Origin: Balneolaceae bacterium
GTDB lineage: Bacteria > Bacteroidota > Rhodothermia > Balneolales > Balneolaceae
Reading direction: 5' to 3'
Assembly (NCBI GenBank): GCA_006969905.1
Contig: CP030887.1
Span: 744,001-808,000, forward strand
DNA length: 64,000 nt
This document shows positions 1-64,000 of the stretch, one piece after another. The first letter of the stretch is position 1. Each line of letters opens with the position of its first letter. A program made the translations under genes and the position numbers. The notes under the pieces are model-generated. The model searched no databases and was not told the DNA's origin. It saw only the letters and a program-made list of their open reading frames with translations.

Positions 1-10
1 ACCCATAATT

Positions 11-1690
11 CTATTCAATATCTCCCATGAGCTTGCGAACCGGGCGTGCAGCTAGTAGCGCAACGATACCACCACCACCAATAATGAATGCAACTGTTTG
101 AAACAGTCCTGATGGAGCAAGGTTTTCGAGCTGCCCTGCCACTAATCCCGCAATCAGGTTTCCAAGTGCTGCGGCTACAAACCAAATACCCATCATTTGG
201 CCCACCCTGCTTTTTGGTGCAAGTTTGGTCATCGAAGAAAGTCCTACCGGTGATAAACAAAGCTCACCCACCGTATGCAAAAAGTAAGTTACTATAAGCC
301 ACGCCGGCGACACAAGATTAGTTGAGGACGCATTGGCTGAACCCCATGCCAGGACAAAGAATCCGGCTGCCAAGCCTAGTAAGCCTAATCCAAATTTAAC
401 CGGGATAGAAGGGTTTGCATTTCTCGATGCCAGCCACGTCCATAGCATACCAAAAAGAGGGGCAAATATTACTATGAAAGTGGGATTGATCAACTGCAAC
501 GTACTTGCAGGAATTTCCCAGCCTGCACCAATCTGGCTGAATACCCAATACAAAAACGCAACAATACCTACAGATGAAAAAACAACCGCATACTTTGCAA
601 TAGACCAAAGATCGTCTCTTTTAAACGTTTTGTATGAATAGTAAGCCAGAGGAATTGCAAAAAATAGTGAAAGAAGAATAGCTCCGAATCCACCCAGAAA
701 AGTGCTGGGCCCAGCAGAACGATCAGTAAGATCAGCGGCAAAAAGATTTAATGAAGAACCTGCTTGTTCAAAACCACTCCAGAAAAGGGCTGCAAGTATA
801 AACAACCAGAAAATAACCCCTAATCTTTTCTTCTCTTCTTTATTATGGCCACCAAAAAAGATGATGTATGCAAAAAAGGCGAAGGTAATAACCACAGCAA
901 CTAAACCAAGATTCTGTGCAATGGTAGTGAGCGCTAAGGAAATAGCTCCTGAACTTACTAAAAACCCAAGAATGACAACGGCCGCTCCGATCACTGATAC
1001 CACAGCATAAAAGATCTTACTTCTCTTTTTAAGTACTTCTTCACTGTCATCGATTTTAAGGTCCCCGGCAGTACCTAAATATTTACCTCCGATTTTATAG
1101 GATATCAATCCCAGCACCATACCAAAACCCGCCAAGGTAAAACCATAGTGCCAGTTATAGCCCTCTCCTAACAAACCACATAATAGTGGACCTAAAATAG
1201 CTCCAAAATTGATACCCATATAAAAGATGGAGAAACCCGCATCTCTTCTTGCCCCTCCCTCCGGGTACAAGTCGCCAACCATAGTACTCACATTGGGCTT
1301 CAATAAACCGGTGCCAATTACAATAAGAGCCAGCCCTATAAAAAAGAAAGTGGTAGTAGGCACAGCCATACTGAAATGCCCGGCTGCAATAATACATCCT
1401 CCAACAAAAACAGCTTTCCTTTGCCCCCAAAGATTATCTGCAATCCAGCCACCAGGTAAAGAAAGCACATAAACAAAAAAAGTATACAAACCATAAATGG
1501 CAGCGGCTTCTGCAACCCCGAACCCAAGTCCCGGGTTATCTCCTATTGCCTCGGCTGTCATAAAAAGAACAAGAAGAGCACGCATCCCATAATAACTAAA
1601 GCGCTCCCAAAGCTCAGTAAAAAACAAGGTAGATAAGCCCCGTGGGTGACCAAAGAAATCATTCATTTGAGCCGTATTAGTATTTGCCAT
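11..1690 (-). CDS. POT/PTR2-family proton-coupled oligopeptide transporter
   Basis: This 559-residue, strongly hydrophobic protein should sit in the inner membrane and import di- and tripeptides with protons. The N-terminal helix carries the POT signature E-x-x-E-R-F-x-Y-Y-G at residues 26-35. A major-facilitator motif-A-like stretch (GWIADNLWGQRK) is at 81-92, and the second family signature, K131-PNVST followed by GDLY at 139-142 and FYMGINFGA near 156-164, is intact. The length is normal for bacterial POT proteins with 12-14 helices. The stop codon lies at the left edge of the window, so the gene is complete. It is transcribed away from the neighbouring phosphofructokinase gene and shows no obvious operon partner in view. 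Several exported peptidases lie within the next 23 kb and could supply its substrates. Family assignment is firm; the exact peptide preference cannot be read from sequence. Confidence 0.93.
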   Translation of the reverse strand: MANTNTAQMNDFFGHPRGLSTLFFTELWERFSYYGMRALLVLFMTAEAIGDNPGLGFGVAEAAAIYGLYTFFVYVLSLPGGWIADNLWGQRKAVFVGGCIIAAGHFSMAVPTTTFFFIGLALIVIGTGLLKPNVSTMVGDLYPEGGARRDAGFSIFYMGINFGAILGPLLCGLLGEGYNWHYGFTLAGFGMVLGLISYKIGGKYLGTAGDLKIDDSEEVLKKRSKIFYAVVSVIGAAVVILGFLVSSGAISLALTTIAQNLGLVAVVITFAFFAYIIFFGGHNKEEKKRLGVIFWLFILAALFWSGFEQAGSSLNLFAADLTDRSAGPSTFLGGFGAILLSLFFAIPLAYYSYKTFKRDDLWSIAKYAVVFSSVGIVAFLYWVFSQIGAGWEIPASTLQLINPTFIVIFAPLFGMLWTWLASRNANPSIPVKFGLGLLGLAAGFFVLAWGSANASSTNLVSPAWLIVTYFLHTVGELCLSPVGLSSMTKLAPKSRVGQMMGIWFVAAALGNLIAGLVAGQLENLAPSGLFQTVAFIIGGGGIVALLAARPVRKLMGDIE

Positions 1691-1925
1691 AAGTAAATCG
1701 GTTTGTTTGGGTTTTCAATAAATATTGCAAATTCGCTGATAATACCTAAACCACTACAAGGGTGCAAGGAATCATTAACCATCCATGGTTCTTCATGCCT
1801 TCTTTATATTCTTTTGCTATCTAATGGGAAGTTTATGGTTAACGAAAAATCATTACCTAAGCCCAAATTAAAAATATCTCTCAGTGACCTAAAAATATGG
1901 TCACATGTAGCTCTAGCATAAATAG

Positions 1926-1960
1926 AAAACCCCTTCTTAGTGATATTTGGAAGGGGTTTT
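1926..1960 (-). terminator. Intrinsic terminator after phosphofructokinase
   Basis: An 11-bp perfect stem (AAAACCCCTTC at 1926-1936 pairing with GAAGGGGTTTT at 1950-1960) encloses a 13-nt loop. Read on the minus strand it starts about 30 nt beyond the PFK stop codon and ends in a run of U residues. The remaining intergenic DNA from 1691 to 1925 shows no gene or RNA that I recognise; its short open frame at 1703-1921 has no protein-like composition. Confidence 0.75.
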
Positions 1961-1989
1961 ATTCTTTAAGATGTTGAAAGCCGGACTAT

Positions 1990-3189
1990 TTATTCACTAG
2001 TCATAATAAACAGCGGCTGCATTTCGAAGCTCTTATAAAATGGGCGTAAACGCTCGATACTATAATGCCTATCAACGTTTACCAGCTTCTTTCTGCTGGT
2101 TACAATATCAATAGGAACATTGTCATACCGGCCATTTTTAAGAACCACCAATCGGCCATGTACATTTTGCAGTATCAGATCCATAGCCAGGTTACCGTAC
2201 GCCATAGGTACAATAGAGTCGATGGCATCGGGATCTCCTCCGCGTACCATGTAACCTAATTTTTGATTGATAATGTTAACGGTCTTACCATTGTTATACT
2301 TTGGAGATCGTTTTTTTAACTCTTCGGAAACCAGGTCACCGATACCGCCCAGTTTCTTATGTCCATAGGCATCAGTTGTGGCATCCTGGAAAACCATTTC
2401 CCCGCCCTCAAACATAGCCCCTTCCGAAACCAGCAACATGGAGTACCGGCTAGGGTTTCGGTTACGGTCATAGTTCATGAGCTCAGCAAGTTGTTCCATA
2501 TCGAATTTGTATTCGGGAATTACACATCGCGTTGCCGCGCCCGCCATTGTCGGTAACATTGCCGTAAAACCTGCATACCTGCCAAATACTTCCATAACTA
2601 AAAAGCGTTCATGAGATCCTGCCGAAGTTCGCAATGTGTTCGCTAATTGAATAGTCCGGGTGATGCAGGTACTAAAACCAATGCAATAATCCGTTCCGGG
2701 CACATCATTGTCCATCGTTTTTGGGAGTGCCACCACTTTCACTCCTTCTCTGTATAAGCGAACCCCATAGCTAAGTGTATCGTCCCCGCCAATAGGCATC
2801 AGGTAATCTATACCAACATATTCCAGGTTTTTCAGTACCTCAGGAGTCAGATCGTTATATTCTTCTGTATACGTTTCTTTTAGATGCTCGGGTAAATCGG
2901 ATTGCTTTACATGGCTTGGGCGTGTCCTTGATGTGTGCAGAAAAGTGCCCCCGGTTCGTCCCGCTTTATTCACAATATCTTCCGTCAGTTCTATATAGCA
3001 GTGTGCATTTTTTGCCTTTTTTTCTCTAACAATATCAATCAGGCCTGCCCAGCCTCTTCTAAAACCAATTACACGGTAGCCTTCCCTGAGTGCCCTGATT
3101 GTAATACCCCGAATTGCAGGGTTCAGGCCGGGCACATCCCCCCCTCCCGTTAAAATTCCGATAGTTCCTTTACTCTTTTTAGTGCTCAT
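1990..3189 (-). CDS. 6-phosphofructokinase, PPi-type active-site signature
   Basis: This 399-residue PfkA-superfamily enzyme phosphorylates fructose 6-phosphate in the cytoplasm. The phosphate-donor loop GGGDVPGLN is at 15-23, the second donor loop is GGDDT at 134-138, and the catalytic region reads PKTMDND at 156-162 with the general base D160. MEVFGRYAG at 199-207 is the sugar-phosphate site. In the ATP-dependent E. coli enzyme the positions equivalent to D137 and K157 are both glycine (GGDG and PGTIDND). Aspartate and lysine there are the established hallmark of pyrophosphate-dependent enzymes, so a reversible PPi-linked reaction is inferred. Databases would probably label it simply 6-phosphofructokinase. 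The gene stands alone, divergent from the flavoprotein gene at 3334, and ends at a strong terminator. Confidence 0.9.
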   Translation of the reverse strand: MSTKKSKGTIGILTGGGDVPGLNPAIRGITIRALREGYRVIGFRRGWAGLIDIVREKKAKNAHCYIELTEDIVNKAGRTGGTFLHTSRTRPSHVKQSDLPEHLKETYTEEYNDLTPEVLKNLEYVGIDYLMPIGGDDTLSYGVRLYREGVKVVALPKTMDNDVPGTDYCIGFSTCITRTIQLANTLRTSAGSHERFLVMEVFGRYAGFTAMLPTMAGAATRCVIPEYKFDMEQLAELMNYDRNRNPSRYSMLLVSEGAMFEGGEMVFQDATTDAYGHKKLGGIGDLVSEELKKRSPKYNNGKTVNIINQKLGYMVRGGDPDAIDSIVPMAYGNLAMDLILQNVHGRLVVLKNGRYDNVPIDIVTSRKKLVNVDRHYSIERLRPFYKSFEMQPLFIMTSE

Positions 3190-3333
3190 AATAATTCCGG
3201 TTACTTTTAAATACTACATCATAGCTCCACAGTATGAAAAGTTTATGAACTTTTAAAAAAATGCTGCTTCCTTCATCAAATCTTTAAATTCATAAACTAA
3301 GGTGAGTGTACCCACAATTTAACGGGAGCCGCC

Positions 3334-4533
3334 ATGAAGAAAACAATTGTAGTAGTTGGTTCCAGTTTTGCCGGATATACTACAGCCCTAACACTGGCAA
3401 AACTTTTAAAAGGAAAACACCGAATTGTAGTTATTGATAAGCAACCTGATTTCGTATTCCTGCCATCATTAGTCTGGCATCCGTTTGGATACCGGAATGT
3501 AGATGATATATCCTTTAATGTACTTCCCATATATGACGATCTGGGCATTACCTTTATGGAAGCCATTGTATATGGTTTTGACCTGAAAGACCAGGTAGTA
3601 CATACTCAAGATGAGGACGTTCATTACGATTATCTTATACTTGCTACCGGTACCTGTGCAAACTTTGATAGCGTAAAAGGGTTGCTACCAGGAAAAACAG
3701 CCTGGTCAATCTGCAGCCTGGGAGAAGCTGAGAAAACCAGGAAAGCATGGAAAGCTTTTCTTAAAAAGCCGGGGCCTCTTGTAATCGGGGCAACACAAAG
3801 GGCTGGTTACTTTTTTGCGGCGTATGAATTTCTTTTAAATGCTCTTTATCACCTGATGAAGAATAATCTCTTAGGCACGATTCCCATACACTTCATCACT
3901 CCTGAGCCTTATTTGACTCATTTTGGAATTGGCGGGCTTTATTCCGGTGCAAGCAATTGTGAAGATTTGTTTAATAGATATGATCTGAACTGGCATACGA
4001 ATGCTGAAATTCGTGAGGTTAAAAAAGAATCAGTGGTTTTGGAAACCGGAGAATCCATTTCTTCATCTTTTACCATGCTGATCCCCCAGTTTGTGGGAAC
4101 AAATGCCATTCGTTCAACCCGAAAACTTGCTGACCGGCACGGCCTTATTCGTGTAAACAACCAGTTTCGTCATAAGGTATATAAAAATGTATATGCAGCA
4201 GGTGGAGCAGTGTATATTAAACCGAAAGAGTATACCCCGGTACCATGTGGCGTTCCACGTACACATACAGTATCTGAGGCTATGGCAAAAACCGTAGCTT
4301 ACAATGTTGCTTCACATATTGAAAAGGGAGCCCGGGTTTCCATTTCAAATAATCGGTTATATGAGTATTGCAAGCAGGACATGGATCACCTCTCGCTTGC
4401 CCTTTTTGGAGAGCAAACCACTCCTCACAGGGATTTGGACTTTATTGCCAAAGGCTCCCAGGAGAAATGGGCTAACCTGACAATAGAAAACTACATTGAA
4501 TCTTCTTTTGACTCAGAATACCTCAAAATCTGA
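3334..4533 (+). CDS. FAD-dependent pyridine nucleotide-disulfide/SQR-like oxidoreductase
   Basis: This 399-residue flavoprotein has an N-terminal dinucleotide-binding fold (VVVGSSFAG, residues 6-14), the ATG motif preceding the second nucleotide region (LILATGT at 101-107), and the FAD-ribityl region VYAAGGAVY at 286-294 followed by PCGVPRTHTVSEAMA at 304-318. This architecture is shared by sulfide:quinone oxidoreductases and type II NADH dehydrogenases, peripheral membrane enzymes that reduce quinone. Cysteines at 108, 127, 209 and 305 are present. The set of three catalytic SQR cysteines is not clearly recapitulated, so sulfide as the substrate is unproven. A clear Shine-Dalgarno GGGAG lies 7 nt before the ATG and supports this start. 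A DUF456 membrane protein gene follows closely. Confidence 0.8.
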   Translation: MKKTIVVVGSSFAGYTTALTLAKLLKGKHRIVVIDKQPDFVFLPSLVWHPFGYRNVDDISFNVLPIYDDLGITFMEAIVYGFDLKDQVVHTQDEDVHYDYLILATGTCANFDSVKGLLPGKTAWSICSLGEAEKTRKAWKAFLKKPGPLVIGATQRAGYFFAAYEFLLNALYHLMKNNLLGTIPIHFITPEPYLTHFGIGGLYSGASNCEDLFNRYDLNWHTNAEIREVKKESVVLETGESISSSFTMLIPQFVGTNAIRSTRKLADRHGLIRVNNQFRHKVYKNVYAAGGAVYIKPKEYTPVPCGVPRTHTVSEAMAKTVAYNVASHIEKGARVSISNNRLYEYCKQDMDHLSLALFGEQTTPHRDLDFIAKGSQEKWANLTIENYIESSFDSEYLKI

Positions 4534-4603
4534 GGTTCAAAACTTATTGCTGAAACATTAATGGTATTACATCGTGAACCTATCCGTTCACAAAATTACC
4601 ATT

Positions 4604-5080
4604 ATGGAACTACTCTGGATTGCACTAGGTACTGTACTTATTGTCATCGGTTTAATCGGGGCTTTCCTCCCTGTTTTACCGGGATTACCTTTTAGTTATT
4701 TAGCTTTATGGGTACTGCAACTTAGCGGTGTTGCCCAGTTTTCTACATTCTTTTTGGTTGCCTGGGGTGTAATAATTGTAACCGTTCTTATTCTTGAAAA
4801 TGCTTTACCCGCGTACACCACCAAAAAGTTTGGTGGTTCAGCATATGGTATGACGGGAAGCACCATAGGGATGATTTTAGGAATGTTGTTTTTCCCTCCC
4901 CTTGGTTTTTTCCTTGGAACACTTTTTGGAGCTTTTGTGGGAGAACTGATCTACAAACAGGATGTTAATATAGCATTAAAAGCTGCCTGGGGTTCTTTTA
5001 TTGGATTTTTAACAGGCACCGCAATCAAAGTTACCCTTGCTGCAATGATTGCTTTCAGCTTCTTTAAAGCTGTTTTATAA
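4604..5080 (+). CDS. DUF456 family integral membrane protein
   Basis: The product is a small (about 158 residues), almost wholly hydrophobic protein of the DUF456 family, recognised from the opening pattern LWIALGTVLIVIGLIGAFLPVLPG and the glycine-rich later helices ending in GTLFGAFVGELIYKQ. About four to five membrane segments are visible. The family has no established biochemical function. A GTG at 4574 would add ten polar residues, but the hydrophobic segment that normally opens the family begins right after the ATG at 4604, so I prefer that start. It lies 70 nt downstream of the flavoprotein gene, possibly in the same transcript. Confidence 0.75.
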   Translation: MELLWIALGTVLIVIGLIGAFLPVLPGLPFSYLALWVLQLSGVAQFSTFFLVAWGVIIVTVLILENALPAYTTKKFGGSAYGMTGSTIGMILGMLFFPPLGFFLGTLFGAFVGELIYKQDVNIALKAAWGSFIGFLTGTAIKVTLAAMIAFSFFKAVL

Positions 5081-5094
5081 AACCACTACAAAAA

Positions 5095-5125
5095 TTTGAC
5101 CTTATAAAACTTATGAATACTTTTT
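5095..5125 (+). promoter_or_regulatory. Bacteroidota-type promoter for padR-permease pair
   Basis: TTTG at 5095-5098 and TACTTTTT at 5118-5125 are separated by 19 nt. The Bacteroidota housekeeping consensus is TTTG, 19-21 nt, then TAnnTTTG, so only the last base deviates. A transcript would start near 5130-5133, about 30 nt before the padR ATG. Confidence 0.45.
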
Positions 5126-5161
5126 CTCGTCTATTATTACTACAAAAAGAAAGAAATAATT

Positions 5162-5494
5162 ATGAACCGTTCGCAAAAAATTGGTGAGCTTGAAGAACTA
5201 ATACTCCTGGCAATAGGGGGGCTTTCTAATGAGGCCTATACGGTAAGTATCCAGCAATTATTGGAATCTACTTCCGGAAGGGTAATAAGTATGGGGGCAT
5301 TATATACTTCTCTCGAACGACTCGGGAAAAAAGGGTATGCCACTTCAGAAATGAGCAAACCCACTGCTGAGCGGGGAGGCAAAAGCAAACGTATTTACAA
5401 AGTTACTTACGAAGGGGAACAAATACTGCATGAAACAAGAGCAGTACGCGATCGGCTTTGGAACCAATTCAAATGGAGCCCGGCATGGGGCTAG
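5162..5494 (+). CDS. PadR family transcriptional regulator
   Basis: This 110-residue protein is a winged-helix DNA-binding regulator. LEELILLAIGGL near residues 10-21, followed by VSIQQLLE and the recognition-helix region MGALYTSLERLGKKGY, matches the PadR N-terminal domain, and the wing is rich in K/R (GGKSKRIYKVT). It is the short PadR class without the C-terminal dimerisation domain. The downstream permease gene overlaps its 3' end, so the two are co-transcribed and the regulator probably controls this pair. PadR genes directly preceding large FtsX-type permeases with an N-terminal prefix domain are a recurrent arrangement in Bacteroidota-related and Acidobacteriota genomes. Confidence 0.88.
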   Translation: MNRSQKIGELEELILLAIGGLSNEAYTVSIQQLLESTSGRVISMGALYTSLERLGKKGYATSEMSKPTAERGGKSKRIYKVTYEGEQILHETRAVRDRLWNQFKWSPAWG

Positions 5495-8124
5495 CTAACC
5501 AACCTACACCTCCAAAACTTGCCAGATGGCTGCTGTCGTTAAGCATTGCCTGGAAGTTCAAAGAAGAAGCTGAGAGTGACCTGGATGAATTGTTTCATAT
5601 CCGTTGCAGCAATTGGGGCTTGCGGTATGCCCGCCGCCTTTACTGGCAAGATGTACTCAGCATTTGGGTTCGTCGCAGCTGGTTTGAAGAATTAGAATTT
5701 ACCCAACTTAATTTTTTCCCAATGTTTAAAAACTATTTAAAAGTCACTTTTCGTGCACTCAAAAAACAGAAGATCTACACCTTTATAAACGTATTCGGCC
5801 TTGCTATCGGCCTTGCTTTTTGCGCCCTCATCTTTTTGTATGTACAGGATGAACTTACCTATGACCGTTTCCATGAAAATAATGATCGAATTTTCCGTAT
5901 TGAACAGCGATACTTTGGTACTGATGGTTCGGTTCGGTTTGATAACCCCAATGGGCCTATCCCTTTAGCGCCAACTCTTAAACAAGAGATACCCGGCGTA
6001 GAAGCCTATACCCGGTTATTTAGACGTACTCATTATGTACAGGTTGATAATGAACCAATCCGAGAATCAGTTCATTATGCCGATGCCGATATTCTTAAAA
6101 TGTTCAGCTTCCCTATTATTTCCGGAAATTCAGAAACTGCGCTTTTAAACGTTAATTCTGTAGTAATTACCGAAGAGATTGCTACTAAGTACTTCGGTAA
6201 AACTAATGTGGTTGGTGAAACACTCAAGATCAGAAAGGAGGAGGATTTTGAGGATTATTTTGTTACTGCTGTTGTTGGAAAAAGCCCAGACAATTCCACG
6301 GTTAAATTCGAACTTCTGATTCCTATACAAGGAGATGCTAGATATCGACCACCTTACTTAGACCGTTGGAACATGAATTTGTACAAAACATTTATCATGC
6401 TGGAAAAACAAGTCGATGCCGCCCAGCTTAAGGAGCCACTTGCTGCCTTTCGTGAACGGCATAATGGTGACTATAACCAGGTACTGAGAGAGCGACATGA
6501 AATACCGGAGAACCAATTAGTTAGCACCTATCATCTGAATCCCTTGCCAGAAATTCACCTAAACTCGGTAAGTGACCCGATGTACTCCTATATCCTTTCG
6601 GGAATTGCTATTGCTATTCTATTAATTGCATGTATCAACTTTATGACACTTTCTATTGGGCGATCATCCAGACGCTCTAAAGAAGTTGGGATGAGAAAAG
6701 TAGTAGGTGCATTCCGTCATCAACTGATGTTTCAGTTCTGGGGCGAAGCCTTTTTGATTTGTGGAATTTCTATGATTTTGGGAGTTCTGCTTGCTGGAGG
6801 GTTTTTGCCTGTTTTCAATGCACTAAGTGGGAAATCCTTAGCATTCAATTATCTGGAAAACTGGGAGACTCTCGTTGCATTGTTTGGGTTTATGGTACTA
6901 ACCGGTTTTATTGCTGGTAGTTATCCTGCAGTAATTTTATCCGGTTTTAAACCCGTTACCACATTGAAGGGTTCATTAAAACTGAGTGGATCAAATTTCT
7001 TCACCAAATCGCTGGTTGCATTGCAGTTTGCTCTTTCTGTGATGTTGATTATCAGTACTCTTGTAATGAAAAATCAGCTTCAATTTATACGCTCACAGGA
7101 TTTAGGGTACAATACAGAGCACGTAGTTTATATTCCTCTAAACCGTTTGGACGGATTAAAGATTGCAAACAATTTTAGAACTGCAATCGGAGGTCATATA
7201 GATATTGTAGATATCACTGCTACGGGAGTAGCTGTAGGATTTAAAGGATCATACGGGTATGGTGTAGAGTATAATGGTGAGAGTATAGATATCAATGTAT
7301 TTACTGTAGAAAGTAACTACATCGACTTTATGGAAATGGAATTAGTAGCAGGGAGAAATTTCAGTCCTGATCTGGCAACAGATACTACAGAATCAGTCAT
7401 AATCACTGAGACTTTTGCTCGTGAATTTGGATTGAATGATCCGATTGGAAAGCAAGTGCCTGCCCTTACTCCGGGAAAGGATACTCATGGAGGCGCCATT
7501 ATTATTGGAATGGTAAAAGATCACTACTTCCAGTCTCTGTACGATGAAATGGATCCGGCATTCTTAACAATGAATCCGGCCTGGGGGCATGGAAATTTAT
7601 TGATTCGAATAAGACCTGAAAATATGCAGGAAACCATTGCGATGATTAAAGATACCTGGAATACGTTTGTGCCTGAGATTCCTCTGAATTACCGCTTTTT
7701 AGATGAAGATATGTACGAGGAATATGCTAACGATGAACGCTGGGCAAACATTGTTAATTACTCCTCACTATTTGCTATTTTTATCGCCTGCCTTGGATTA
7801 TTTGGATTAGTTACTCTCACTGTTTCAAGCCGGATAAAAGAAGTTGGAATCCGTAAAGTATTAGGTGCATCAGTTTTACAGATATCCGGTTTATTCGCCA
7901 AAGACTTTGTGAAGTTGGTTGCTATAGGGGTATTAGTTGCTTCTCCAATAGCCTATTATGCAATGAACCAGTGGCTAAACAACTTTGCCTATCATATTTC
8001 AGTTGGTATCATCCACTTTTTACTTGCAGCTATTATTGTACTTGTTATTGCATTAAGTACTATAAGCTTTCAAGCCATTAAAGCAGGCTTTACAAACCCG
8101 GCTGAAACTCTTTCTAACGAGTAA
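5485..8124 (+). CDS. Large FtsX/MacB-type permease with N-terminal prefix domain
   Basis: About 879 residues. The first ~80 residues form a soluble, charged prefix (PPKLARWLLSL through RRSWFEELEF). After it comes a complete permease of the MacB/FtsX type: one membrane helix near TFINVFGLAIGLAFCALIFLYV, a periplasmic MacB-PCD domain opening with DELTYDRFHENNDRIFRIE, and a four-helix FtsX core. A second periplasmic domain and second FtsX core (EVGIRKVLGA) complete the duplicated architecture. No ATPase gene is adjacent, so it is an orphan permease whose partner must be elsewhere or absent. I chose ATG 5485 because it gives a 10-nt overlap with padR and starts just before the prefix domain; ATG 5473 and TTG 5458 are alternatives. 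The substrate is unknown. Confidence 0.85.
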   Translation: MGLANQPTPPKLARWLLSLSIAWKFKEEAESDLDELFHIRCSNWGLRYARRLYWQDVLSIWVRRSWFEELEFTQLNFFPMFKNYLKVTFRALKKQKIYTFINVFGLAIGLAFCALIFLYVQDELTYDRFHENNDRIFRIEQRYFGTDGSVRFDNPNGPIPLAPTLKQEIPGVEAYTRLFRRTHYVQVDNEPIRESVHYADADILKMFSFPIISGNSETALLNVNSVVITEEIATKYFGKTNVVGETLKIRKEEDFEDYFVTAVVGKSPDNSTVKFELLIPIQGDARYRPPYLDRWNMNLYKTFIMLEKQVDAAQLKEPLAAFRERHNGDYNQVLRERHEIPENQLVSTYHLNPLPEIHLNSVSDPMYSYILSGIAIAILLIACINFMTLSIGRSSRRSKEVGMRKVVGAFRHQLMFQFWGEAFLICGISMILGVLLAGGFLPVFNALSGKSLAFNYLENWETLVALFGFMVLTGFIAGSYPAVILSGFKPVTTLKGSLKLSGSNFFTKSLVALQFALSVMLIISTLVMKNQLQFIRSQDLGYNTEHVVYIPLNRLDGLKIANNFRTAIGGHIDIVDITATGVAVGFKGSYGYGVEYNGESIDINVFTVESNYIDFMEMELVAGRNFSPDLATDTTESVIITETFAREFGLNDPIGKQVPALTPGKDTHGGAIIIGMVKDHYFQSLYDEMDPAFLTMNPAWGHGNLLIRIRPENMQETIAMIKDTWNTFVPEIPLNYRFLDEDMYEEYANDERWANIVNYSSLFAIFIACLGLFGLVTLTVSSRIKEVGIRKVLGASVLQISGLFAKDFVKLVAIGVLVASPIAYYAMNQWLNNFAYHISVGIIHFLLAAIIVLVIALSTISFQAIKAGFTNPAETLSNE

Positions 8125-8135
8125 TTTAAAATAAA

Positions 8136-8160
8136 AAAGGGCACGTGTAATGTGCCCTTT
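8136..8160. terminator. Bidirectional intrinsic terminator between convergent genes
   Basis: A perfect 9-bp stem AAAGGGCAC (8136-8144) / GTGCCCTTT (8152-8160) with a 7-nt loop sits between the permease stop codon and the stop of the convergent S9 peptidase. Its A-rich left flank and T-ended right arm allow it to work on both strands. Confidence 0.8.
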
Positions 8161-8183
8161 ACAAATACCTGCAAGACTGTTAC

Positions 8184-10214
8184 TTACTTTTCGATGGTCA
8201 TTTCTTCAACTTCGAGTTCAGCATCCGGACGCTCTTTGTCGCCTTTCAGATACTGGTTAAACCAGCGAAGCATTCTCAGGTTATAATCAAATTGAGCAGT
8301 AGCCCTGCGGTTTCCGTGACCTTCGCCCGGATACAATACTAACCGTACTGGAGTATCGGTACGGGTTTTGATATGGCGATACAACTCGTAAGACTGGCCC
8401 GGATCAACGCGGGTGTCTTCTTTACCGTGCATAATCAATAATGGTGTTTGGGAATTATCAACATGAAAGATTGGGCTGCGCTCCAGGTAATCCTGGTAAT
8501 CATCCCAAATGCGCTTTCGGGCATGTACATGGTAGAGTTCTTCAGGAATATCACTGGTACCCCATTTCGAAAGGTTATTGCTGATGCCCACAAACATCAC
8601 GCCGGCAGCAAAACGATGGCTGTATTTAGTGCTCATCCATGCCGTAGCATAACCGCCATATGAACCTCCTGTTACTCCAACTTTATCGCTATCAGCGATA
8701 CCTATTTCTATCAAATGATCTACTCCTTCTACAATGTCATCAAATTCAGCACCGGCCAGATCACCCTGGCTGCTCATGGCAAACTCAAGTCCGCGGCCTG
8801 TACTTCCTCGATAATTTGGATAGAATACAGCAAAGCCTTCAGCTGCTCCTACTTGTCCTGCCATAGAATATGCTGTTAACCAGCCATTATCATAGTGAGC
8901 CTCGGGGCCACCATGTATCACATTAATTAATGGGTAGCGCGTACCTTCTTCATACCCTAAGGGGTAAATAAGTAAACCTTCTATTTCAAATCCATCTTTA
9001 GTTGTATAGGTAATTACTTCTTGTTTGCCAAGCTTAACATCGTCTAACCAGGGGTTACTATTTGTTACACGCTTAGGCTCTTTGTCTTTTCTTTTCATCA
9101 AATACAATTCATCAGGATGTGTGGGAGTATTCGCATCAAACACAAAATCTCCTTTAGCTGACACCGCAAAAGACTTCAGGTTCAAACCTTCTTTCTGAAC
9201 CATAGCCTTCATTTTGCTTCCGTCTTTGTTAAGCGTACCAAGCTCGGAGTGTACACCTTTGCTTGCCAGGTAATACAAAGTGTTTTTGTCTTTCCAGGCA
9301 AGAGCATCAAACTTTCCTTTAAAATCTTCCTGGATCAGAGTTGTTGAACCATCCTCTACATCTACAATTTTGATTCGTCCGTCAATAGGATCGTTGATAG
9401 TAGCAGCAGCAATCATGGCTAAATGTTTACCATCAGGGCTCCAGGCATACTGACCCAGTTTTCCAACGTGATCTACTTCTGCCAACACTTCGCGGGTTTC
9501 ATGGTCTACAATCATAATTCGCTGGCTCATAAAAGAATCATCCACCAATGAAGTAGGTGCCACACCCAAAGCCACTTTCTGGTAATCAGGGCTCCAGTGA
9601 GCAGAATATACTGTACCCACAACAGGTATACGATGGGGCTCATGTCCTTCTTTGGTTACATTTTGCATATATGCCCAGGTTTCAGAAAGCCCCTCTTCAT
9701 AGATTTCCGGTTGATAAGGAAGTGGTGATTCATTTTCTGCCGTAGGCTGAGCCGCCCTGAATACTATATGGCTTCCGTCTGCCGCCCATTCATAACTTGA
9801 GATATTCGTTTCGAAAGCAAAAAGCTTAGTGGATTCATCATCCTCTAAAGAAAATTCATACATAGAACGGGTATCATCACCTTCTTTTTTTGCCAAATAA
9901 GTAAGGCTGTTATATCCGGGGCGGAAGGCGATCCCTGATACACTCATGTCAGTAATCACTGCACGGGATTCCCCGCTTTTCACATCCATAATATATAGAT
10001 GAGAACTTGCCGGTGCATTTTTCTCAAATGGATCAGCCGGTACTATTTTAGTATAGGCTACTGTATTTCCATCCTCAGAAATATATACTGATCCTACACT
10101 TTGAATTTTTGAAAGTTGAATGGGTGTTAATCCATTTTGAGCAGTTACCGTCACAGCAAAAAACATCATGACTACAAAAACTGCCAATCTTTGAAAACTC
10201 TTAATCATTTTCAT
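8184..10214 (-). CDS. S9 family prolyl-oligopeptidase-type serine peptidase, exported
   Basis: This 676-residue protein begins with a signal peptide (hydrophobic core LAVFVVMMFFAVTVTA, cleavage likely before QNG). Residues to about 400 form a beta-propeller with repeated PDG and WSPD strands of the PD40/WD40 kind. The C-terminal alpha/beta-hydrolase carries the nucleophile in GGSYGG (S518), the acid in HGKEDTR (D600) and the histidine in GEGHG (H633). Such enzymes cleave short peptides, often after proline or as acylaminoacyl peptidases; here the site is probably the periplasm. The gene ends at the terminator shared with the convergent permease gene and has a long untranslated upstream region. 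Family and catalytic triad are clear; peptide specificity is not. Confidence 0.93.
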   Translation of the reverse strand: MKMIKSFQRLAVFVVMMFFAVTVTAQNGLTPIQLSKIQSVGSVYISEDGNTVAYTKIVPADPFEKNAPASSHLYIMDVKSGESRAVITDMSVSGIAFRPGYNSLTYLAKKEGDDTRSMYEFSLEDDESTKLFAFETNISSYEWAADGSHIVFRAAQPTAENESPLPYQPEIYEEGLSETWAYMQNVTKEGHEPHRIPVVGTVYSAHWSPDYQKVALGVAPTSLVDDSFMSQRIMIVDHETREVLAEVDHVGKLGQYAWSPDGKHLAMIAAATINDPIDGRIKIVDVEDGSTTLIQEDFKGKFDALAWKDKNTLYYLASKGVHSELGTLNKDGSKMKAMVQKEGLNLKSFAVSAKGDFVFDANTPTHPDELYLMKRKDKEPKRVTNSNPWLDDVKLGKQEVITYTTKDGFEIEGLLIYPLGYEEGTRYPLINVIHGGPEAHYDNGWLTAYSMAGQVGAAEGFAVFYPNYRGSTGRGLEFAMSSQGDLAGAEFDDIVEGVDHLIEIGIADSDKVGVTGGSYGGYATAWMSTKYSHRFAAGVMFVGISNNLSKWGTSDIPEELYHVHARKRIWDDYQDYLERSPIFHVDNSQTPLLIMHGKEDTRVDPGQSYELYRHIKTRTDTPVRLVLYPGEGHGNRRATAQFDYNLRMLRWFNQYLKGDKERPDAELEVEEMTIEK

Positions 10215-10563
10215 GGGTTTAAAATTATTAGGTTTATTTCTCTATAAGCACAGCTTTAAACCTACTGAACTTTTATGAAATTTTCTTGAAGAAGCTTTTC
10301 TTTACTAACATTGCTGGCCTTTACGAGGAAGATGAATTTGTAAATAAGCTCTGACATAAAATCAACGAAGCAATCTCAGAGTATTTGTGTTAATTAATAA
10401 GATTGCATCACTTGTGCAAGGAAAGTAATTCAAGTTCCGCCTTTCAAATAACTCAAAATCACTAATCAGCACCGCTTATACTGGAAATAAAGTGATCTTT
10501 ATAGCAGCTGGATTGTGGGATATTATGGTAAAAGCGTACCTTGCCTCAATTAGTTAAGCTGGT
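10215..10563. other. Divergent intergenic region without recognisable gene
   Basis: This 349-nt AT-rich stretch separates the S9 peptidase (leftward) from the DksA-like gene (rightward). It must hold both promoters, but I could not pick a convincing -33/-7 pair, hairpin, riboswitch or small open reading frame. Nothing protein-like is left in any frame. Confidence 0.5.
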
Positions 10564-10896
10564 ATGACACTTTCAGAAAAAGAACAACTTCTTGGTATTA
10601 TCTTTTCCAAAATAGAGGAACTAACCAGGGAGATTTCAGAACTGGCAGAACTTACCAAACCCATTCCTTTAGATGCAGCTATTGGCCGGGTTTCCAGGAT
10701 GGATGCGATCAACAATAAAACAATTAATGAAGCCTCTTTAAGAGAAAAGAAAAAGATACTCCAACGCCTGGAAAAGGCTGTTGAACTTTCTGCACACAAA
10801 GATTTCGGGCTTTGCATGCGTTGTGGTAATGAAATCCCATTTGGCCGTTTGGAGTATATGCCACATACCACCCGATGTGTTGATTGTACCGGCTAA
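10564..10896 (+). CDS. TraR/DksA family zinc-finger protein
   Basis: This 110-residue protein has an N-terminal helical region rich in E, K and L (probably a coiled coil, residues 1-75) and a four-cysteine zinc finger C84-x2-C87 and C105-x2-C108. Members bind the RNA polymerase secondary channel, with or without ppGpp, to adjust transcription. It is shorter than E. coli DksA (151 residues) and lacks a clear DxxDxA coiled-coil tip motif, so regulatory activity cannot be assumed. It precedes an EEP-family lipoprotein gene by 48 nt. No strong ribosome binding site is visible before the ATG. Confidence 0.85.
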   Translation: MTLSEKEQLLGIIFSKIEELTREISELAELTKPIPLDAAIGRVSRMDAINNKTINEASLREKKKILQRLEKAVELSAHKDFGLCMRCGNEIPFGRLEYMPHTTRCVDCTG

Positions 10897-10944
10897 TTTA
10901 TTTCTCCTTAATATACATGTTGTATTTTCATCCCTAAAAACTCC

Positions 10945-11916
10945 ATGCGCACTTTATTTATTATTCTCTTGTTCTTAATTGCCGGATGCCAGGCAGATTC
11001 CAGCAACCCTGAAAACAATACCACACAATCTCAGCTGATCTGGCCGGAGTGGTACGCTCCTGAAGACACCGTCAGAGTATTAAGCTGGAATGTTGAACAT
11101 TTTGTGGACAATTTTGATAATCCCTACATAGACAACAGACGCGAAAATGACCCCCCATCAGACATGCCGGAAAGAAGGGAACAACTTGCCAAGGTGCTTA
11201 AACTGGCAGACGCCGACATTGTAGTATTCCAGGAGTTTGAAAGTAGCTCCTATGCACAACTTTTAGCAGAAGAGTTTTTCCCGGAATTAGGGTACCAGGT
11301 TTTTAGCGGACTGGAAAGTGATGACTGGTATATGAATGTGGTAATATTAAGCCGAATTCCATTAGGCACTTTTTACAGTTACGCTACCTCCAATGTACCT
11401 ATTATAGGACAACAAAATGATGATGGTTCGCCTGCTAGTCAAACATTCATTAATAACAGAATGTGGTCAGTAGATGTACTGGTTAATGACAACTATGATT
11501 TTAATTTAACCGGAGTACACTTAAAAGCAGGGCGCGGTGAGCGAAATGAGTATTGGCGACTGGGTATGATAAATCTGCTCAGAAATCAACTTTCAAAATT
11601 CATAAACCTCGATCATGATCAGAATCTTTTGGTGGTTGGCGATTTTAATGCCACTCCTGAAAGTCCTGAATTCCAATCCTTTTTGGGAGATTCAACAGAT
11701 CTGACGTTTATTGATCCTTTAGCAGGAACCGGTATATTCACTCACCCTGCTGACTCTTTGTTCTGGAGAATTGATCATATTATTCCAAATGAATTTATGA
11801 TGCCCGAGATCATTCCTAACTCCGTTCAGGTATTCACTCCCTTTTCCCCTGATTCCATGAATTTTATCGCAGATCATCTTCCAATGATTGTAGATATCGT
11901 TGCATCTGAGCAATAA
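10945..11916 (+). CDS. Endonuclease/exonuclease/phosphatase (EEP) family lipoprotein
   Basis: This 323-residue protein has a type II lipoprotein signal, with lipobox LIAGC and lipidated cysteine C15, so it is anchored in the envelope. The EEP fold follows: VLSWNVEHF (metal-binding Asn), VFQEFES (catalytic Glu), GVHLKAG, the DFN motif in VVGDFNATPESPEF, and IDHIIPN with the terminal ADHLP histidine motif. These are the metal and phosphate ligands of DNase I-like and sphingomyelinase-like phosphodiesterases. Whether it cleaves nucleic acid, phospholipid or inositol phosphates cannot be told; an extracytoplasmic nuclease or phosphatase is likely. It is followed 36 nt later by the glucokinase-like gene. 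Confidence 0.87.
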   Translation: MRTLFIILLFLIAGCQADSSNPENNTTQSQLIWPEWYAPEDTVRVLSWNVEHFVDNFDNPYIDNRRENDPPSDMPERREQLAKVLKLADADIVVFQEFESSSYAQLLAEEFFPELGYQVFSGLESDDWYMNVVILSRIPLGTFYSYATSNVPIIGQQNDDGSPASQTFINNRMWSVDVLVNDNYDFNLTGVHLKAGRGERNEYWRLGMINLLRNQLSKFINLDHDQNLLVVGDFNATPESPEFQSFLGDSTDLTFIDPLAGTGIFTHPADSLFWRIDHIIPNEFMMPEIIPNSVQVFTPFSPDSMNFIADHLPMIVDIVASEQ

Positions 11917-11952
11917 CTTTTAATTCATCTCTATCTTTTCTACTATTCCGCA

Positions 11953-12696
11953 ATGGAAATATTAGGAATTGATGTGGGGGGCACCGGAATAAAAGGTGCC
12001 ATTGTTGATACGAAAACAGGTAACCTCTTAACGGAACGCCATAGAATCCCAACCCCTAAACCTGCTACTCCCGAAGCTGTGATAGAAACCATCTGCAAGC
12101 TGGTTAAGGAGTTTGACTGGCATGGCCCCGTAGGTTGCGGTTTTCCGGCTGCCATTGTTCATGAAGTAGTCCGTACTGCGTCAAATATTGACAATAGCTG
12201 GATCGGAGTTAATGCAGCAGAGCAAATTGAAAAAGCTACAGGCTGCCCAACCCATCTTGTAAATGATGTTGACGCTGCTGGTTTTGCTGAAATGGAATTC
12301 GGAGCCGGAAAAAATGAAAATGGCACGGTGTTCATTACCGCCTTTGGAACCGGGATCGGAACGGCTATTTTTTACGAGAAAAACCTGCTCCCAAATACTG
12401 AACTCGGGCATATTAAAATGCATGGTATTGCTGCTGAAGACTATACCGCAAACTCAGTCCGAGAAAAAGAAAATCTTGACTGGGAAACCTGGGGACTGCG
12501 CGTTAACGAGTATCTCCGGGGAATTGAAGACCTATTCTGGCCAGATTTAATAATTGTGGGTGGAGGGGTGAGCAAAAAGTTTACTGAATTCAGCCCTTAT
12601 TTAAATCTTCAGACACCCGTTATCCCTGCTCAAAACAGGAACCATGCAGGGATTATTGGTGCTGCATTGGCTGCTAAAAAAGTTGGCTTGAAGTAA
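11953..12696 (+). CDS. ppgK: ROK-type polyphosphate glucokinase-like kinase
   Basis: This 247-residue sugar kinase has the phosphate-1 loop DVGGTGIKG at 7-15, a catalytic aspartate region LVNDVDAAG (D105/D107), phosphate-2 loop AFGTGIGTA at 130-138, PNTELGH at 147-153, and the adenosine motif IIVGGGVSKK. It lacks the CxCGxxGCxE zinc motif typical of ROK repressors and NagK-type kinases. Short length, no zinc motif and the PNTELGH string all match strictly polyphosphate/ATP glucokinases. I infer phosphorylation of glucose in the cytoplasm using polyphosphate and/or ATP. Glycogen genes lie elsewhere in the window (glgB, malQ), so glucose would feed the same pool. Confidence 0.82.
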   Translation: MEILGIDVGGTGIKGAIVDTKTGNLLTERHRIPTPKPATPEAVIETICKLVKEFDWHGPVGCGFPAAIVHEVVRTASNIDNSWIGVNAAEQIEKATGCPTHLVNDVDAAGFAEMEFGAGKNENGTVFITAFGTGIGTAIFYEKNLLPNTELGHIKMHGIAAEDYTANSVREKENLDWETWGLRVNEYLRGIEDLFWPDLIIVGGGVSKKFTEFSPYLNLQTPVIPAQNRNHAGIIGAALAAKKVGLK

Positions 12697-12764
12697 GCAC
12701 CAATACGTAAAAAGTCTTTCTCCACTATTCCATCTTATCCTAACCCGGTGTATCATTTCAATTC

Positions 12765-13670
12765 ATGAAAAACACTCTCCTTTTTATTACACCTGTCCTC
12801 ATTTGGGGCTCAACCTGGTATGTAATCACTTTTCAGGTTGGAGAAGTGGATGCGATGTATTCTGTAGCATACCGCTTTGCCATTGCAGGGGTATTGATGC
12901 TTTTGGTTTCGAGGATATGGGGCTTAAAACTGGACTTTACCCGAAAAGAACACGGATTTATTTTACTGCAAGGGCTTCTGTTATTCGGTTTTAATTATTG
13001 GTGCATGTACTCTTCAGAATTGTATCTCACCAGTGGGCTTGTAGGACTGTTATTCTCTTTACTGGTTTTCATGAATATTCTGAATGGCCGAATATTTCTT
13101 AAAACGCCATTTGAATTGAAAGTTATAGTAGGGGGATTGTTGGGAATACTTGGTACTGCCCTGGTTTTCTGGAAAGACCTGGTTCAGTTCTCCTTCTCGG
13201 ATGGCAAGCTTATCGGAATTGTACTGGCGGTTGCCGGTACTTTTATAGCATCGCTTGGCAATATCACCTCTGCGCGCAACCAAAAAGCGGGCATCCCGGT
13301 AATCCCATCCAATGCTTTCGGTATGACTTACGGAGCTGTCGCCATGTTCGTTATTGCATTAATTAGTGGGAAAACCATCTCATTTGAAACAAACATTTCA
13401 TACATAAGCTCTTTATTGTATTTAGCAATTTTTGGTTCGGTAATTGCATTTGGGGCGTACTTAACTTTGATTGGGAGTATAGGGGCAAGCAAAGCTGCTT
13501 ATGTAAGTGTAATTGCCCCCGTAATAGCCCTTATTCTTTCAACTATATTTGAAGATTATCAATGGACCCTTACGACTTTCAGTGGGGCAGCTTTTATCCT
13601 TCTCGGAAATGTGGTGGCACTTTACCAGGGGAATAAGAAGAAAGGAACTGTTTTGCAGGAAAATCCCTAA
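12765..13670 (+). CDS. EamA/DMT-superfamily transporter
   Basis: This 301-residue protein contains about ten hydrophobic segments in two repeats of five, the classical EamA architecture. The opening LLFITPVLIWGSTWYVI and the later FGSVIAFGAYLTLIGSIGASKAAYVSVIAPVIALI are typical helices of the two repeats. Members export metabolites or amino acids across the inner membrane; the cargo here is unknown. The start ATG is preceded by an AT-rich leader without a strong ribosome binding site, and 94 nt separate the stop from dnaX. Confidence 0.88.
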   Translation: MKNTLLFITPVLIWGSTWYVITFQVGEVDAMYSVAYRFAIAGVLMLLVSRIWGLKLDFTRKEHGFILLQGLLLFGFNYWCMYSSELYLTSGLVGLLFSLLVFMNILNGRIFLKTPFELKVIVGGLLGILGTALVFWKDLVQFSFSDGKLIGIVLAVAGTFIASLGNITSARNQKAGIPVIPSNAFGMTYGAVAMFVIALISGKTISFETNISYISSLLYLAIFGSVIAFGAYLTLIGSIGASKAAYVSVIAPVIALILSTIFEDYQWTLTTFSGAAFILLGNVVALYQGNKKKGTVLQENP

Positions 13671-13764
13671 TGAACAATTTATTGTTTAATCATTCCTCAT
13701 TCTAAATTACTATGCAAGCCCATCATTTTGTACATTCCCTGCGTTAGCAAAAGCGACTTTATTC

Positions 13765-15534
13765 ATGTCAGAAAATTACCGCGCACTTACCCGAAAATAC
13801 AGGCCCGACAGGTTTGAGGATATCGTTTCCCAGGAGCACGTAAGCAGTACCCTGATGAACGCGATCAAACAAAACCGTTTGTCGCATGCGTATATGTTTT
13901 GCGGCCCCCGCGGAGTGGGTAAAACAACCATGGCCCGGGTTTTGGCAAGGGTAATAAATGAGATTGATTCCAGTGTGGATGGAGAGGCTCTCAACCAGAC
14001 ACTGAATATCATTGAAATGGATGCAGCCTCCAATAATAAAGTGGAAGATGTCCATCATCTCCGTGAAAGTGTGCGGATTCCTCCGCAAAATGGTCGCTAC
14101 AAAGTGTTTATCGTAGATGAGGTTCACATGCTTTCCAAGGCTGCTTTCAATGCCTTGCTGAAAACTTTAGAGGAACCGCCGGAGCATGCCATTTTTATTT
14201 TTGCAACTACCGAGCCTCATAAAGTTCTTCCTACTATTTTATCACGTGTTCAGCGGTTTGATTTTAAGCGCATAGCTGTTGAGGAAATTGTACATCGCCT
14301 GAGAAAAATATCTGTTGATGAACACATTGCTATTGATGAAGAGTCTCTTCACGTAATCGCTAAAAAAGCTGATGGTGCGTTGCGGGATGCCCTGGGCTTA
14401 ATGGATCAGGCTATTGCTTTTTGCGGAGACACGATCACCCATAATGAATTGCTCCAAGCACTAAACGTAGTGGGTACCGACCGCTTGTTTGAGTTCATGA
14501 ATTGCGTGAAAGACCGGGATGCTAACAAAGGCCTGGAGTTAATCAACACGTTGCTGCAGGAGGGTTATGATATCCAGGAGTTTTTGATTGGATTAACAGA
14601 GCATCTTCGCAATTTATATATTGCTCACCATTCAGCTAAGTTGTATTTGGTTGAGGCTTCAGAAGAAACCAAAAACAGATACCAGCAAACAGCCCCGGAT
14701 TTTCCCAGAGACGATTTGATGAGAATGCTTCACGTTGTAAGTGATGCCCAAATAAAATTGAAGGATGCCAGCCAGCCTCGTATTCAGTTTGAGATTACTT
14801 TACTAAAGCTCATCCATATGGAGCGCTCTGAAAAGCTTTCTGAACTTCTGGCAGGATTGGAAGGTTTAAAAAAAAACTTCAGTAACCCCGAAATAAAACC
14901 AAAACCATCAGAAAAGCTTGTTTCTGAACCTGCGGTTCCAGAAAATGGACAGGCCAACGTAGATAACTCTCAATCTGTAAGTAACACTGGAGAAACCTCC
15001 ATTAAATCTTCTCCACCTCAATCAGAAGAACATGAAGATGATGAGTTTGGACTAGGAAAACCAGCGTTAGCTACACGGATTAATAAGAAAACCACTTCGG
15101 AATCACCTGTACAGGAACACAACAACGTGGTTGTACAGGAAGAAATTTCCAGGCCGGAAGAGAAGAAAGTTCTCCGTGTTGAAGATGTAAAAGCAGTTTG
15201 GGATTCTTTTCTGAAATCGCTGAAAGGGGATTTCCCTATGGTTCTTCAGCTTCAGGTTGAGCGGGTAAAACCAACAACACTTAAAGGTACTGAGCTAACC
15301 ATACAATGTGATAATCCGCTGGCAATGAAAATGCTGGAAGAACAGGCTCCTGATCTGGCACGAAAATTGAAGGAATGCCTTGGCTCTATGCTGCGTTTTA
15401 AGTTTGAACTTATTAAACCTAATGGCGAGGCAAGTAAGGCCCGAAATCCATATGAGCGCTTTAAAGAGATTCAGGAAAAAGACCCTATTATTAAGGAACT
15501 GGTTGAACGCTTCGGAGCCGAACTGGAATACTAA
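13765..15534 (+). CDS. dnaX: DNA polymerase III subunits gamma/tau
   Basis: This 589-residue clamp-loader ATPase loads the sliding clamp and couples polymerases. Walker A GPRGVGKTT is at 47-55, Walker B VFIVDEVH at 114-121, LEEPPE at 135-140, sensor-1 ATTEPHKVLP near 147-156 and the SRVQ arginine-finger region follows. Domain III ends near residue 365; an acidic, Ser/Pro-rich linker (about 370-475) leads to a C-terminal tau domain. Two things are unusual. The zinc module normally inserted between Walker A and B is shortened and has no cysteines. A run of nine A residues at 14868-14876 (codons 368-371) lies exactly at the gamma/tau boundary, with stops soon after in both other frames. The gene heads a dnaX-ybaB-recR cluster, a very common bacterial order. 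Confidence 0.97.
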   Translation: MSENYRALTRKYRPDRFEDIVSQEHVSSTLMNAIKQNRLSHAYMFCGPRGVGKTTMARVLARVINEIDSSVDGEALNQTLNIIEMDAASNNKVEDVHHLRESVRIPPQNGRYKVFIVDEVHMLSKAAFNALLKTLEEPPEHAIFIFATTEPHKVLPTILSRVQRFDFKRIAVEEIVHRLRKISVDEHIAIDEESLHVIAKKADGALRDALGLMDQAIAFCGDTITHNELLQALNVVGTDRLFEFMNCVKDRDANKGLELINTLLQEGYDIQEFLIGLTEHLRNLYIAHHSAKLYLVEASEETKNRYQQTAPDFPRDDLMRMLHVVSDAQIKLKDASQPRIQFEITLLKLIHMERSEKLSELLAGLEGLKKNFSNPEIKPKPSEKLVSEPAVPENGQANVDNSQSVSNTGETSIKSSPPQSEEHEDDEFGLGKPALATRINKKTTSESPVQEHNNVVVQEEISRPEEKKVLRVEDVKAVWDSFLKSLKGDFPMVLQLQVERVKPTTLKGTELTIQCDNPLAMKMLEEQAPDLARKLKECLGSMLRFKFELIKPNGEASKARNPYERFKEIQEKDPIIKELVERFGAELEY

Positions 15535-15542
15535 ATACAAAA

Positions 15543-15893
15543 ATGATGAGTAATTTTAATATGGCCGACATGTTCGGTAAGATTCAGGAAATGCAATCAA
15601 AAATGCAGGAAGTCCAAGCCCAGTTAGGCTCAATTACTGTTGAAGCTGAAGCAGGTGGCGGAATGGTAAAAGTAACGGCCAACGGGTTACGACAAATTGT
15701 ATCTATCAAATTTGATGAAGATGTGATTGATCCGAATGATAGGGAAATGCTTGAGGACCTGATTGTGGCTGGTGTAAATAAAGCTTTGGAACTTGCTGAT
15801 GAAGCTGCAAAAGAAAAAATGCAGGATGCTTATAAAGGGATGATTCCCGGAGGAGGAATTCCTGGCATGGACCTCTCTCAATTTGGCCTTTAA
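15543..15893 (+). CDS. YbaB/EbfC family nucleoid-associated protein
   Basis: This 116-residue protein belongs to the YbaB/EbfC DNA-binding family: an N-terminal helix rich in Q, M and K (MFGKIQEMQSKMQEVQAQL), the strand region GGGMVKVTANGLRQIVSIKFDE, and a C-terminal helix LVAGVNKALELADEAAKEKM. These small dimeric proteins bind DNA and are almost always encoded between dnaX and recR, as here. The ATG lies 8 nt after the dnaX stop codon, so translation is likely coupled. The C-terminal tail is glycine-rich (GMIPGGGIPGM), also normal for the family. Confidence 0.95.
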   Translation: MMSNFNMADMFGKIQEMQSKMQEVQAQLGSITVEAEAGGGMVKVTANGLRQIVSIKFDEDVIDPNDREMLEDLIVAGVNKALELADEAAKEKMQDAYKGMIPGGGIPGMDLSQFGL

Positions 15894-15910
15894 AGAACTT
15901 TAAAGTTTGG

Positions 15911-15952
15911 ATTATGAATGTTGAATTCAATGCTTTATTCAGCGTTCATAAT
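15911..15952. repeat. Intergenic hairpin with a dispersed repeat motif
   Basis: Between ybaB and recR, 15911-15925 and 15938-15952 can pair over 15 positions as RNA, two of them G-U, around a 12-nt loop. No U tract follows, so it is a poor terminator. The arm contains GAATGTTGA (15916-15924), the same 9-mer found upstream of radC at 32736-32744, which points to a dispersed intergenic repeat. Confidence 0.45.
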
Positions 15953-15970
15953 TGTTAATTCAAAATTATA

Positions 15971-16573
15971 TTGCAGATTACTTCAGAATACTTAGAACGC
16001 GTTATAGAACAACTGGCAAAACTTCCGGGAACCGGTAGAAAATCAGCCCAACGCATCGCCATTCATTTATTGAAACAGAATGATGAGTACGCCTTAAAGC
16101 TGGCAAATGCCATCCTAGATCTCAAAAATAAAGTAACCCGCTGCTCCGTCTGTGGAAATGTGAGCGATAATGATCCCTGTAAGATTTGTGAAAATTCTAA
16201 AAGGCAAAATGGGATTATCTGCGTGGTTGAAGAATTTAATGACGTGTATATCATTGAAAAAACCAATGAGTTTCGGGGACGCTATCATGTACTTGGTGGT
16301 GTAATTTCACCAATGGATAATATCGGTCCTGATCAGCTACGTATCCAAGAGCTCCTGAAACGGGTTGGAGGTGACGAGCAAATTGAAGAAGTAATACTAG
16401 CCCTAAACCCTGATGCTGAAGGCGAGGCCACTTCCTACTATATCAATAAATTACTCGCTCCTTATGAGATAAAGGTCACTCGGATAGCCTACGGTATTCC
16501 TATGGGTACTGAACTGGAATTCATTGATGAAGCCACTTTAAGCCGTGCCTTCGCAAGCAGGAATGCTTTTTAA
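15971..16573 (+). CDS. recR: Recombination mediator RecR
   Basis: This 200-residue protein acts with RecF/RecO to load RecA at gaps. The helix-hairpin-helix LAKLPGTGRKSAQRIA spans 16-30, a four-cysteine zinc finger uses C58, C61, C70 and C73, and the Toprim domain follows (IICVVEEFNDVYIIE; LNPDAEGEATSYYI). The C-terminal Walker-like segment VTRIAYGIPMGTELEFID is standard. The best start is the TTG at 15971: it gives the usual opening ITSEYLERVIEQLAKLPG and no ATG lies in an alternative position before the hairpin domain. It is the last gene of the dnaX-ybaB-recR group. Confidence 0.96.
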   Translation: MQITSEYLERVIEQLAKLPGTGRKSAQRIAIHLLKQNDEYALKLANAILDLKNKVTRCSVCGNVSDNDPCKICENSKRQNGIICVVEEFNDVYIIEKTNEFRGRYHVLGGVISPMDNIGPDQLRIQELLKRVGGDEQIEEVILALNPDAEGEATSYYINKLLAPYEIKVTRIAYGIPMGTELEFIDEATLSRAFASRNAF

Positions 16574-16662
16574 GCCTCACAAGTTTTTACTCAAACTGTA
16601 CTAATCTCATTGTACTTTTAACCTTCAATTTTCAACTCGCTATTGCGGTTAAATCCAGAACC

Positions 16663-18546
16663 ATGAATAAATTCTTTTACTTTTTTGCTCTTTTATTATT
16701 CATAAGCCCGCTTTCTGTTGCCCAGAATAATACATCTTACTGGCAGCAACACGCTGATTACGAAATGCATATAGATGTGGATACTGAAAAGTATCAGTAT
16801 AAAGGAAAGCAAAAGCTTGTATATACCAACAATTCACCTGATGTGCTTGAAAGGGTGTATTATCATTTATACTTCAATGCCTTTCAGCCGGGAAGTATGA
16901 TGGACAAACGCTCACGCACTATTGCAGATCCTGATGGCCGGGTCAGGGATCGTATTTACCACCTGGAAGAAGATGAAATCGGGTATCAGCGTATTCGATC
17001 CCTTAAGCAAGATGGCAAGGATGTATCTTTTATGGAAGAAGGGACCATTCTTGTGGTTGAGCTAAACAAGCCAATCAAGCCGGGAGAAAAAACCACTTTT
17101 GAGATGGAGTGGGATGCCCAGGTACCCTTACAGGTGCGCCGTTCGGGCCGTACTAATGCTGAAGGTATTGAATTTTCAATGAGCCAATGGTACCCAAAAC
17201 TGGCCGAATATGATTATATGGGCTGGCACCCCAACCCTTATGTTGGGAGAGAGTTTCATGGTATTTGGGGTAACTTTGATGTAAAGATCACGATTGATAA
17301 AGACTATGTAATCGGGGCTACAGGTGTTCTCCAGAATCCAAACCAAATAGGCCATGGTTATGAAGAACCGGGCACCAAAGTACAACGCCCAAAAGGTGAT
17401 AAATTAACCTGGCACTTTGTTGCAGAGGATGTGATTGATTTTTTCTGGGGAGCAGATCCTGACTTCATCCATACAACAGCCCAGGTACCTAATGGGCCAA
17501 AGCTTCACTTCTTCTACCAGTATGAGATAGATGTCCGTGCCAACTCCGATAAAAATGCAGAATACAGGGCTAATTGGGAGCGGCTACCTGAACTAACTGT
17601 GAAAGGATTTGAATATGCTCAAAAACACTTTGGCAAGTATCCATATCCTCAATACTCAGTTGTACAAGGTGGTGACGGAGGAATGGAATATCCTATGGGA
17701 ACCCTTATTACAGGTGCACGCTCCCTAGGAAGTTTAACAGGTGTTACTGTGCACGAATTCTACCATAGCTGGTTCCAGGCCGTATTGGCAACTAATGAAG
17801 CACTTTATCCCTGGATTGATGAAGGTTTTACCGTTTTTGCTTCTGCAGAAACCATGAACCACATTTTTGACCGCCAGGCAGATAATCCATACGAAGGCTC
17901 ATACAGAAGTTATTACAGTATCGTGCGCTCAGGGTTGGAAGAGCCTCTTACAACCCACGCTGATCACTATAACACAAACCGGGCTTATGGAGCTGCTTCA
18001 TATTCAAAAGGGGCCGTGTACCTTGCACAATTAAGTTATGTGATTGGAGAAGAAACATTTCGAAAAGGAATGTTGCACTACTACGATGAATGGAAAATGA
18101 AACACCCAACGGCTAATGACTTTCTCCGGGTTATGGAAAAAGAATCTGGTATGATCCTGGATTGGTACAACGAGTACTTCGTTCAAACCACAAAAACTAT
18201 CGACTATGGGGTAAAGGCACTGGTTGGAGATAATAACAAAACAATAGTTGAACTTGAGCGCTATGGATTGATGCCAATGCCTATTGACCTGGAAGTGGAG
18301 TATGAAGATGGTTCCAAAGAAATATTTTATATACCTCTCAGAATCATGCGGGGCGAAAAGCCAGCTGAAAACAATCTTAAGCGCACTGTTCTGGATGACT
18401 GGATGTGGGTATATCCTACCTATCAATTTGAGATTCCTAAACCTGCTTCTTCAATCAAAACTATAACCATTGACCCCACAGGCAGACTGGCTGATGTAGA
18501 ACAAGGAAATAATTCCTTTGATGTAGCCGGGATGATGAAAGACTAA
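16663..18546 (+). CDS. M1 family metallopeptidase (aminopeptidase N-like), exported
   Basis: This 627-residue protein carries a signal peptide (FFYFFALLLFISPLSVA, cleavage before QNN). The M1 peptidase hallmarks are the substrate-binding GGMEYP loop at 339-344 (GxMEN equivalent) and the zinc site HEFYH at 364-368 with the third ligand E387 in WIDEG, exactly 18 residues downstream of the second histidine. It should remove N-terminal residues from peptides in the periplasm or on the surface. The N-terminal ~280 residues form the usual beta-sandwich domain. It is a shorter M1 architecture lacking a large C-terminal helical superhelix. A hairpin terminator follows the stop codon. Confidence 0.94.
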   Translation: MNKFFYFFALLLFISPLSVAQNNTSYWQQHADYEMHIDVDTEKYQYKGKQKLVYTNNSPDVLERVYYHLYFNAFQPGSMMDKRSRTIADPDGRVRDRIYHLEEDEIGYQRIRSLKQDGKDVSFMEEGTILVVELNKPIKPGEKTTFEMEWDAQVPLQVRRSGRTNAEGIEFSMSQWYPKLAEYDYMGWHPNPYVGREFHGIWGNFDVKITIDKDYVIGATGVLQNPNQIGHGYEEPGTKVQRPKGDKLTWHFVAEDVIDFFWGADPDFIHTTAQVPNGPKLHFFYQYEIDVRANSDKNAEYRANWERLPELTVKGFEYAQKHFGKYPYPQYSVVQGGDGGMEYPMGTLITGARSLGSLTGVTVHEFYHSWFQAVLATNEALYPWIDEGFTVFASAETMNHIFDRQADNPYEGSYRSYYSIVRSGLEEPLTTHADHYNTNRAYGAASYSKGAVYLAQLSYVIGEETFRKGMLHYYDEWKMKHPTANDFLRVMEKESGMILDWYNEYFVQTTKTIDYGVKALVGDNNKTIVELERYGLMPMPIDLEVEYEDGSKEIFYIPLRIMRGEKPAENNLKRTVLDDWMWVYPTYQFEIPKPASSIKTITIDPTGRLADVEQGNNSFDVAGMMKD

Positions 18547-18563
18547 TAAACCGACTTCTAAAA

Positions 18564-18596
18564 AAGGCACAAGGTTCACGCTTTGTGCCTTCTTTG
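18564..18596 (+). terminator. Intrinsic terminator after M1 peptidase gene
   Basis: A 9-bp stem AAGGCACAA (18564-18572) / TTGTGCCTT (18583-18591) with a 10-nt loop is followed by CTTTG. The U tract is interrupted, so termination may be moderate. Confidence 0.6.
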
Positions 18597-18620
18597 TATA
18601 TATGAACTTAAATTCTCTCT

Positions 18621-19778
18621 ATGACACATAAAAAAGACTATGCCTCACTTTCCATTCAGGCACATAAAAAAGCACGAGGAAAAATATCTGTAGAATCAAA
18701 ACTACCGCTTGAAACTAAAGACGACCTAAGCATTGCATATACACCCGGAGTGGCAGAACCTTGTAATGAAATTGCCGCTGATAAAAATAAAGTGTACGAT
18801 TATACTGCTAAAGGAAATATGGTGGCTGTGGTAAGTGATGGAACGGCTGTTCTTGGATTGGGCGATATCGGCCCGGAGGCTGCTCTACCTGTAATGGAAG
18901 GAAAAGCTGTGCTTTTTAAGAAATTTGCGGGTGTTGATGGCGTTCCGATTGTGCTGGATACGAAAAATACGGACGAGATTGTAGCCACGGTAAAGGCAAT
19001 AGCACCCACCTTTGGAGGCATTAACCTGGAGGACATTTCAGCCCCGCGTTGTTTTGAAATTGAAGAACGCTTAAAAGAAGAACTGGATATTCCGGTTTTT
19101 CATGATGATCAACATGGTACGGCTATTGTAACCCTGGCAGGCATGTTCAATGCCTGCAAACTAACCGGGAGAAAGCTCAAAGATCTCAAGGTTGTAATTA
19201 ATGGCGCCGGAGCTGCCGGTGTTGCCATTGTGTATTTATTGTTTGAAGCGGGTGTGAAAGAAGTCATCATGTGTGATAGTAAAGGTATCATCCATAAAAA
19301 CAGGGATGACTTAAACACCATCAAAAAGAAAATGTCTGAGCTAACAAATAAAAACCAGGTAACCGGAAGTTTAGTGGATGCGGTTTGTAATTCCGATGTA
19401 TTTATTGGGGTTTCTGCCCCGGGAGTACTTACCCAAGAAATGGTAAAAACTATGGCTCCTGATCCGATTATTTTTGCGATGGCCAATCCTACCCCTGAAA
19501 TTATGCCGGATGAAGCCAGAGAGGCAGGTGCTTATATCATTGCAACCGGTCGATCTGACTTTCCGAATCAAATTAACAATGTGTTGGCTTTTCCAGGGCT
19601 TTTCAGGGGAGCGCTTGATGCAAGAATCAGTAATCTCACAACGGCTATGTTTATCGAAGTAGCTAAAGCGATTGCTGACTCTGTAGAAGACTTAAGTATT
19701 GATAAGATTGTGCCCAGCCCATTTAATAAGAATGTACCTGAAAGAGTAGCCGAGGCTGTTCGTAATTGTAACGTTTAG
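18621..19778 (+). CDS. Malic enzyme (oxaloacetate-decarboxylating), short form
   Basis: This 385-residue enzyme converts malate to pyruvate and CO2 with reduction of NAD or NADP. AYTPGVAEPC near 39-48, FHDDQHGTAIVTLAGM near 160-175 and the Rossmann loop VINGAGAAGVAIV near 193-205 are diagnostic of the bacterial malic enzyme catalytic unit. Many related proteins, such as E. coli MaeB, continue into a phosphotransacetylase-like domain of over 300 residues; this one stops after the malic domains. Cofactor choice is not decided by the sequence as I read it. It is a single gene bounded by terminators on both sides. Confidence 0.94.
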   Translation: MTHKKDYASLSIQAHKKARGKISVESKLPLETKDDLSIAYTPGVAEPCNEIAADKNKVYDYTAKGNMVAVVSDGTAVLGLGDIGPEAALPVMEGKAVLFKKFAGVDGVPIVLDTKNTDEIVATVKAIAPTFGGINLEDISAPRCFEIEERLKEELDIPVFHDDQHGTAIVTLAGMFNACKLTGRKLKDLKVVINGAGAAGVAIVYLLFEAGVKEVIMCDSKGIIHKNRDDLNTIKKKMSELTNKNQVTGSLVDAVCNSDVFIGVSAPGVLTQEMVKTMAPDPIIFAMANPTPEIMPDEAREAGAYIIATGRSDFPNQINNVLAFPGLFRGALDARISNLTTAMFIEVAKAIADSVEDLSIDKIVPSPFNKNVPERVAEAVRNCNV

Positions 19779-19867
19779 AGGCTAAAATCACCTTTAAAAT
19801 CCTGTTAAGTGAAACAGATTACTATAAACTTTTGTCAACTGTTTTACTCTTTTAAGGAAGTACTATT

Positions 19868-19900
19868 TTAATCCAAAACCCTAAAAGGGTTTTGGATTAA
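19868..19900. terminator. Strong bidirectional terminator
   Basis: A perfect 15-bp stem (arms 19868-19882 and 19886-19900, core AATCCAAAACCCT / AGGGTTTTGGATT) with a 3-nt AAA loop lies between the convergent malic enzyme and tricorn-like protease genes, 89 nt after the first stop codon and 7 nt before the second gene's stop. Confidence 0.8.
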
Positions 19901-19906
19901 TGGATG

Positions 19907-22900
19907 TTAGTTTTTTGTTTTTTCCGGGCGTTTCCAGCGAACCGGATCTTTTGGGGTTGGAACCACTGGATATTCATAGTTTTCCAAAAGCTTAAGAGCT
20001 TCTTCTACTGCCCGCTCTAACTGCGGATCTCTGCCGTTAATTACATCTTTTGGCTTTTGCATCACTTCAATATCCGGTGATACACCAATACCTTCCACAT
20101 CCCATTCGCCATCCAGGTTATAGAAACCACCACGCGGTGCTACCATTCTTCCTCCGTCAATAAACCGCGGTGTATCCCAGGTGCCAACCAAACCACCCCA
20201 CGTTTGGGTACCTACAAGCGGCCCAACTCCTCTTTGACGAAATAGGAACGGTAATAAATCTCCCCCTGATCCGGCCCTTTCATTTATAATCATTACCTTC
20301 GGTCCCCAAAGCCCTGCTCCGGGTGAAGTGAAGGGGTAGCGATCTCCAGCCTTGCTATTGAAAAAGCCCTGAATTTCCCGGCTTAAAACATCTACTATAT
20401 AGTCAGCCGCAGATCCACCGCCATTATTTCTTTCATCAATTATGGCTCCCTTTTTATCCTGTTGAGCAAAGTAATACCGGTTAAAATAGGTATAACCACC
20501 AAACCCGGTGTTAGGAACCCAAACATAGGCAAGCTTACCATCCGAAAGCTCATCTACTTTTTTCCTATTCCCTTCAACCCAGTCCCATCTTCTTAAGGCT
20601 GCCTCATTAGAAACAGGTATAGTTGTGATAAGCCTTGCTCCGTTTTTGTTAGGCTTATCATTTACCAACAATTTAACCTGCCTTCCAACAGTGCCTTCAA
20701 AATAGCTGAAAAAATTAACGTCCTCTTTAATTTCATTTCCATTTACTTCCAGGATGTAATCTCCTTCAGAAACATCGATGCCCGGGGTAGCTAATGGCCC
20801 CCGAACTGTTGGGTTCCAGCTTTCGCCAGTGTAAATCTTGTCAATTCTATACGCCCCGTTTTGTAAGGATATATCTGCGCCCAATAAACCTGCAGGAATA
20901 TTTTCCAGGTCCGGGAAATCTCCACCGGAAACATAGGAATGTCCTACCGCTACTTCACCGCTCATAATATCAACTACGTAATTGAGGTCTGATCTGTGCT
21001 TTATATGATTAATCCAAGGAGAATACCATTCGTATACATCATCCCATGGTGCCCCATGAATGTTGTCTACATAGAGAAAATCGCGCATGAATCTCCAGCC
21101 TTCTTTAAAAATCTGATGAGCTTCTGCTTTCGGATCGATCTTTACCCTGAGACCATTTAAAGAAAGTTTTCCATCTCCCGGTTTTTTCTCACCTCCGGTT
21201 GTAGATACGATTCCCCAATTTCCCCGGGCATAATAAAGAAGGCTCTCTTTATCATCCGAAACTACAGCATTATTTACAGTACTTAGATAGGTAATCGCTT
21301 TCTGATCTTTTAAACTATACCGGTGAAGCTGAGTACCTGTATTAGGAATACTTTCGAAATAGAACACATGTCCTTCAGGGCCCGGTAATAAGCCTGTGTA
21401 ATTTCTTTGAGGAATATCTATGCTAATAATTCTATCGGCTATTCCCTCCCTATCAATTTTAACTACAACCTCATCTGATTTTTCCTTTTCTGCTTTGCTC
21501 TCCTCTGATACTTCGTCGTCACTAACAGGAAGAAATGGAGAAGGGTCATCCTTTGAAAGAATAATCATATATAGTGCATGCGTTGTAGGAATATTATAAG
21601 AACTCATATCCAGCCAACCGGAATTTAAACCGTAGTTGGTGCTTGACAAGAAGTACAGGTATTTACCGCTTTCATCCCATACGGGGGTAATAGAGTCAGA
21701 CATTCCATCTGTTAATTGAAGCGTTTGATTGGTTTCAATGTTATGAGCCATAACTACTTTAAACTGGCTGCGAAGCAATTTTACATACGCAATCCATTTT
21801 CCATCGGGAGACCAAACCGGGTTAAGAGTTCTGTTCGGGTGAGCATATCCGTCTGTATCAACCTTTTTGGCTTTGCCTGATTCTATATTGATGCTCCATA
21901 GATTATAATCTGTATCGGTATAGGCAATGTGCTTTCCATCAGGCGACCATGCCGGGCGGAAGTAAAAAGTCGGATCCGGTAACTTAAACACCCGCTTTTC
22001 TTCCATTCCATATTGATCAGAAATTACCAAAGCATATTCCCCGCTTTCATCTGAAAACCAGGCTATTTTTTCTCCATCAGGCGACCAGATTGGGTACCTG
22101 TCAGCAGAACCTGAACTGTTTGTCAGATTTCTCCAGGTTCCGTCTTCTTTAGGTATTGTGAATATCTCACCCCTGTATTCAAACAAAGCTCTTTTTCCTG
22201 TGGGTGAAAGTTGAGGGTTGGTCAGGTTATTTGCCGAAATATCTATCCAGCGCTCCCTGCCCCAGCTCATATCCCCTTTAACTGTGATTTCAAGTTGCCG
22301 GGTTTCTCCGTTTGTGGGATTTAAGTGATGCAAATATCCCCCATACTCATATACAATCAAATCATTTCCGGCATCTATACTTTTTACATCAAAATCTGAA
22401 TGAAAAGTCCATTGTTTTAACTCTTCTGTTTCAGGATCATATGACCAGATGTTACTTGCGTAATCTCTTTCTGATAAGAAGAACACTTTTCCATCATACC
22501 AAACTGGATCAACATGCCTTTCATTATCCGTTCTAGGGGTTTGAACCAGATCGAAAGTTTTAAGATCAACAATCCATATCGGTTGAGCCTGCCCGCCCCT
22601 GTAGTTTCTCCATTCAACATCCCAGAATGTAATGGGGTTGTAGGCTATGTATTTACCATCTCCTGAGATTTCCCCTTCGGCTGCTCTTGGAATGGGTAGC
22701 GCCTCCGGCATTCCGCCTTCGGTTTTTACTTCCCAGATTCTGTTCAAACCTGTTGGATAACCTGTTCTGCCTGACCTGAAAAGAATTGATTTTCCGTCCG
22801 GATTCCAGCCCGTTACAAAATCACCCCCGGGGTGCCATGTCAGACGTACGGGTTCACCTCCATCTACTGAAACCAAATACACATCTGAATTCCCATAATA

Positions 22901-23149
22901 CTGCCCGGTAAATGCTATCGTTTTACCATCGGGTGAAAAATGAGGAAAGGATTCCTGCCCAATATTGCTGGTTAACCTGACTGCATTACCACCATCCCGA
23001 TCAACCCGCCATAAATCGTTAGCGTGTACAAAAACTATATATTTATCTGAAATGGTGGGCTCTCGTAGTAACTGGGTGCCTTGTGCAAAAACATCTTTCA
23101 AAGATGTACAAAATAAAATTAATCCAAAAAGTAGAACTGCCTTTTTCAT
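19907..23149 (-). CDS. Tricorn-like S41 peptidase with beta-propellers, exported
   Basis: At 1080 residues this has the tricorn protease layout. A signal peptide (LLFGLILFCTSLKDVFA) is followed by two propeller regions with many WSPDG/FSPDGK PD40-type strands, an acidic insert near 545-560, and a helical C1 region. A PDZ domain spans roughly 750-850 (EGDYILEVNGNEI), and an S41 catalytic domain contains NERAGSGGD with nucleophile S961 and a GHSY histidine at H737, matching the Ser/His positions of archaeal tricorn. Archaeal tricorn is cytoplasmic; the leader here places the protein in the periplasm, where it would degrade peptides with the other exported peptidases nearby. A good Shine-Dalgarno AGGAG precedes the ATG by 6 nt. 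Confidence 0.93.
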   Translation of the reverse strand: MKKAVLLFGLILFCTSLKDVFAQGTQLLREPTISDKYIVFVHANDLWRVDRDGGNAVRLTSNIGQESFPHFSPDGKTIAFTGQYYGNSDVYLVSVDGGEPVRLTWHPGGDFVTGWNPDGKSILFRSGRTGYPTGLNRIWEVKTEGGMPEALPIPRAAEGEISGDGKYIAYNPITFWDVEWRNYRGGQAQPIWIVDLKTFDLVQTPRTDNERHVDPVWYDGKVFFLSERDYASNIWSYDPETEELKQWTFHSDFDVKSIDAGNDLIVYEYGGYLHHLNPTNGETRQLEITVKGDMSWGRERWIDISANNLTNPQLSPTGKRALFEYRGEIFTIPKEDGTWRNLTNSSGSADRYPIWSPDGEKIAWFSDESGEYALVISDQYGMEEKRVFKLPDPTFYFRPAWSPDGKHIAYTDTDYNLWSINIESGKAKKVDTDGYAHPNRTLNPVWSPDGKWIAYVKLLRSQFKVVMAHNIETNQTLQLTDGMSDSITPVWDESGKYLYFLSSTNYGLNSGWLDMSSYNIPTTHALYMIILSKDDPSPFLPVSDDEVSEESKAEKEKSDEVVVKIDREGIADRIISIDIPQRNYTGLLPGPEGHVFYFESIPNTGTQLHRYSLKDQKAITYLSTVNNAVVSDDKESLLYYARGNWGIVSTTGGEKKPGDGKLSLNGLRVKIDPKAEAHQIFKEGWRFMRDFLYVDNIHGAPWDDVYEWYSPWINHIKHRSDLNYVVDIMSGEVAVGHSYVSGGDFPDLENIPAGLLGADISLQNGAYRIDKIYTGESWNPTVRGPLATPGIDVSEGDYILEVNGNEIKEDVNFFSYFEGTVGRQVKLLVNDKPNKNGARLITTIPVSNEAALRRWDWVEGNRKKVDELSDGKLAYVWVPNTGFGGYTYFNRYYFAQQDKKGAIIDERNNGGGSAADYIVDVLSREIQGFFNSKAGDRYPFTSPGAGLWGPKVMIINERAGSGGDLLPFLFRQRGVGPLVGTQTWGGLVGTWDTPRFIDGGRMVAPRGGFYNLDGEWDVEGIGVSPDIEVMQKPKDVINGRDPQLERAVEEALKLLENYEYPVVPTPKDPVRWKRPEKTKN

Positions 23150-23249
23150 CGAAACTCCTGTTAGTTAGGCTTCAATGTAAAAAAAGAAGAAGAGATGTTA
23201 GAATGAGACCTTTATTTTATCCAATATTTAACAAATTATATATCGAACC

Positions 23250-23816
23250 TTAGAATAAGCTTCTTTGCTCCTGGTCTCTCTTTTGAGCCTGTTCAATAGT
23301 CGGGTCTTCTTTTATCTCAAAGTTATTAAGCATTTCGGGCATAAATCGCTTTTCATAAATTCTTCTCGCAATTCCATTCAATGCCCGCTCTCCCCTGGGG
23401 GTGATGCGTAGAAACCCACCCTCATCTTCCTGGAAGAAACCAAATGCACGAAGATCATTTACAATAAGATAGGCCAGTTTCTCAGTAACTCCGGAGCTTC
23501 GCTCAATTACCTCCCGGTGTGGAGGTTCCTCCTCATGCATATAAACTTTACCCAGTACATTTAGCTCGGCCTCGGTCAATGGAAAACCTTCTGATCCTTT
23601 CGTCAGTAAGTTATCCCAGGCTTTTTGAGAATAGCATAAACCAAACCACCATTTTCCTTCTTTAAGTAGCTCCTGGCTTATAGTACATGCAAAATATTCC
23701 CCGGCAGGCGCACGCCTTGGTTCACCCCGTGTTCGAAACATATTCACCATGGTAGCCAAATCCAGCTCGTGAATATTAGGTGGGTATTTGAAGTGAAAAC
23801 TACTTCGTTTTTGCAT
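23250..23816 (-). CDS. Uncharacterised 188-residue protein
   Basis: I do not recognise the family. The protein has no signal peptide or membrane segment. It starts with a basic, aromatic stretch (RSSFHFKYPPNIHELDLATMV). The centre, roughly 80-150, has helix-turn-helix-like periodicity (FPLTEAELNVLGKVY, then VIERSSGVTEKLAYLIVNDLRAFGFF) and ends in a wing-like LRITPRGERALNGI; this resembles a winged-helix domain, which is an inference from pattern only. The C-terminus is charged. The codon usage looks like the neighbours and the reading frame is well filled, so it is a real gene. An imperfect palindrome lies just upstream of its start, consistent with autoregulation if it binds DNA. Confidence 0.7.
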   Translation of the reverse strand: MQKRSSFHFKYPPNIHELDLATMVNMFRTRGEPRRAPAGEYFACTISQELLKEGKWWFGLCYSQKAWDNLLTKGSEGFPLTEAELNVLGKVYMHEEEPPHREVIERSSGVTEKLAYLIVNDLRAFGFFQEDEGGFLRITPRGERALNGIARRIYEKRFMPEMLNNFEIKEDPTIEQAQKRDQEQRSLF

Positions 23817-23820
23817 GAAA

Positions 23821-23849
23821 GTTAGATTTGTATCGCGTAACGATCTAAC
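23821..23849. promoter_or_regulatory. Inverted repeat upstream of the 188-residue protein gene
   Basis: GTTAGAT at 23821-23827 and ATCTAAC at 23843-23849 form a 7-bp inverted repeat with a 15-nt centre, ending 4 nt before the start codon of the leftward gene. It could be an operator or a leader hairpin hiding the ribosome binding site; no U tract follows, so it is not a terminator. Confidence 0.35.
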
Positions 23850-23916
23850 ACAAAATACCTTAAGTGGGGGGTGCTGTCAACTACCAACTTGTAAGAAATC
23901 TTTATGATCCTAAAGT

Positions 23917-25458
23917 TTATCTTTTTTGAAAGTGATAACGAAGAATTATTTGTGGATGCAGGTTAACGATAACTTTGCGGCTCTCAAATAAATAGTTATC
24001 CCGAATACCTGTTCCGGACCCGATTTGGTATTCAATATTTCCCAGCCAATCTTTCCAGTGCAGGCCCAGATAATATTGTATATCCTGTGTACGGCCTACT
24101 TCGTCAAACAACCTTAAATAATAGGCATCATCGTTATAACGGGTTCTGAAAAATTCGAAATTAATTGATTGCTTTCTGTTCCTGTAGGAAATATTTACCG
24201 CATGGAAGCTTGACCCCGGGCCTATTGCCGCACCCATTACCTGGCCATTATTTGTATAACCTTGCGTTATTTGGCTATGCTGATATAACGAACCGCTAGA
24301 TCGTACTCTGCCGGTTTCCCAAACAGCCAGGTTGGCATTTTCGAATATGAAGTCTATTGCCTTTTGATCCTGGAGTTTAAATTGTTTGACAAATCCCCAG
24401 ACATAACCTGCATTATGCTCGGGCTGAGTTAAAAAATCAGGCAGGTTTGATGCAAAATCTCCTCTTATCCATTCCATGTAAATTTTAAAATCATCCCCTG
24501 ATGATATCCACTCCAGGCCAAATGAAAGGGTTTGATCTGCAGATTCATTCACACTTCCGTCAGAAGCCTGTTGGCTAGTCCTTAGAAAATCAGTGAAAAG
24601 AATAAAATACTCGCTCCAGCCGTCCCTGTCCTTGTCTTGTATTTGCATTGTACGTTGCAGAGTAAAAGATAAACCAGGGAAAAATTTAGGAGCATACCCA
24701 AATACAAAGCCATTAAAAATTTTCCTGTCATCGTCCGGATCACTATTGAAATAGTCTGATTCTTGAGTAATACCAAATATCCATTGCATTTCAAACAAGC
24801 CTGCTTTTGTTTGCCAGGGAGTATTGCTTCCTACCCTTAAATTGGGAAATCCGTTTGCATGGTTACTCATCAAAGCCTGGTTAAAAATAGCTGGGCCCCA
24901 AAAAGTGTTTGCGGTTCCCAGGCTAACCCTGAACTTAGGATGGGAATATGCAATCTCGGATTGCCCCAGATAAAGCTCGCTAAAGCTCCCATTTCCATAT
25001 TGCATTACATAATCAATACCCGTAGTAAATCTGTTTTGAAACTCGGGGTTCGAGCCGAAATCACTTCTTAAATTGTAATTCTTATTCTCGTTGTAATTCA
25101 AAACCGGGGCGAATGTATATTCAAATTTTCCGAGCCGCCCCTGTACACCTAACGAAAAAGATTGATTGAACCCTCTTCCCTGCCATAGATATCCATCATT
25201 AAAACCATGAGCAAACTTGCTGTTGTAGGAGCTGTGCAAAAAAACGGAAAGTATTTCCAAATAATCTGCTGCTGTCTCATCCTGATAATCAATAACAGAT
25301 CTAAAGGCTATACTGCTACTATCGTAGGAGGTATTCGCAAGCTGGCTTTGCGCGTCAAAACGATTGTAGATTATTGACTGAGACTTGGCAAAATCTGGTA
25401 TAGCAAACAGCATCAATAACAATAAAACTGATTTTGCGTCCTTCATTTTATAACTCAT
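23917..25458 (-). CDS. Wzi-like capsule-assembly outer-membrane beta-barrel
   Basis: This 513-residue protein has a leader (SVLLLLMLFAIPDFAKS) and then alternating amphipathic strands rich in aromatic residues, ending in a terminal strand LHPQIILRYHFQK typical of outer-membrane barrels. Conserved-looking elements such as GFNDGYLWQGRGFNQSFSLG, SLGTANTFWGPAIFNQALMS and WSEYFILFTDFL match my memory of the Wzi/capsule-assembly family, which attaches surface polysaccharide to the outer membrane. No capsule biosynthesis genes are nearby, so the partner polysaccharide is unknown. The ABC exporter gene lies 91 nt upstream on the same strand. Confidence 0.75.
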   Translation of the reverse strand: MSYKMKDAKSVLLLLMLFAIPDFAKSQSIIYNRFDAQSQLANTSYDSSSIAFRSVIDYQDETAADYLEILSVFLHSSYNSKFAHGFNDGYLWQGRGFNQSFSLGVQGRLGKFEYTFAPVLNYNENKNYNLRSDFGSNPEFQNRFTTGIDYVMQYGNGSFSELYLGQSEIAYSHPKFRVSLGTANTFWGPAIFNQALMSNHANGFPNLRVGSNTPWQTKAGLFEMQWIFGITQESDYFNSDPDDDRKIFNGFVFGYAPKFFPGLSFTLQRTMQIQDKDRDGWSEYFILFTDFLRTSQQASDGSVNESADQTLSFGLEWISSGDDFKIYMEWIRGDFASNLPDFLTQPEHNAGYVWGFVKQFKLQDQKAIDFIFENANLAVWETGRVRSSGSLYQHSQITQGYTNNGQVMGAAIGPGSSFHAVNISYRNRKQSINFEFFRTRYNDDAYYLRLFDEVGRTQDIQYYLGLHWKDWLGNIEYQIGSGTGIRDNYLFESRKVIVNLHPQIILRYHFQKR

Positions 25459-25549
25459 TGTAGATTTTTATTATCGTGTATTGTCCAGTGGAAAAGTAGC
25501 CATTTTCACTTTTGTAATATCATTCTTTATTAAGAACACTGAATATGAA

Positions 25550-27190
25550 TTAGTGGTTGCGGCCCACAATTTTTCCATCTTCCATTTTTATTACCTGATC
25601 AGCAAGGTTTTCGAACGAATAATCATGTGCGATGTTTATTACTGTTTTTCCTCTTTCTTTAAGGTGGGGTAACACTTTATTGTAAAACAATTCTTTTGAG
25701 TGACGATCCTGGTATGCAACCCATTCATCAAAGATATATATCTCCTTATCCTCCATAAGCATATGAACAAGCTGTAACCTTTTCTTTTGCCCCTCGGATA
25801 AATCAATGCTGCTGAAGCACCCATCGTTTATAGATACTTTCTTATCCATCTCAAGCATACTTAAATAAAAAGGAGCCTTGCTGAGTTGTTCTTTCGTCAA
25901 GTGGTTCAGATCATCAAATAAATAAGAATCGGTAAGTACTACCGCAAAACGATCTCTGTATTGAACCAGGCCTTTACGGTCTACTTCTTTATTATTGTAT
26001 AATAGCTTCCCTTTTTGAGGAATGTATAAACCGCAAATAACTTTAATGAGCGTACTTTTCCCGGATCCATTTCCGCCTTCTATAAAAAGCCTGCTGCTTT
26101 TTTTCAGCCTCAGGTTAATCGGCCCGAGTTCAAACGCATCTTCTTCTCCTCTGTACCTGAAGTACAAATCTTTGAGTTCGATTTGTAACTCGCTTTCATT
26201 TTGATCAGGCGGGTAACCTATTTCATCTTCATTGGAAACTTCATGAATTGACGCTATTCCCGGTTTGTCATCCAGTGTTATTCCCAGTTTTTCGATCTGA
26301 ATAATGGAAGCCTCAATACGTTTAATGGTTCCCCAAAAACCTGATACCGTACCGAGTGGTGCAAGCATAAAAAGTATGAGCGTCAGGTAAGTGTTAAAAA
26401 ATGAAACGGAGACTATTTCATATTGATATACCAACAGTATTATAAGCCCTAAAAAGCTCATCAATATTACATCATTGAGACGATTGTTCAGCGAGTTAAA
26501 AATGGTTTCCCTGAAATACCATTTTGTTTGTATTTCAGAGTCTTTGCGAAGCTTTCGGTTTAAGTAGCGATCCTGGAAACGGGTATGCAGCATCAGGTTT
26601 GCAATACCATACACAAGCCCCTCAATAAGCTTATAGATCATATTTGCATGCGAACGATTAAGCCTGGAGTACTTTCCTACAAACTGCACATTCAGATAGT
26701 TAACGGTGAATACTATGAGAAAAACGGAAAAAGTGATGAAACCCATCAATGGGGAAAGCCAGAATAAGTAAACCAATATCCCTATTACTGTAGCCAAACC
26801 GGTAGTAACACTTGGTAATCGGTTCACCAGGTTTGAAATATGATTGAGATCATCGGTAAGCACCGGCAGAATATTGGACTTCATGTTTTCAACATGCTCG
26901 TAAGAAGTCCCCAGCACTTTTTCTGCCAATAGTAATCTGAGCTTATGGATGGTATCCCTGTTTATTTGCGCTATACTGAATGAAGCCAGTAACGATGCCA
27001 CCAAATAAGCTGCTATCATTGAGAAAAAAAGAACTGCAAAAGAGGCGGGTTCAAAATCACCGGTGTTGTTAAGCGAGCGGTGTATTTCCCGAATTATTAA
27101 AGTAGAAAAGAGCCCTGTTACAACAGACGAAACGATCGCCCCAAAAAGCAGGAAGTAAGAGCCTTTTAATAAGCGTACTAAGCCACGCAT
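25550..27190 (-). CDS. ABC exporter, cyclic-peptide/SyrD-PvdE-type fused permease-ATPase
   Basis: This 546-residue half-transporter has six predicted helices in the first ~290 residues, then an ATPase domain with Walker A GGNGSGKST, signature LSEGQKKRLQL, Walker B IYIFDEW and switch histidine in INIAHDYSF. The non-canonical LSEGQ signature and the DEW-x-A-x-QD D-loop are characteristic of the cyclic peptide export family (YddA/SyrD/PvdE), which export siderophore precursors or lipopeptides. Such proteins usually work as homodimers in the inner membrane. No peptide synthetase or precursor gene is visible nearby, so the cargo is unclear; proximity to the Wzi-like gene may be only positional. 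Confidence 0.85.
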   Translation of the reverse strand: MRGLVRLLKGSYFLLFGAIVSSVVTGLFSTLIIREIHRSLNNTGDFEPASFAVLFFSMIAAYLVASLLASFSIAQINRDTIHKLRLLLAEKVLGTSYEHVENMKSNILPVLTDDLNHISNLVNRLPSVTTGLATVIGILVYLFWLSPLMGFITFSVFLIVFTVNYLNVQFVGKYSRLNRSHANMIYKLIEGLVYGIANLMLHTRFQDRYLNRKLRKDSEIQTKWYFRETIFNSLNNRLNDVILMSFLGLIILLVYQYEIVSVSFFNTYLTLILFMLAPLGTVSGFWGTIKRIEASIIQIEKLGITLDDKPGIASIHEVSNEDEIGYPPDQNESELQIELKDLYFRYRGEEDAFELGPINLRLKKSSRLFIEGGNGSGKSTLIKVICGLYIPQKGKLLYNNKEVDRKGLVQYRDRFAVVLTDSYLFDDLNHLTKEQLSKAPFYLSMLEMDKKVSINDGCFSSIDLSEGQKKRLQLVHMLMEDKEIYIFDEWVAYQDRHSKELFYNKVLPHLKERGKTVINIAHDYSFENLADQVIKMEDGKIVGRNH

Positions 27191-27296
27191 ATTTTTTTAT
27201 TATACATATAAACAGTTTGACTTGGCCACAAGGTAAGCAATAATGTATCAAGACAAATGCACAAGGCTTAAATTGCCCGGATCGCTGCTACAAAGA

Positions 27297-29843
27297 TCAC
27301 CCTTGTTTTTCAGCAATCAGTGAAATTGCTTTTTCGAGCGTAAATTCTTCCGGGGTTTCACCTTTTGGTAAACCAATATTTTTTTTGCCGTGCTTAATGT
27401 ACGGACCATACCTGCCATTCATCACTTTAATGGTTTCCTTGCTTTCGGGATGCTCTCCTAAATCTTTTATCTCAGAACTGCCACGTGTAGATGCTTTTTT
27501 CTGAGCGATCAATTCCACCGCCCGATCCAAACCAACAGTAAGCACATTGTCATCTTTGGTAAGTGACTTAAACTTACCATCATGAACCACATACGGGCCA
27601 TACCTTCCAACTCCGGCTTTCACCACTTTCCCATCTTCAGGGTGTTCTCCCAATGTTCTGGGTAGTTTCAATAATTCCAGGGCCAGTTCTAAATCAACAT
27701 CCTCTGGCTTCATACCTCTCAGTAATGAAACTCGCTTAGGCTTTTTGTTTTCTTCTGTTACTTCGCCCAACTGCACATAAGGACCAAACCTGCCTGACAA
27801 TAAAAATACAGGTAACCCTTCTTCAGGATGTATACCTAAGGGTTTGTCCTCTTCTTCAGAAAGTTTTATAAGCGATTCCAGTTTTTTAACTGTGAGATCG
27901 CTAGGGTCCATATCCTGGGGTAATGAGGTGGAGACTTCTTCCCCGTCTTTAAGCATTTTTGCATAGGGTCCAAACCTGCCTACAGCAACTTTGATTCCTT
28001 CAAGTCCATCCAAAGGCAAGTCCAACAGCTTTGCTTCCTGGGGATCAATCTTATCCTCCTGGCGATCAACTTTTGCCCTTAATCCGTTTTCTCCTTTATA
28101 ATAATCATCCAGGTATTTAACAGGATCCTGGGTGCCATTTGCCACCTCGTCTAATTTATCTTCTAAACCGGAAGTGAAATCACTGTCTACAAGCTCGGGA
28201 AAATGCTTCTCCAATAAAGTAGTTACCGCAAATGCAGTAAAAGTAGGGATCAGGGTTTTGCCTTCGTGCTTTGCATAACCCCTGTCCTGTATAGTACTGA
28301 TAACTGTTGCATACGTACTCGGGCGGCCAATACCCCTTTTTTCCAACTCCTTAACCAGGCTTGCCTCTGTATACCTTGCAGGCGGTTTTGTTTCGTGTGC
28401 ATTAAAGTTCAAATCCTGTAAGTCAGTTGCATCATCAACCTGTAGTTCGGGTAAAAATGTTTCCTGGTTTTCCAATGCTGCTTCCGGATCATCACTTCCT
28501 TCTACATAGGCCCTGAAAAATCCCGGAAATAAAATCTTTTTACCACTTGCCCTGAAGTCAGCAGACGTGCCGTTATTTTTTGCCGTAATGGTAACCCCTG
28601 TAAATTCCAACTCCGCTTCCGCCATTTGGGTAGCTATTGTTCGCTTCCAGATTAAATCATAAAGTTTCAGCTCACGGTCTTTCAGTCCTGATTTTTCCGG
28701 CAGGATGAATCTTGAACCGGAAGGCCGTATTGCCTCGTGGGCTTCCTGCGCTGTTTTACCTTTAGTATTATAATTCCGAACCCGTTCAAAGAGGTATTCC
28801 TCACCATATTGAGTTACGATCCCTTCCCTTGCTGCGTCAATCGCCTGCGAAGACAGCCGGGTTGAATCCGTTCGCATATAAGTAATGAACCCTTTTTCAT
28901 ACAATTTCTGGGCTACACTCATCGTATCGCGCGCGGAAAAATTGAATTTACGGTTTGCTTCCTGTTGTAGTGTTGAGGTAATGAAAGGAGGTGCGGGGTT
29001 TCGCTTTTGAGTTCTCACATCCACATCAGTAACTGACCAGGATGCTTTCTTAAGTACATCTACTAAGTCCTTGGAAGCTGCCTCATCCAGTAGCACTACA
29101 GAATCCGGTTTTTTTAGCTTGCCGGTATTCTCATCAAAGTCCTTTCCACTGGCTAAACGCTTACCATCCAGGTGAGTCAGATCAGCTTTGAACTCGTCAT
29201 TGCCACCTTTCTTTTGCAACACCGCTTGTAAATCATAGTACGTCCCGCTTTTAAATTTCATGCGCTCGCGCTCGCGTTCAACTAAAAAGTCTACCGCAAC
29301 CGATTGTACCCTTCCTGCAGAAAGACCGGGCGATATTTTTTTCCAAAGCAACGGGGAAACGGTATATCCAGCCAGTCGATCCAGTATCCTTCTTGTTTCC
29401 TGGGCATACACCAGGTTCATGTCTATGTCCCTGGTGTTCTCCAGTGCATTAAGAACAGCATCTTTGGTAATTTCCCTGAACACCATACGCTTAACCGGGA
29501 TTTTCGGCTTTAGTACTTCAAGCAGGTGCCACGAAATAGCTTCACCTTCACGATCCTCATCCGTTGCCAGAATTAACTCATCAGCATCTTTGAGTTTATC
29601 TTTCAGGCGCTTTACAATTTTCTTTTTGTCTGGTGGTGTAACATAAATAGCGTAATAACGGTCATCAGGATTGATACCTAAGGTAGCCCAACTCTCTTTT
29701 TTGTATTTGGCGGGTATTTGCTTTGCAGAAGATGGTAAATCCCGGATATGCCCCATTGAGGAGTCTACATCATACCCCTTGGGCAAATACTTGCTTATCG
29801 TTTTAGTCTTTGTTGGAGACTCTACAATTACCAGACTTTTCAT
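27297..29843 (-). CDS. topA: DNA topoisomerase I
   Basis: This type IA topoisomerase of about 848 residues relaxes negative supercoils. MKSLVIVESPTKTKTI opens the Toprim domain, with the DxDxEG site in LATDEDREGEAISWHLL. The DNA-binding and cleavage region contains GRVQSVAV and the active tyrosine in GFITYMRTDSTR. Instead of C4 zinc ribbons the C-terminal 250 residues hold four successive repeats of the RFGPY / RYGPYV type (GRFGPYAKML, GRFGPYVQLGE, GRYGPYVVHDG, GRYGPYIKHGK), as in many Bacteroidota enzymes. The start at 29843 is chosen because the family always opens at this Met; an in-frame ATG ten codons earlier overlaps the peroxiredoxin gene. Confidence 0.97.
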   Translation of the reverse strand: MKSLVIVESPTKTKTISKYLPKGYDVDSSMGHIRDLPSSAKQIPAKYKKESWATLGINPDDRYYAIYVTPPDKKKIVKRLKDKLKDADELILATDEDREGEAISWHLLEVLKPKIPVKRMVFREITKDAVLNALENTRDIDMNLVYAQETRRILDRLAGYTVSPLLWKKISPGLSAGRVQSVAVDFLVERERERMKFKSGTYYDLQAVLQKKGGNDEFKADLTHLDGKRLASGKDFDENTGKLKKPDSVVLLDEAASKDLVDVLKKASWSVTDVDVRTQKRNPAPPFITSTLQQEANRKFNFSARDTMSVAQKLYEKGFITYMRTDSTRLSSQAIDAAREGIVTQYGEEYLFERVRNYNTKGKTAQEAHEAIRPSGSRFILPEKSGLKDRELKLYDLIWKRTIATQMAEAELEFTGVTITAKNNGTSADFRASGKKILFPGFFRAYVEGSDDPEAALENQETFLPELQVDDATDLQDLNFNAHETKPPARYTEASLVKELEKRGIGRPSTYATVISTIQDRGYAKHEGKTLIPTFTAFAVTTLLEKHFPELVDSDFTSGLEDKLDEVANGTQDPVKYLDDYYKGENGLRAKVDRQEDKIDPQEAKLLDLPLDGLEGIKVAVGRFGPYAKMLKDGEEVSTSLPQDMDPSDLTVKKLESLIKLSEEEDKPLGIHPEEGLPVFLLSGRFGPYVQLGEVTEENKKPKRVSLLRGMKPEDVDLELALELLKLPRTLGEHPEDGKVVKAGVGRYGPYVVHDGKFKSLTKDDNVLTVGLDRAVELIAQKKASTRGSSEIKDLGEHPESKETIKVMNGRYGPYIKHGKKNIGLPKGETPEEFTLEKAISLIAEKQG

Positions 29844-29856
29844 GAGTAAACAGGTT

Positions 29857-30330
29857 TTACAGGCTATCGACAAGTGTCTTTAACTCATCGGCATGTGCTT
29901 TTGTGTCAATTTTTTCAATGACCGCCAAAATAGTACCATCTGTATCAATAACAAAGGCCGATCGTGAAGGGCCTGTATATGTTTTCCCATACATCTTCTT
30001 TTCAACAATAGAATCTGTTGCTTCCGAGAATTTGTATTCAGGATCAGAGGCCAGTGTATAGTTTATTCCTTGCTTATCGGCATATCTTTTGTGCGAGCCG
30101 CATGTATCTTTACTTATTGCAATCAGATTGAATCCCTTTTCCGCAAACCAGCCTGAATGTTCGGCAAGGCTCGCTGTTTGCCTGTCACAACTGCCTGTGT
30201 TATTCTTCATATAAACGGAAACTATCGTTTTTTTGTCTAATAAGTCTGAAAAGGATACCTCTTTTTCTTCTCCACCCTGAACCACCTTCAATGTGAATCC
30301 TGTATCCATTTTTGAACCTGTATTGATCAT
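29857..30330 (-). CDS. Peroxiredoxin (BCP/AhpC-TSA type) with altered active site
   Basis: This 157-residue thioredoxin-fold peroxidase should reduce hydroperoxides. The peroxidatic cysteine is C48 in NNTGSCDRQ. Canonical BCP proteins read P-x-x-x-T-x-G-C-T; here methionine (M41) replaces the proline and the context is TGSCD, although the threonine three residues before the cysteine is kept. The usual resolving cysteine five residues further on is absent (S54 neighbourhood), but C77 in KDTCGSHKRYA is near the position occupied by other resolving cysteines. KRYADKQGINYTLASDPE and RSAFVIDTDGTI are typical of BCP. The gene lies just upstream of topA; a second Met at residue 8 could be the real start. 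Confidence 0.82.
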   Translation of the reverse strand: MINTGSKMDTGFTLKVVQGGEEKEVSFSDLLDKKTIVSVYMKNNTGSCDRQTASLAEHSGWFAEKGFNLIAISKDTCGSHKRYADKQGINYTLASDPEYKFSEATDSIVEKKMYGKTYTGPSRSAFVIDTDGTILAVIEKIDTKAHADELKTLVDSL

Positions 30331-30404
30331 TTTTATGCTTTTTTCTTGATGATTTAGTTGACTATCATCAACCGATTTTTGATATCTGTTCGTTCATCAT
30401 AAAA

Positions 30405-30881
30405 TTAGCTATTACTCCCGGAGAAGACCTTTGATTTGTGCCGTACCGGAAAATTGCAAGAGTTTGCTATAAAGCACATTTCGTTAGCTTTGTGATGAAG
30501 CTCTCGTGCTTTTTCTATCATGCCTGCCTCCCTTACGGTTACTTCCGGATATAGAATAACTTCTGTAAACCTTCCTTTCCCACTCTTTTCTTCAATCATG
30601 GTTCCTTGTGCTTCATCCCGGTAATCTGTTACAACCACTCCTTCCGCAGAACATAAATGCAAGTACCAAAGCATATGGCATGAGGATAAAGAGGCAACAA
30701 AAAGCTCTTCCGGGTTATGTTTCTTGGGATCACCCCGAAAACCAGGATCTGATGAGGCTGCGATAACAGTTTTGTTTTCTACTTCTATTGTGTGGCTGCG
30801 CTCATAGTTAGTGTACCCGGAAGTACCTTCTCCTAAATTACCAGTCCATTCTATAATTGCTTTGTAATTATGCTCTTTCAT
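30405..30881 (-). CDS. OsmC family peroxidase-like protein
   Basis: This 158-residue OsmC/Ohr-superfamily protein carries cysteines C68 (FVASLSSCHMLWYL) and C136/C142 (MCFIANSCNFPV). The family uses one cysteine of each segment as a redox pair to detoxify organic hydroperoxides. The segment DPKKHNPEELFVASLSSCH is diagnostic. The chosen ATG at 30881 lies 10 nt after the Nudix stop codon; an in-frame ATG at 30911 would overlap the Nudix gene. Nudix, OsmC and the peroxiredoxin form a short same-strand run, two of which suggest peroxide stress defence. Confidence 0.9.
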   Translation of the reverse strand: MKEHNYKAIIEWTGNLGEGTSGYTNYERSHTIEVENKTVIAASSDPGFRGDPKKHNPEELFVASLSSCHMLWYLHLCSAEGVVVTDYRDEAQGTMIEEKSGKGRFTEVILYPEVTVREAGMIEKARELHHKANEMCFIANSCNFPVRHKSKVFSGSNS

Positions 30882-30891
30882 TTCAAACGGT

Positions 30892-31482
30892 TTAAGATTC
30901 TTCGCCAACAAATTCCAGGTAATGTTCGCTCAGTAAAAATTTTGCGGCCGCAGCTACTACTAAAGAGTGATGTATTTCCTGATGTGCAACCATATCCAAA
31001 AAATCTTTAAGGGGAATCAGGTGTACATTAATGCGCTCATTGCCATCCAGTTGCTGCTCCGAAACTCTTTTACAGTCGGTAATTAAAAAGGTATGCGTAT
31101 AGTTAGTCAGCATTGCCGGGTTTGAACTCACCTTGCCCAAATCATGAAATTCCTTTCCTTTAAACCCGGTTTCTTCAAGTAACTCTCTTTTGGATGTTTC
31201 TAGGGGTGTTTCACCAAAGTCACAAACACCACCGGGCAGTTCCAACGTGGGTTTTTCTATACCATAACGATACTGTTCAACCAGGATTATTTCCAAATCA
31301 GAAGTAAGAGCAATTACATTGATCCAATCCGGGGCTTCCAAAATGGAAAAAGTTGCTTTATGATCTTCAGATGGAATCTGCATATCCCGTTTTAACACCT
31401 TGAAGATATTCGTAGTATATTCTACCCGCTCAGCTGTAGTTATCCACGGCTCAATTGAAAACTTAAATGATGATTTTCTCAT
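30892..31482 (-). CDS. Nudix hydrolase
   Basis: This 196-residue protein has a complete Nudix box: G85-x5-E91-x7-R99-E100-L-x-E103-E104-x-G106-F. The box follows the strand LPGG at 82-85, and EQYRYGIEKPTLELPGG resembles ADP-ribose pyrophosphatase-type enzymes, which hydrolyse nucleoside diphosphate derivatives; the exact substrate is inferred only. Its ATG abuts, with no spacer, the ATG of the divergent AMP nucleosidase gene, so its promoter must lie in that coding region. Nucleotide turnover would link the two neighbours. Confidence 0.93.
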   Translation of the reverse strand: MRKSSFKFSIEPWITTAERVEYTTNIFKVLKRDMQIPSEDHKATFSILEAPDWINVIALTSDLEIILVEQYRYGIEKPTLELPGGVCDFGETPLETSKRELLEETGFKGKEFHDLGKVSSNPAMLTNYTHTFLITDCKRVSEQQLDGNERINVHLIPLKDFLDMVAHQEIHHSLVVAAAAKFLLSEHYLEFVGEES

Positions 31483-32664
31483 ATGTCTGATTCACTAATT
31501 CTTTCTCATGATGATTTCTCCACTCAGGAAGATCTTAAGAAAGCTACGGAAAAAGCATGCGATCTTATGGAAGAAATTTACAGCCGTGGCCATTACGTTA
31601 AAATGATTGTTCACAGAGAATGGTCAAAACATAATCCCAGGATTAGTGGAGAACTCGCACAACCCAAAGCATTGCGATGGTATTTGTTACGGGAAATGGC
31701 TCGATTGTTATCAAAGAGTGCATCATTAGAAATAAAACCTTCCCGGGAAATCATCCCGCTCAATAATCCGGAATTACTGGATCATGTTGATGAGAAAAAC
31801 TGGGACATCACCAAAAAGAAGCTATTTCTTTTCAGCCCGGAACGCACTAATATTTCTATAGACCGGTTGCAGCATTATACCGGAACGGACGCTTGTGATT
31901 TCCAGCGCTATATCCTGTTTACAAATTATGCTATGCATGTGGAGGTTTTTCTTGAGAAGTACCCTGACTGTGTGCAGCCTGTTCGAAACGGTGTACAAAT
32001 GCCGGCTTATCATCATAAACTGGATGACAATAAAGGTATTACGCTGATCAATATAGGAGTTGGGCCATCCAACGCTAAAACTATTACTGATCATGTAGCA
32101 GTTCTTCGACCGGATGCCATGATTATGGTGGGCCATTGCGGAGGATTGCGAAACCACCAGGAAATTGGGGATTTTGTTTTAGCAAGCGGTTATATGCGTG
32201 ATGATAAAGTGCTTGATGATCTTTTCCCGATTGGCATTCCTGTTGTACCTAATTACCTGCTGAATCTGTATCTCAAGCAAGTGCTTGATCAGCATGGATT
32301 AAATCATCGCGTAGGCACCGTTTATACAACAGCTAATCGAAACTGGGAATTTTCTAAACGCGATACGGTAGAGCAAATCCACCAAAGCCGAAGTATGGCT
32401 GTAGATATGGAATCCGCTACTGTGGCAACCAATGGGTTTCGATACCGGATTCCTCACGCTACACTACTATCAGTAAGCGATAAGCCATTGCATGGTAAAC
32501 CTAAACTCTCTGATGCAGCCCAGGCTTTCTACAAAAACTCCAAAGAAATGCACCTGGAACTGGTAATACAAACTATCAATACCATTAAAGCTACTTACCC
32601 TGAGGGATTGCCTAATTCAAGCATTCGCGCTATGAATGAACCGCTAATGGGTGGGCCGGAGTAG
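31483..32664 (+). CDS. amn: AMP nucleosidase
   Basis: This 393-residue enzyme hydrolyses AMP to adenine and ribose 5-phosphate. The N-terminal ~150 residues match the AMP-nucleosidase-specific domain; then GITLINIGVGPSNAKTITDHVAVLRPDAMIMVGHCGGL forms the phosphorylase-fold core, and AVDMESATVATNGFRY plus LLSVSDKPLHG contain the purine/ribose ligands (MESA and SDKPLHG are hallmarks). It is close to the length of proteobacterial Amn, though shorter by about 90 residues. The start codon is back to back with that of the leftward Nudix gene, so the message may be leaderless or the promoter may be embedded in the Nudix gene. Confidence 0.92.
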   Translation: MSDSLILSHDDFSTQEDLKKATEKACDLMEEIYSRGHYVKMIVHREWSKHNPRISGELAQPKALRWYLLREMARLLSKSASLEIKPSREIIPLNNPELLDHVDEKNWDITKKKLFLFSPERTNISIDRLQHYTGTDACDFQRYILFTNYAMHVEVFLEKYPDCVQPVRNGVQMPAYHHKLDDNKGITLINIGVGPSNAKTITDHVAVLRPDAMIMVGHCGGLRNHQEIGDFVLASGYMRDDKVLDDLFPIGIPVVPNYLLNLYLKQVLDQHGLNHRVGTVYTTANRNWEFSKRDTVEQIHQSRSMAVDMESATVATNGFRYRIPHATLLSVSDKPLHGKPKLSDAAQAFYKNSKEMHLELVIQTINTIKATYPEGLPNSSIRAMNEPLMGGPE

Positions 32665-32730
32665 AGAAGATTTAATACTCACTAAGAAATGTACAAGTGA
32701 TTTTAAACATACTTGTTTATTGAGTGTTAT

Positions 32731-32744
32731 TTGTTGAATGTTGA
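32731..32744 (+). repeat. Dispersed 14-bp repeat, copy left of radC
   Basis: TTGTTGAATGTTGA here and TTGTTGAATATTGA in inverted orientation at 33530-33543 agree at 13 of 14 positions and bracket the radC gene. The GAATGTTGA core also occurs in the hairpin at 15911-15952. Confidence 0.45.
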
Positions 32745-32809
32745 GATTTTAAAAAACTTTTGTAAGGATTTTTACTTTTTTTGGTCTTACATGTAAAAAA
32801 TATGTACGC

Positions 32810-33529
32810 ATGTTAGAACTAGAATCCTTTTCTCCCAATAATTTCCTAAACCGTTCTGTTAAAGAAATGCTTCCTGGCGAGCAGCCTCGTGAAAAACTCA
32901 TGAAGCATGGTGCCGGGTCTCTTTCTGATGCGGAGTTGTTAGCTATACTTCTCCGTACCGGAACACAAAAGTTGAATGTGATTGAAACTTCACGAGCATT
33001 GCTCACACATTTCGGAGGGCTTCATAGTTTAATACGGAGAGAGTGGGGTGAATTAAGGGTAATTCCCGGCATTGCCCGTGTTAAAGCGATTACCCTTGAA
33101 GCTGCTTTTGAGCTGGCAAGACGAATCCAGGTAGCTGAATTAGGAGATGAGATTCAAATTACTTCTCCGGAAGATGCTGTTTCCTTCTTCGGGCCCAAGC
33201 TTCGCCATTTAAACAAAGAGGTTTTTATTGTAGCCTTTCTCAATAACAAAAAAGTTCTGTCTGGATTTCATCAGATCAGTTCCGGAGGCAGCAACGCAAC
33301 CATTGTAGAACCGGCAGAAGTAATACGGCAAGCCATAATTAACCAGGCTAATTCTATCCTTCTTTTTCATAATCATCCTTCAGGAAATGCACGTGCATCC
33401 CAGGCAGATATCCAACTTACCAAACGCATCTCAGAAAGCGGCAAACTTCTTGGCATCCCCGTGGATGATCATATCATTATTGCGGGGTATGAGTTTGTTT
33501 CTTTACGCTCTGAAAATCTGTTTCAATAA
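32810..33529 (+). CDS. radC: RadC/JAB-domain protein
   Basis: This 239-residue member of the RadC family (UPF0758) has an N-terminal UPF region with PREKLMKHGAGSLSDAELLAILLRTG, a helix-hairpin-helix-like stretch PGIARVKAITL at 86-96, and the JAB metalloprotease-like motif HNHPSG-x4-S-x2-D at 187-200. The family is widely conserved in bacteria, but its role in DNA repair is doubtful and its activity remains unknown. A palindrome TTACATGTAA (32787-32796) lies just ahead of the start codon. The gene is bracketed by an inverted pair of a dispersed 14-bp repeat. Confidence 0.93.
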   Translation: MLELESFSPNNFLNRSVKEMLPGEQPREKLMKHGAGSLSDAELLAILLRTGTQKLNVIETSRALLTHFGGLHSLIRREWGELRVIPGIARVKAITLEAAFELARRIQVAELGDEIQITSPEDAVSFFGPKLRHLNKEVFIVAFLNNKKVLSGFHQISSGGSNATIVEPAEVIRQAIINQANSILLFHNHPSGNARASQADIQLTKRISESGKLLGIPVDDHIIIAGYEFVSLRSENLFQ

Positions 33530-33543
33530 TCAATATTCAACAA
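33530..33543 (-). repeat. Dispersed 14-bp repeat, copy right of radC
   Basis: On the minus strand this reads TTGTTGAATATTGA, one mismatch from the copy at 32731-32744. It begins immediately after the radC stop codon and precedes the four-helix-bundle gene. Confidence 0.45.
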
Positions 33544-33552
33544 AAATGACCA

Positions 33553-33927
33553 ATGAAAAAGGAACGTACCTTTGATTTAGAAAATCGACTAATCAACTTT
33601 TCTCTGATGATTATGAAAATTGTTGACCGCTTACCCAAAACATACAACGGTCAGCACTTCGCACGCCAATTAATCCGATCCGGAACCTCTCCTTCTTTCC
33701 AATATGGAGAAGCTCAAGCAGCGGAGTCAAGAAAGGATTTCATTCACAAGCTGAAAATTGGACAAAAGGAATTGAAAGAGACTTTTATTTGCCTGAAAAT
33801 TATTAAACACCATCCATTGCTCACCGATCCGATATTGGAGGAAGCTTTGAAAGAATGTGACGAACTTACCGCTATTTTCCATTCCAGTATTAAAACAGCC
33901 AGAAACAATTTGAATCGGGCTACTTGA
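33553..33927 (+). CDS. Four-helix bundle (23S rRNA intervening-sequence type) protein
   Basis: This 124-residue all-helical protein belongs to the four-helix bundle/S23 family: FDLENRLINFSLMIMKIVDRLP, the motif ARQLIRSGTSPSFQYGEAQAAESRKDFIHKLKI, and KELKETFICLKIIK. Homologues were first found encoded within intervening sequences of 23S rRNA genes and later as stand-alone genes scattered through Bacteroidota genomes, often near repeats. No rRNA is present here. The function is unknown; RNA binding has been proposed because of the rRNA context. It lies just after radC and a dispersed repeat and may be a mobile passenger. Confidence 0.85.
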   Translation: MKKERTFDLENRLINFSLMIMKIVDRLPKTYNGQHFARQLIRSGTSPSFQYGEAQAAESRKDFIHKLKIGQKELKETFICLKIIKHHPLLTDPILEEALKECDELTAIFHSSIKTARNNLNRAT

Positions 33928-33992
33928 TCCTTGTTTATTCTTTGTTGGAAATTACGCGTTGAATAAATCTTAATTCTTAATTAATTGCACCT

Positions 33993-34000
33993 TATCTTTG
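33993..34000 (+). promoter_or_regulatory. -7 element upstream of argS
   Basis: TATCTTTG matches the Bacteroidota -7 consensus TAnnTTTG in all defined positions and ends 25 nt before the argS start codon. No clear TTTG sits 19-21 nt further upstream. Confidence 0.4.
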
Positions 34001-34025
34001 CAACCAATCCGAAATTGAAATAAGA

Positions 34026-35654
34026 ATGAACGACTATCTCCAGAAAATTATATCCAAGTCTCTGCAGCAATTTGAATTGGATGCCCTCCCTGAAATCCAG
34101 ACGGAAGCCCCAAAAATAGCCAGTCATGGTGATGCTTCCACTAATATCGCAATGATGCTTGCGAAGCCTTTGAAAAATAACCCTCGTGCTATAGCTCAAT
34201 TAATAATAGATGGTTTGAACTATGATGAGAAGAAAATCTCAGCAGTGGAAATAGCTGGGCCAGGGTTTATAAACTTTCGTTTTGCAGAAGATTATTTATT
34301 CGATGAGCTGGCAGGGATTCTCAAATCTGGTGAATCTTATGGTAAAACGGATTCTTTGTCAGGCAATAAAGTATTGGTTGAGTTTGTAAGCGCCAATCCA
34401 ACCGGGCCTCTTACCGTTGGGCATGGCCGCAATGCCGTTTTGGGAGATACTGTAGCAAGGCTTTTGGAGTGGACAGGCGCTGATGTAACCCGCGAATATT
34501 ATTTCAATGATGCCGGCAGGCAAATGAGAGTACTTGGGCAAAGTGTTCAGGCGCGTTACCTGGAGCAGTTGGGAAAAGACTCTGAATTCCCTGAAGGCGG
34601 ATATGAAGGAGAATACATTAAAAATATTGCTGCTGACCTTATCAGGGAAAAAGGAGATGCATTGGCTAAATCTGATGACTGGGTCCCTTTTAAAGAAAAA
34701 GCCGAAGAAGCCATTTTTGCCGATATAAGCCATACGTTGGAACGCATGAAAATTAATATGGACTCCTATTTTAACGAGCACAGTTTATATGAAGATGGAT
34801 CCATTGAACAAACGATAAGCAAATTAAGAAAACTCGACCTTGCTTATGATGCGGATGGTGCCACCTGGTTCAGAACAACACAATTTGGAAAAGAAAAAGA
34901 TACAGTACTGATAAAAAGTACCGGAGAGCCTACGTATCGTTTACCCGATATTGCCTACCACGCAAATAAACTGGACAGGGGCTTCGATTTATGTATAGAC
35001 ATTTTCGGAGCCGATCACATTGCGACCTACCCTGATGTGCTTTCAGGGATTGAGTCGTTGGGATATGACAAGTCAAAAATTGATGTGGTTGTTTACCAAT
35101 TCGTTACCATTGTAAAAGATGGGCAGCCTTTTAAAATGAGCACCCGAAAAGCGAATTTCGTTACCCTTGATGAGTTAATGGATGAAGTTGGCTCGGATGT
35201 TACCCGGTTCTTCTTTTTGATGCGTTCCCCGAACACTCACCTGGAATTTGATATTGCACAGGCAAAAGAGGCCGGGGAAAAAAATCCTGTTTTCTACCTC
35301 CAATATGCTCATGCACGTATTTCGAGTATTTTACGGAAAACTGAAGAGGCTTATTCTTTCAAGAAGGAACCAAAATTACAATTACTTGAGCATTCCGCTG
35401 AAAAATCGCTAATTAAAACCTTGCTTCGTTTCCCGGAATTCATCCAAAGCGCTGCTGAATCCAGGGAGCCTCATCGATTAATCAATTATTTAAATGATGT
35501 TGCATCTGCATTCACCACATTTTATCATGACTGCAGAATCATAGGGGTTGAAAATGACCTTGCACAAGCCCGCATTCAACTGGCCAAAGCAACAGCTAGG
35601 GTTCTGAAAAATGGGCTTACTATCCTGGGCATATCAGCGCCTGAAAAAATGTAA
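34026..35654 (+). CDS. argS: Arginyl-tRNA synthetase
   Basis: This 542-residue class I synthetase charges tRNA-Arg. The N-terminal ~100 residues form the Add1 domain. VEFVSANPTGPLTVGHGRNAVLGD contains the HIGH motif as VGHGRN, and FKMSTRKANFVTLDEL contains the KMSK-like loop. The C-terminal DALR anticodon-binding domain ends the protein (INYLNDVASAFTTFYHDC; ILGISAPEKM). Length is normal. The lipoprotein gene that follows begins 8 nt after the stop codon and is probably co-transcribed. Confidence 0.97.
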   Translation: MNDYLQKIISKSLQQFELDALPEIQTEAPKIASHGDASTNIAMMLAKPLKNNPRAIAQLIIDGLNYDEKKISAVEIAGPGFINFRFAEDYLFDELAGILKSGESYGKTDSLSGNKVLVEFVSANPTGPLTVGHGRNAVLGDTVARLLEWTGADVTREYYFNDAGRQMRVLGQSVQARYLEQLGKDSEFPEGGYEGEYIKNIAADLIREKGDALAKSDDWVPFKEKAEEAIFADISHTLERMKINMDSYFNEHSLYEDGSIEQTISKLRKLDLAYDADGATWFRTTQFGKEKDTVLIKSTGEPTYRLPDIAYHANKLDRGFDLCIDIFGADHIATYPDVLSGIESLGYDKSKIDVVVYQFVTIVKDGQPFKMSTRKANFVTLDELMDEVGSDVTRFFFLMRSPNTHLEFDIAQAKEAGEKNPVFYLQYAHARISSILRKTEEAYSFKKEPKLQLLEHSAEKSLIKTLLRFPEFIQSAAESREPHRLINYLNDVASAFTTFYHDCRIIGVENDLAQARIQLAKATARVLKNGLTILGISAPEKM

Positions 35655-35662
35655 TACTGCTT

Positions 35663-36064
35663 ATGAAGTTCTTTGCTTTCTTTTGCGTTGCTACAGCTAT
35701 TACTTTTCTTTCCTCTTGTGGGTCAGAGAAAACCAGTTCTTCCGGCTGCGATGAAACTTACTCCATGGCACGGGAAATGCCGGTAATTCAAGGCGGTATA
35801 GCCTCTATTCAGGATAAGATCAAATACACTCAAGAAGCACGTACTAATCAAATAGAGGGAACTATTGAAGTAAGCTTTGTGGTAAATAAAAAAGGCCGGG
35901 TTTTGGAGCCAAGGGTAACAAAAGGCTTGGGCTACGGACTGGACGAAGAGGCTATCCGGATTATTAAATTGGCACGTTTTAAGCCTGCAAGTCAATCGCC
36001 GGGTGGCGACCCTGTATGTGTTCGTTTTGCTTTACCCATAAATTTTTTGATCCCGAGAGGATAA
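35663..36064 (+). CDS. TonB C-terminal domain lipoprotein
   Basis: This 133-residue protein has a lipobox ending at C19 (FLSSC), so it is a lipoprotein rather than a membrane-helix-anchored TonB. Residues ~45-130 match the TonB C-terminal domain: IEGTIEVSFVVNKKGRVLEPRVTKGLGYGLDEEAIRIIKLARFKPA, then CVRFALPINFLI. It lacks the Pro-rich spanning segment of energy-transducing TonB, so it may instead act as a periplasmic scaffold or partner of outer-membrane transporters. Its stop codon is 5 nt from the stop of the convergent methyltransferase gene. Confidence 0.85.
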   Translation: MKFFAFFCVATAITFLSSCGSEKTSSSGCDETYSMAREMPVIQGGIASIQDKIKYTQEARTNQIEGTIEVSFVVNKKGRVLEPRVTKGLGYGLDEEAIRIIKLARFKPASQSPGGDPVCVRFALPINFLIPRG

Positions 36065-36084
36065 GACTTTTATCCGGGTATCAA
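36047..36084. other. Hairpin spanning two convergent stop codons
   Basis: GATAA (36060-36064) pairs with TTATC (36070-36074) and CCCG (36052-36055) with CGGG (36075-36078); TTGAT and ATCAA can extend it across a one-base bulge. The structure covers both stop codons of the convergent TonB-C and methyltransferase genes. Neither strand shows a U tract after it, so function as a terminator is uncertain. Confidence 0.35.
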
Positions 36085-36876
36085 TCTTGTAAAACAAACG
36101 ATTCCTTTTGCGAGCTGCTCGTCTACTTTAAAGCCTGCTTGTTTAAAGAGCTTATTACTTTCGTCTATTGTCCAAAAATTAATGCCTCCCAATCCAATAG
36201 ACTCTTGTAGTAACCGTCCGTACCATGCATCAGATTTAATGAGATGCATCATAAAAAATACTCCGTCTTCTTTTATTACTCTACGTGCCTCGTAAAGTAC
36301 CTTCAATTCTTCCGTCAATTCATTGAGCGTACCACCCATTACAAGCCCGTCAAAAGTCTTTCCAAAAAAGGGCATGTCTCTGGCATCCGATCGCAGGAAT
36401 ATCAGGTCTGTTTCGTCCGCTTCAGCTTTCATTCTTGCCTCTTCCAGCATTTGGGAAGAAAAGTCCATCGCTACTATATCCGCTTCTTTTTGAGCAGCTT
36501 TTAAAGCTCTGGCATATAATGCCGTTGAGCATCCTATATCCAGGTAAAGCCCGTTCTTTTTAGGTGCAGTCCATTCAATTAACAGTTCGTGCTCCTGCTC
36601 AATGGGAAAATCTTCTCCGGAAAGCAGTGAAAGGGATCGTTTTCGCCATATATCCTCATAGATAGCTGCTGTTATTTTCCAGTGATTAGTGCTTTGTGCA
36701 ATGCTGGTAAATGCAGGCTCTTTGCCAAGTAAATCTATGATGTTGTTTTTTACATCATACTCGTCACCTTCTTGCGAACATAGAACCCCATTAAACGGCT
36801 TATCGAGATTGGATACTTCCGGAGGAATATGGATTCCTGCGCGTTCATTAACTGGTGATTTCAATTCTAAACTCAT
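36070..36876 (-). CDS. Class I SAM-dependent methyltransferase
   Basis: This 268-residue protein has the Rossmann motif I YLDIGCSTALYARAL, motif II VAMDFSSQMLEEA and motif IV region LRSDARDMPFFGKTFDGLVMGGTLNEL, a UbiE/type-11-like methyltransferase pattern. The first ~90 residues are a separate short N-terminal domain with two cysteines' worth of context (NGVLCSQEGDEYDVKNNIIDLLG), similar in layout to the segment preceding the catalytic domain in rRNA guanine methyltransferase RlmA-type enzymes. Its full zinc-binding set is not visible. The substrate cannot be assigned. Confidence 0.85.
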   Translation of the reverse strand: MSLELKSPVNERAGIHIPPEVSNLDKPFNGVLCSQEGDEYDVKNNIIDLLGKEPAFTSIAQSTNHWKITAAIYEDIWRKRSLSLLSGEDFPIEQEHELLIEWTAPKKNGLYLDIGCSTALYARALKAAQKEADIVAMDFSSQMLEEARMKAEADETDLIFLRSDARDMPFFGKTFDGLVMGGTLNELTEELKVLYEARRVIKEDGVFFMMHLIKSDAWYGRLLQESIGLGGINFWTIDESNKLFKQAGFKVDEQLAKGIVCFTRLIPG

Positions 36877-36938
36877 AGAGACAATGTAAAGTTATTTTCG
36901 CTCAGGCCTTACGGGTTGCAGCCTCATGGGTTACACCC

Positions 36939-37727
36939 CTATTTTTGAAGTACAAGCGATACCTGGGCACCTTTATCAACACTTAAAAGCTCTGCTGCAT
37001 TTCCTTTATTAATCCCGATCTCCAACATCCCCGAACTACCTATAAAAGCTACCGGGTCTCCATCTTCCACATCCCCAAAGGTATTTACCATATGGTCAAT
37101 CACTGTATTGCCAACATATATTTTGACTTTTCTGCGGCCCACATGATCTTCAACAAGTTCCTCCGAGATATTCGTGATCAGGTTGCCAAACCTGTCAATA
37201 TGAACCACCCAACCCTGCAAACCATCCTTATCTCCTATAGGTACCGCCCAATGATAGGTCACCAAATCCTTTATTGGATCACCCAGCTCTTTCATCGACT
37301 TTCCGTTTATCAAGTGAGCTGCTACGGGCGCAAAAATATCTCTTCCATGAAAGGTTCTGGACCTCTCCTTTCTCCAATACTTTGGTTTGTTCAGTTTTAT
37401 AGCTTTATAATCAAACTCACTATAAAAAAGAGAGAAAATACCGTTATCAGGGCCTACGAAATACTGATCTTTAATTTTGAGTACAATAGGGTGTCGCTCT
37501 GTTCCTACTCCCGGATCCACCACAACAAGATGGACAGTATTTTTTGGGAACATGAAGGCTGCATTCCGAATTACCCAGGCTCCTGCCATAATATCCTGCG
37601 CAGGGATATCATGTGAAATATCTACCAAACGCACATCAGGAGCCAATCCAAGTATCACCGCTTTCATGGCGCTCACATAATGATCCTGCAGACCAAAGTC
37701 TGATGTGAGGGTGATAACTTGGTTCAT
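36939..37727 (-). CDS. SAM hydrolase (SAM hydroxide adenosyltransferase, DUF62)
   Basis: This 262-residue protein belongs to the family that includes bacterial fluorinase/chlorinase. ITLTSDFGLQDHYVSAMK at 5-22 and DISHDIPAQDI at 36-46 are family hallmarks. Residues D71 (VVDPGVG), R78 and H127 (FHGRD) match the Asp-Arg-His set of the water-using enzymes, which hydrolyse SAM to adenosine and methionine. It should not be called a halogenase from sequence alone. Its start codon overlaps the dnaN stop codon by one base (TAATG), implying translational coupling to the replication clamp gene; the reason is not apparent. Confidence 0.9.
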   Translation of the reverse strand: MNQVITLTSDFGLQDHYVSAMKAVILGLAPDVRLVDISHDIPAQDIMAGAWVIRNAAFMFPKNTVHLVVVDPGVGTERHPIVLKIKDQYFVGPDNGIFSLFYSEFDYKAIKLNKPKYWRKERSRTFHGRDIFAPVAAHLINGKSMKELGDPIKDLVTYHWAVPIGDKDGLQGWVVHIDRFGNLITNISEELVEDHVGRRKVKIYVGNTVIDHMVNTFGDVEDGDPVAFIGSSGMLEIGINKGNAAELLSVDKGAQVSLVLQK

Positions 37728-38842
37728 TAAGAATAGCTGTTCAGCATCACCGGCATCACTACCATAAGGATATCTTCACTTTCATCCTTCTCAGATGGCC
37801 GGACAATACCCGCCCGGTTAGGTGAAGAAAACTCAAAACTTACCTCATCGCCATCAATATTGCTGATTACATCCCCCAGGTACTTGGCATTAAACCCGAT
37901 TTCCAATCCTTCACTTGAGTAATCGCATTCTATCGTTTCTTTTGCCTCGCTGCTCATGTCCAGGTCTTCTGCCCTTATTGTAAGCTTATCCTTTTCCAGT
38001 TGAAGGCGGATTTGGCGGGTCGTAGAACTTGAAAATACCGCCACACGGCGAACGGTTGCAATCATCTGCTCTCTGGAGATCGTTAAAAACTTGTCATTAT
38101 CCCTTGGTATTACTGAATCGTAGTTTGGATACTGCTCGTTAATAAGGCGTGTTATTACAATGTTATTACCACTTTTAAAGCGAGCGTGATCGTTAGTAAC
38201 AGTTACTTCACAACTTTCTGCATGAGAAGTTTTCTGGATCAGGCTAAGTGCTTTATCAGGAACAATAAACTCTATATCGTTACTTGCCTTAATATCACGA
38301 TTAGTATACTCGACAAGACGATAACCATCAGTAGCTACAAATTTGCTCTCATCAGTACCCATCTTAAAATATACCCCCATCATTGCAGGACGAAGATCAT
38401 CACTGGATACGGCAAAAAGAGTTTTGTTGATGGCTTTACTAAGAGCCTCAGTTGAGGCCTTAATTTCTGTGCCATCTTCAAGTGAGGGCACCTCCGGAAA
38501 CTCATCTGCATCATCCCCTACCAGCTTATAAGTACCTTTGTCTGTTCGGAAGTTGATATTCTTCCGCTCATCAACATCAAAGAAAACAGGGATATTGGGA
38601 AGTTGACGAAGTGTCTCAAGTAATCTTCTTGCAGGGATAGCAACCGCACCTTCTTCCTCAATTTCAGCTTCGATATACTCGATGATAGAAATCTCGAGGT
38701 CCGTCGCCGTCAATTTGAGTTTTCCCTCTTCACTTTGGAACAAAATGGTTTCCAGAATGGGTAAAGTGGCTTTTGAAGGTACGGCGCCTATTACAGCAGA
38801 GAGGCCTTTGTTGAGTTCGCTACTTGATACAGAAAATTTCAT
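37727..38842 (-). CDS. dnaN: DNA polymerase III beta subunit (sliding clamp)
   Basis: The product, about 371 residues, is the ring-shaped processivity clamp. MKFSVSSSELNKGLSAVIGAVPSKATLPILETILF opens domain 1; FAVSSDDLRPAMMGVYFK and the closing MVVMPVMLN (the conserved MP-M/L peptide-binding tail) are standard. I chose ATG 38842 because the family starts MKF; an in-frame ATG ten codons upstream is not supported. Unlike the classical order, dnaA and recF are not next to it; it is coupled to the SAM hydrolase gene. A DnaA-box-like TTGTCCACA (minus strand) lies 22-30 nt upstream. Confidence 0.97.
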   Translation of the reverse strand: MKFSVSSSELNKGLSAVIGAVPSKATLPILETILFQSEEGKLKLTATDLEISIIEYIEAEIEEEGAVAIPARRLLETLRQLPNIPVFFDVDERKNINFRTDKGTYKLVGDDADEFPEVPSLEDGTEIKASTEALSKAINKTLFAVSSDDLRPAMMGVYFKMGTDESKFVATDGYRLVEYTNRDIKASNDIEFIVPDKALSLIQKTSHAESCEVTVTNDHARFKSGNNIVITRLINEQYPNYDSVIPRDNDKFLTISREQMIATVRRVAVFSSSTTRQIRLQLEKDKLTIRAEDLDMSSEAKETIECDYSSEGLEIGFNAKYLGDVISNIDGDEVSFEFSSPNRAGIVRPSEKDESEDILMVVMPVMLNSYS

Positions 38843-38863
38843 GAATACAGTAAATTGAGTTAA

Positions 38864-38872
38864 TGTGGACAA
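38864..38872 (-). promoter_or_regulatory. DnaA-box-like sequence upstream of dnaN
   Basis: TTGTCCACA on the minus strand differs at one position from the consensus TTATCCACA and lies 22-30 nt upstream of the dnaN start. A single near-match is weak evidence for DnaA control of dnaN. Confidence 0.25.
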
Positions 38873-39034
38873 TTTTCACCCCGGTATTGCCCTTTCAAAA
38901 TTGTGTGCTTATACTAAGAAATACTTGTTCTCTCTGCAACAAGTTGGAAAGCAAAAATCCTTTCAAATAACACCTTATCAATATCGTTAAAGCGCTACTG
39001 TAAAATTCAGCAATAATAATTGATTGCAAACTTA

Positions 39035-40105
39035 ATGAAACGACTGCTCGTAGCGCTGTTTATTTTTTTTACGATGTCTTTGTCTGCACAGGCTCAGTCT
39101 GCCCTGGCTAAATACGGAAATGATTTTTTAAGTACAGGGGCAGGGGCACGGGCTTTGGGAATGGGTGGTGCTCATGCAGCTTTAGCCAGTGATGTAACTG
39201 CCGGTTATTGGAATGTAGCAGGTCTTGCTTCTATAGAGTCTCCCCAGCTTATTTACATGCATTCCGAGCGTTTTGATGGGATTGTAGGTTATGATTACGG
39301 AGCAGTTGCATTACCGCTTGAATCAAAAGGTGCTGTTTTTTCAATTAGCTTCTTTCGCCAGGGAGTAGACAATATTGCGAACACACTGAATGCCTGGGAT
39401 GCTGAAAGAAATGCACCCCGTGAAAACCCGGAAGCTTTTATTACCCGATTCAGCGCTGCTGACATGGCGCTGTTCTTCTCCTTTGCAAAAAAGAAGAGCG
39501 AAACACTGTATTACGGTGCTTCAGCAAAAATCATCCACCAGCGCTTGGGGCCTTTTGCAACTGCCTGGGGGTACAGTTTTGATGTAGGTGCACAGTTAAA
39601 GCACGATATTGCTGATATTGGAATCTCTGTAAGGGATATCACTACCATGCAAAAGATGTGGGAAGTTGATGAATCGGAATTTGAGGGTTTCCAGGAAGCA
39701 TTTGGTGATTCTATCCCTTCGGGACAAAATGAATATGTACTTCCTTCGATCCGTATTGGGGCTTCACGAAACTTTGATTTTCAGGACTTTGTATTGACCA
39801 CTGCTTTAGATACTGATTTCCTCTTCGAAAATCGTCAGGCATATTACCTCAATATAGGTTCTATGAGTGTTGAGCCTCATGTGGGAGCTGAGCTTTCCTA
39901 TAGAGATGTGATTAGTTTCAGAACCGGACTGAATGATTTCATAACTGACCCCATAAGTGGATTTTCGGTTGCCCCTACTCTTGGCCTGGGTTTGAAGCTT
40001 AAGAGTGTAATTCTTGATTATGGCTTTGCCAGTTTTGCCGGGGTAACCAGTAACCTGGGCTATACACATCGTATTTCTTTACAATACAACTTCGCTAAAC
40101 GATAA
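39035..40105 (+). CDS. PorV/PorQ-type outer-membrane beta-barrel protein
   Basis: A signal peptide (LLVALFIFFTMSLSAQA) is followed by the PorV/PorQ family pattern: FLSTGAGARALGMGGAHAALASDVTAGYWNVAGLASIESPQLIYMHSERFDG. Amphipathic strands continue to a terminal LGYTHRISLQYNF strand with C-terminal aromatic. PorV is an outer-membrane component of the type IX secretion system, but single paralogues of this family are common and do not prove a functional T9SS; no other Por genes are in the window. ATG 39035 directly precedes the signal peptide; a TTG at 39020 would add five residues. Confidence 0.85.
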   Translation: MKRLLVALFIFFTMSLSAQAQSALAKYGNDFLSTGAGARALGMGGAHAALASDVTAGYWNVAGLASIESPQLIYMHSERFDGIVGYDYGAVALPLESKGAVFSISFFRQGVDNIANTLNAWDAERNAPRENPEAFITRFSAADMALFFSFAKKKSETLYYGASAKIIHQRLGPFATAWGYSFDVGAQLKHDIADIGISVRDITTMQKMWEVDESEFEGFQEAFGDSIPSGQNEYVLPSIRIGASRNFDFQDFVLTTALDTDFLFENRQAYYLNIGSMSVEPHVGAELSYRDVISFRTGLNDFITDPISGFSVAPTLGLGLKLKSVILDYGFASFAGVTSNLGYTHRISLQYNFAKR

Positions 40106-40147
40106 TTCTTACTATTTTACAGCGCATTCTAATCTAATCGCTCAATT

Positions 40148-41074
40148 TTGAGAATTATCCTTCTTGGCCCTACTGCTTCTGGTAAAACCGAGCTTTCTTT
40201 ACTGATTGCAGAAGACTTGGATATTCCCATCATCTCTGTTGATTCCCGTCAATGTTACAAGCATGTTGATATAGGAACAGCTAAACCTTCTAAAGCTGAG
40301 CTGAAAAAGATTCAGCACTATAATATTTCAAATCTCGACTTAGATGAGCCTGATTCAGTGCAAGCATTCTCAGAGCGTGTTGAAAGCTGGGAGAAAGATA
40401 TACTAAAAGATCATCCCCACTCTTTTTTTGTTGGGGGGAGCACTCTTCACCTGCAAAGCCTGATCCAACCTGTTGAAGACCTCCCTTCAGCAAATGCTAA
40501 AAATGTTTCCCTGTTAAATCGACAAGCTGAGACAGAAGGAATCGAGCCTCTTTACAAAAAGCTTAAAGAAGCAGACCCTGACTACACCCTAAGAATGGAT
40601 GGCATGAACCGCCAACGGATTATCCGCGCCCTGGATGTATGGATGCAGACAGGAAGGCCTTTCAGTTCCTTTCACTCCGGATTAACTATCAAACCGGACG
40701 AAAATATAATCGTTTTTGGTATAACCCGGAGCCGTGAGGCTTTGTATAAACGCATCAATCATAGAGTTGATAAAATGATTGAATCTGGGTTAGTGGATGA
40801 AACTAAGAGTATTCTGGAAATGGGATACTCTAAACAAACCCAGGCATTAAATGCTGTGGGTTATCGCGAGATCATAAATTATTTGGAAAAAGTTTATGAT
40901 CTCAATACAGCGATTTCAAAAATCAAAACCCAAAGCCGCAGATACGCTAAAAGGCAATTTACCTGGTTCAAACGCTGGGAATTTATTGAGTGGTTGGATG
41001 CCGACTCCAAAAATCCTGAAGAACTCAAAGAAATCATACTTTCCGGTTTAGCAGCTAAGCTTGATAAACATTAA
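40148..41074 (+). CDS. miaA: tRNA dimethylallyltransferase
   Basis: This 308-residue enzyme adds a dimethylallyl group to A37 of tRNAs reading UNN codons. The P-loop GPTASGKTE lies at 7-15, followed by ISVDSRQCYKHVDIGTAKP (the substrate-binding D-S-R-Q and DIGTAKP motifs), SFFVGGSTLHLQSL, and DGMNRQRIIRALDVWMQTG; the C-terminal QSRRYAKRQFTWFKR closes the tRNA-binding region. The start is a TTG at 40148, required because the P-loop begins only a few residues later and no ATG is suitably placed. Confidence 0.95.
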   Translation: MRIILLGPTASGKTELSLLIAEDLDIPIISVDSRQCYKHVDIGTAKPSKAELKKIQHYNISNLDLDEPDSVQAFSERVESWEKDILKDHPHSFFVGGSTLHLQSLIQPVEDLPSANAKNVSLLNRQAETEGIEPLYKKLKEADPDYTLRMDGMNRQRIIRALDVWMQTGRPFSSFHSGLTIKPDENIIVFGITRSREALYKRINHRVDKMIESGLVDETKSILEMGYSKQTQALNAVGYREIINYLEKVYDLNTAISKIKTQSRRYAKRQFTWFKRWEFIEWLDADSKNPEELKEIILSGLAAKLDKH

Positions 41075-41103
41075 CTTTGGCCTTCATCAAAACCCGCTCA
41101 ATT

Positions 41104-41349
41104 ATGTACAAAGCAAAAGTAAATGTTACCCTTCGTCCTTCTATTCTTGACCCTAAGGGAAAGGCTGCTCATCATGCCCTTCAAAATTTAGGATTGAATG
41201 AAGTACAACAGGTTCGTATTGGTAAATTTATAGAACTGGATGTTGAAGCAGATAGTAAAGAATCGGCTACTGAAATTGTAGAGGCTGCTTGCAGTAAGCT
41301 ACTGGCTAATGAAGTCATGGAAGATTTTGATATCACGTTTGATGACTAA
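41104..41349 (+). CDS. purS: Phosphoribosylformylglycinamidine synthase subunit PurS
   Basis: This small subunit (81 residues) of the three-part FGAM synthase (PurS-PurL-PurQ) helps hold the complex for ammonia channelling in purine synthesis. MYKAKVNVTLRPSILDPKGKAAHHALQNLG and VQQVRIGKFIELDVE are typical of PurS. ATG 41104 matches the family start; an earlier start would add nine residues. The stop overlaps the clpS start (TAATG), and purQ follows clpS. The catalytic PurL subunit is not in the window. Confidence 0.93.
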   Translation: MYKAKVNVTLRPSILDPKGKAAHHALQNLGLNEVQQVRIGKFIELDVEADSKESATEIVEAACSKLLANEVMEDFDITFDD

Positions 41350-41666
41350 TGAGCAATGTAGCTCTACATACTATTCATTCGGCACATGTCGATGTTAAAG
41401 AGCTTACTGAAACGGAAGAGCAGGTTGAGGAAAAAATTGAACATCCCTGGCGCCTTTTCCTGTTTGATGATGACATTCATACTTTTGACGAAGTGATTGA
41501 ACAACTGATGAAAGCAACCGGCTGTTCGTACAGCCATGCACAAGAAACCACATTAAAAGTACACCAGGAAGGTAAGGCGGTAGTCCATGAGGGCGAGTTC
41601 CTTGAGTGTCTTAAAATAGAAAATGTTTTAAAAGAAATTCAATTAGTTACTGAAATAAGAGGATAA
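41349..41666 (+). CDS. clpS: ATP-dependent Clp protease adaptor ClpS
   Basis: This 105-residue N-recognin delivers N-degron proteins to ClpAP/ClpCP. PWRLFLFDDDIHTFDEVIEQLMKATGCS, HAQETTLKVHQEGKAVVHEGEF and the C-terminal LKIENVLKEIQL match the ClpS fold, with the aspartates of FDDDIHTFDEV near the N-degron pocket. The first ~30 residues are an acidic extension. The gene sits between purS and purQ, overlapping purS by one nucleotide and ending 1 nt before purQ, and shares an operon with purine genes rather than with a Clp ATPase. Confidence 0.93.
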   Translation: MSNVALHTIHSAHVDVKELTETEEQVEEKIEHPWRLFLFDDDIHTFDEVIEQLMKATGCSYSHAQETTLKVHQEGKAVVHEGEFLECLKIENVLKEIQLVTEIRG

Positions 41667-41667
41667 A

Positions 41668-42366
41668 GTGGCAACATTTGGTGTAATAGTATTCCCCGGC
41701 TCTAACTGCGATCATGATGCATATCATGCAATGAAACATGTAATGAATTGTGATGTGAAATTCCTTTGGCATAAGGATACCGATCTTTCAGGTGTTGATT
41801 TTTTAATTGTTCCGGGAGGTTTTTCTTATGGTGATTATCTGCGCTCAGGAGCCATTGCCAGATTTTCTCCTATTATGCAGGAAGTAACTAAGTTTGCCAA
41901 CAATGGCGGCCCGGTAATGGGCATTTGCAATGGCTTTCAGATTTTGTTGGAAGCCCATCTGATTCCCGGCGCAATGATGCATAATCAGCACCTGCGCCAT
42001 GTTTGTAAAGACATTTATATGCGCTGTGAAACCTCCGATTCTTTGTTTACTGGCTCTCTCACAAAAGGGCAGGTTTTTCGGGTTCCGGTATCTCACGGTG
42101 AGGGCAACTATCATATAAGCGATGATGGATTAAAAGCCCTTCAGGATAAGAACCAAATTCTGTTCCGTTATTGCGATGAGGAAGGAATCCTTTCAGAAGA
42201 ATCCAATTTTAATGGATCCATCAATCATATAGCCGGAATCACAAATGACGGGCGGAATGTATTAGGTTTAATGCCGCATCCTGAACGCGCCATGGAAAGC
42301 ATTCTGGGTTCTGAAGATGGAAAACCTATTTTTGAATCTATTCTTAATTCCTTATCCGTTGCATAA
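41668..42366 (+). CDS. purQ: Phosphoribosylformylglycinamidine synthase subunit PurQ
   Basis: This 232-residue class I glutamine amidotransferase supplies ammonia to PurL. The nucleophile C87 is in GICNGFQIL, the oxyanion strand is FLIVPGGFSYGDYLRSGAIA, and the His-Glu of the catalytic triad are in GLMPHPERAMES near residue 210. The start is GTG at 41668, one nucleotide after the clpS stop codon, with a Shine-Dalgarno-like AGAGGA within the clpS 3' end. This fits coupled translation. Confidence 0.95.
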   Translation: MATFGVIVFPGSNCDHDAYHAMKHVMNCDVKFLWHKDTDLSGVDFLIVPGGFSYGDYLRSGAIARFSPIMQEVTKFANNGGPVMGICNGFQILLEAHLIPGAMMHNQHLRHVCKDIYMRCETSDSLFTGSLTKGQVFRVPVSHGEGNYHISDDGLKALQDKNQILFRYCDEEGILSEESNFNGSINHIAGITNDGRNVLGLMPHPERAMESILGSEDGKPIFESILNSLSVA

Positions 42367-42384
42367 TATTTGCTACCTTGTTGA

Positions 42385-43152
42385 ATGAGCAACCCTCAAA
42401 CAGATACATCTTCTCTTGTTTTACACAGTAAGGGACTGGTTAAGCGCTATCGCAAAAGAACCGTGGTTACTGACGTTTCAATAAATGTTAAGCAGGGTGA
42501 AATTGTGGGACTTCTTGGCCCGAATGGGGCTGGAAAAACGACTACTTTTTATATGATGGTAGGCCTGGTAAAGCCTAATGCAGGTCAGATTTTTTTGAAT
42601 GATACCAATATTACTACCAAGCCCATGTACCTCCGTGCAAGAATGGGGATTGGCTATTTAGCCCAGGAGGCAAGTGTTTTCCGGAACCTGACAGTGCGGC
42701 AAAATCTTGAATCCGTTCTTCAGTTTTTTTCTATTTCCAAAAAAGAGATCAATGAAAGAGTGGATAAGCTCATTGAAGAGTTTGGGCTTCATAAGGTAGT
42801 AAACAGTAAAGGATACAGCCTTTCCGGTGGTGAACGCAGAAGAACTGAAATTGCACGAGCGTTAGTTACCCAACCAAAGTTTATCCTTCTGGATGAGCCT
42901 TTTGCCGGAGTCGATCCTATTGCTGTGGAAGATATCCAGGAAATAGTTTCCAAATTAAGGCATCAAAAAATTGGAATTCTCATTACTGACCATAATGTAC
43001 ATGAAACCTTAGCCATTACCGATCGGGCCTATTTGATGTTTGAAGGAAAAATTTTGATGGAAGGCTCTGCAGATGTATTAGCAGAAGATGAAAAAGCACG
43101 GAAACTTTATTTGGGCGAGCAATTTAAACTAGACCGATATAACAATGCTTAA
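42385..43152 (+). CDS. lptB: LPS export ABC transporter ATPase LptB
   Basis: This 255-residue soluble ATPase drives extraction of lipopolysaccharide with LptFG. Walker A is GPNGAGKTT, signature LSGGERRRTEIARAL, Walker B ILLDEPFAGVDPIAVEDIQ (the PFAGVDP string is diagnostic for LptB over other ATPases), and the switch histidine is in LITDHNVHETL. It starts 18 nt after purQ and overlaps the rhodanese gene by 8 nt. LptF/G are not in the window. Its presence supports a Gram-negative envelope. Confidence 0.95.
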   Translation: MSNPQTDTSSLVLHSKGLVKRYRKRTVVTDVSINVKQGEIVGLLGPNGAGKTTTFYMMVGLVKPNAGQIFLNDTNITTKPMYLRARMGIGYLAQEASVFRNLTVRQNLESVLQFFSISKKEINERVDKLIEEFGLHKVVNSKGYSLSGGERRRTEIARALVTQPKFILLDEPFAGVDPIAVEDIQEIVSKLRHQKIGILITDHNVHETLAITDRAYLMFEGKILMEGSADVLAEDEKARKLYLGEQFKLDRYNNA

Positions 43153-43492
43153 TGTATTTAATAGAAATCCCATTAATGAAATAACCGTACAGGAGTTAAA
43201 AAATAAAAAGGAAGCCGGAGAAGACTTCTTCTTACTGGATGTACGTGAGGGATTTGAATATCATGTATCTAACCTTGGCGGAGAGCTTATTCCATCAGGC
43301 CAGCTTGTTGCCAGGCTTGATGAGATCAAAGACAAGAAAGATAAAGAAGTTATTATAATGTGCCGTTCCGGTGGACGTAGTTCCAGAGCCTGTGCACTTC
43401 TTGAAAATCATGGCTTCGAAAACGTTAGCAATCTTAAGGGTGGTATTACTGCCTGGGCAAAAGAAATAGACCCTTCAATTCCGGTTGCTTAA
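43145..43492 (+). CDS. Rhodanese-like domain protein
   Basis: This 115-residue, single-domain rhodanese has the active-site loop CRSGGR with catalytic C73, LLDVREGFEYHVSNLGGELIPSGQL as the N-terminal CH2A-like segment, and ACALLENHGFENVSNLKGGITAW as the CH2B segment. Such small proteins transfer sulfane sulfur; the physiological acceptor is unknown. The ATG lies inside the lptB 3' end (8-nt overlap) and the stop codon is one base from the stop of the convergent rho gene. Confidence 0.92.
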   Translation: MLNVFNRNPINEITVQELKNKKEAGEDFFLLDVREGFEYHVSNLGGELIPSGQLVARLDEIKDKKDKEVIIMCRSGGRSSRACALLENHGFENVSNLKGGITAWAKEIDPSIPVA

Positions 43493-43493
43493 C

Positions 43494-44717
43494 TTACCCC
43501 AAAGCAGCAATCTGGTTAAGCAATTCTTCATTGCTTTCCGTGTTTTTAAGCACTTTCAAAAGCCCCAGCATTGACTCTTTCGGTGATTTTTTAAGCAGAT
43601 ACCGCCGAACCATATTACGCTCTTCTAAAGAATCAGAAATAAACTTGTCTTCGTTTCGGGTTCCCGAAGCAGTAATATTTATAGCGGGGTAAATTCGATC
43701 ATTGGCTAAATCACGATCCAGAACCAATTCCATATTGCCTGTTCCTTTGAACTCTTCAAAGATCAGATCGTCCATTCTGGAATTAGTTTCAATAAGGCAG
43801 GTGGCTATAATAGTAAGAGAGCCCCCACCTTCTATTTTGCGGGCTGAACCAAAAATTTTCTTGGGTATTTCTAACGCCCGAATATCCAGCCCTCCCGATA
43901 ATGTTCTTCCGCTATTACTTTGAACAGCGTTATATGCTCTTCCCAGGCGGGTAATTGAGTCAATAAGCAAAACTGCATCCTCTCCCATTTCAGCTTTGCG
44001 TTTTGCATACCCTAAAGCCATTTCAGTAATACGAATATGACTATGTGTTTTTTTATCGTTAGATGAAGCAAATACTTCTGCATTTGTAGAGCGAATAAAA
44101 TCTGTTACTTCCTCAGGACGTTCATCCACCAACAAAACGCTCAGATGAATATCTTCATGGTTTTCAGTGATGCTTTTTGCAATCTGCTTTAATAAAACCG
44201 TTTTCCCTGTTCTGGGAGGAGCAACGATAAGGGCTCTTTGTCCTTTACCTATAGGCGAAACAAGATCGATTACTCTCATTTCTATATTATCAGCCTGCTC
44301 GCCCATTTTAATCCATTCAACAGGCATAATAGGTGTTTGACGTTCAAACCTACTTGATTTCGTCCAGATATCAGCAGACTGCCTGTTTATATTGTCTACC
44401 GAAAAAACATGCTTGTTTCCTCTTTTATCTTCTTCAAACTCGCCTTCCAAAATCAATCCGGGGCGCAAGTCCAGTTCTTTTACTTCTTCAGGTTTTAAGA
44501 ATGGATCCTGAGGACTGAAACTAAATTCGTAATCCAGTTTTCTAATAAAGCCCCACCCCTTTGCATTAATTTCCAAAACCCCGGCATACCTACCAGCAAC
44601 CCCAAGGTTTTCTTTCCAATAAAACTTAGGGATGAAAACATTGCCGCTTTTATTGCGGTTGTTTCTATTCTTATTTTTGTTGTTACGGTTTTTATAGTTT
44701 TTTCTATTCCGTGCCAT
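43494..44717 (-). CDS. rho: Transcription termination factor Rho
   Basis: This 407-residue hexameric RNA helicase terminates transcription. An unusual start of about 25 residues consists almost entirely of N, K and R. A cold-shock-like RNA-binding domain follows ([21 protein letters not shown]). The ATPase core carries [26 protein letters not shown] (Walker A), [13 protein letters not shown] and [19 protein letters not shown] (Walker B); SGGLDIRAL and the ring-closing [17 protein letters not shown] are standard. The short basic tail is shorter than the long N-terminal insertions of many Bacteroidota Rho proteins. The gene is monocistronic, with no recognisable own terminator. Confidence 0.97.
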
Positions 44718-44796
44718 TTAATATATAATGAATTTGCCGATCTCCATTAGAGGGTGTTCTTTATAATAAATTTTTTGGTGTCCAAAGGAGAGCGAA

Positions 44797-44829
44797 GAAA
44801 AAGGTGGTGCAATTTATTTTCACACCACC
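44797..44829 (-). terminator. Intrinsic terminator after the TPR protein gene
   Basis: On the minus strand GGTGGTG (44829-44823) and CACCACC (44809-44803) form a 7-bp stem around a 13-nt loop, followed directly by TTTTTCTTC. It lies 50 nt past the stop of the leftward TPR gene and probably ends the long leftward cluster from glgB. Confidence 0.65.
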
Positions 44830-44878
44830 GTCTAATCAGAAGATGAGAAAAGATACAAATGTTTTAAACGATAGCAAA

Positions 44879-46219
44879 TTATCGAACAGTCGTTGTTTCG
44901 CTAATCCAACTATAACATTCCATTAATGAGCCATCAATTTTTACCGAATCACCATCTTTAAGGCCAAGCTTTAAAAATTTATCTTCGGTTGAAGGTGTTA
45001 CTGCCGTATAGTTTGGTAGTTGGGTATTTACTGTATTAGCCACAGAACGATCCTTATTTTTAGCCATATTCAAATAATCGATTACCAACCAGTATACAAT
45101 ACGATCTTCTGCCTCGATCTTACGTTCTTCTGTACATTTGATAACAGCCTGAGCATAAATTGTCGCCATCTTGATGTATGCAAGCCCATAATTATCATCA
45201 ATTTTAAGTGCTTCGCGAGTATACCTTCGTGCAGTCTGTAATTGCTCCATACTTATATAAGCTTCAGCAATACTTAAATTAATGCTCTTTTTGTCTTCAT
45301 TATTATCTGCAAGACTAAGTGCTTCTTTATAGAATTTAGCAGCCTCAGCATATTTTGCATTTCCTCTTTCAATATCTGCTAAAGAAAGAGCCGTATCAAA
45401 GGTTGGATTTACCTCATAAAGTTTGCGTGAAATCCTTTCCATATTTTCACGATCATCCAACTCTTCATAAGCCCCAAAAAGTGCATTTAAAGCTTCCATA
45501 TTACTAGGATCTTGCGCTAAGATCGGTTCATAGTATTCAATAACATCTTGCGGGCTTTCAAATAAGTCTTTTTGATATTCCTCGATTTTAGCCTGTAAAG
45601 AAGGCGACGCATATTGTGATGCAACATTTATAATGGCCTGTGCCTTTTCACGCTCTCTTTTCGAAACATAGTTATTCAGCAAATTATCTACATAATACCC
45701 CCTGGCAGCCGTTGTTGCTTTTTCAGGATCAAGATCAAACATATTCTGAAACTCCTGATACGCCTTTCCTAGTCCATCTTCAATTAAAGAATAGTTTTGC
45801 AAATAGAATCTTCCTTTCTGCTGTAATACCTCGAAAGCAATCTCTTTGTCTTCCCCAAAAAGCTCCATTTTGTCATTAAGAGCGATTATTGCAGAATCTA
45901 AATACGCGGCTTTTAATGTAGGATCTGTTGTATCATCTGCCAAACCCTGGTAAATCTTCACGAACTTGTCATATTGAGTTGAAAGGTTGAAGCCCTTAAA
46001 ACCCTCCATAGTCATTGGTTTTGCACAAATCATCCATCTGCCATACTTCAGGGCAAAGCCATAATCTCCACCTTTGTAATTAGATTGAAAAATAGAATAT
46101 GCTGCTATTGCAGGCAGTCCATCCGGTGGTTCAGGGTTGCATTCATTTTGAGCCGCAACAACCGAAGAGCTCATAAATAAAAACCCAAATAAGAGTATTA
46201 AATTTTTCATCATTATCAT
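44879..46219 (-). CDS. Secreted tetratricopeptide-repeat protein
   Basis: This 446-residue protein has a signal peptide (NLILLFGFLFMSSSVVAAQ). Tandem helical repeats follow between about residues 130 and 360, including DPSNMEALNALFGAYEELDDRENMERISRKLYEVNP, AKYAEAAKFYKEALSLAD, KSINLSIAEAYISMEQLQTARRYTREALKIDDNYGLAYIKMATIYA, which are TPR-like. The C-terminus is unannotated, with cysteines near 355 and 438. TPR proteins in the periplasm scaffold protein complexes; no specific function is visible. It follows the barrel gene by 60 nt on the same strand; alternative Met codons at residues 3 and 4 make the exact start uncertain. Confidence 0.85.
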   Translation of the reverse strand: MIMMKNLILLFGFLFMSSSVVAAQNECNPEPPDGLPAIAAYSIFQSNYKGGDYGFALKYGRWMICAKPMTMEGFKGFNLSTQYDKFVKIYQGLADDTTDPTLKAAYLDSAIIALNDKMELFGEDKEIAFEVLQQKGRFYLQNYSLIEDGLGKAYQEFQNMFDLDPEKATTAARGYYVDNLLNNYVSKREREKAQAIINVASQYASPSLQAKIEEYQKDLFESPQDVIEYYEPILAQDPSNMEALNALFGAYEELDDRENMERISRKLYEVNPTFDTALSLADIERGNAKYAEAAKFYKEALSLADNNEDKKSINLSIAEAYISMEQLQTARRYTREALKIDDNYGLAYIKMATIYAQAVIKCTEERKIEAEDRIVYWLVIDYLNMAKNKDRSVANTVNTQLPNYTAVTPSTEDKFLKLGLKDGDSVKIDGSLMECYSWISETTTVR

Positions 46220-46279
46220 TCAAATAGTTATGTGATTGTAATCTTTAACAATCCGATTACCGAAAATATTACTTTAAAA

Positions 46280-47572
46280 TTAATTTAATTTTGGACGAAT
46301 AAACATTAACTCAGCTAAGTTTACAGAAAGACTAATCGACCAAATTCGCTCATCTATTAAACTTGGCGAAGTTACATTTCTAATTCCATATTGAAAACTT
46401 AAATCAAAAGAAGATCGGGTTCTTGGAGATAAAATTCCAAGTCCACTTGAAAACCAAAGAGTACTTATATCTTCTCCTTGTATATTCAGGTGTCCTGTAT
46501 CATAGGATACACCATAGCTATATCTAAACTTTGATAAAAATTTATTGGAACCAGTAGTATAAGGGTGGTACTGGCCACCAAAGCTAATAAATAAGCGGTC
46601 ATTATATATTAATTGTTCGTCTGGTCTAAATTCATACTTTGCTTCACTCCATCTCTGGTACATTCCTTCAAAAGAAAAATTGACCTTATTTGACAAAAAA
46701 TAACTTAAACCTGAAGAGATTTGAAGCGGTAACGAAATGTCTTGTTCTTCTATTTCTTCTATATTTATTGATTCTCTTACACTATTGGTATAACGAATAG
46801 TGTTTTTCGTTGAACTTGCTGTAATATTAACTGGTAATGTAACAGCTGCACCAAATTGTAATAAGTCCCTTTGCTGCAATATGTTCTGTAACCCTGCTAC
46901 TATACCAAATCTGTGTCCAATACCAGATCCATTTGCCAAGGTTTCTAGTTCATTATCTGCCAAATTATTACCCTGAAAATCTAATATTTCTGTATCAGTT
47001 GTAGACAAAAACGCTAAAGAAGGGGCATATCCTATTGAAAAATTATTATTTATTCTCCAGCTGATTCCAAATTCAAGTTTAGAAACCCCTCCAGTACCAC
47101 TTTTATTGATAGCATAATCCAATGTATCGGTTGCCGCTGATATATTCTCAATATTGAAAAAACTACTGTAACTTGATCTCGTGGAAGGATACAAAGCCGC
47201 AGAAATTCCCAGCTTATTCGCCTTTACGGGTAAGACAATATGTAGCTGAGAAACACCTAATAAAGTATTCGAGGATACATTATTACCCTCAGTTGCATCA
47301 AGTTTTTGATAGTTTAAACTGGCCGAAACCCTAGTAAAGTATCCTGTTCCCCAAAGAGCAGGGTTTGCCAAGCCTGAATTCTGTATATCAAGATAAGAAA
47401 CCCCTATTATTCCCATTCCTCTTTCCAATGCACTATTTTCTAACTGTGGCATACCCACACCTATGTATGAATAAATTGAACCGCTATTCGCCTCATTTTC
47501 AGCTTGACCAAATGCAGACATTGAAAAGCAAATAAAACAAAACAGAACTACAGAAGCTTTTCTAAAAATCAT
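46280..47572 (-). CDS. Predicted outer-membrane beta-barrel protein (FadL/OmpP1-like)
   Basis: This 430-residue protein has a leader (SVVLFCFICFSMSAFG) and begins after it with IYSYIGVGMPQLENSALERGMGIIGVSYLDIQNSGLANPALWGTGYFTRVSASLNY. That stretch resembles the FadL/OmpP1 or PorV-like opening (conserved NPA and glycine pattern) but with weaker similarity. The rest alternates amphipathic strands to a final IWSISLSVNLAELMF strand. It starts within the stop codon of the upstream DUF4270-like lipoprotein gene (ATGA overlap), so the two are translated together and the proteins may act together at the outer membrane. Exact family is uncertain. Confidence 0.72.
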   Translation of the reverse strand: MIFRKASVVLFCFICFSMSAFGQAENEANSGSIYSYIGVGMPQLENSALERGMGIIGVSYLDIQNSGLANPALWGTGYFTRVSASLNYQKLDATEGNNVSSNTLLGVSQLHIVLPVKANKLGISAALYPSTRSSYSSFFNIENISAATDTLDYAINKSGTGGVSKLEFGISWRINNNFSIGYAPSLAFLSTTDTEILDFQGNNLADNELETLANGSGIGHRFGIVAGLQNILQQRDLLQFGAAVTLPVNITASSTKNTIRYTNSVRESINIEEIEEQDISLPLQISSGLSYFLSNKVNFSFEGMYQRWSEAKYEFRPDEQLIYNDRLFISFGGQYHPYTTGSNKFLSKFRYSYGVSYDTGHLNIQGEDISTLWFSSGLGILSPRTRSSFDLSFQYGIRNVTSPSLIDERIWSISLSVNLAELMFIRPKLN

Positions 47573-48768
47573 TGACCTACATTTTTTGTTGTTGTAATTA
47601 TCAATTTAGGTTCTCGCCCGGGATTTGTTTCATTAAAAAAGATTGTAGACCGTAGTATTCCTCCCGCTGGATTAAGGCTTACATAAAGAATCCTATCTTC
47701 TCTATTATTGAACACATAGTTTTCTATAAGGTTTGTGACATCAAAACGAAAGACTTGTTTTACTTCATCTTCAAAGCCTCTTAATTCGGACGACAAAAAC
47801 TGAAGTTCATAGCTATTTTCAAATGTCAAATTGTAATTTACATCCAAAAAAGTGGTTTCAATACGAGAATGACTAGGCAATAATGTCGAGTTTAATGTTT
47901 CCTGATCAATATAAAGCACTAGCTCCGCCCTAAGTATATTTTTTGGCTCAACCTTTCCTGCTATTTCAGACAAATCTATATGATAAAACTGCTCTAATGT
48001 ACTATGAAAAAGCAATCGATTAGAACGCCTGGTTTCATTAATTCTCTCAAAGGTATATCCCCAGTCCTGAAAATCAACAAGTACAGTATCTGATTCACTA
48101 TTATCAATAAAGGCAAGTTTACTCCTGGCCGATACGATAGTACTTATTTTACCCGTTTCACTTGTCTGTACTATTGAAAAACCAAAATAGTCTGCATTAA
48201 ATACAGAGTCTCTGGAAGAACTTGTGTCCTCAAAAAAAGTCGCAAATTCATTTTCCCAAGATCTTGGCAAATCAATAAACAACTGAGACTCATCAGAAAT
48301 ACTAAATGTAGCTATTTCTTCAGCTTCATTGTAAGCAGGTCCTTCATTTATACTCAATTCGTTTCCTCTCCAGTTTTCTTCAATTTCAAACAAAGAAAAC
48401 GTAGAGGTTGAAGCAGTATCTCCATTGATAAGGACAGAGTCTAACTCTATTAAAAACTGAACATCATAAACGCCGAACACGCGATCCAAAGTAAAATCTA
48501 TAATTGGTTTGAAATAGCCAATCGCTTCCAAGTCACCAAAAAGCTGATCATTATACTTACCAATTGGCACATAAGTAAGGTTTCCGGTACTGCTTACCAC
48601 AGAGTCTGGCTCAAAACCTGACACTATAAGCGTATCAAATACAATATCAGGTTGAGGAATAATACTACTGCCGACAGAACCCGGATTTTCGCATGAAGCG
48701 ATAAAACCAATCAATAGTACAGATAAAACAAGCCGCATTGTTACTGCGGCTTTTAAATTGTTTTGCAT
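47569..48768 (-). CDS. DUF4270-like surface lipoprotein
   Basis: This protein of about 399 residues carries the lipobox IGFIASC about 20 residues after the probable start, followed by ENPGSVGSSIIPQPDIVFDTLIVSG, the pattern with which Bacteroidota DUF4270 lipoproteins begin. The body is strand-rich (YFGFSIVQTSETGKISTIVSARSKLAFI) with a final LNPAGGILRSTIFFNE segment. In many Bacteroidota DUF4270 genes lie next to a short glycogen/starch-synthase-like gene, as here, which supports the call. The function is unknown. The start is uncertain: ATG 48768 avoids overlap with the upstream GT5 gene; ATG 48738 would still precede the lipobox. Confidence 0.75.
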   Translation of the reverse strand: MQNNLKAAVTMRLVLSVLLIGFIASCENPGSVGSSIIPQPDIVFDTLIVSGFEPDSVVSSTGNLTYVPIGKYNDQLFGDLEAIGYFKPIIDFTLDRVFGVYDVQFLIELDSVLINGDTASTSTFSLFEIEENWRGNELSINEGPAYNEAEEIATFSISDESQLFIDLPRSWENEFATFFEDTSSSRDSVFNADYFGFSIVQTSETGKISTIVSARSKLAFIDNSESDTVLVDFQDWGYTFERINETRRSNRLLFHSTLEQFYHIDLSEIAGKVEPKNILRAELVLYIDQETLNSTLLPSHSRIETTFLDVNYNLTFENSYELQFLSSELRGFEDEVKQVFRFDVTNLIENYVFNNREDRILYVSLNPAGGILRSTIFFNETNPGREPKLIITTTKNVGQ

Positions 48769-48790
48769 GTATAAACTTTTCTTAAACCTT

Positions 48791-49588
48791 TTACTTGGCA
48801 ATCTCATGGTAGTATTCAGCAAACTTATCAGATACATCTTCCGGAGAGCCTTGTATCTTAGTGGGCTTTATGTTGAATTCTCTGAAGAATTCATCGAATT
48901 CATCTTTCAAATAATTACCTGTTACTACATGGTCACTATATTTCAACCCAAGTTGTAGAAGATCTACTTTTCCATTGTCCGTTAGCGATGAAATGTCAAC
49001 ATCCTCCGGAAGCCCTAGTAATTCCAGCACTCGAGCCGTTTCAGCGTGTCCTTCATTTTCCGGGTGATGAAGGTTATATATTATTTTTGTGTTCTTAAAA
49101 ATGTCTACGTCCCTGTATTTTGTTTTTACTAATAAAGGAATTAAGCCGGCAGGCCAATCATGGCAATGAATAATATCCGGCTGCCAACCAAGCTTCATAA
49201 CTGTTTCAAGTACGCCTTTATTGTAGAATGCCAACCTTTCGTCATTATCTTTAAAAAACTGATCAGTATCCGGCTTTTTGAACAACCCTTTTCTTTTGAA
49301 GTAGGTGTCATTATCCAAAAAGTAGACCTGTAACTTGGCATTAGGTATGCTTGCCACCTTAATCTTCATACTTTCTACGTTTTCGCCTACTTCAACCTCT
49401 ATTCCTGAAAGCCGGATCACTTCATGAAGTCGGTTTCTGCGATCGTTAATAGAACCGTATTTAGGTAACAATATTCGAATCTCGAACCCCTTATCCTGCA
49501 AAGAAGCCGGCAAAAACCGAAGTAAATCGGCCGTATATGTCATTCTTGCAAAGGGTGAAATTTCTGCCGCAGCATATAAAATCTTCAT
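48791..49588 (-). CDS. Glycogen/starch synthase-like protein, N-terminal GT5 domain only
   Basis: This 265-residue protein covers only the first Rossmann domain of GT5 glycogen synthases: MKILYAAAEISPFARMTYTADLLRFLPASLQDKGFEIRILLPKYG, and DIIHCHDWPAGLIPLLVKT (the DxxHxHDW motif region). The ADP-glucose-binding KxGG motif, which should follow the first strand, is replaced by MTYTAD, and the whole C-terminal domain is missing; no remnant of it exists downstream. Stand-alone proteins like this are conserved in Bacteroidota, so it is probably a distinct family rather than a decayed glgA. True glycogen synthase activity is unlikely; a regulatory or sensing role is conceivable. Confidence 0.82.
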   Translation of the reverse strand: MKILYAAAEISPFARMTYTADLLRFLPASLQDKGFEIRILLPKYGSINDRRNRLHEVIRLSGIEVEVGENVESMKIKVASIPNAKLQVYFLDNDTYFKRKGLFKKPDTDQFFKDNDERLAFYNKGVLETVMKLGWQPDIIHCHDWPAGLIPLLVKTKYRDVDIFKNTKIIYNLHHPENEGHAETARVLELLGLPEDVDISSLTDNGKVDLLQLGLKYSDHVVTGNYLKDEFDEFFREFNIKPTKIQGSPEDVSDKFAEYYHEIAK

Positions 49589-49604
49589 AAATAGTCTTGT
49601 GTAA

Positions 49605-50426
49605 TTACTCGTCGTTTGAGATTGAATTATCTTTCATCATTCTATTCAGCTCCTGTTCATCTTCATCTATGGAGTAGAAATCAAGTAGCGTATCCCCTCT
49701 CAATCCAAGGCGAATGGTTTCGAGAGAAATAGCTTCTTGTGGAGGAATATTGCCAAGGTTTACATTGCTCCCATACTTCCGTACAAACCAAACTTGCTGT
49801 ACTTTCTGGGGCGCTTCAAAAATAAGTTTATCAACAGGAATTTGATCTGTTATTTCCTCGATTAAGCCTGATCTGATTTCTCCATTTGGCCTGAATACAC
49901 CAACCGTACCACTTTCCCTTGCTTCACATATTACCTTTTTTGAACCTGCATTAAGCTCTTCCTCTATAACTTTAACCCATTTATAGGGAGGTATTACTTC
50001 ATTTGGGTTTTTGCTACCAACTTCTGAATAAACTGTAAAATCTTTACTCAAATCCTTAATGATCTGCTGTTTTTTTGCGTCAGAAAGCCAAATTGTACCG
50101 TTAGAAACCTCAATGTGTTCTATTTTGTACTTATTCAGCAACTTTATGTAGGCATCTAACTGATCCCTTAGCAGATATGCTTCAAAAAGTGTCCCACCAA
50201 AATATACGGGGATATCTGCATTTCTATAGGCCTGTATTTTAGCCTCCAAGTTTTGTGTCACATAACTTGTGCCCCAGCCCAGTTTTACAACATCTATACA
50301 ATTTGAGCAGGTTTCGCAAAAATCCTCAACTTCCCGAACGCTATATCCTTTATCAAGTATGAAAGTAAGGCCAGATGATCGTGGCTTTTCAGTTCGGAAT
50401 GGTAAATGATCTATTGTAAATGACAT
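49605..50426 (-). CDS. Phosphosulfolactate synthase (ComA)-like protein
   Basis: This 273-residue TIM-barrel protein belongs to the ComA/HSA32 family: LDKGYSVREVEDFCETCSNCIDVVKLGWGTSYV, PVYFGGTLFEAYLL, IEVSNGTIWLS and KVICEARESGTVGVFRPNGEIR are characteristic. ComA adds sulfite to phosphoenolpyruvate to make phosphosulfolactate in coenzyme M synthesis; relatives occur in plants (HSA32) and in bacteria without coenzyme M, where products may be sulfolactate or sulfonolipid precursors. The gene lies 16 nt upstream of the short GT5 gene and 75 nt after malQ in a glycogen-centred cluster. Substrate and pathway in this organism are inferred. Confidence 0.82.
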   Translation of the reverse strand: MSFTIDHLPFRTEKPRSSGLTFILDKGYSVREVEDFCETCSNCIDVVKLGWGTSYVTQNLEAKIQAYRNADIPVYFGGTLFEAYLLRDQLDAYIKLLNKYKIEHIEVSNGTIWLSDAKKQQIIKDLSKDFTVYSEVGSKNPNEVIPPYKWVKVIEEELNAGSKKVICEARESGTVGVFRPNGEIRSGLIEEITDQIPVDKLIFEAPQKVQQVWFVRKYGSNVNLGNIPPQEAISLETIRLGLRGDTLLDFYSIDEDEQELNRMMKDNSISNDE

Positions 50427-50500
50427 ATCATTGCTTTAAATCTAAGCTCCAAATATACTGAATTAGGCACCTTTATTAAAGAAACCTTTTTTGCCAGTAT

Positions 50501-51994
50501 TTAGGCCCTTCTATTAGTCTGGTTTATAAATTCTTTGATTTTATTTTTATCAACTTCATCAAGCATTTTGGGGGAGTACCTCCATAACCAGTTATTTGAT
50601 GAAGTTCCTGGAATATTCATACGGTGCTCGGCCCCCAAATTCATGAAATCTTGAAGCGGAAAAATAGCCTGATCAGCTACTGAATACATCCCAAGCCTTA
50701 TGAACTCCCAATTTATTTTCTCGCCATCCGATTTTGTGTAAACTCTTACCCGGTGCTTTTCTTCTTCCGGGGCCTGATTATACCAGCCAATACTGGTGTC
50801 ATTATCATGAGTACCCGTATATACCACACAGTTCTGGGGGTAGTTATGTGGCAAAAAAGCATTCGTAGAGTCTGAGTCAAATGCGAATTGTATAATCTTC
50901 ATACCAGGAAAGTGATATTTATCCCTGAGCTTTTCTACTCCTTCTGTTACAAACCCCAGGTCCTCAGCTAAGATGGGTAGCTCACCACATTTTTCAAGAA
51001 TAGTATCAAACAACTTTTCGCCGGGACCTTTTACCCAGCAACCATTTACTGCTGTTTTTTCTTTTGCTTTTACTTCCCAGTAGGCATCAAATCCACGAAA
51101 ATGGTCTACCCTAATGGCATCACAAATCTTGAACATGTGCTTAAAACGATCAACCCACCATGAAAACCCATCCTTCTCAAGTATTTTCCATTTGTATAAA
51201 GGATTTCCCCAAAGTTGTCCGGTTTCACTAAAATAATCAGGTGGCACCCCTGCAACTAAGGTTCGGTTTCCTTTTTTATCTACTTCGAAATATTGAGGAT
51301 TTGCCCATACATCAGCACTGTTATGGTCTACAAAAATGGGTATATCACCAATAACCCTGATTCCTTTAGAGTTTGCATATTCTTTTAAGTTCATCCATTG
51401 AGAATAAAACTCATATTGAAGCCAATCCTGGATCGCAATCTCCTTAGCATGCTTCTTTATAAATGCTTTTAGCGCTTCCGGATCTCGTTGCGCCAAACCT
51501 TTTTCCCATGTATTCCATGGCTGCTTGTTGTAATGAAGAGCACAAGCCATAAAAAGGCTGTAATCATTCAGCCAGTGTTTATTTTGCCTTTTAAATCTCT
51601 TGAAATCCTTTTCATCTTCTAGGGAAAGCCCGTCATAGAAACGCTCGCAAGCCAAAAGGAATAACTGGTCTTTATTTGCAAAAGCCTGCTCATATTCTAC
51701 ACTTGAATGAGCGGGTATTTCTGCTTTTTTGACTTCAGATTTTTCGAGAAGCCCTTTTTCTACTAATAAGTCCAGACTGATCAAATATGGGTTACCTGCA
51801 AATGCTGAAAAACTAGCATATGGAGAGTTTCCGTAACCTGTAGGGGTTAGGGGTAAAATCTGCCAAATTGTTTGATCAGTCTCTTCCAGAAAATCTATAA
51901 AAGACCTGGCCTCATAGCCTAAGTCTCCTATACCATATTTACCAGGAAAAGAAGTTGGATGTACGAGCGTACCACAAGAACGAGGAAATCTCAT
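50501..51994 (-). CDS. malQ: 4-alpha-glucanotransferase
   Basis: This 497-residue GH77 enzyme transfers alpha-1,4-glucan segments. The fold signatures are GIGDLGYEARSFIDFLEETDQTIWQILPLTPTGYGNSPYASFSAFAGNP, DAIRVDHFRGFDAYWEV (catalytic nucleophile Asp), LPILAEDLGFVTEGVEKL (acid/base Glu) and YTGTHDNDT (third Asp). The length fits MalQ/DPE1. Its start is 4 nt downstream of the glgB stop, so the two genes are translated from one message in glycogen breakdown or remodelling. Confidence 0.95.
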   Translation of the reverse strand: MRFPRSCGTLVHPTSFPGKYGIGDLGYEARSFIDFLEETDQTIWQILPLTPTGYGNSPYASFSAFAGNPYLISLDLLVEKGLLEKSEVKKAEIPAHSSVEYEQAFANKDQLFLLACERFYDGLSLEDEKDFKRFKRQNKHWLNDYSLFMACALHYNKQPWNTWEKGLAQRDPEALKAFIKKHAKEIAIQDWLQYEFYSQWMNLKEYANSKGIRVIGDIPIFVDHNSADVWANPQYFEVDKKGNRTLVAGVPPDYFSETGQLWGNPLYKWKILEKDGFSWWVDRFKHMFKICDAIRVDHFRGFDAYWEVKAKEKTAVNGCWVKGPGEKLFDTILEKCGELPILAEDLGFVTEGVEKLRDKYHFPGMKIIQFAFDSDSTNAFLPHNYPQNCVVYTGTHDNDTSIGWYNQAPEEEKHRVRVYTKSDGEKINWEFIRLGMYSVADQAIFPLQDFMNLGAEHRMNIPGTSSNNWLWRYSPKMLDEVDKNKIKEFINQTNRRA

Positions 51995-51998
51995 CTGG

Positions 51999-54212
51999 TT
52001 ATTTTTTCTTCGGTTTTAAAATTAATACCGCAAGGGGCGGAATTGTTATGTTAATTTTTGCAGGTTGATTGTGCCACCCTTCCAGCTCTGCATGGATAGT
52101 GGCATTTCCAGTATTGCTGCCTCCGTAATATTCAGAATCACTGTTCAGAATGGTTTCGAACTCTCCTGCATCCGGAACCCCAATGGTATAGCCATGATGA
52201 ACTGTAGGTGTAAAATTCAGAATTACTACCAGATATTCTTCCGGGTCCTTACCCCTTCGTAAATAACTGATAATGCTATTATCGGCATCGCTTATGTCAA
52301 TCCATTCAAAACCTCTCCAATCACTATCTACTTCATGAAGGGTTGCCTGCTCTTTTGAGATCCTATTCAAATCCTTAACCAATAATTGCAAGCCCCTATG
52401 GGTTCCCCATTCCAGTAAATGCCAATCCAAAGATGTTGCCTGGCTCCATTCTGCCCACTGCCCAAACTCACATCCCATAAACAATAGATTTTTACCGGGG
52501 TGAGTATACATATAGCTGTACAAAAGCCTCAGGTTAGCGAATTTTTGCCAGTCATCTCCCGGCATCTTGGCTAGCATTGACTGTTTCATGTGCACAACTT
52601 CATCATGCGAAAACGGCAGCGTGAAGTTTTCAGAAAAAGCATAAATCAGCGAGAATGTAAGCTGATCCTGATGATACTTCCTGTGGATGGGGTCTTTTTC
52701 GATATAGGTAAGGGTATCGTTCATCCATCCCATATTCCACTTATAATCGAATCCTAATCCCCCTGTTTCTGTAGGACGAGATACCCCTCCAAAGGAGGTT
52801 GATTCTTCAGCAAATGTAAGGACTCCCGGGAATTGATGATGAACAGCATCATTGAATTTTCTCAGAAAATGAATCGCCTCAATGTTTTCTCTTCCTCCGT
52901 ATTGATTGGGTACCCACTCTCCTTCTTTCCTGGAGTAATCCAAATACAGCATGGAGGCTACTGCATCAACCCGGAGGCCATCAATGTGAAATTTATCGCA
53001 CCAGTAAACGGCATTCGAAACCAAAAAGTTCTGAACTTCAGTACGGCCGTAATTAAAAATACAGGTTCCCCAGTCCAGGTGTTCGCCCTGCCGTGGATCT
53101 TCATGTTCATAAAGACCTGTACCATCAAATCTTCGGAGGCCATGCTCATCTTTTGCAAAGTGTGCCGGTACCCAGTCTAAAATAACCCCAATATTCTCCT
53201 GGTGGCATTTGTCTACGAAGTACATAAAATCTTGTGGAGTGCCAAATCGGCTGGTGGGTGCAAAATATCCCGTTATTTGATAGCCCCACGATGGGTCATA
53301 GGGATGTTCTGCAATCGGAAGCAATTCGATATGAGTAAAACCAAGCTCTTTAACATAGCCTACCAAATCGTCCGCCAATTCCCTGTAACTCAAAAACCCC
53401 GGGTCTTCGCCCACTTTCTTTTTCCATGAGCCCAGGTGAACTTCATAAATAGAAATAGGCGAGTTTTGTCCCTGCCTTTTTGTTCTATTTTTTACCCAGT
53501 CTTCGTCTTTCCATTCATAGCCCTCAATATCTTTAACTATAGAAGCCGTACCCGGCCTTAATTCAGAATAAAAAGCGAATGGGTCTGCTTTCTTTAACGG
53601 CGGGTCTTGAGCCGGACTTTTTATTTCGAACTTGTAGTTGTCTCCTTCAGTTACATGAGGTATAAAAAGCTCCCATATCCCCTGATCATGATATTTTCGC
53701 ATTCTATGAACGCGGCCATCCCAATTATTAAATGAACCTATAACACTTACCCGCGTTGCACTTGGGGCAGTTACTACAAAATGGGTGCCGTTTACTCCAT
53801 TTACTAATTTTGGGTGAGCACCCATAAATTCATAGGCCTTTTGATGGTTTCCTTCACCCCATAACTGAAGATTAAACTCATCAATCATAGAACCGTAGTT
53901 ATACGCATCTATTATTTCAAACTCTTTTCCATTATGAGGCACCACTTTGAGCTTGTATTCAAACCGGGTTTTTCTTCTTGGAACTATTACCTCAAACAAA
54001 CCTTCATCAGATATCCGCTTCAACTTTAATGGCTTGGCTTTACCTATTAAGGCAAACACTTCTTTTGCCTCTGGCCTGAATGCTCTTATGAGCAATTTTT
54101 CATCTCCGTTTTTTTTGATAGAATGTAAACCTAAAATAGAAAAAGGATCCCCGTGCGAACCATCAGAAATGGTTGCAATAATATCTTTGCTCAGCGTTGA
54201 AGTCATTATCAT
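51999..54212 (-). CDS. glgB: 1,4-alpha-glucan branching enzyme
   Basis: This GH13 enzyme (about 737 residues) forms alpha-1,6 branches in glycogen. The N-terminal CBM48-like modules include FVVTAPSATRVSVIGSFNNWDGR; the catalytic domain includes WGYQITGYFAPTSRFGTPQDF, FHIDGLRVDAVASMLYLDY (nucleophile Asp), LTFAEESTSF (acid/base Glu) and FTLPFSHDEVVH (third acid). ATG 54212 or 54206 is the likely start because the protein family's opening GDPFSILGLH follows soon after. A possible earlier start at 54290 would encroach on the divergent permease promoter. A -7 element TATCTTTG lies 19 nt upstream. Confidence 0.95.
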   Translation of the reverse strand: MIMTSTLSKDIIATISDGSHGDPFSILGLHSIKKNGDEKLLIRAFRPEAKEVFALIGKAKPLKLKRISDEGLFEVIVPRRKTRFEYKLKVVPHNGKEFEIIDAYNYGSMIDEFNLQLWGEGNHQKAYEFMGAHPKLVNGVNGTHFVVTAPSATRVSVIGSFNNWDGRVHRMRKYHDQGIWELFIPHVTEGDNYKFEIKSPAQDPPLKKADPFAFYSELRPGTASIVKDIEGYEWKDEDWVKNRTKRQGQNSPISIYEVHLGSWKKKVGEDPGFLSYRELADDLVGYVKELGFTHIELLPIAEHPYDPSWGYQITGYFAPTSRFGTPQDFMYFVDKCHQENIGVILDWVPAHFAKDEHGLRRFDGTGLYEHEDPRQGEHLDWGTCIFNYGRTEVQNFLVSNAVYWCDKFHIDGLRVDAVASMLYLDYSRKEGEWVPNQYGGRENIEAIHFLRKFNDAVHHQFPGVLTFAEESTSFGGVSRPTETGGLGFDYKWNMGWMNDTLTYIEKDPIHRKYHQDQLTFSLIYAFSENFTLPFSHDEVVHMKQSMLAKMPGDDWQKFANLRLLYSYMYTHPGKNLLFMGCEFGQWAEWSQATSLDWHLLEWGTHRGLQLLVKDLNRISKEQATLHEVDSDWRGFEWIDISDADNSIISYLRRGKDPEEYLVVILNFTPTVHHGYTIGVPDAGEFETILNSDSEYYGGSNTGNATIHAELEGWHNQPAKINITIPPLAVLILKPKKK

Positions 54213-54230
54213 ACTTAATTTAAACAGCTG

Positions 54231-54238
54231 CAAAGATA
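54231..54238 (-). promoter_or_regulatory. -7 element upstream of glgB
   Basis: On the minus strand TATCTTTG matches TAnnTTTG in every defined position and ends 19-25 nt before the glgB start. No clear TTTG is present 19-21 nt upstream. Confidence 0.4.
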
Positions 54239-54307
54239 AGAAATTCGATACAAACCTTTCGTCTAAATCAAGATGTTTCCAACCCCTCAATTCTCTATTT
54301 TTGAGTT

Positions 54308-55534
54308 ATGGAATATACAGGCTTTATCGCGCGACGATATCTTTTTTCTAAGAAGCACATTTCACTAATATCAACACTTACTTTTATAAGTATTACGGGG
54401 GTTACTATTGGTACGGCTTTGTTGATCGTCGTGCTGTCGGTTTTTAACGGCTTCTTTGATGTAATAAAAGGTTTTCTCCTTTCTTATGATCCGGATATAA
54501 GAATAGAAAGTGCTGAAGCCAGAACATTTGATCAAAACAATGACTGGTTAGAAGAATTAAACTCTATCCCTGAAGTACGTGTCATCTCTCCTTACGTTGT
54601 TGGCAAAGCGCTGTTGACACACACCGATGATGAGAGTAAAGTTGTAGAAGTTAAAGGGGTAAACAGGGAAAAGTTTTTTCAGCTTATTGATATTGAACAA
54701 AGTATTACCAATGGCATCTTTGATGTGTCTGTGAGAAATGGGCGGCCGGGACTTATTGTACATGATCAACTCCGTTCTGATTTAGGCCTTACTATTGGCG
54801 AACAAGTTGCCCTGTTAAGTGCTGCAGGCATGAAGAATGCACTCACCCAGGTTACTACTCCACGGCTTTACCGGTTTGAAACCAGGGGAACATACGATCT
54901 TCAGCAAATCTCCGGGGGACCGCAGGTTTATGTCGACTTGGTTGCAGCCCAACGTTTATTTCGCACTCGCAGTAATCTTTCCGGTGTAGATATTAAGCTT
55001 TCAGATAGTGAACAAGCCGAGCATATAAAAGCCGTTTTGCAGGAGCGCCTGGGGCCAAGCTATAAAATCTCTACCTGGTATGATCTTCAAAAACCGCTAT
55101 ACGATGTCATGTATCTTGAGAAGTGGGGCGCATACCTAATCCTCATGATTATAATTATTGTAGCCGTGCTTAATATACTGGCATCGTTAATGATGATTGT
55201 TATCCAGAAAAGGCGTGATGTTGGAATCCTGATTTCAATGGGCTATACCCGGTCTGCGATAAAAAAAATCTTCAGAAAACAGGGGCTTTATATAGGTTTA
55301 ATTGGTTGCGCACTTGGTGGAGGAATTGGTTTGTTACTTACCTGGCTGCAAAAAACTTATGGTATCATAAAATTGTCTTCAGCTTTTATTATAAGCTCCT
55401 ACCCGGTTGAGGTACGGATACTAGATGTAAGTATTATACTTGTCGGAAGCCTCATTCTTTGTGTGGCCGCAAGCTGGTACCCTGCAAGCAGGGCGTCACA
55501 AGTTCAGCCAGCGGATGCTATCCGTTTTGAGTAA
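54308..55534 (+). CDS. LolC/LolE-type ABC transporter permease
   Basis: This 408-residue permease has the LolC/E architecture: an N-terminal helix (YLFSKKHISLISTLTFISITGVTIGTALLIVVLSVFNGFFD), a periplasmic MacB-like domain (VRVISPYVVGKALLTH) and three helices at the C-terminus (YLILMIIIIVAVLNILASLMMIVI; IGLIGCALGGGIGLLL; VSIILVGSLILCVAASWYPA) flanking the RRDVGILISMGYT loop. It is expected to help extract lipoproteins from the inner membrane with an ATPase partner not seen here. The 95-nt divergent gap shared with glgB contains the promoters. Confidence 0.88.
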   Translation: MEYTGFIARRYLFSKKHISLISTLTFISITGVTIGTALLIVVLSVFNGFFDVIKGFLLSYDPDIRIESAEARTFDQNNDWLEELNSIPEVRVISPYVVGKALLTHTDDESKVVEVKGVNREKFFQLIDIEQSITNGIFDVSVRNGRPGLIVHDQLRSDLGLTIGEQVALLSAAGMKNALTQVTTPRLYRFETRGTYDLQQISGGPQVYVDLVAAQRLFRTRSNLSGVDIKLSDSEQAEHIKAVLQERLGPSYKISTWYDLQKPLYDVMYLEKWGAYLILMIIIIVAVLNILASLMMIVIQKRRDVGILISMGYTRSAIKKIFRKQGLYIGLIGCALGGGIGLLLTWLQKTYGIIKLSSAFIISSYPVEVRILDVSIILVGSLILCVAASWYPASRASQVQPADAIRFE

Positions 55535-55537
55535 TAC

Positions 55538-55549
55538 TATCACTCGTTA
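55538..55549 (+). repeat. 12-bp direct repeat, left copy
   Basis: TATCACTCGTTA is repeated exactly at 56329-56340, where it includes the last codons of the leftward murF gene. The pair brackets the AT-rich HhH-GPD gene. Confidence 0.7.
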
Positions 55550-55571
55550 GTAGCAAACCAGAAAAACAACT

Positions 55572-56318
55572 ATGAAAATTTCTTGGAGTATAACGGAGTC
55601 AGATATTCAAAAAGTTAAAACCATGCTGACTGAAAATGATAATCCCTTTTTGCATACCAGGAGACTAAGAAATGTTCAAAAGCAAAACATTGTAATTAAC
55701 AAAGATGCGATAATTAAGACTATGATTATGTGTCTTTTAACCTCACAACAAAGATCGGGACCCAATTCAAAAATTGGACAATTTCTGAGAAAAGCACCAT
55801 TTCCAATTGTCACAGAAACAATTGAAAATACTGAGAATATTGAGAGGTTTGTAAGAATAACATTAAAAGAAAATGAACTGACTAGGTATATAAATAGGAT
55901 TAGTTCTTTCTTTGCTCTGAATCTTCAAAAAATGCAAAATGAAAATTGGTCAATTATCGATGACCTAAACGGACTATTTCTCGAAAATTCTAAAGATAAA
56001 GAGAGAGAAATTTCTGACAAATTAGATAATGATCTTAAAGGATTTGGTCCAAAACAATCAAGAAATTTTCTCCAGGCACTCGGGCTGACCAAATACGAGA
56101 TCCCAATTGACTCAAGAATTATTAGTTGGTTAAATGACTTTGGATTCCCTGTTGCATTAACATCTTCTCCCCTCGGAGACAAAGGGTACTACCATTTTGT
56201 ATCAGACGGAATTCAAGAACTTTGTGAAAAAGCAGGAACATATCCTTGTTTATTGGATGCAGCAATATTTTCTAGTTTTGATAATGGAGAATGGACACAA
56301 GAAAACGCAATATTCTGA
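55572..56318 (+). CDS. HhH-GPD DNA glycosylase (8-oxoguanine glycosylase/lyase-like)
   Basis: This 248-residue protein contains a helix-hairpin-helix-GPD module: LKGFGPK at 155-161 followed by QSRNFLQALGL and IPIDSRIISWL. K161 and D180 occupy the positions of the catalytic lysine and aspartate of OGG1-type bifunctional glycosylase/lyases. The N-terminal half, including MCLLTSQQRSGPNSKIGQFL, resembles the glycosylase core helices. It should excise an oxidised or otherwise damaged base and nick the strand. The gene is visibly richer in A+T than its neighbours and is bracketed by an exact 12-bp direct repeat, features of acquisition by insertion. No mobile-element gene is associated. Confidence 0.8.
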   Translation: MKISWSITESDIQKVKTMLTENDNPFLHTRRLRNVQKQNIVINKDAIIKTMIMCLLTSQQRSGPNSKIGQFLRKAPFPIVTETIENTENIERFVRITLKENELTRYINRISSFFALNLQKMQNENWSIIDDLNGLFLENSKDKEREISDKLDNDLKGFGPKQSRNFLQALGLTKYEIPIDSRIISWLNDFGFPVALTSSPLGDKGYYHFVSDGIQELCEKAGTYPCLLDAAIFSSFDNGEWTQENAIF

Positions 56319-56328
56319 TTAAAAAACT

Positions 56329-56340
56329 TATCACTCGTTA
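56329..56340 (+). repeat. 12-bp direct repeat, right copy (end of murF)
   Basis: The copy TATCACTCGTTA contains the murF stop codon and last codons on the minus strand. The insert between the two copies, 55550-56328, holds only the glycosylase gene and short flanks. Confidence 0.7.
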
Positions 56341-58004
56341 TACACATCGGGTAAATCATTTTCATATAAAACCACATCTCCCGGGGTAGCGTACTCTTTG
56401 AGGATATCATTTGCTTCAAATAAAGTATCTACGATAGAAACTTTTTCCTCCTGATCCTCAGTTTTTAGAATTCCTTCAAGTATCGGTTTTGATCTTTCCC
56501 TGCCCACCAAAATAATTTTATCTAAATGGGCTTTTCCGATGGCTTCTCCAAAATTCCTGTTTTCCTCTTCCTCAATTTCTCCCAATTCAACCATTCCCGG
56601 GGTAATAATAATGCGCCTTCCTGATTTGAACTGGCTCAGTATTTCAACCGCATTTTTTGCCCCAACGGGATTTGAGTTAAAAGCATCATCAATAATGGTG
56701 AGATCACCTATTTTTTTAAGTTCCAGCCTGTGCTCCACGGGCTCAATTGACTTGGCAGCCAGCGCCATGGTTTTAGCTCTTATTCCAAAGTGATGGGCAA
56801 CCCCAACTGCCAGCAATATATTCTGAACGTTATGCGCCCCCAGCAGTTTTGATTGAAAAGTTTCTGCCTCGTTTTCTATTTGAACTTTAAATTCGGACCC
56901 GGAATTATTATAGGAAATATTGTTTGCTCTAATTTCTCCGTTTTCCAACCCTACCAAAATTCTCGAAATATTTATACGGTCTTGCCCCATTTTTGAAACC
57001 CTCGGATCATCTGCATTCAAAACAGCAACCCCTCCTGGTTTCAGTGTGTCAACAATAACTCCTTTTTCTCTGGCAATAACATCCTGGCTTCCGAATGTCT
57101 CCAAATGCGCAAATCCTACATTCGATACTACAGATACGTCCGGGGTAGCTATCTCACAAAGCTCTTTGATATTGCCCGGGTACCTGGCCCCCATTTCAAG
57201 GATTAGAATCTGGTGGTGGGATTGCAGATCATTGTTAATCACTTTACAAATACCCATCGGGGTATTATAGCTTCCAGGAGTAGTACAAACACTATATCGT
57301 TCTTTTAACAGGTCACGAATCATAAATTTAGTGCTCGTTTTTCCGTAACTGCCCGTAATTGCCACTACCTTTAATTGTGGCATAGAAGCTAGTTTTCTGC
57401 GCGCCTGCTTTTTAAACCCTTCCTGGATTCGGTTTTCTATCGGCTTTGTTAAAGCTCCTGCAAATAGCACAAAAAAGGGAATCATAATAGCCCCGAACAC
57501 CCAACCAAAAACCAGTAAAATCACATCAAAACTAAGAAAAGAGCTTTGGGCATTTATGAGGCGTATCGCAGGGCTATATGCGGCGTAACTAAAAAACACA
57601 GGTAAAAACAAAGCAGCAAAGCCAAAAGGAATCAGCAATCTTTTCACCCTGTTTGTTACCACAAGTGGCTTTTTCACTTTCTCCGGCTTGTAGCGCTTCA
57701 CCGGGGTCAGCCAAAACAAAGCATAGCTGAATAAAGTTAATGCAATTGTTGCATCAGTTGGCCAAACCGGAAACCAGTCTTCCGGTAGTATGAATAAAAA
57801 AACAAACAGGTTAAATATGCCCAGTTCAACAGGAATTATTTTCCCATCCCAGTTTGATTTTATCCATGCCCAAAACTCATTGTTGTTATACCCTACCTGT
57901 TGATATGCTCTTAGAAAAAACTTTGACCTGTACCAAAAATATCGCAGCATCAAGGCACAAAATAATATGGAAGAAATATCAAGTATTAAGTGATACAGAT
58001 TCAA
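56331..58004 (-). CDS. murF: Membrane-anchored MurF-type Mur ligase
   Basis: This 557-residue protein begins with ~205 residues containing about five hydrophobic segments (near 3-22, 62-75, 86-101, 122-140 and 160-185), followed by a complete Mur ligase: P-loop ITGSYGKTST at 216-225, GARYPGNIKEL, NVGFAHLETFGS, LNADDPRV, HNVQNILLAVGVA, VEHRLELKKIGDLTIIDDAFNSNP. These match MurF, which adds D-Ala-D-Ala to the UDP-MurNAc-tripeptide. Classical MurF is cytosolic and about 450 residues; this one adds a membrane domain. The start is a TTG at 58004, favoured because it completes the first helix; an ATG at 57950 would truncate it. Confidence 0.85.
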   Translation of the reverse strand: MNLYHLILDISSILFCALMLRYFWYRSKFFLRAYQQVGYNNNEFWAWIKSNWDGKIIPVELGIFNLFVFLFILPEDWFPVWPTDATIALTLFSYALFWLTPVKRYKPEKVKKPLVVTNRVKRLLIPFGFAALFLPVFFSYAAYSPAIRLINAQSSFLSFDVILLVFGWVFGAIMIPFFVLFAGALTKPIENRIQEGFKKQARRKLASMPQLKVVAITGSYGKTSTKFMIRDLLKERYSVCTTPGSYNTPMGICKVINNDLQSHHQILILEMGARYPGNIKELCEIATPDVSVVSNVGFAHLETFGSQDVIAREKGVIVDTLKPGGVAVLNADDPRVSKMGQDRINISRILVGLENGEIRANNISYNNSGSEFKVQIENEAETFQSKLLGAHNVQNILLAVGVAHHFGIRAKTMALAAKSIEPVEHRLELKKIGDLTIIDDAFNSNPVGAKNAVEILSQFKSGRRIIITPGMVELGEIEEEENRNFGEAIGKAHLDKIILVGRERSKPILEGILKTEDQEEKVSIVDTLFEANDILKEYATPGDVVLYENDLPDVYNE

Positions 58005-58126
58005 TCGAAGTAATATTTATAGGTTATTATATGGCACTTTAATGTTCGCACTCGAAATTGGTTTCAAGCACCCCTATATTCAGCGCCAATTAGCTTATTA
58101 GTTTCCAAAAAAACAGCCAGAAATAT

Positions 58127-59134
58127 ATGAAATTAATTATCCCAATGGCGGGAAGAGGAACCCGTGTTCGCCCACATTCTCATACCGTTCCAAAACCATT
58201 ACTTCCTGTTGCAGGAACTATGATTATTGAACGGTTGGTAGAGACTTTTATACGAACGCTGGATCGCACAATAACTGAAATAGTATACATTCTTGGACCA
58301 GACTTTGGCCAGGATATTAAAGATCAACTTACTGAAATGAGTGGCCGCCACAATGCAAAGGCAACCTTCAGGGTACAATTTCCCGCGTTAGGTACAGCTC
58401 ACGCAGTGGCTTGTGCAAGTGAGGATTTAGAGGGAGAGGTGATTGTGGCTTTTGCTGATACACTTTTTGACAGCAAAGAAACATTTAATATTGAAGGTGC
58501 CGATAGTGTTATCTGGCTAAAACGAGTCGAAGATCCTTCCCGGTTTGGTGTCGCAGTACATGAGGGTGATACTATTACGGGTTTTGTGGAAAAACCGGAG
58601 GAATTTATCTCTGACCTGGCAATTATTGGCGTGTACTATTTTAAAGATGGGGAAGAGCTTAACCGGCAAGTGAACCGGGTAATGGAAGAAGACATCAAAG
58701 GCCCCGGAGGTGAATACTTCCTTACCGTAGCACTGGACAATATGATTAACGAGGGTAATGTTTTTAAAATAGCCACTGTTGACGAATGGCTTGATTGTGG
58801 AACGCTGCCTGCCTGGTTAGAAACAACAGGAGAAATTGTTGCCAAAGAAAATCACGCTTTTGATGAGCAAAACTTCATAAATACCAAAATCATCCCGCCT
58901 GTTTATATTGGCAAAGATGTTAGCATTGAGGGAAGTAGCATTGGCCCTGGCGTTAGTATTGAATCTGGCACAACTATTAAAAACTCAAAAATTGAAAACT
59001 CTATTATCAGGGAAAATGCTACCCTTAACAATGTAGAAACTTCTGGATCAACAATAGGTGCTCATACAGAACTGAATAATGTGACCGGAGAAGTACACAT
59101 AGGAGATCACTCAACCTTAAATATTAATGCGTAA
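58127..59134 (+). CDS. Sugar-1-phosphate nucleotidyltransferase with left-handed beta-helix
   Basis: This 335-residue enzyme has an N-terminal nucleotidyltransferase domain, with GRGTRVRPHSHTVPKPLLPVAG as the phosphate-binding loop, GEVIVAFADTLFD as the metal site and EKPEEFIS later. The C-terminal ~80 residues repeat a hexapeptide (GKDVSIEGSSIGPGVSIESGTTIKNSKIENSII), a left-handed beta-helix. It most resembles glucose-1-phosphate thymidylyl/uridylyltransferase-like enzymes that activate sugars; the nucleotide and sugar cannot be fixed. It diverges from murF, sharing a ~120-nt region, and envelope precursor synthesis is a plausible common theme. Confidence 0.9.
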   Translation: MKLIIPMAGRGTRVRPHSHTVPKPLLPVAGTMIIERLVETFIRTLDRTITEIVYILGPDFGQDIKDQLTEMSGRHNAKATFRVQFPALGTAHAVACASEDLEGEVIVAFADTLFDSKETFNIEGADSVIWLKRVEDPSRFGVAVHEGDTITGFVEKPEEFISDLAIIGVYYFKDGEELNRQVNRVMEEDIKGPGGEYFLTVALDNMINEGNVFKIATVDEWLDCGTLPAWLETTGEIVAKENHAFDEQNFINTKIIPPVYIGKDVSIEGSSIGPGVSIESGTTIKNSKIENSIIRENATLNNVETSGSTIGAHTELNNVTGEVHIGDHSTLNINA

Positions 59135-59157
59135 TTCTGCTATCAGGTTTCTGAATT

Positions 59158-60837
59158 TTAAAACAAACCGGAAATCACCCCATGCTCATCCACACTCATG
59201 TTAACCGCAGCAGGTACTTTCGGTAAGCCCGGCATCAACATCATATTTCCGCAAATTACTACGAGAAAACCGGCCCCTGCCGAGAGCTGGATATCCGTTA
59301 CAGTAAGAGTATGACCTTTAGGGGCACCTCGTAAAGCAGGGTTATCTGAAAGTGAGGATTGGGTTTTAGCTATACAAACCGGAAGATTTCCATATCCCAG
59401 TTCAGTAAATCGATCCATACTTTTCTGGGCTTTTTTGTCAAAGTATACATCCTTTGCCCCGTACATTTTTGTGGCTACAGCTTCTATCTTTTCCTTAACA
59501 GGTGCTTCGTGTTCGTATAGTTTTTTCTTTGATAGATTTGGCTGCCCATCTATAGCCGATAATGTTTTTGTAGCCAGTTCAGTTACCCCTTCTCCACCTT
59601 TTGCAAAAGCTTCATGAGAAGCGCACTCCACATCCAGTGAATTGCAAAACCTGCGTATTTCGTCTATTTCTTTTTCAGAGTCACCTATAAACTGGTTAAT
59701 AGCCACTACAATAGGCACACCAAATTTCTTCAGGTTCAAAATATGGGCTTCCAGGTTTTTTAAGCCTTCAATGAGTGCTTCTTTATGCTTCCCGGCTTCT
59801 CCTGCCTCAGCAACACTTACCCCACCGTGATATTTAATCGCTTTACATGTTGCCACAAGCACTACTGCTGATGGCCAGATTCCTGAAACCGGGCAAACTA
59901 TATCGAAAAACTTTTCTGCCCCAAGGTCTGCACCAAAGCCGGCCTCAGTAACTACATAATCTGCCAATTTCAATCCTATACGATTGGCTAAAATACTACT
60001 GGTTCCATGAGCAATGTTCGCAAACGGGCCTGCATGAACCAGCGCCGGTACATGTTCAAGGGTTTGAACCAGGTTAGGCATTATGGCTTCATTTAATACT
60101 ACTGCCATCGCTTCATGAGCACCCAGTTCTTTGGCTTTAACCGCTTCGCCCTTTCGGTTATAACCAACCACAATTTCACCTAAACGATTTTTTAAATCAG
60201 TTCGTGAGGTAGCAAGTGCTAAAATGGCCATAATCTCAGAGGCAGCTGTTATTACAAACCCTGATTCTCTTGGAATTCCATTTACCCTGCCTCCAAGGCC
60301 TGCTACTATCTGGCGAAGCGCGCGGTCATTCATATCCATTGCCCGGTTCCAAAGGGAATTGGTAACATCAATATCCAATTCGTTCCCCTTAAAAATATGA
60401 TTGTCCAGCATAGCAGCTAGCAGGTTATGAGCTGCCCCTATTGCGTGGATATCTCCATTAAAATGCAGGTTGATTCGTTCCATCGGCACTACCTGGGAAT
60501 ATCCTCCTCCCGCAGCTCCACCCTTTATACCAAAAACGGGACCCAGTGATGGCTCTCGTAATGCAACCAAGGCTTTTTTACCCAGCTTCTGAATTCCTTG
60601 ACTGAGGCCTATTGAGGTAAGTGTCTTCCCTTCTCCCGATGGGGTTGGGGTCATTGCTGTAACTAAAATCAGTTTACCGTCAGGTTCATCTTTAAATTTC
60701 TCTAAAACATTTAACCGTATTTTACCGGTAAACTTTCCATAGAACTCGAAATTTTCTTCTTCTAAGTTAAGTTCGGCCATAAAATGGCGCATGTGTTTCA
60801 TTTCAGCTTGTTGGGCAATGCGAATGCTATCGTTCAT
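59158..60837 (-). CDS. fhs: Formate--tetrahydrofolate ligase
   Basis: This 559-residue enzyme makes 10-formyl-tetrahydrofolate from formate, ATP and THF. The P-loop TPTPSGEGKT is at 63-72, followed by ALREPSLGPVFGIKGGAAGGGYSQVVPMERINLHFNGD, DVTNSLWNRAMDMNDRALRQIV and ITAASEIMAILALATS, all diagnostic. Length is normal. It provides one-carbon units, possibly for purine synthesis (PurN/PurH), linking it to the purS/purQ genes. It converges on the nucleotidyltransferase gene, 23 nt apart. A long AT-rich leader lies upstream. Confidence 0.97.
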   Translation of the reverse strand: MNDSIRIAQQAEMKHMRHFMAELNLEEENFEFYGKFTGKIRLNVLEKFKDEPDGKLILVTAMTPTPSGEGKTLTSIGLSQGIQKLGKKALVALREPSLGPVFGIKGGAAGGGYSQVVPMERINLHFNGDIHAIGAAHNLLAAMLDNHIFKGNELDIDVTNSLWNRAMDMNDRALRQIVAGLGGRVNGIPRESGFVITAASEIMAILALATSRTDLKNRLGEIVVGYNRKGEAVKAKELGAHEAMAVVLNEAIMPNLVQTLEHVPALVHAGPFANIAHGTSSILANRIGLKLADYVVTEAGFGADLGAEKFFDIVCPVSGIWPSAVVLVATCKAIKYHGGVSVAEAGEAGKHKEALIEGLKNLEAHILNLKKFGVPIVVAINQFIGDSEKEIDEIRRFCNSLDVECASHEAFAKGGEGVTELATKTLSAIDGQPNLSKKKLYEHEAPVKEKIEAVATKMYGAKDVYFDKKAQKSMDRFTELGYGNLPVCIAKTQSSLSDNPALRGAPKGHTLTVTDIQLSAGAGFLVVICGNMMLMPGLPKVPAAVNMSVDEHGVISGLF

Positions 60838-61283
60838 AAAAGCGCTTTTTTAGTGTTTTGAGCAAATATCTGAAACAGATGTGAAGTTTTTATAAATCGG
60901 TGAAGCGCAAATAAATGAAGGGCATAAAAAAATACCCGGAGCACCTTTGTTTGATATCTCGATTTGAGATGGTTCGAACAAACAAGTCGCGGGATTTTCC
61001 GACTTTCCATCAATTTCACCGTAGTGTCCTTGATGACTGTGCTCACATGTAATTACTGCATATTTTCAACCCTCCGCAACAAAAAAATGCATTACTTATA
61101 AACAACTTTTCGACTCGTTTTCCACTAAGTTATTCACATTTTTCAGAAATAAGAGGATTGCACTCTTTCCAATATTTTTAAAATTAGACATTTACAGATA
61201 TTCAGGATTTTCTAGGATTTTAAGGCTTCCTAAAAAATCAGGTTTTACCCTTGTGCGCGAAGTTAATGATTGAACTAAGAAAT
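60838..61283. other. 446-nt intergenic region with DnaA-box-like cluster
   Basis: This AT-rich stretch between fhs and the universal stress protein gene, both leftward, has no protein-like frame. It contains TTATAAACA (61096-61104), TTTTCCACT (61118-61126) and TTATTCACA (61130-61138). TTATTCACA fits the loose DnaA-box consensus TTWTNCACA exactly; the first two each deviate at one position. A tandem AGGATTTT pair lies at 61204-61211 and 61214-61221. No riboswitch fold was recognised ahead of fhs. Other content is unassigned. Confidence 0.4.
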
Positions 61284-61685
61284 CTATTTGATGACAGATA
61301 TCACCCCTGCAAACTTATCAATAATGTAATTACTCACTCCTCCGGGTTCTTTGCTATTTATATCCCACTTAAAATCGGCCCCGCCTATTAAAATCTGACC
61401 GCATTTTAGCTCGTTTGCTGTATCTACAATAGTTTTACCCGGCTCTCCAACTTTCACAAGCAAGGTAGGGGTAACAAGACCGTCACTGCTTTCTTCAAAT
61501 AAAAAGTTCGCCATTTCCATAATTCCTTTGGCTGTGTCTTCATTTTCCTTTTCGTTGGCAACCACAAGAATTATTACCTCGGGTTTTTTTGCAAACTGGG
61601 CGCTTAACTGGCCGGCATAACGCACAGCTTCACTGGCATACTTACTGCCATTTGTTGCTATCAGCCATTTAGTTGGAAAGCTCAT
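61284..61685 (-). CDS. Universal stress protein (UspA family)
   Basis: This 133-residue protein has the UspA fold: WLIATNGSKYASEAVRYAGQLSAQF, EVIILVVA, LLVKVGEPGKTIVDTANELKCGQILIGGADF and a C-terminal GVSNYIIDKFAGVISVIK. The G-x2-G-x9-G(S/T) ATP-binding motif is not intact (GADFKWDINSKEPGG), so ATP binding is uncertain. UspA proteins support survival during stress by unknown means. It diverges from the CCA-adding enzyme gene. Confidence 0.88.
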   Translation of the reverse strand: MSFPTKWLIATNGSKYASEAVRYAGQLSAQFAKKPEVIILVVANEKENEDTAKGIMEMANFLFEESSDGLVTPTLLVKVGEPGKTIVDTANELKCGQILIGGADFKWDINSKEPGGVSNYIIDKFAGVISVIK

Positions 61686-61776
61686 ATATGTCTATTATAT
61701 ATTTTGGGGTTTTAGAGGTCATTAACCAACGGCTAATTTTCAAAAACAAACCGCTGAAAGCAAGTGCTAACATTCC

Positions 61777-61784
61777 TATCTTTG
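61777..61784 (+). promoter_or_regulatory. -7 element immediately upstream of the cca start
   Basis: TATCTTTG matches TAnnTTTG exactly and ends 6 nt before the ATG at 61790, which would make the message nearly leaderless if the element is used. No -33 partner is evident. Confidence 0.3.
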
Positions 61785-61789
61785 TTTCC

Positions 61790-63223
61790 ATGGATTTTCC
61801 GCATCAAATACCAAAACCTCACCAATCTGTTTTTAAAGTGATCGGGAAAGCCGCAGCCTCTCTTGACCAGCCCGTATATGTTGTAGGGGGCTATGTCCGC
61901 GACTATTACCTCGATCGACTGGATACAAAAGAACCTGACATTGATTTTGTGACACTTGGTTCCGGAATTTCTTTAGCAGAAAAAGTACACCAGGCTTTAG
62001 AAGGTTCACACTTATCTGTTTTTAAGCAGTTTGGTACTGCGCAGGTCAAAATTAATGATCTCGCTTTGGAATTTGTTGGCGCCCGGAAAGAGAGCTATCG
62101 CAAAAACTCCAGAAAACCTTTAGTTGAAGACGGAAGCCTTGAGGATGATCAGTTTAGAAGAGACCTTACCATTAATGCCCTTTCCTGGTCATTAAATAAA
62201 CACGACTTTGGTACCCTTCTTGATCCTTTTGGCGGCATTAGAGATTTGCAAAGCCAATTGGTGAGAACTCCGATTGATCCGTTACAAACTTTTGATGATG
62301 ACCCGCTAAGAATGATGCGGGCTATCCGGTTTGCCAATCAACTTGAATTTGATATTGAGGATAAAACCTATCGGGCCATTTGTAACATGGCTCCAAGGCT
62401 TGAAATTATTTCCAAAGAGCGGATCATAGAAGAACTCAACAAAATAATCATGACCGCTAAACCCTCTATCGGGTTTAAATACTTATTTAAGACAGGGCTT
62501 CTAAAACAGTTCTTCCCTGAAATGCACCAGCTTCATGGTGTGCAGGAAGTAAATGGGCACCGTCATAAAGATAATTTTTGGCATACTCTCCAGGTATTGG
62601 ATAATGTGGTAAATCTTGGCGGTGATTTGTGGTTAAGATGGGCAGCGATTATGCACGATATTGCAAAGCCCCCTACCCAGAAGTACCAGGAAGAAATTGG
62701 CTGGACATTTCACGGGCATGATGCGCTAGGCGCCAAATGGACCAAAGGAATTTTCAGAAGGCTTGGTCTGCCGCTTGATGAACGAATGCGGTATGTAAGA
62801 AAACTGGTCCGGTTGCATCTGCGGCCCATTGCGTTGGCTTCTGATGAAGTAAGTGATAGCGCTGTACGGCGTTTGATTTTTGAAGCAGGAGATCATATCG
62901 ATGATTTGATGTTGCTTTGCCGGGCTGATATAACAAGTAAGAACGAACTTAAAGTTGAGCGCTTCCAGAAAAACTTTAACCGGGTAGAGGCCAAAATCAA
63001 AGAGGTCGAAAAAAAGGATCGTATCCGAAACTGGAAAAATCCTGTTTCAGGTGATGAGATTATGCAAACTCTTGGCATAGGCCCCGGCAGGGTTATCGGA
63101 GATATCAAAGAAGCAATAAAAGAAGCTATACTTAATGGAGATATACCCAATAATCATACTGCTGCTTTTGAGTATATGATTAAGAACAAAGATCAATTCC
63201 TGAATAAAAAAGAAACTACCTGA
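61790..63223 (+). CDS. CCA-adding tRNA nucleotidyltransferase with HD domain
   Basis: This protein of about 477 residues adds or repairs the CCA end of tRNAs. The N-terminal nucleotidyltransferase head reads VYVVGGYVRDYYLDR, with the metal aspartates in EPDIDFVT. RRDLTINALSW and DPLRMMRAIRFANQL follow; the HD phosphohydrolase-like domain shows HRHKDNFWHTLQVLDN and AAIMHDIAKPPTQK. The organisation is the usual class II bacterial enzyme. ATG 61790 is preferred; an upstream Met at 61673 would give an unusual basic extension and overlap the divergent uspA gene. Confidence 0.94.
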   Translation: MDFPHQIPKPHQSVFKVIGKAAASLDQPVYVVGGYVRDYYLDRLDTKEPDIDFVTLGSGISLAEKVHQALEGSHLSVFKQFGTAQVKINDLALEFVGARKESYRKNSRKPLVEDGSLEDDQFRRDLTINALSWSLNKHDFGTLLDPFGGIRDLQSQLVRTPIDPLQTFDDDPLRMMRAIRFANQLEFDIEDKTYRAICNMAPRLEIISKERIIEELNKIIMTAKPSIGFKYLFKTGLLKQFFPEMHQLHGVQEVNGHRHKDNFWHTLQVLDNVVNLGGDLWLRWAAIMHDIAKPPTQKYQEEIGWTFHGHDALGAKWTKGIFRRLGLPLDERMRYVRKLVRLHLRPIALASDEVSDSAVRRLIFEAGDHIDDLMLLCRADITSKNELKVERFQKNFNRVEAKIKEVEKKDRIRNWKNPVSGDEIMQTLGIGPGRVIGDIKEAIKEAILNGDIPNNHTAAFEYMIKNKDQFLNKKETT

Positions 63224-63226
63224 AAC

Positions 63227-64000
63227 GTGAGTAAAGAACTTTGGATTTCCAATTCCTATGCAAAGATTAACCTCGGGCTTAATGTGCTGGAACGCCTTGA
63301 TAATGGCTATCATACCATAGAAACAGGTTTTTGCTTTTTGGAATGGGCAGATCGATTTGAGCTTACCCCTTCGGGCGGAAATAACTTGAGCATGACTGAC
63401 CCTTCTATCCCAGTGGATGATTCAAATCTCATTGTTAAAGCAGTAACCCTGTTAGAAAAAGAAGCAGGCTTAAAAGATAAGTTCAGCATAAAGGTAGAAA
63501 AGAAAATTCCTGCCGGAGCAGGATTAGGCGGGGGCAGCAGTAATGCAGCTACTACCCTTCGAATGATAAACAAGATTGCCAATCTTGGACTTACCGCTTC
63601 TGACCTCATGGAGCTTGGGAAAAAACTGGGAGCGGATGTTCCCTTTTTTGTGAAAGGGGTACCTGGTTTTGCAACAGGCCTCGGAACAGAAATCGAAGAA
63701 TTAGACATTCAACCTGATGGATGGATTGTGACTATTTTTCCGGGCATACCTAGCAGTACCCCGGAAGCGTATCAATGTGCCGAACCAAATCCTGAACCGG
63801 AATTTTCTTTGAAAAAAGTACTGTTAGAAGAAGAGATTGAAGAGTGGCAGTACCTGCTTCAGAACGAGTTGGAACCGGCCGTTTTCCCTCGTTTAGAATT
63901 AGTGGGTAATATCAAAGATCAATGCTATGAATTCGGGGCCAGTTACGCTTCTATGAGCGGAAGCGGTTCCAGCGTTTTTGGTATTTTTAAGCAGGATTTT
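63227..64000 (+). CDS. ispE: 4-diphosphocytidyl-2-C-methyl-D-erythritol kinase (5' part)
   Basis: An open frame from GTG 63227 continues past the window edge, with 258 codons visible. SYAKINLGLNVLERLDNGYH matches the IspE N-terminus, PAGAGLGGGSSNAATTL is the GHMP-kinase ATP motif, and the late MSGSGSSVFGIF is the third GHMP motif. IspE phosphorylates CDP-ME in the MEP isoprenoid pathway. The GTG lies 3 nt after the cca stop codon. The C-terminal end is cut off; the usual length is about 270-290 residues, so only a short piece is missing. Confidence 0.92.
   Translation, partial: MSKELWISNSYAKINLGLNVLERLDNGYHTIETGFCFLEWADRFELTPSGGNNLSMTDPSIPVDDSNLIVKAVTLLEKEAGLKDKFSIKVEKKIPAGAGLGGGSSNAATTLRMINKIANLGLTASDLMELGKKLGADVPFFVKGVPGFATGLGTEIEELDIQPDGWIVTIFPGIPSSTPEAYQCAEPNPEPEFSLKKVLLEEEIEEWQYLLQNELEPAVFPRLELVGNIKDQCYEFGASYASMSGSGSSVFGIFKQDF

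Follow-up and report, generated by a model that had tools for sequence, protein, structure and literature searches.

The stretch of 64,000 nucleotides analysed here (the window, C1:744001-808000 of the genome) carries a single-gene insertion at the 3′ end of murF that, judging from its sequence, is probably of integron-cassette origin. The inserted gene encodes an Ogg2-like DNA glycosylase and is bounded by two copies of a 12-bp direct repeat. It appears fairly likely that this cassette was inserted off-array by the integron integrase IntI at an attG-like site, in an event in which its attC site would have been lost and 6-9 bp of the target duplicated.

The repeat, TATCACTCGTTA, is present at two positions (Table 1), the only ones in the complete 3,489,855-base genome, and its copies match over exactly 12 bp, no further. 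The left copy begins 3 nt past the stop codon of a lolC-type permease gene, and the right copy coincides with the end of murF (...TAT AAC GAG TGA TA on the minus strand). Pairs of 12-bp repeats spaced 600-1000 bp apart number five in the window, so the spacing alone is commonplace; this pair is meaningful because its copies fill both short gaps flanking one gene, and because that gene is missing in relatives whose flanking genes adjoin. The insert and its gene have a GC content of 33%, compared with 35% in the host's cassette array and 41% in the flanks and the window. The insert, which holds one gene only, has no terminal inverted repeats on either side and no transposase, and we therefore rejected an insertion sequence or transposon. 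All of this agrees with a preliminary description made from the sequence alone, which had reported the exact repeat, a right copy formed by the murF end, a left copy between the lolC-type stop and the glycosylase gene, a single A+T-rich HhH-GPD gene between them, and no transposase or terminal inverted repeat.

Table 1. Features of the insertion and its neighbours (positions in the window; ^ marks the crossover position)
Feature	Position	Strand	Basis
lolC/E-type permease gene, left neighbour	54308..55534	+	TIGR02212 273 bits (below the 362-bit cut-off); FtsX and MacB_PCD over cut-off
Left TATCACTCGTTA copy	55538..55549	+	Exact match; proposed crossover after G at 55546 (CACTCG^TTAG)
Cassette-like leader TTAGTAGCAAACCAGAAAAACAACT	55547..55571	+	26 nt from G to ATG, compared with 17-30 nt in host array cassettes
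Ogg2-like HhH-GPD DNA glycosylase gene, 248 aa	55572..56318	+	K161 and D180 conserved
Putative cassette tail TTAAAAAACT, stopping at the expected R″ start; attC absent	56319..56328	+	Comparison with the G323 tail and array spacing
Right TATCACTCGTTA copy, overlapping the murF 3′ end; G^TT crossover position 56337	56329..56340	+	Exact match
murF, right neighbour, convergent; longest ORF	56331..58004	-	TIGR01143 255 bits (below the 289-bit cut-off); Mur_ligase_M and Mur_ligase_C over cut-off

We compared the lolC-murF junction across relatives. Of the seven other species compared within the genus, six have the two genes convergent, with no glycosylase gene between them and with stop codons that lie 0 (G005), 3 (G002), 8 (G006), 10 (G003 and G001) or 12 nt (G007) apart; in the seventh, murF is missing from the 1500 nt next to the lolC-type gene. 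When the window flanks are joined at the repeat, the sequence becomes gagtaa-TACTA-[TCACTCGTTATACACATC], with a reconstructed gap of 5 nt. Across 147 genomes of the genus, family, order and class, the glycosylase gene occurs in the host's own genome and is absent from the 146 relatives; in a set of 394 genomes spread across the phylum, it is present in 4. Gene adjacency in the relatives, together with the absence of the glycosylase, indicates that the lolC-type gene and murF were formerly neighbours and that the unit now between them is an insertion, as the preliminary description had supposed. Among the relatives compared, same-genus and wider and all of other species than the host's, none carries the gene at this locus with diverged flanks and no empty site shows a left copy that predates the gene. 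The nearest of them are ~67% identical in LolC, and the exact sequence of the target or empty site is therefore unobserved in this set.

The inserted gene probably encodes an active Ogg2-like 8-oxoguanine DNA glycosylase/AP lyase, a prediction based on sequence and a structural model. Its family scores are below cut-off for both PF22175 (Ogg-HhH; 25.8 vs 27 bits) and NF002305 (31 vs 183 bits), and for this reason we describe the protein as Ogg2-like only. The model (pLDDT 90.7) has an HhH-GPD fold, and its best Foldseek matches, each with a probability of 1.00, are SsOgg from Sulfolobus (3fhg), MjOgg from Methanocaldococcus (3knt) and Tm1821 from Thermotoga (3n0u). Like these Ogg2 enzymes, it combines the fold with an aligned lysine and following aspartate; K161 of the helix-hairpin-helix and D180 do not vary across 11 homologues, and they align with the corresponding Lys and Asp of 9o00. 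It differs from the Ogg2 structures in its longer chain and shares 14-20% identity with them. No PADLOC match was obtained, and we rejected a defence-system gene. Given that the gene lies 37 nt downstream of the lolC-type stop and on the same strand, it is probably expressed by read-through.

Homologues of this glycosylase are found in cassettes with attC-type sites elsewhere. The closest are 61-71% identical to the window protein and include those of Salegentibacter (L003 and L004), Cerina (L006) and a Bacteroidales bin (L007); at L003, L006 and L007, the leader is complementary to an R″-like sequence shortly past the stop codon. Genome G323 carries two 932-bp units with this gene, 99.8% identical and ~16 kb apart, inside a large array of attC-like repeats. 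These units start at G^TTGCC and end at AACG^TTGTA, and the first adjoins a tyrosine recombinase gene. The attC-like repeats of this array (L076/L077) are 130-160 nt long, and the recombinase, of 378 aa, matches the TIGR02249 model only in pieces (188 of 265 bits). The genomes of G323, L003 and L007 have no integrase over the IntI cut-off, which suggests that the donor system may differ from the host IntI; G323, and possibly also L003, L004 and L007, may represent a Bacteroidota integron type with a different integrase. Left out of the cassette comparison were L005/L062, which have no clear cassette edges, and L008-L013, which are distant or incomplete.

The preliminary description had also named, as a check, flanking duplications of the same gene at other loci. 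The 11 homologous loci contain no exact flanking repeat of 10 nt or longer, and the only matches, at L004 and L007, are A-rich chance repeats. Separately, the L007 glycosylase cassette lies between two 97% identical 3′ ends of a Crp/Fnr-type gene (L007:5377-5678 and 6890-7194), each starting at G^TTATTCCCCCC; here a chromosomal gene end is perhaps another insertion site. The genes of Rhodovulum and Tropicimonas (L010, L011 and L045) are near-identical to one another, 44% identical to the window protein, embedded in common near flanks and found in the viral contig collection too, and probably belong to another mobile element bearing this gene family.

An integron integrase is available in the host. 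A chromosomal integron (C1:987000-1001543; L057/L058), ~200 kb from the insertion, comprises a full-length intI of 320 aa (C1:1000581-1001543; TIGR02249 426 bits vs a cut-off of 265) and, to its left, an array of mostly one-gene cassettes. The array has at least 13 attC repeats of about 80-125 nt each, ending in GCCGCTTAAACGC(C/T)GGGTCG^TTA(T/G) or a near variant, and its cassette leaders, GTTANNNNNN, are complementary to the R″ of their own end over ~10 nt or more, with at most one or two mismatches. IntI is also common among the host's relatives, scoring over cut-off in 42 of 89. Array-type attC ends occur outside the array at C1:2600914 (an exact match), 1597989 and 22666, so the array is not the only place in this genome where cassettes land. 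The first of these sites lies within a two-cassette insertion with the left junction ATTATG^TTATAGAGCC, preceded by a gene that we take, by eye, to be phytoene-desaturase-like. The surrounding off-array loci span C1:2598500-2604500 (L094), 1594500-1600500 (L095) and 19500-25500 (L096), and L095 shows an apparent truncated attC upstream.

Both edges of the insert in the window resemble those of a cassette. At the left edge, CACTCG^TTAGTAGC, a G^TT boundary is followed by a short leader and a single ORF, with a distance from boundary to start codon inside the range of the array cassettes (Table 1); the leader sequence, GTTAGTA, departs from GTTRRRY. On the right, the tail TGATTAAAAAACT is similar to that of G323, TGAATAAAAAGCC. 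The repeat starts 10 nt past the glycosylase stop, at a distance typical of R″ in cassettes: in the array, the R″ AAC mostly lies 3-21 nt past the stop. Random 12-mers end in GTT, GTTN or GTTNN at a rate of ~5%, and the G^TTA edge alone is thus modest, suggestive evidence; the cassette reading is carried by both edges jointly, along with the host and family context.

What the insert lacks is attC. We found no array-type attC pattern (R″-L″...L′-R′) in the window, no stable single-strand fold at the right end (z 0.39) and no R″ complementary to the leader there, and on these grounds we rejected a hidden or decayed attC at this position. Where attC would be expected, there are instead nine bases of the target, TATCACTCG, which run up to the G^TT crossover. 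Missing its attC, the insert fails the canonical definition of a cassette, and we classify it as a cassette derivative that lacks attC; for the same reason it is probably immobile. We prefer to read the 12-bp repeat as 6-9 bp of target that was duplicated, together with a TTA common to leader and target at the G^TT crossover, with TAT microhomology on the other side possibly contributing as well. A 12-bp target duplication, as originally put forward, would then hold only for part of the repeat. Insertion with partial duplication of the target is supported, but the inserted unit is not anonymous, given its cassette family, the host's IntI and array, and its cassette edges.

An exact repeat bounding the whole insert is also the classical picture of target-site duplication, and the absence of attC also fits a generic insertion: a linear fragment captured by end joining at a staggered double-strand break, or a unit mobilised in trans by some unknown transposase, either having a 12-bp target-site duplication and a coincidental match to cassette edges. 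We regard this as unlikely. It comes without terminal inverted repeats or a transposase, and it leaves unexplained why a G^TTA left edge sits at cassette distance, why the right edge falls at the expected R″ start, and why the gene is a cassette elsewhere while the host family is rich in IntI. Alternatively, IntI might have inserted the cassette cleanly, with an intact attC that later decayed or was deleted. The array attC ends (GGGTCGTTA) include TCG^TTA, and 6 of the 12 repeat bases could accordingly be an attC-end remnant; the TATCAC of the right copy would then be a chance match, expected about once in 4096 cases, or once in 64 if TAT came from an R″ such as CTTATAAC. In addition, the base before TCG is C, as in G003 (ACTCGTTATA), and not the G of attC, and we consider this sequence of events very unlikely.

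Duplication of a conserved gene's 3′ end is also typical of phage-type and conjugative elements, and the genome encodes several other tyrosine recombinases. One of these might have integrated a small circle at the murF end, using the 12 bp as its attachment core. The core is found nowhere else in the genome, however, and the gene's close homologues move as cassettes. A phage or plasmid vector was rejected on the matches obtained: the gene is in no phage record, its only two plasmid matches are distant (35-41% identity), and its relatives among viral_contigs are distant too (41-44%). Integration by such a recombinase thus seems highly improbable.

Under the IntI-mediated reading, the target in its single-copy form would have been TACTATCACTCGTTATACAC, with TATCACTCGTTATAC as the candidate IntI site. 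Recombination of the cassette with the attG-like site TATCACTCG^TTATAC would yield the left junction ...CTCG|TTAGTAGC. At the right junction, either recombination or template switching at the R″ start, where attC has its base, would join the tail ...AAAAAACTTAT to the target's CACTCG^TTATAC, removing attC and duplicating 6-9 bp of target, as in deltaattI1-11 cassettes. The comparisons made here support the first of these steps; the second is inferred. Two routes could lead to this product. In one, a staggered cut by IntI, at G^TT on the bottom strand and 6-9 nt further left on the top strand, would after fill-in leave CACTCG (or up to TATCACTCG) on both sides, which with the shared TTA makes the 12-bp repeat. 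In the other, replication would switch template at the base of the folded attC, guided by TAT microhomology, with an identical outcome.

The insertion links two oddities that have been described separately, the landing of cassettes off the integron and the replacement of attC by part of the target sequence, and does so in a natural host of a chromosomal integron. If general, this would give cassette genes a way of turning into ordinary, fixed genes of the chromosome, with a signature that can be searched for: a single gene, absent from relatives, with short flanking repeats ending in G^TT. More speculatively, and as a tentative proposal only, sedentary chromosomal integrons might permanently donate genes to the core chromosome through a staggered double-strand IntI route at attG-like sites, which would leave a cassette without attC and a duplicated target overlap of 6-9 bp. 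If true, such insertions would escape attC-based integron finders, and counts of integron-derived genes in core genomes would be too low.

Cassettes that have entered bacterial genomes at sites other than integrons are termed attG insertions and generally retain attC at their right end. They are reportedly the subject of work by Loot et al. in Nature Microbiology in 2024 (doi 10.1038/s41564-023-01548-y), which is cited in PMC12901181 and PMC11023631. The insert is alike in lying at a G^TT-type site outside an integron (CACTCG^TTATAC at the murF 3′ end, empty in relatives) in an IntI-bearing host; it differs in being without attC and in showing a duplicated target. PMC12901181 describes deltaattI cassettes from class 1 and 2 integrons (Partridge 2000/2009), in which the last 11 bp of attI stand in place of attC, and proposes that they arose when the target's left box recombined with the R″ of attC, perhaps through a double-strand route. 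On that account, deltaattI1-11 and the insert share an ORF followed by a truncated target copy (11 bp in deltaattI1-11) that ends at G^TT, with no attC and with short direct repeats flanking the gene; here TATCACTCG lies on both sides and G^TTA ends both copies. Compared with the deltaattI cassettes described there, the copied piece is shorter, at 9 bp or less, and its source is not attI but the end of an ordinary chromosomal gene, murF, 200 kb from intI, in a host with a sedentary chromosomal integron rather than a clinical host of mobile integrons. We regard the insert as a variant of what integrons are already known to do, not as an element of a new kind.
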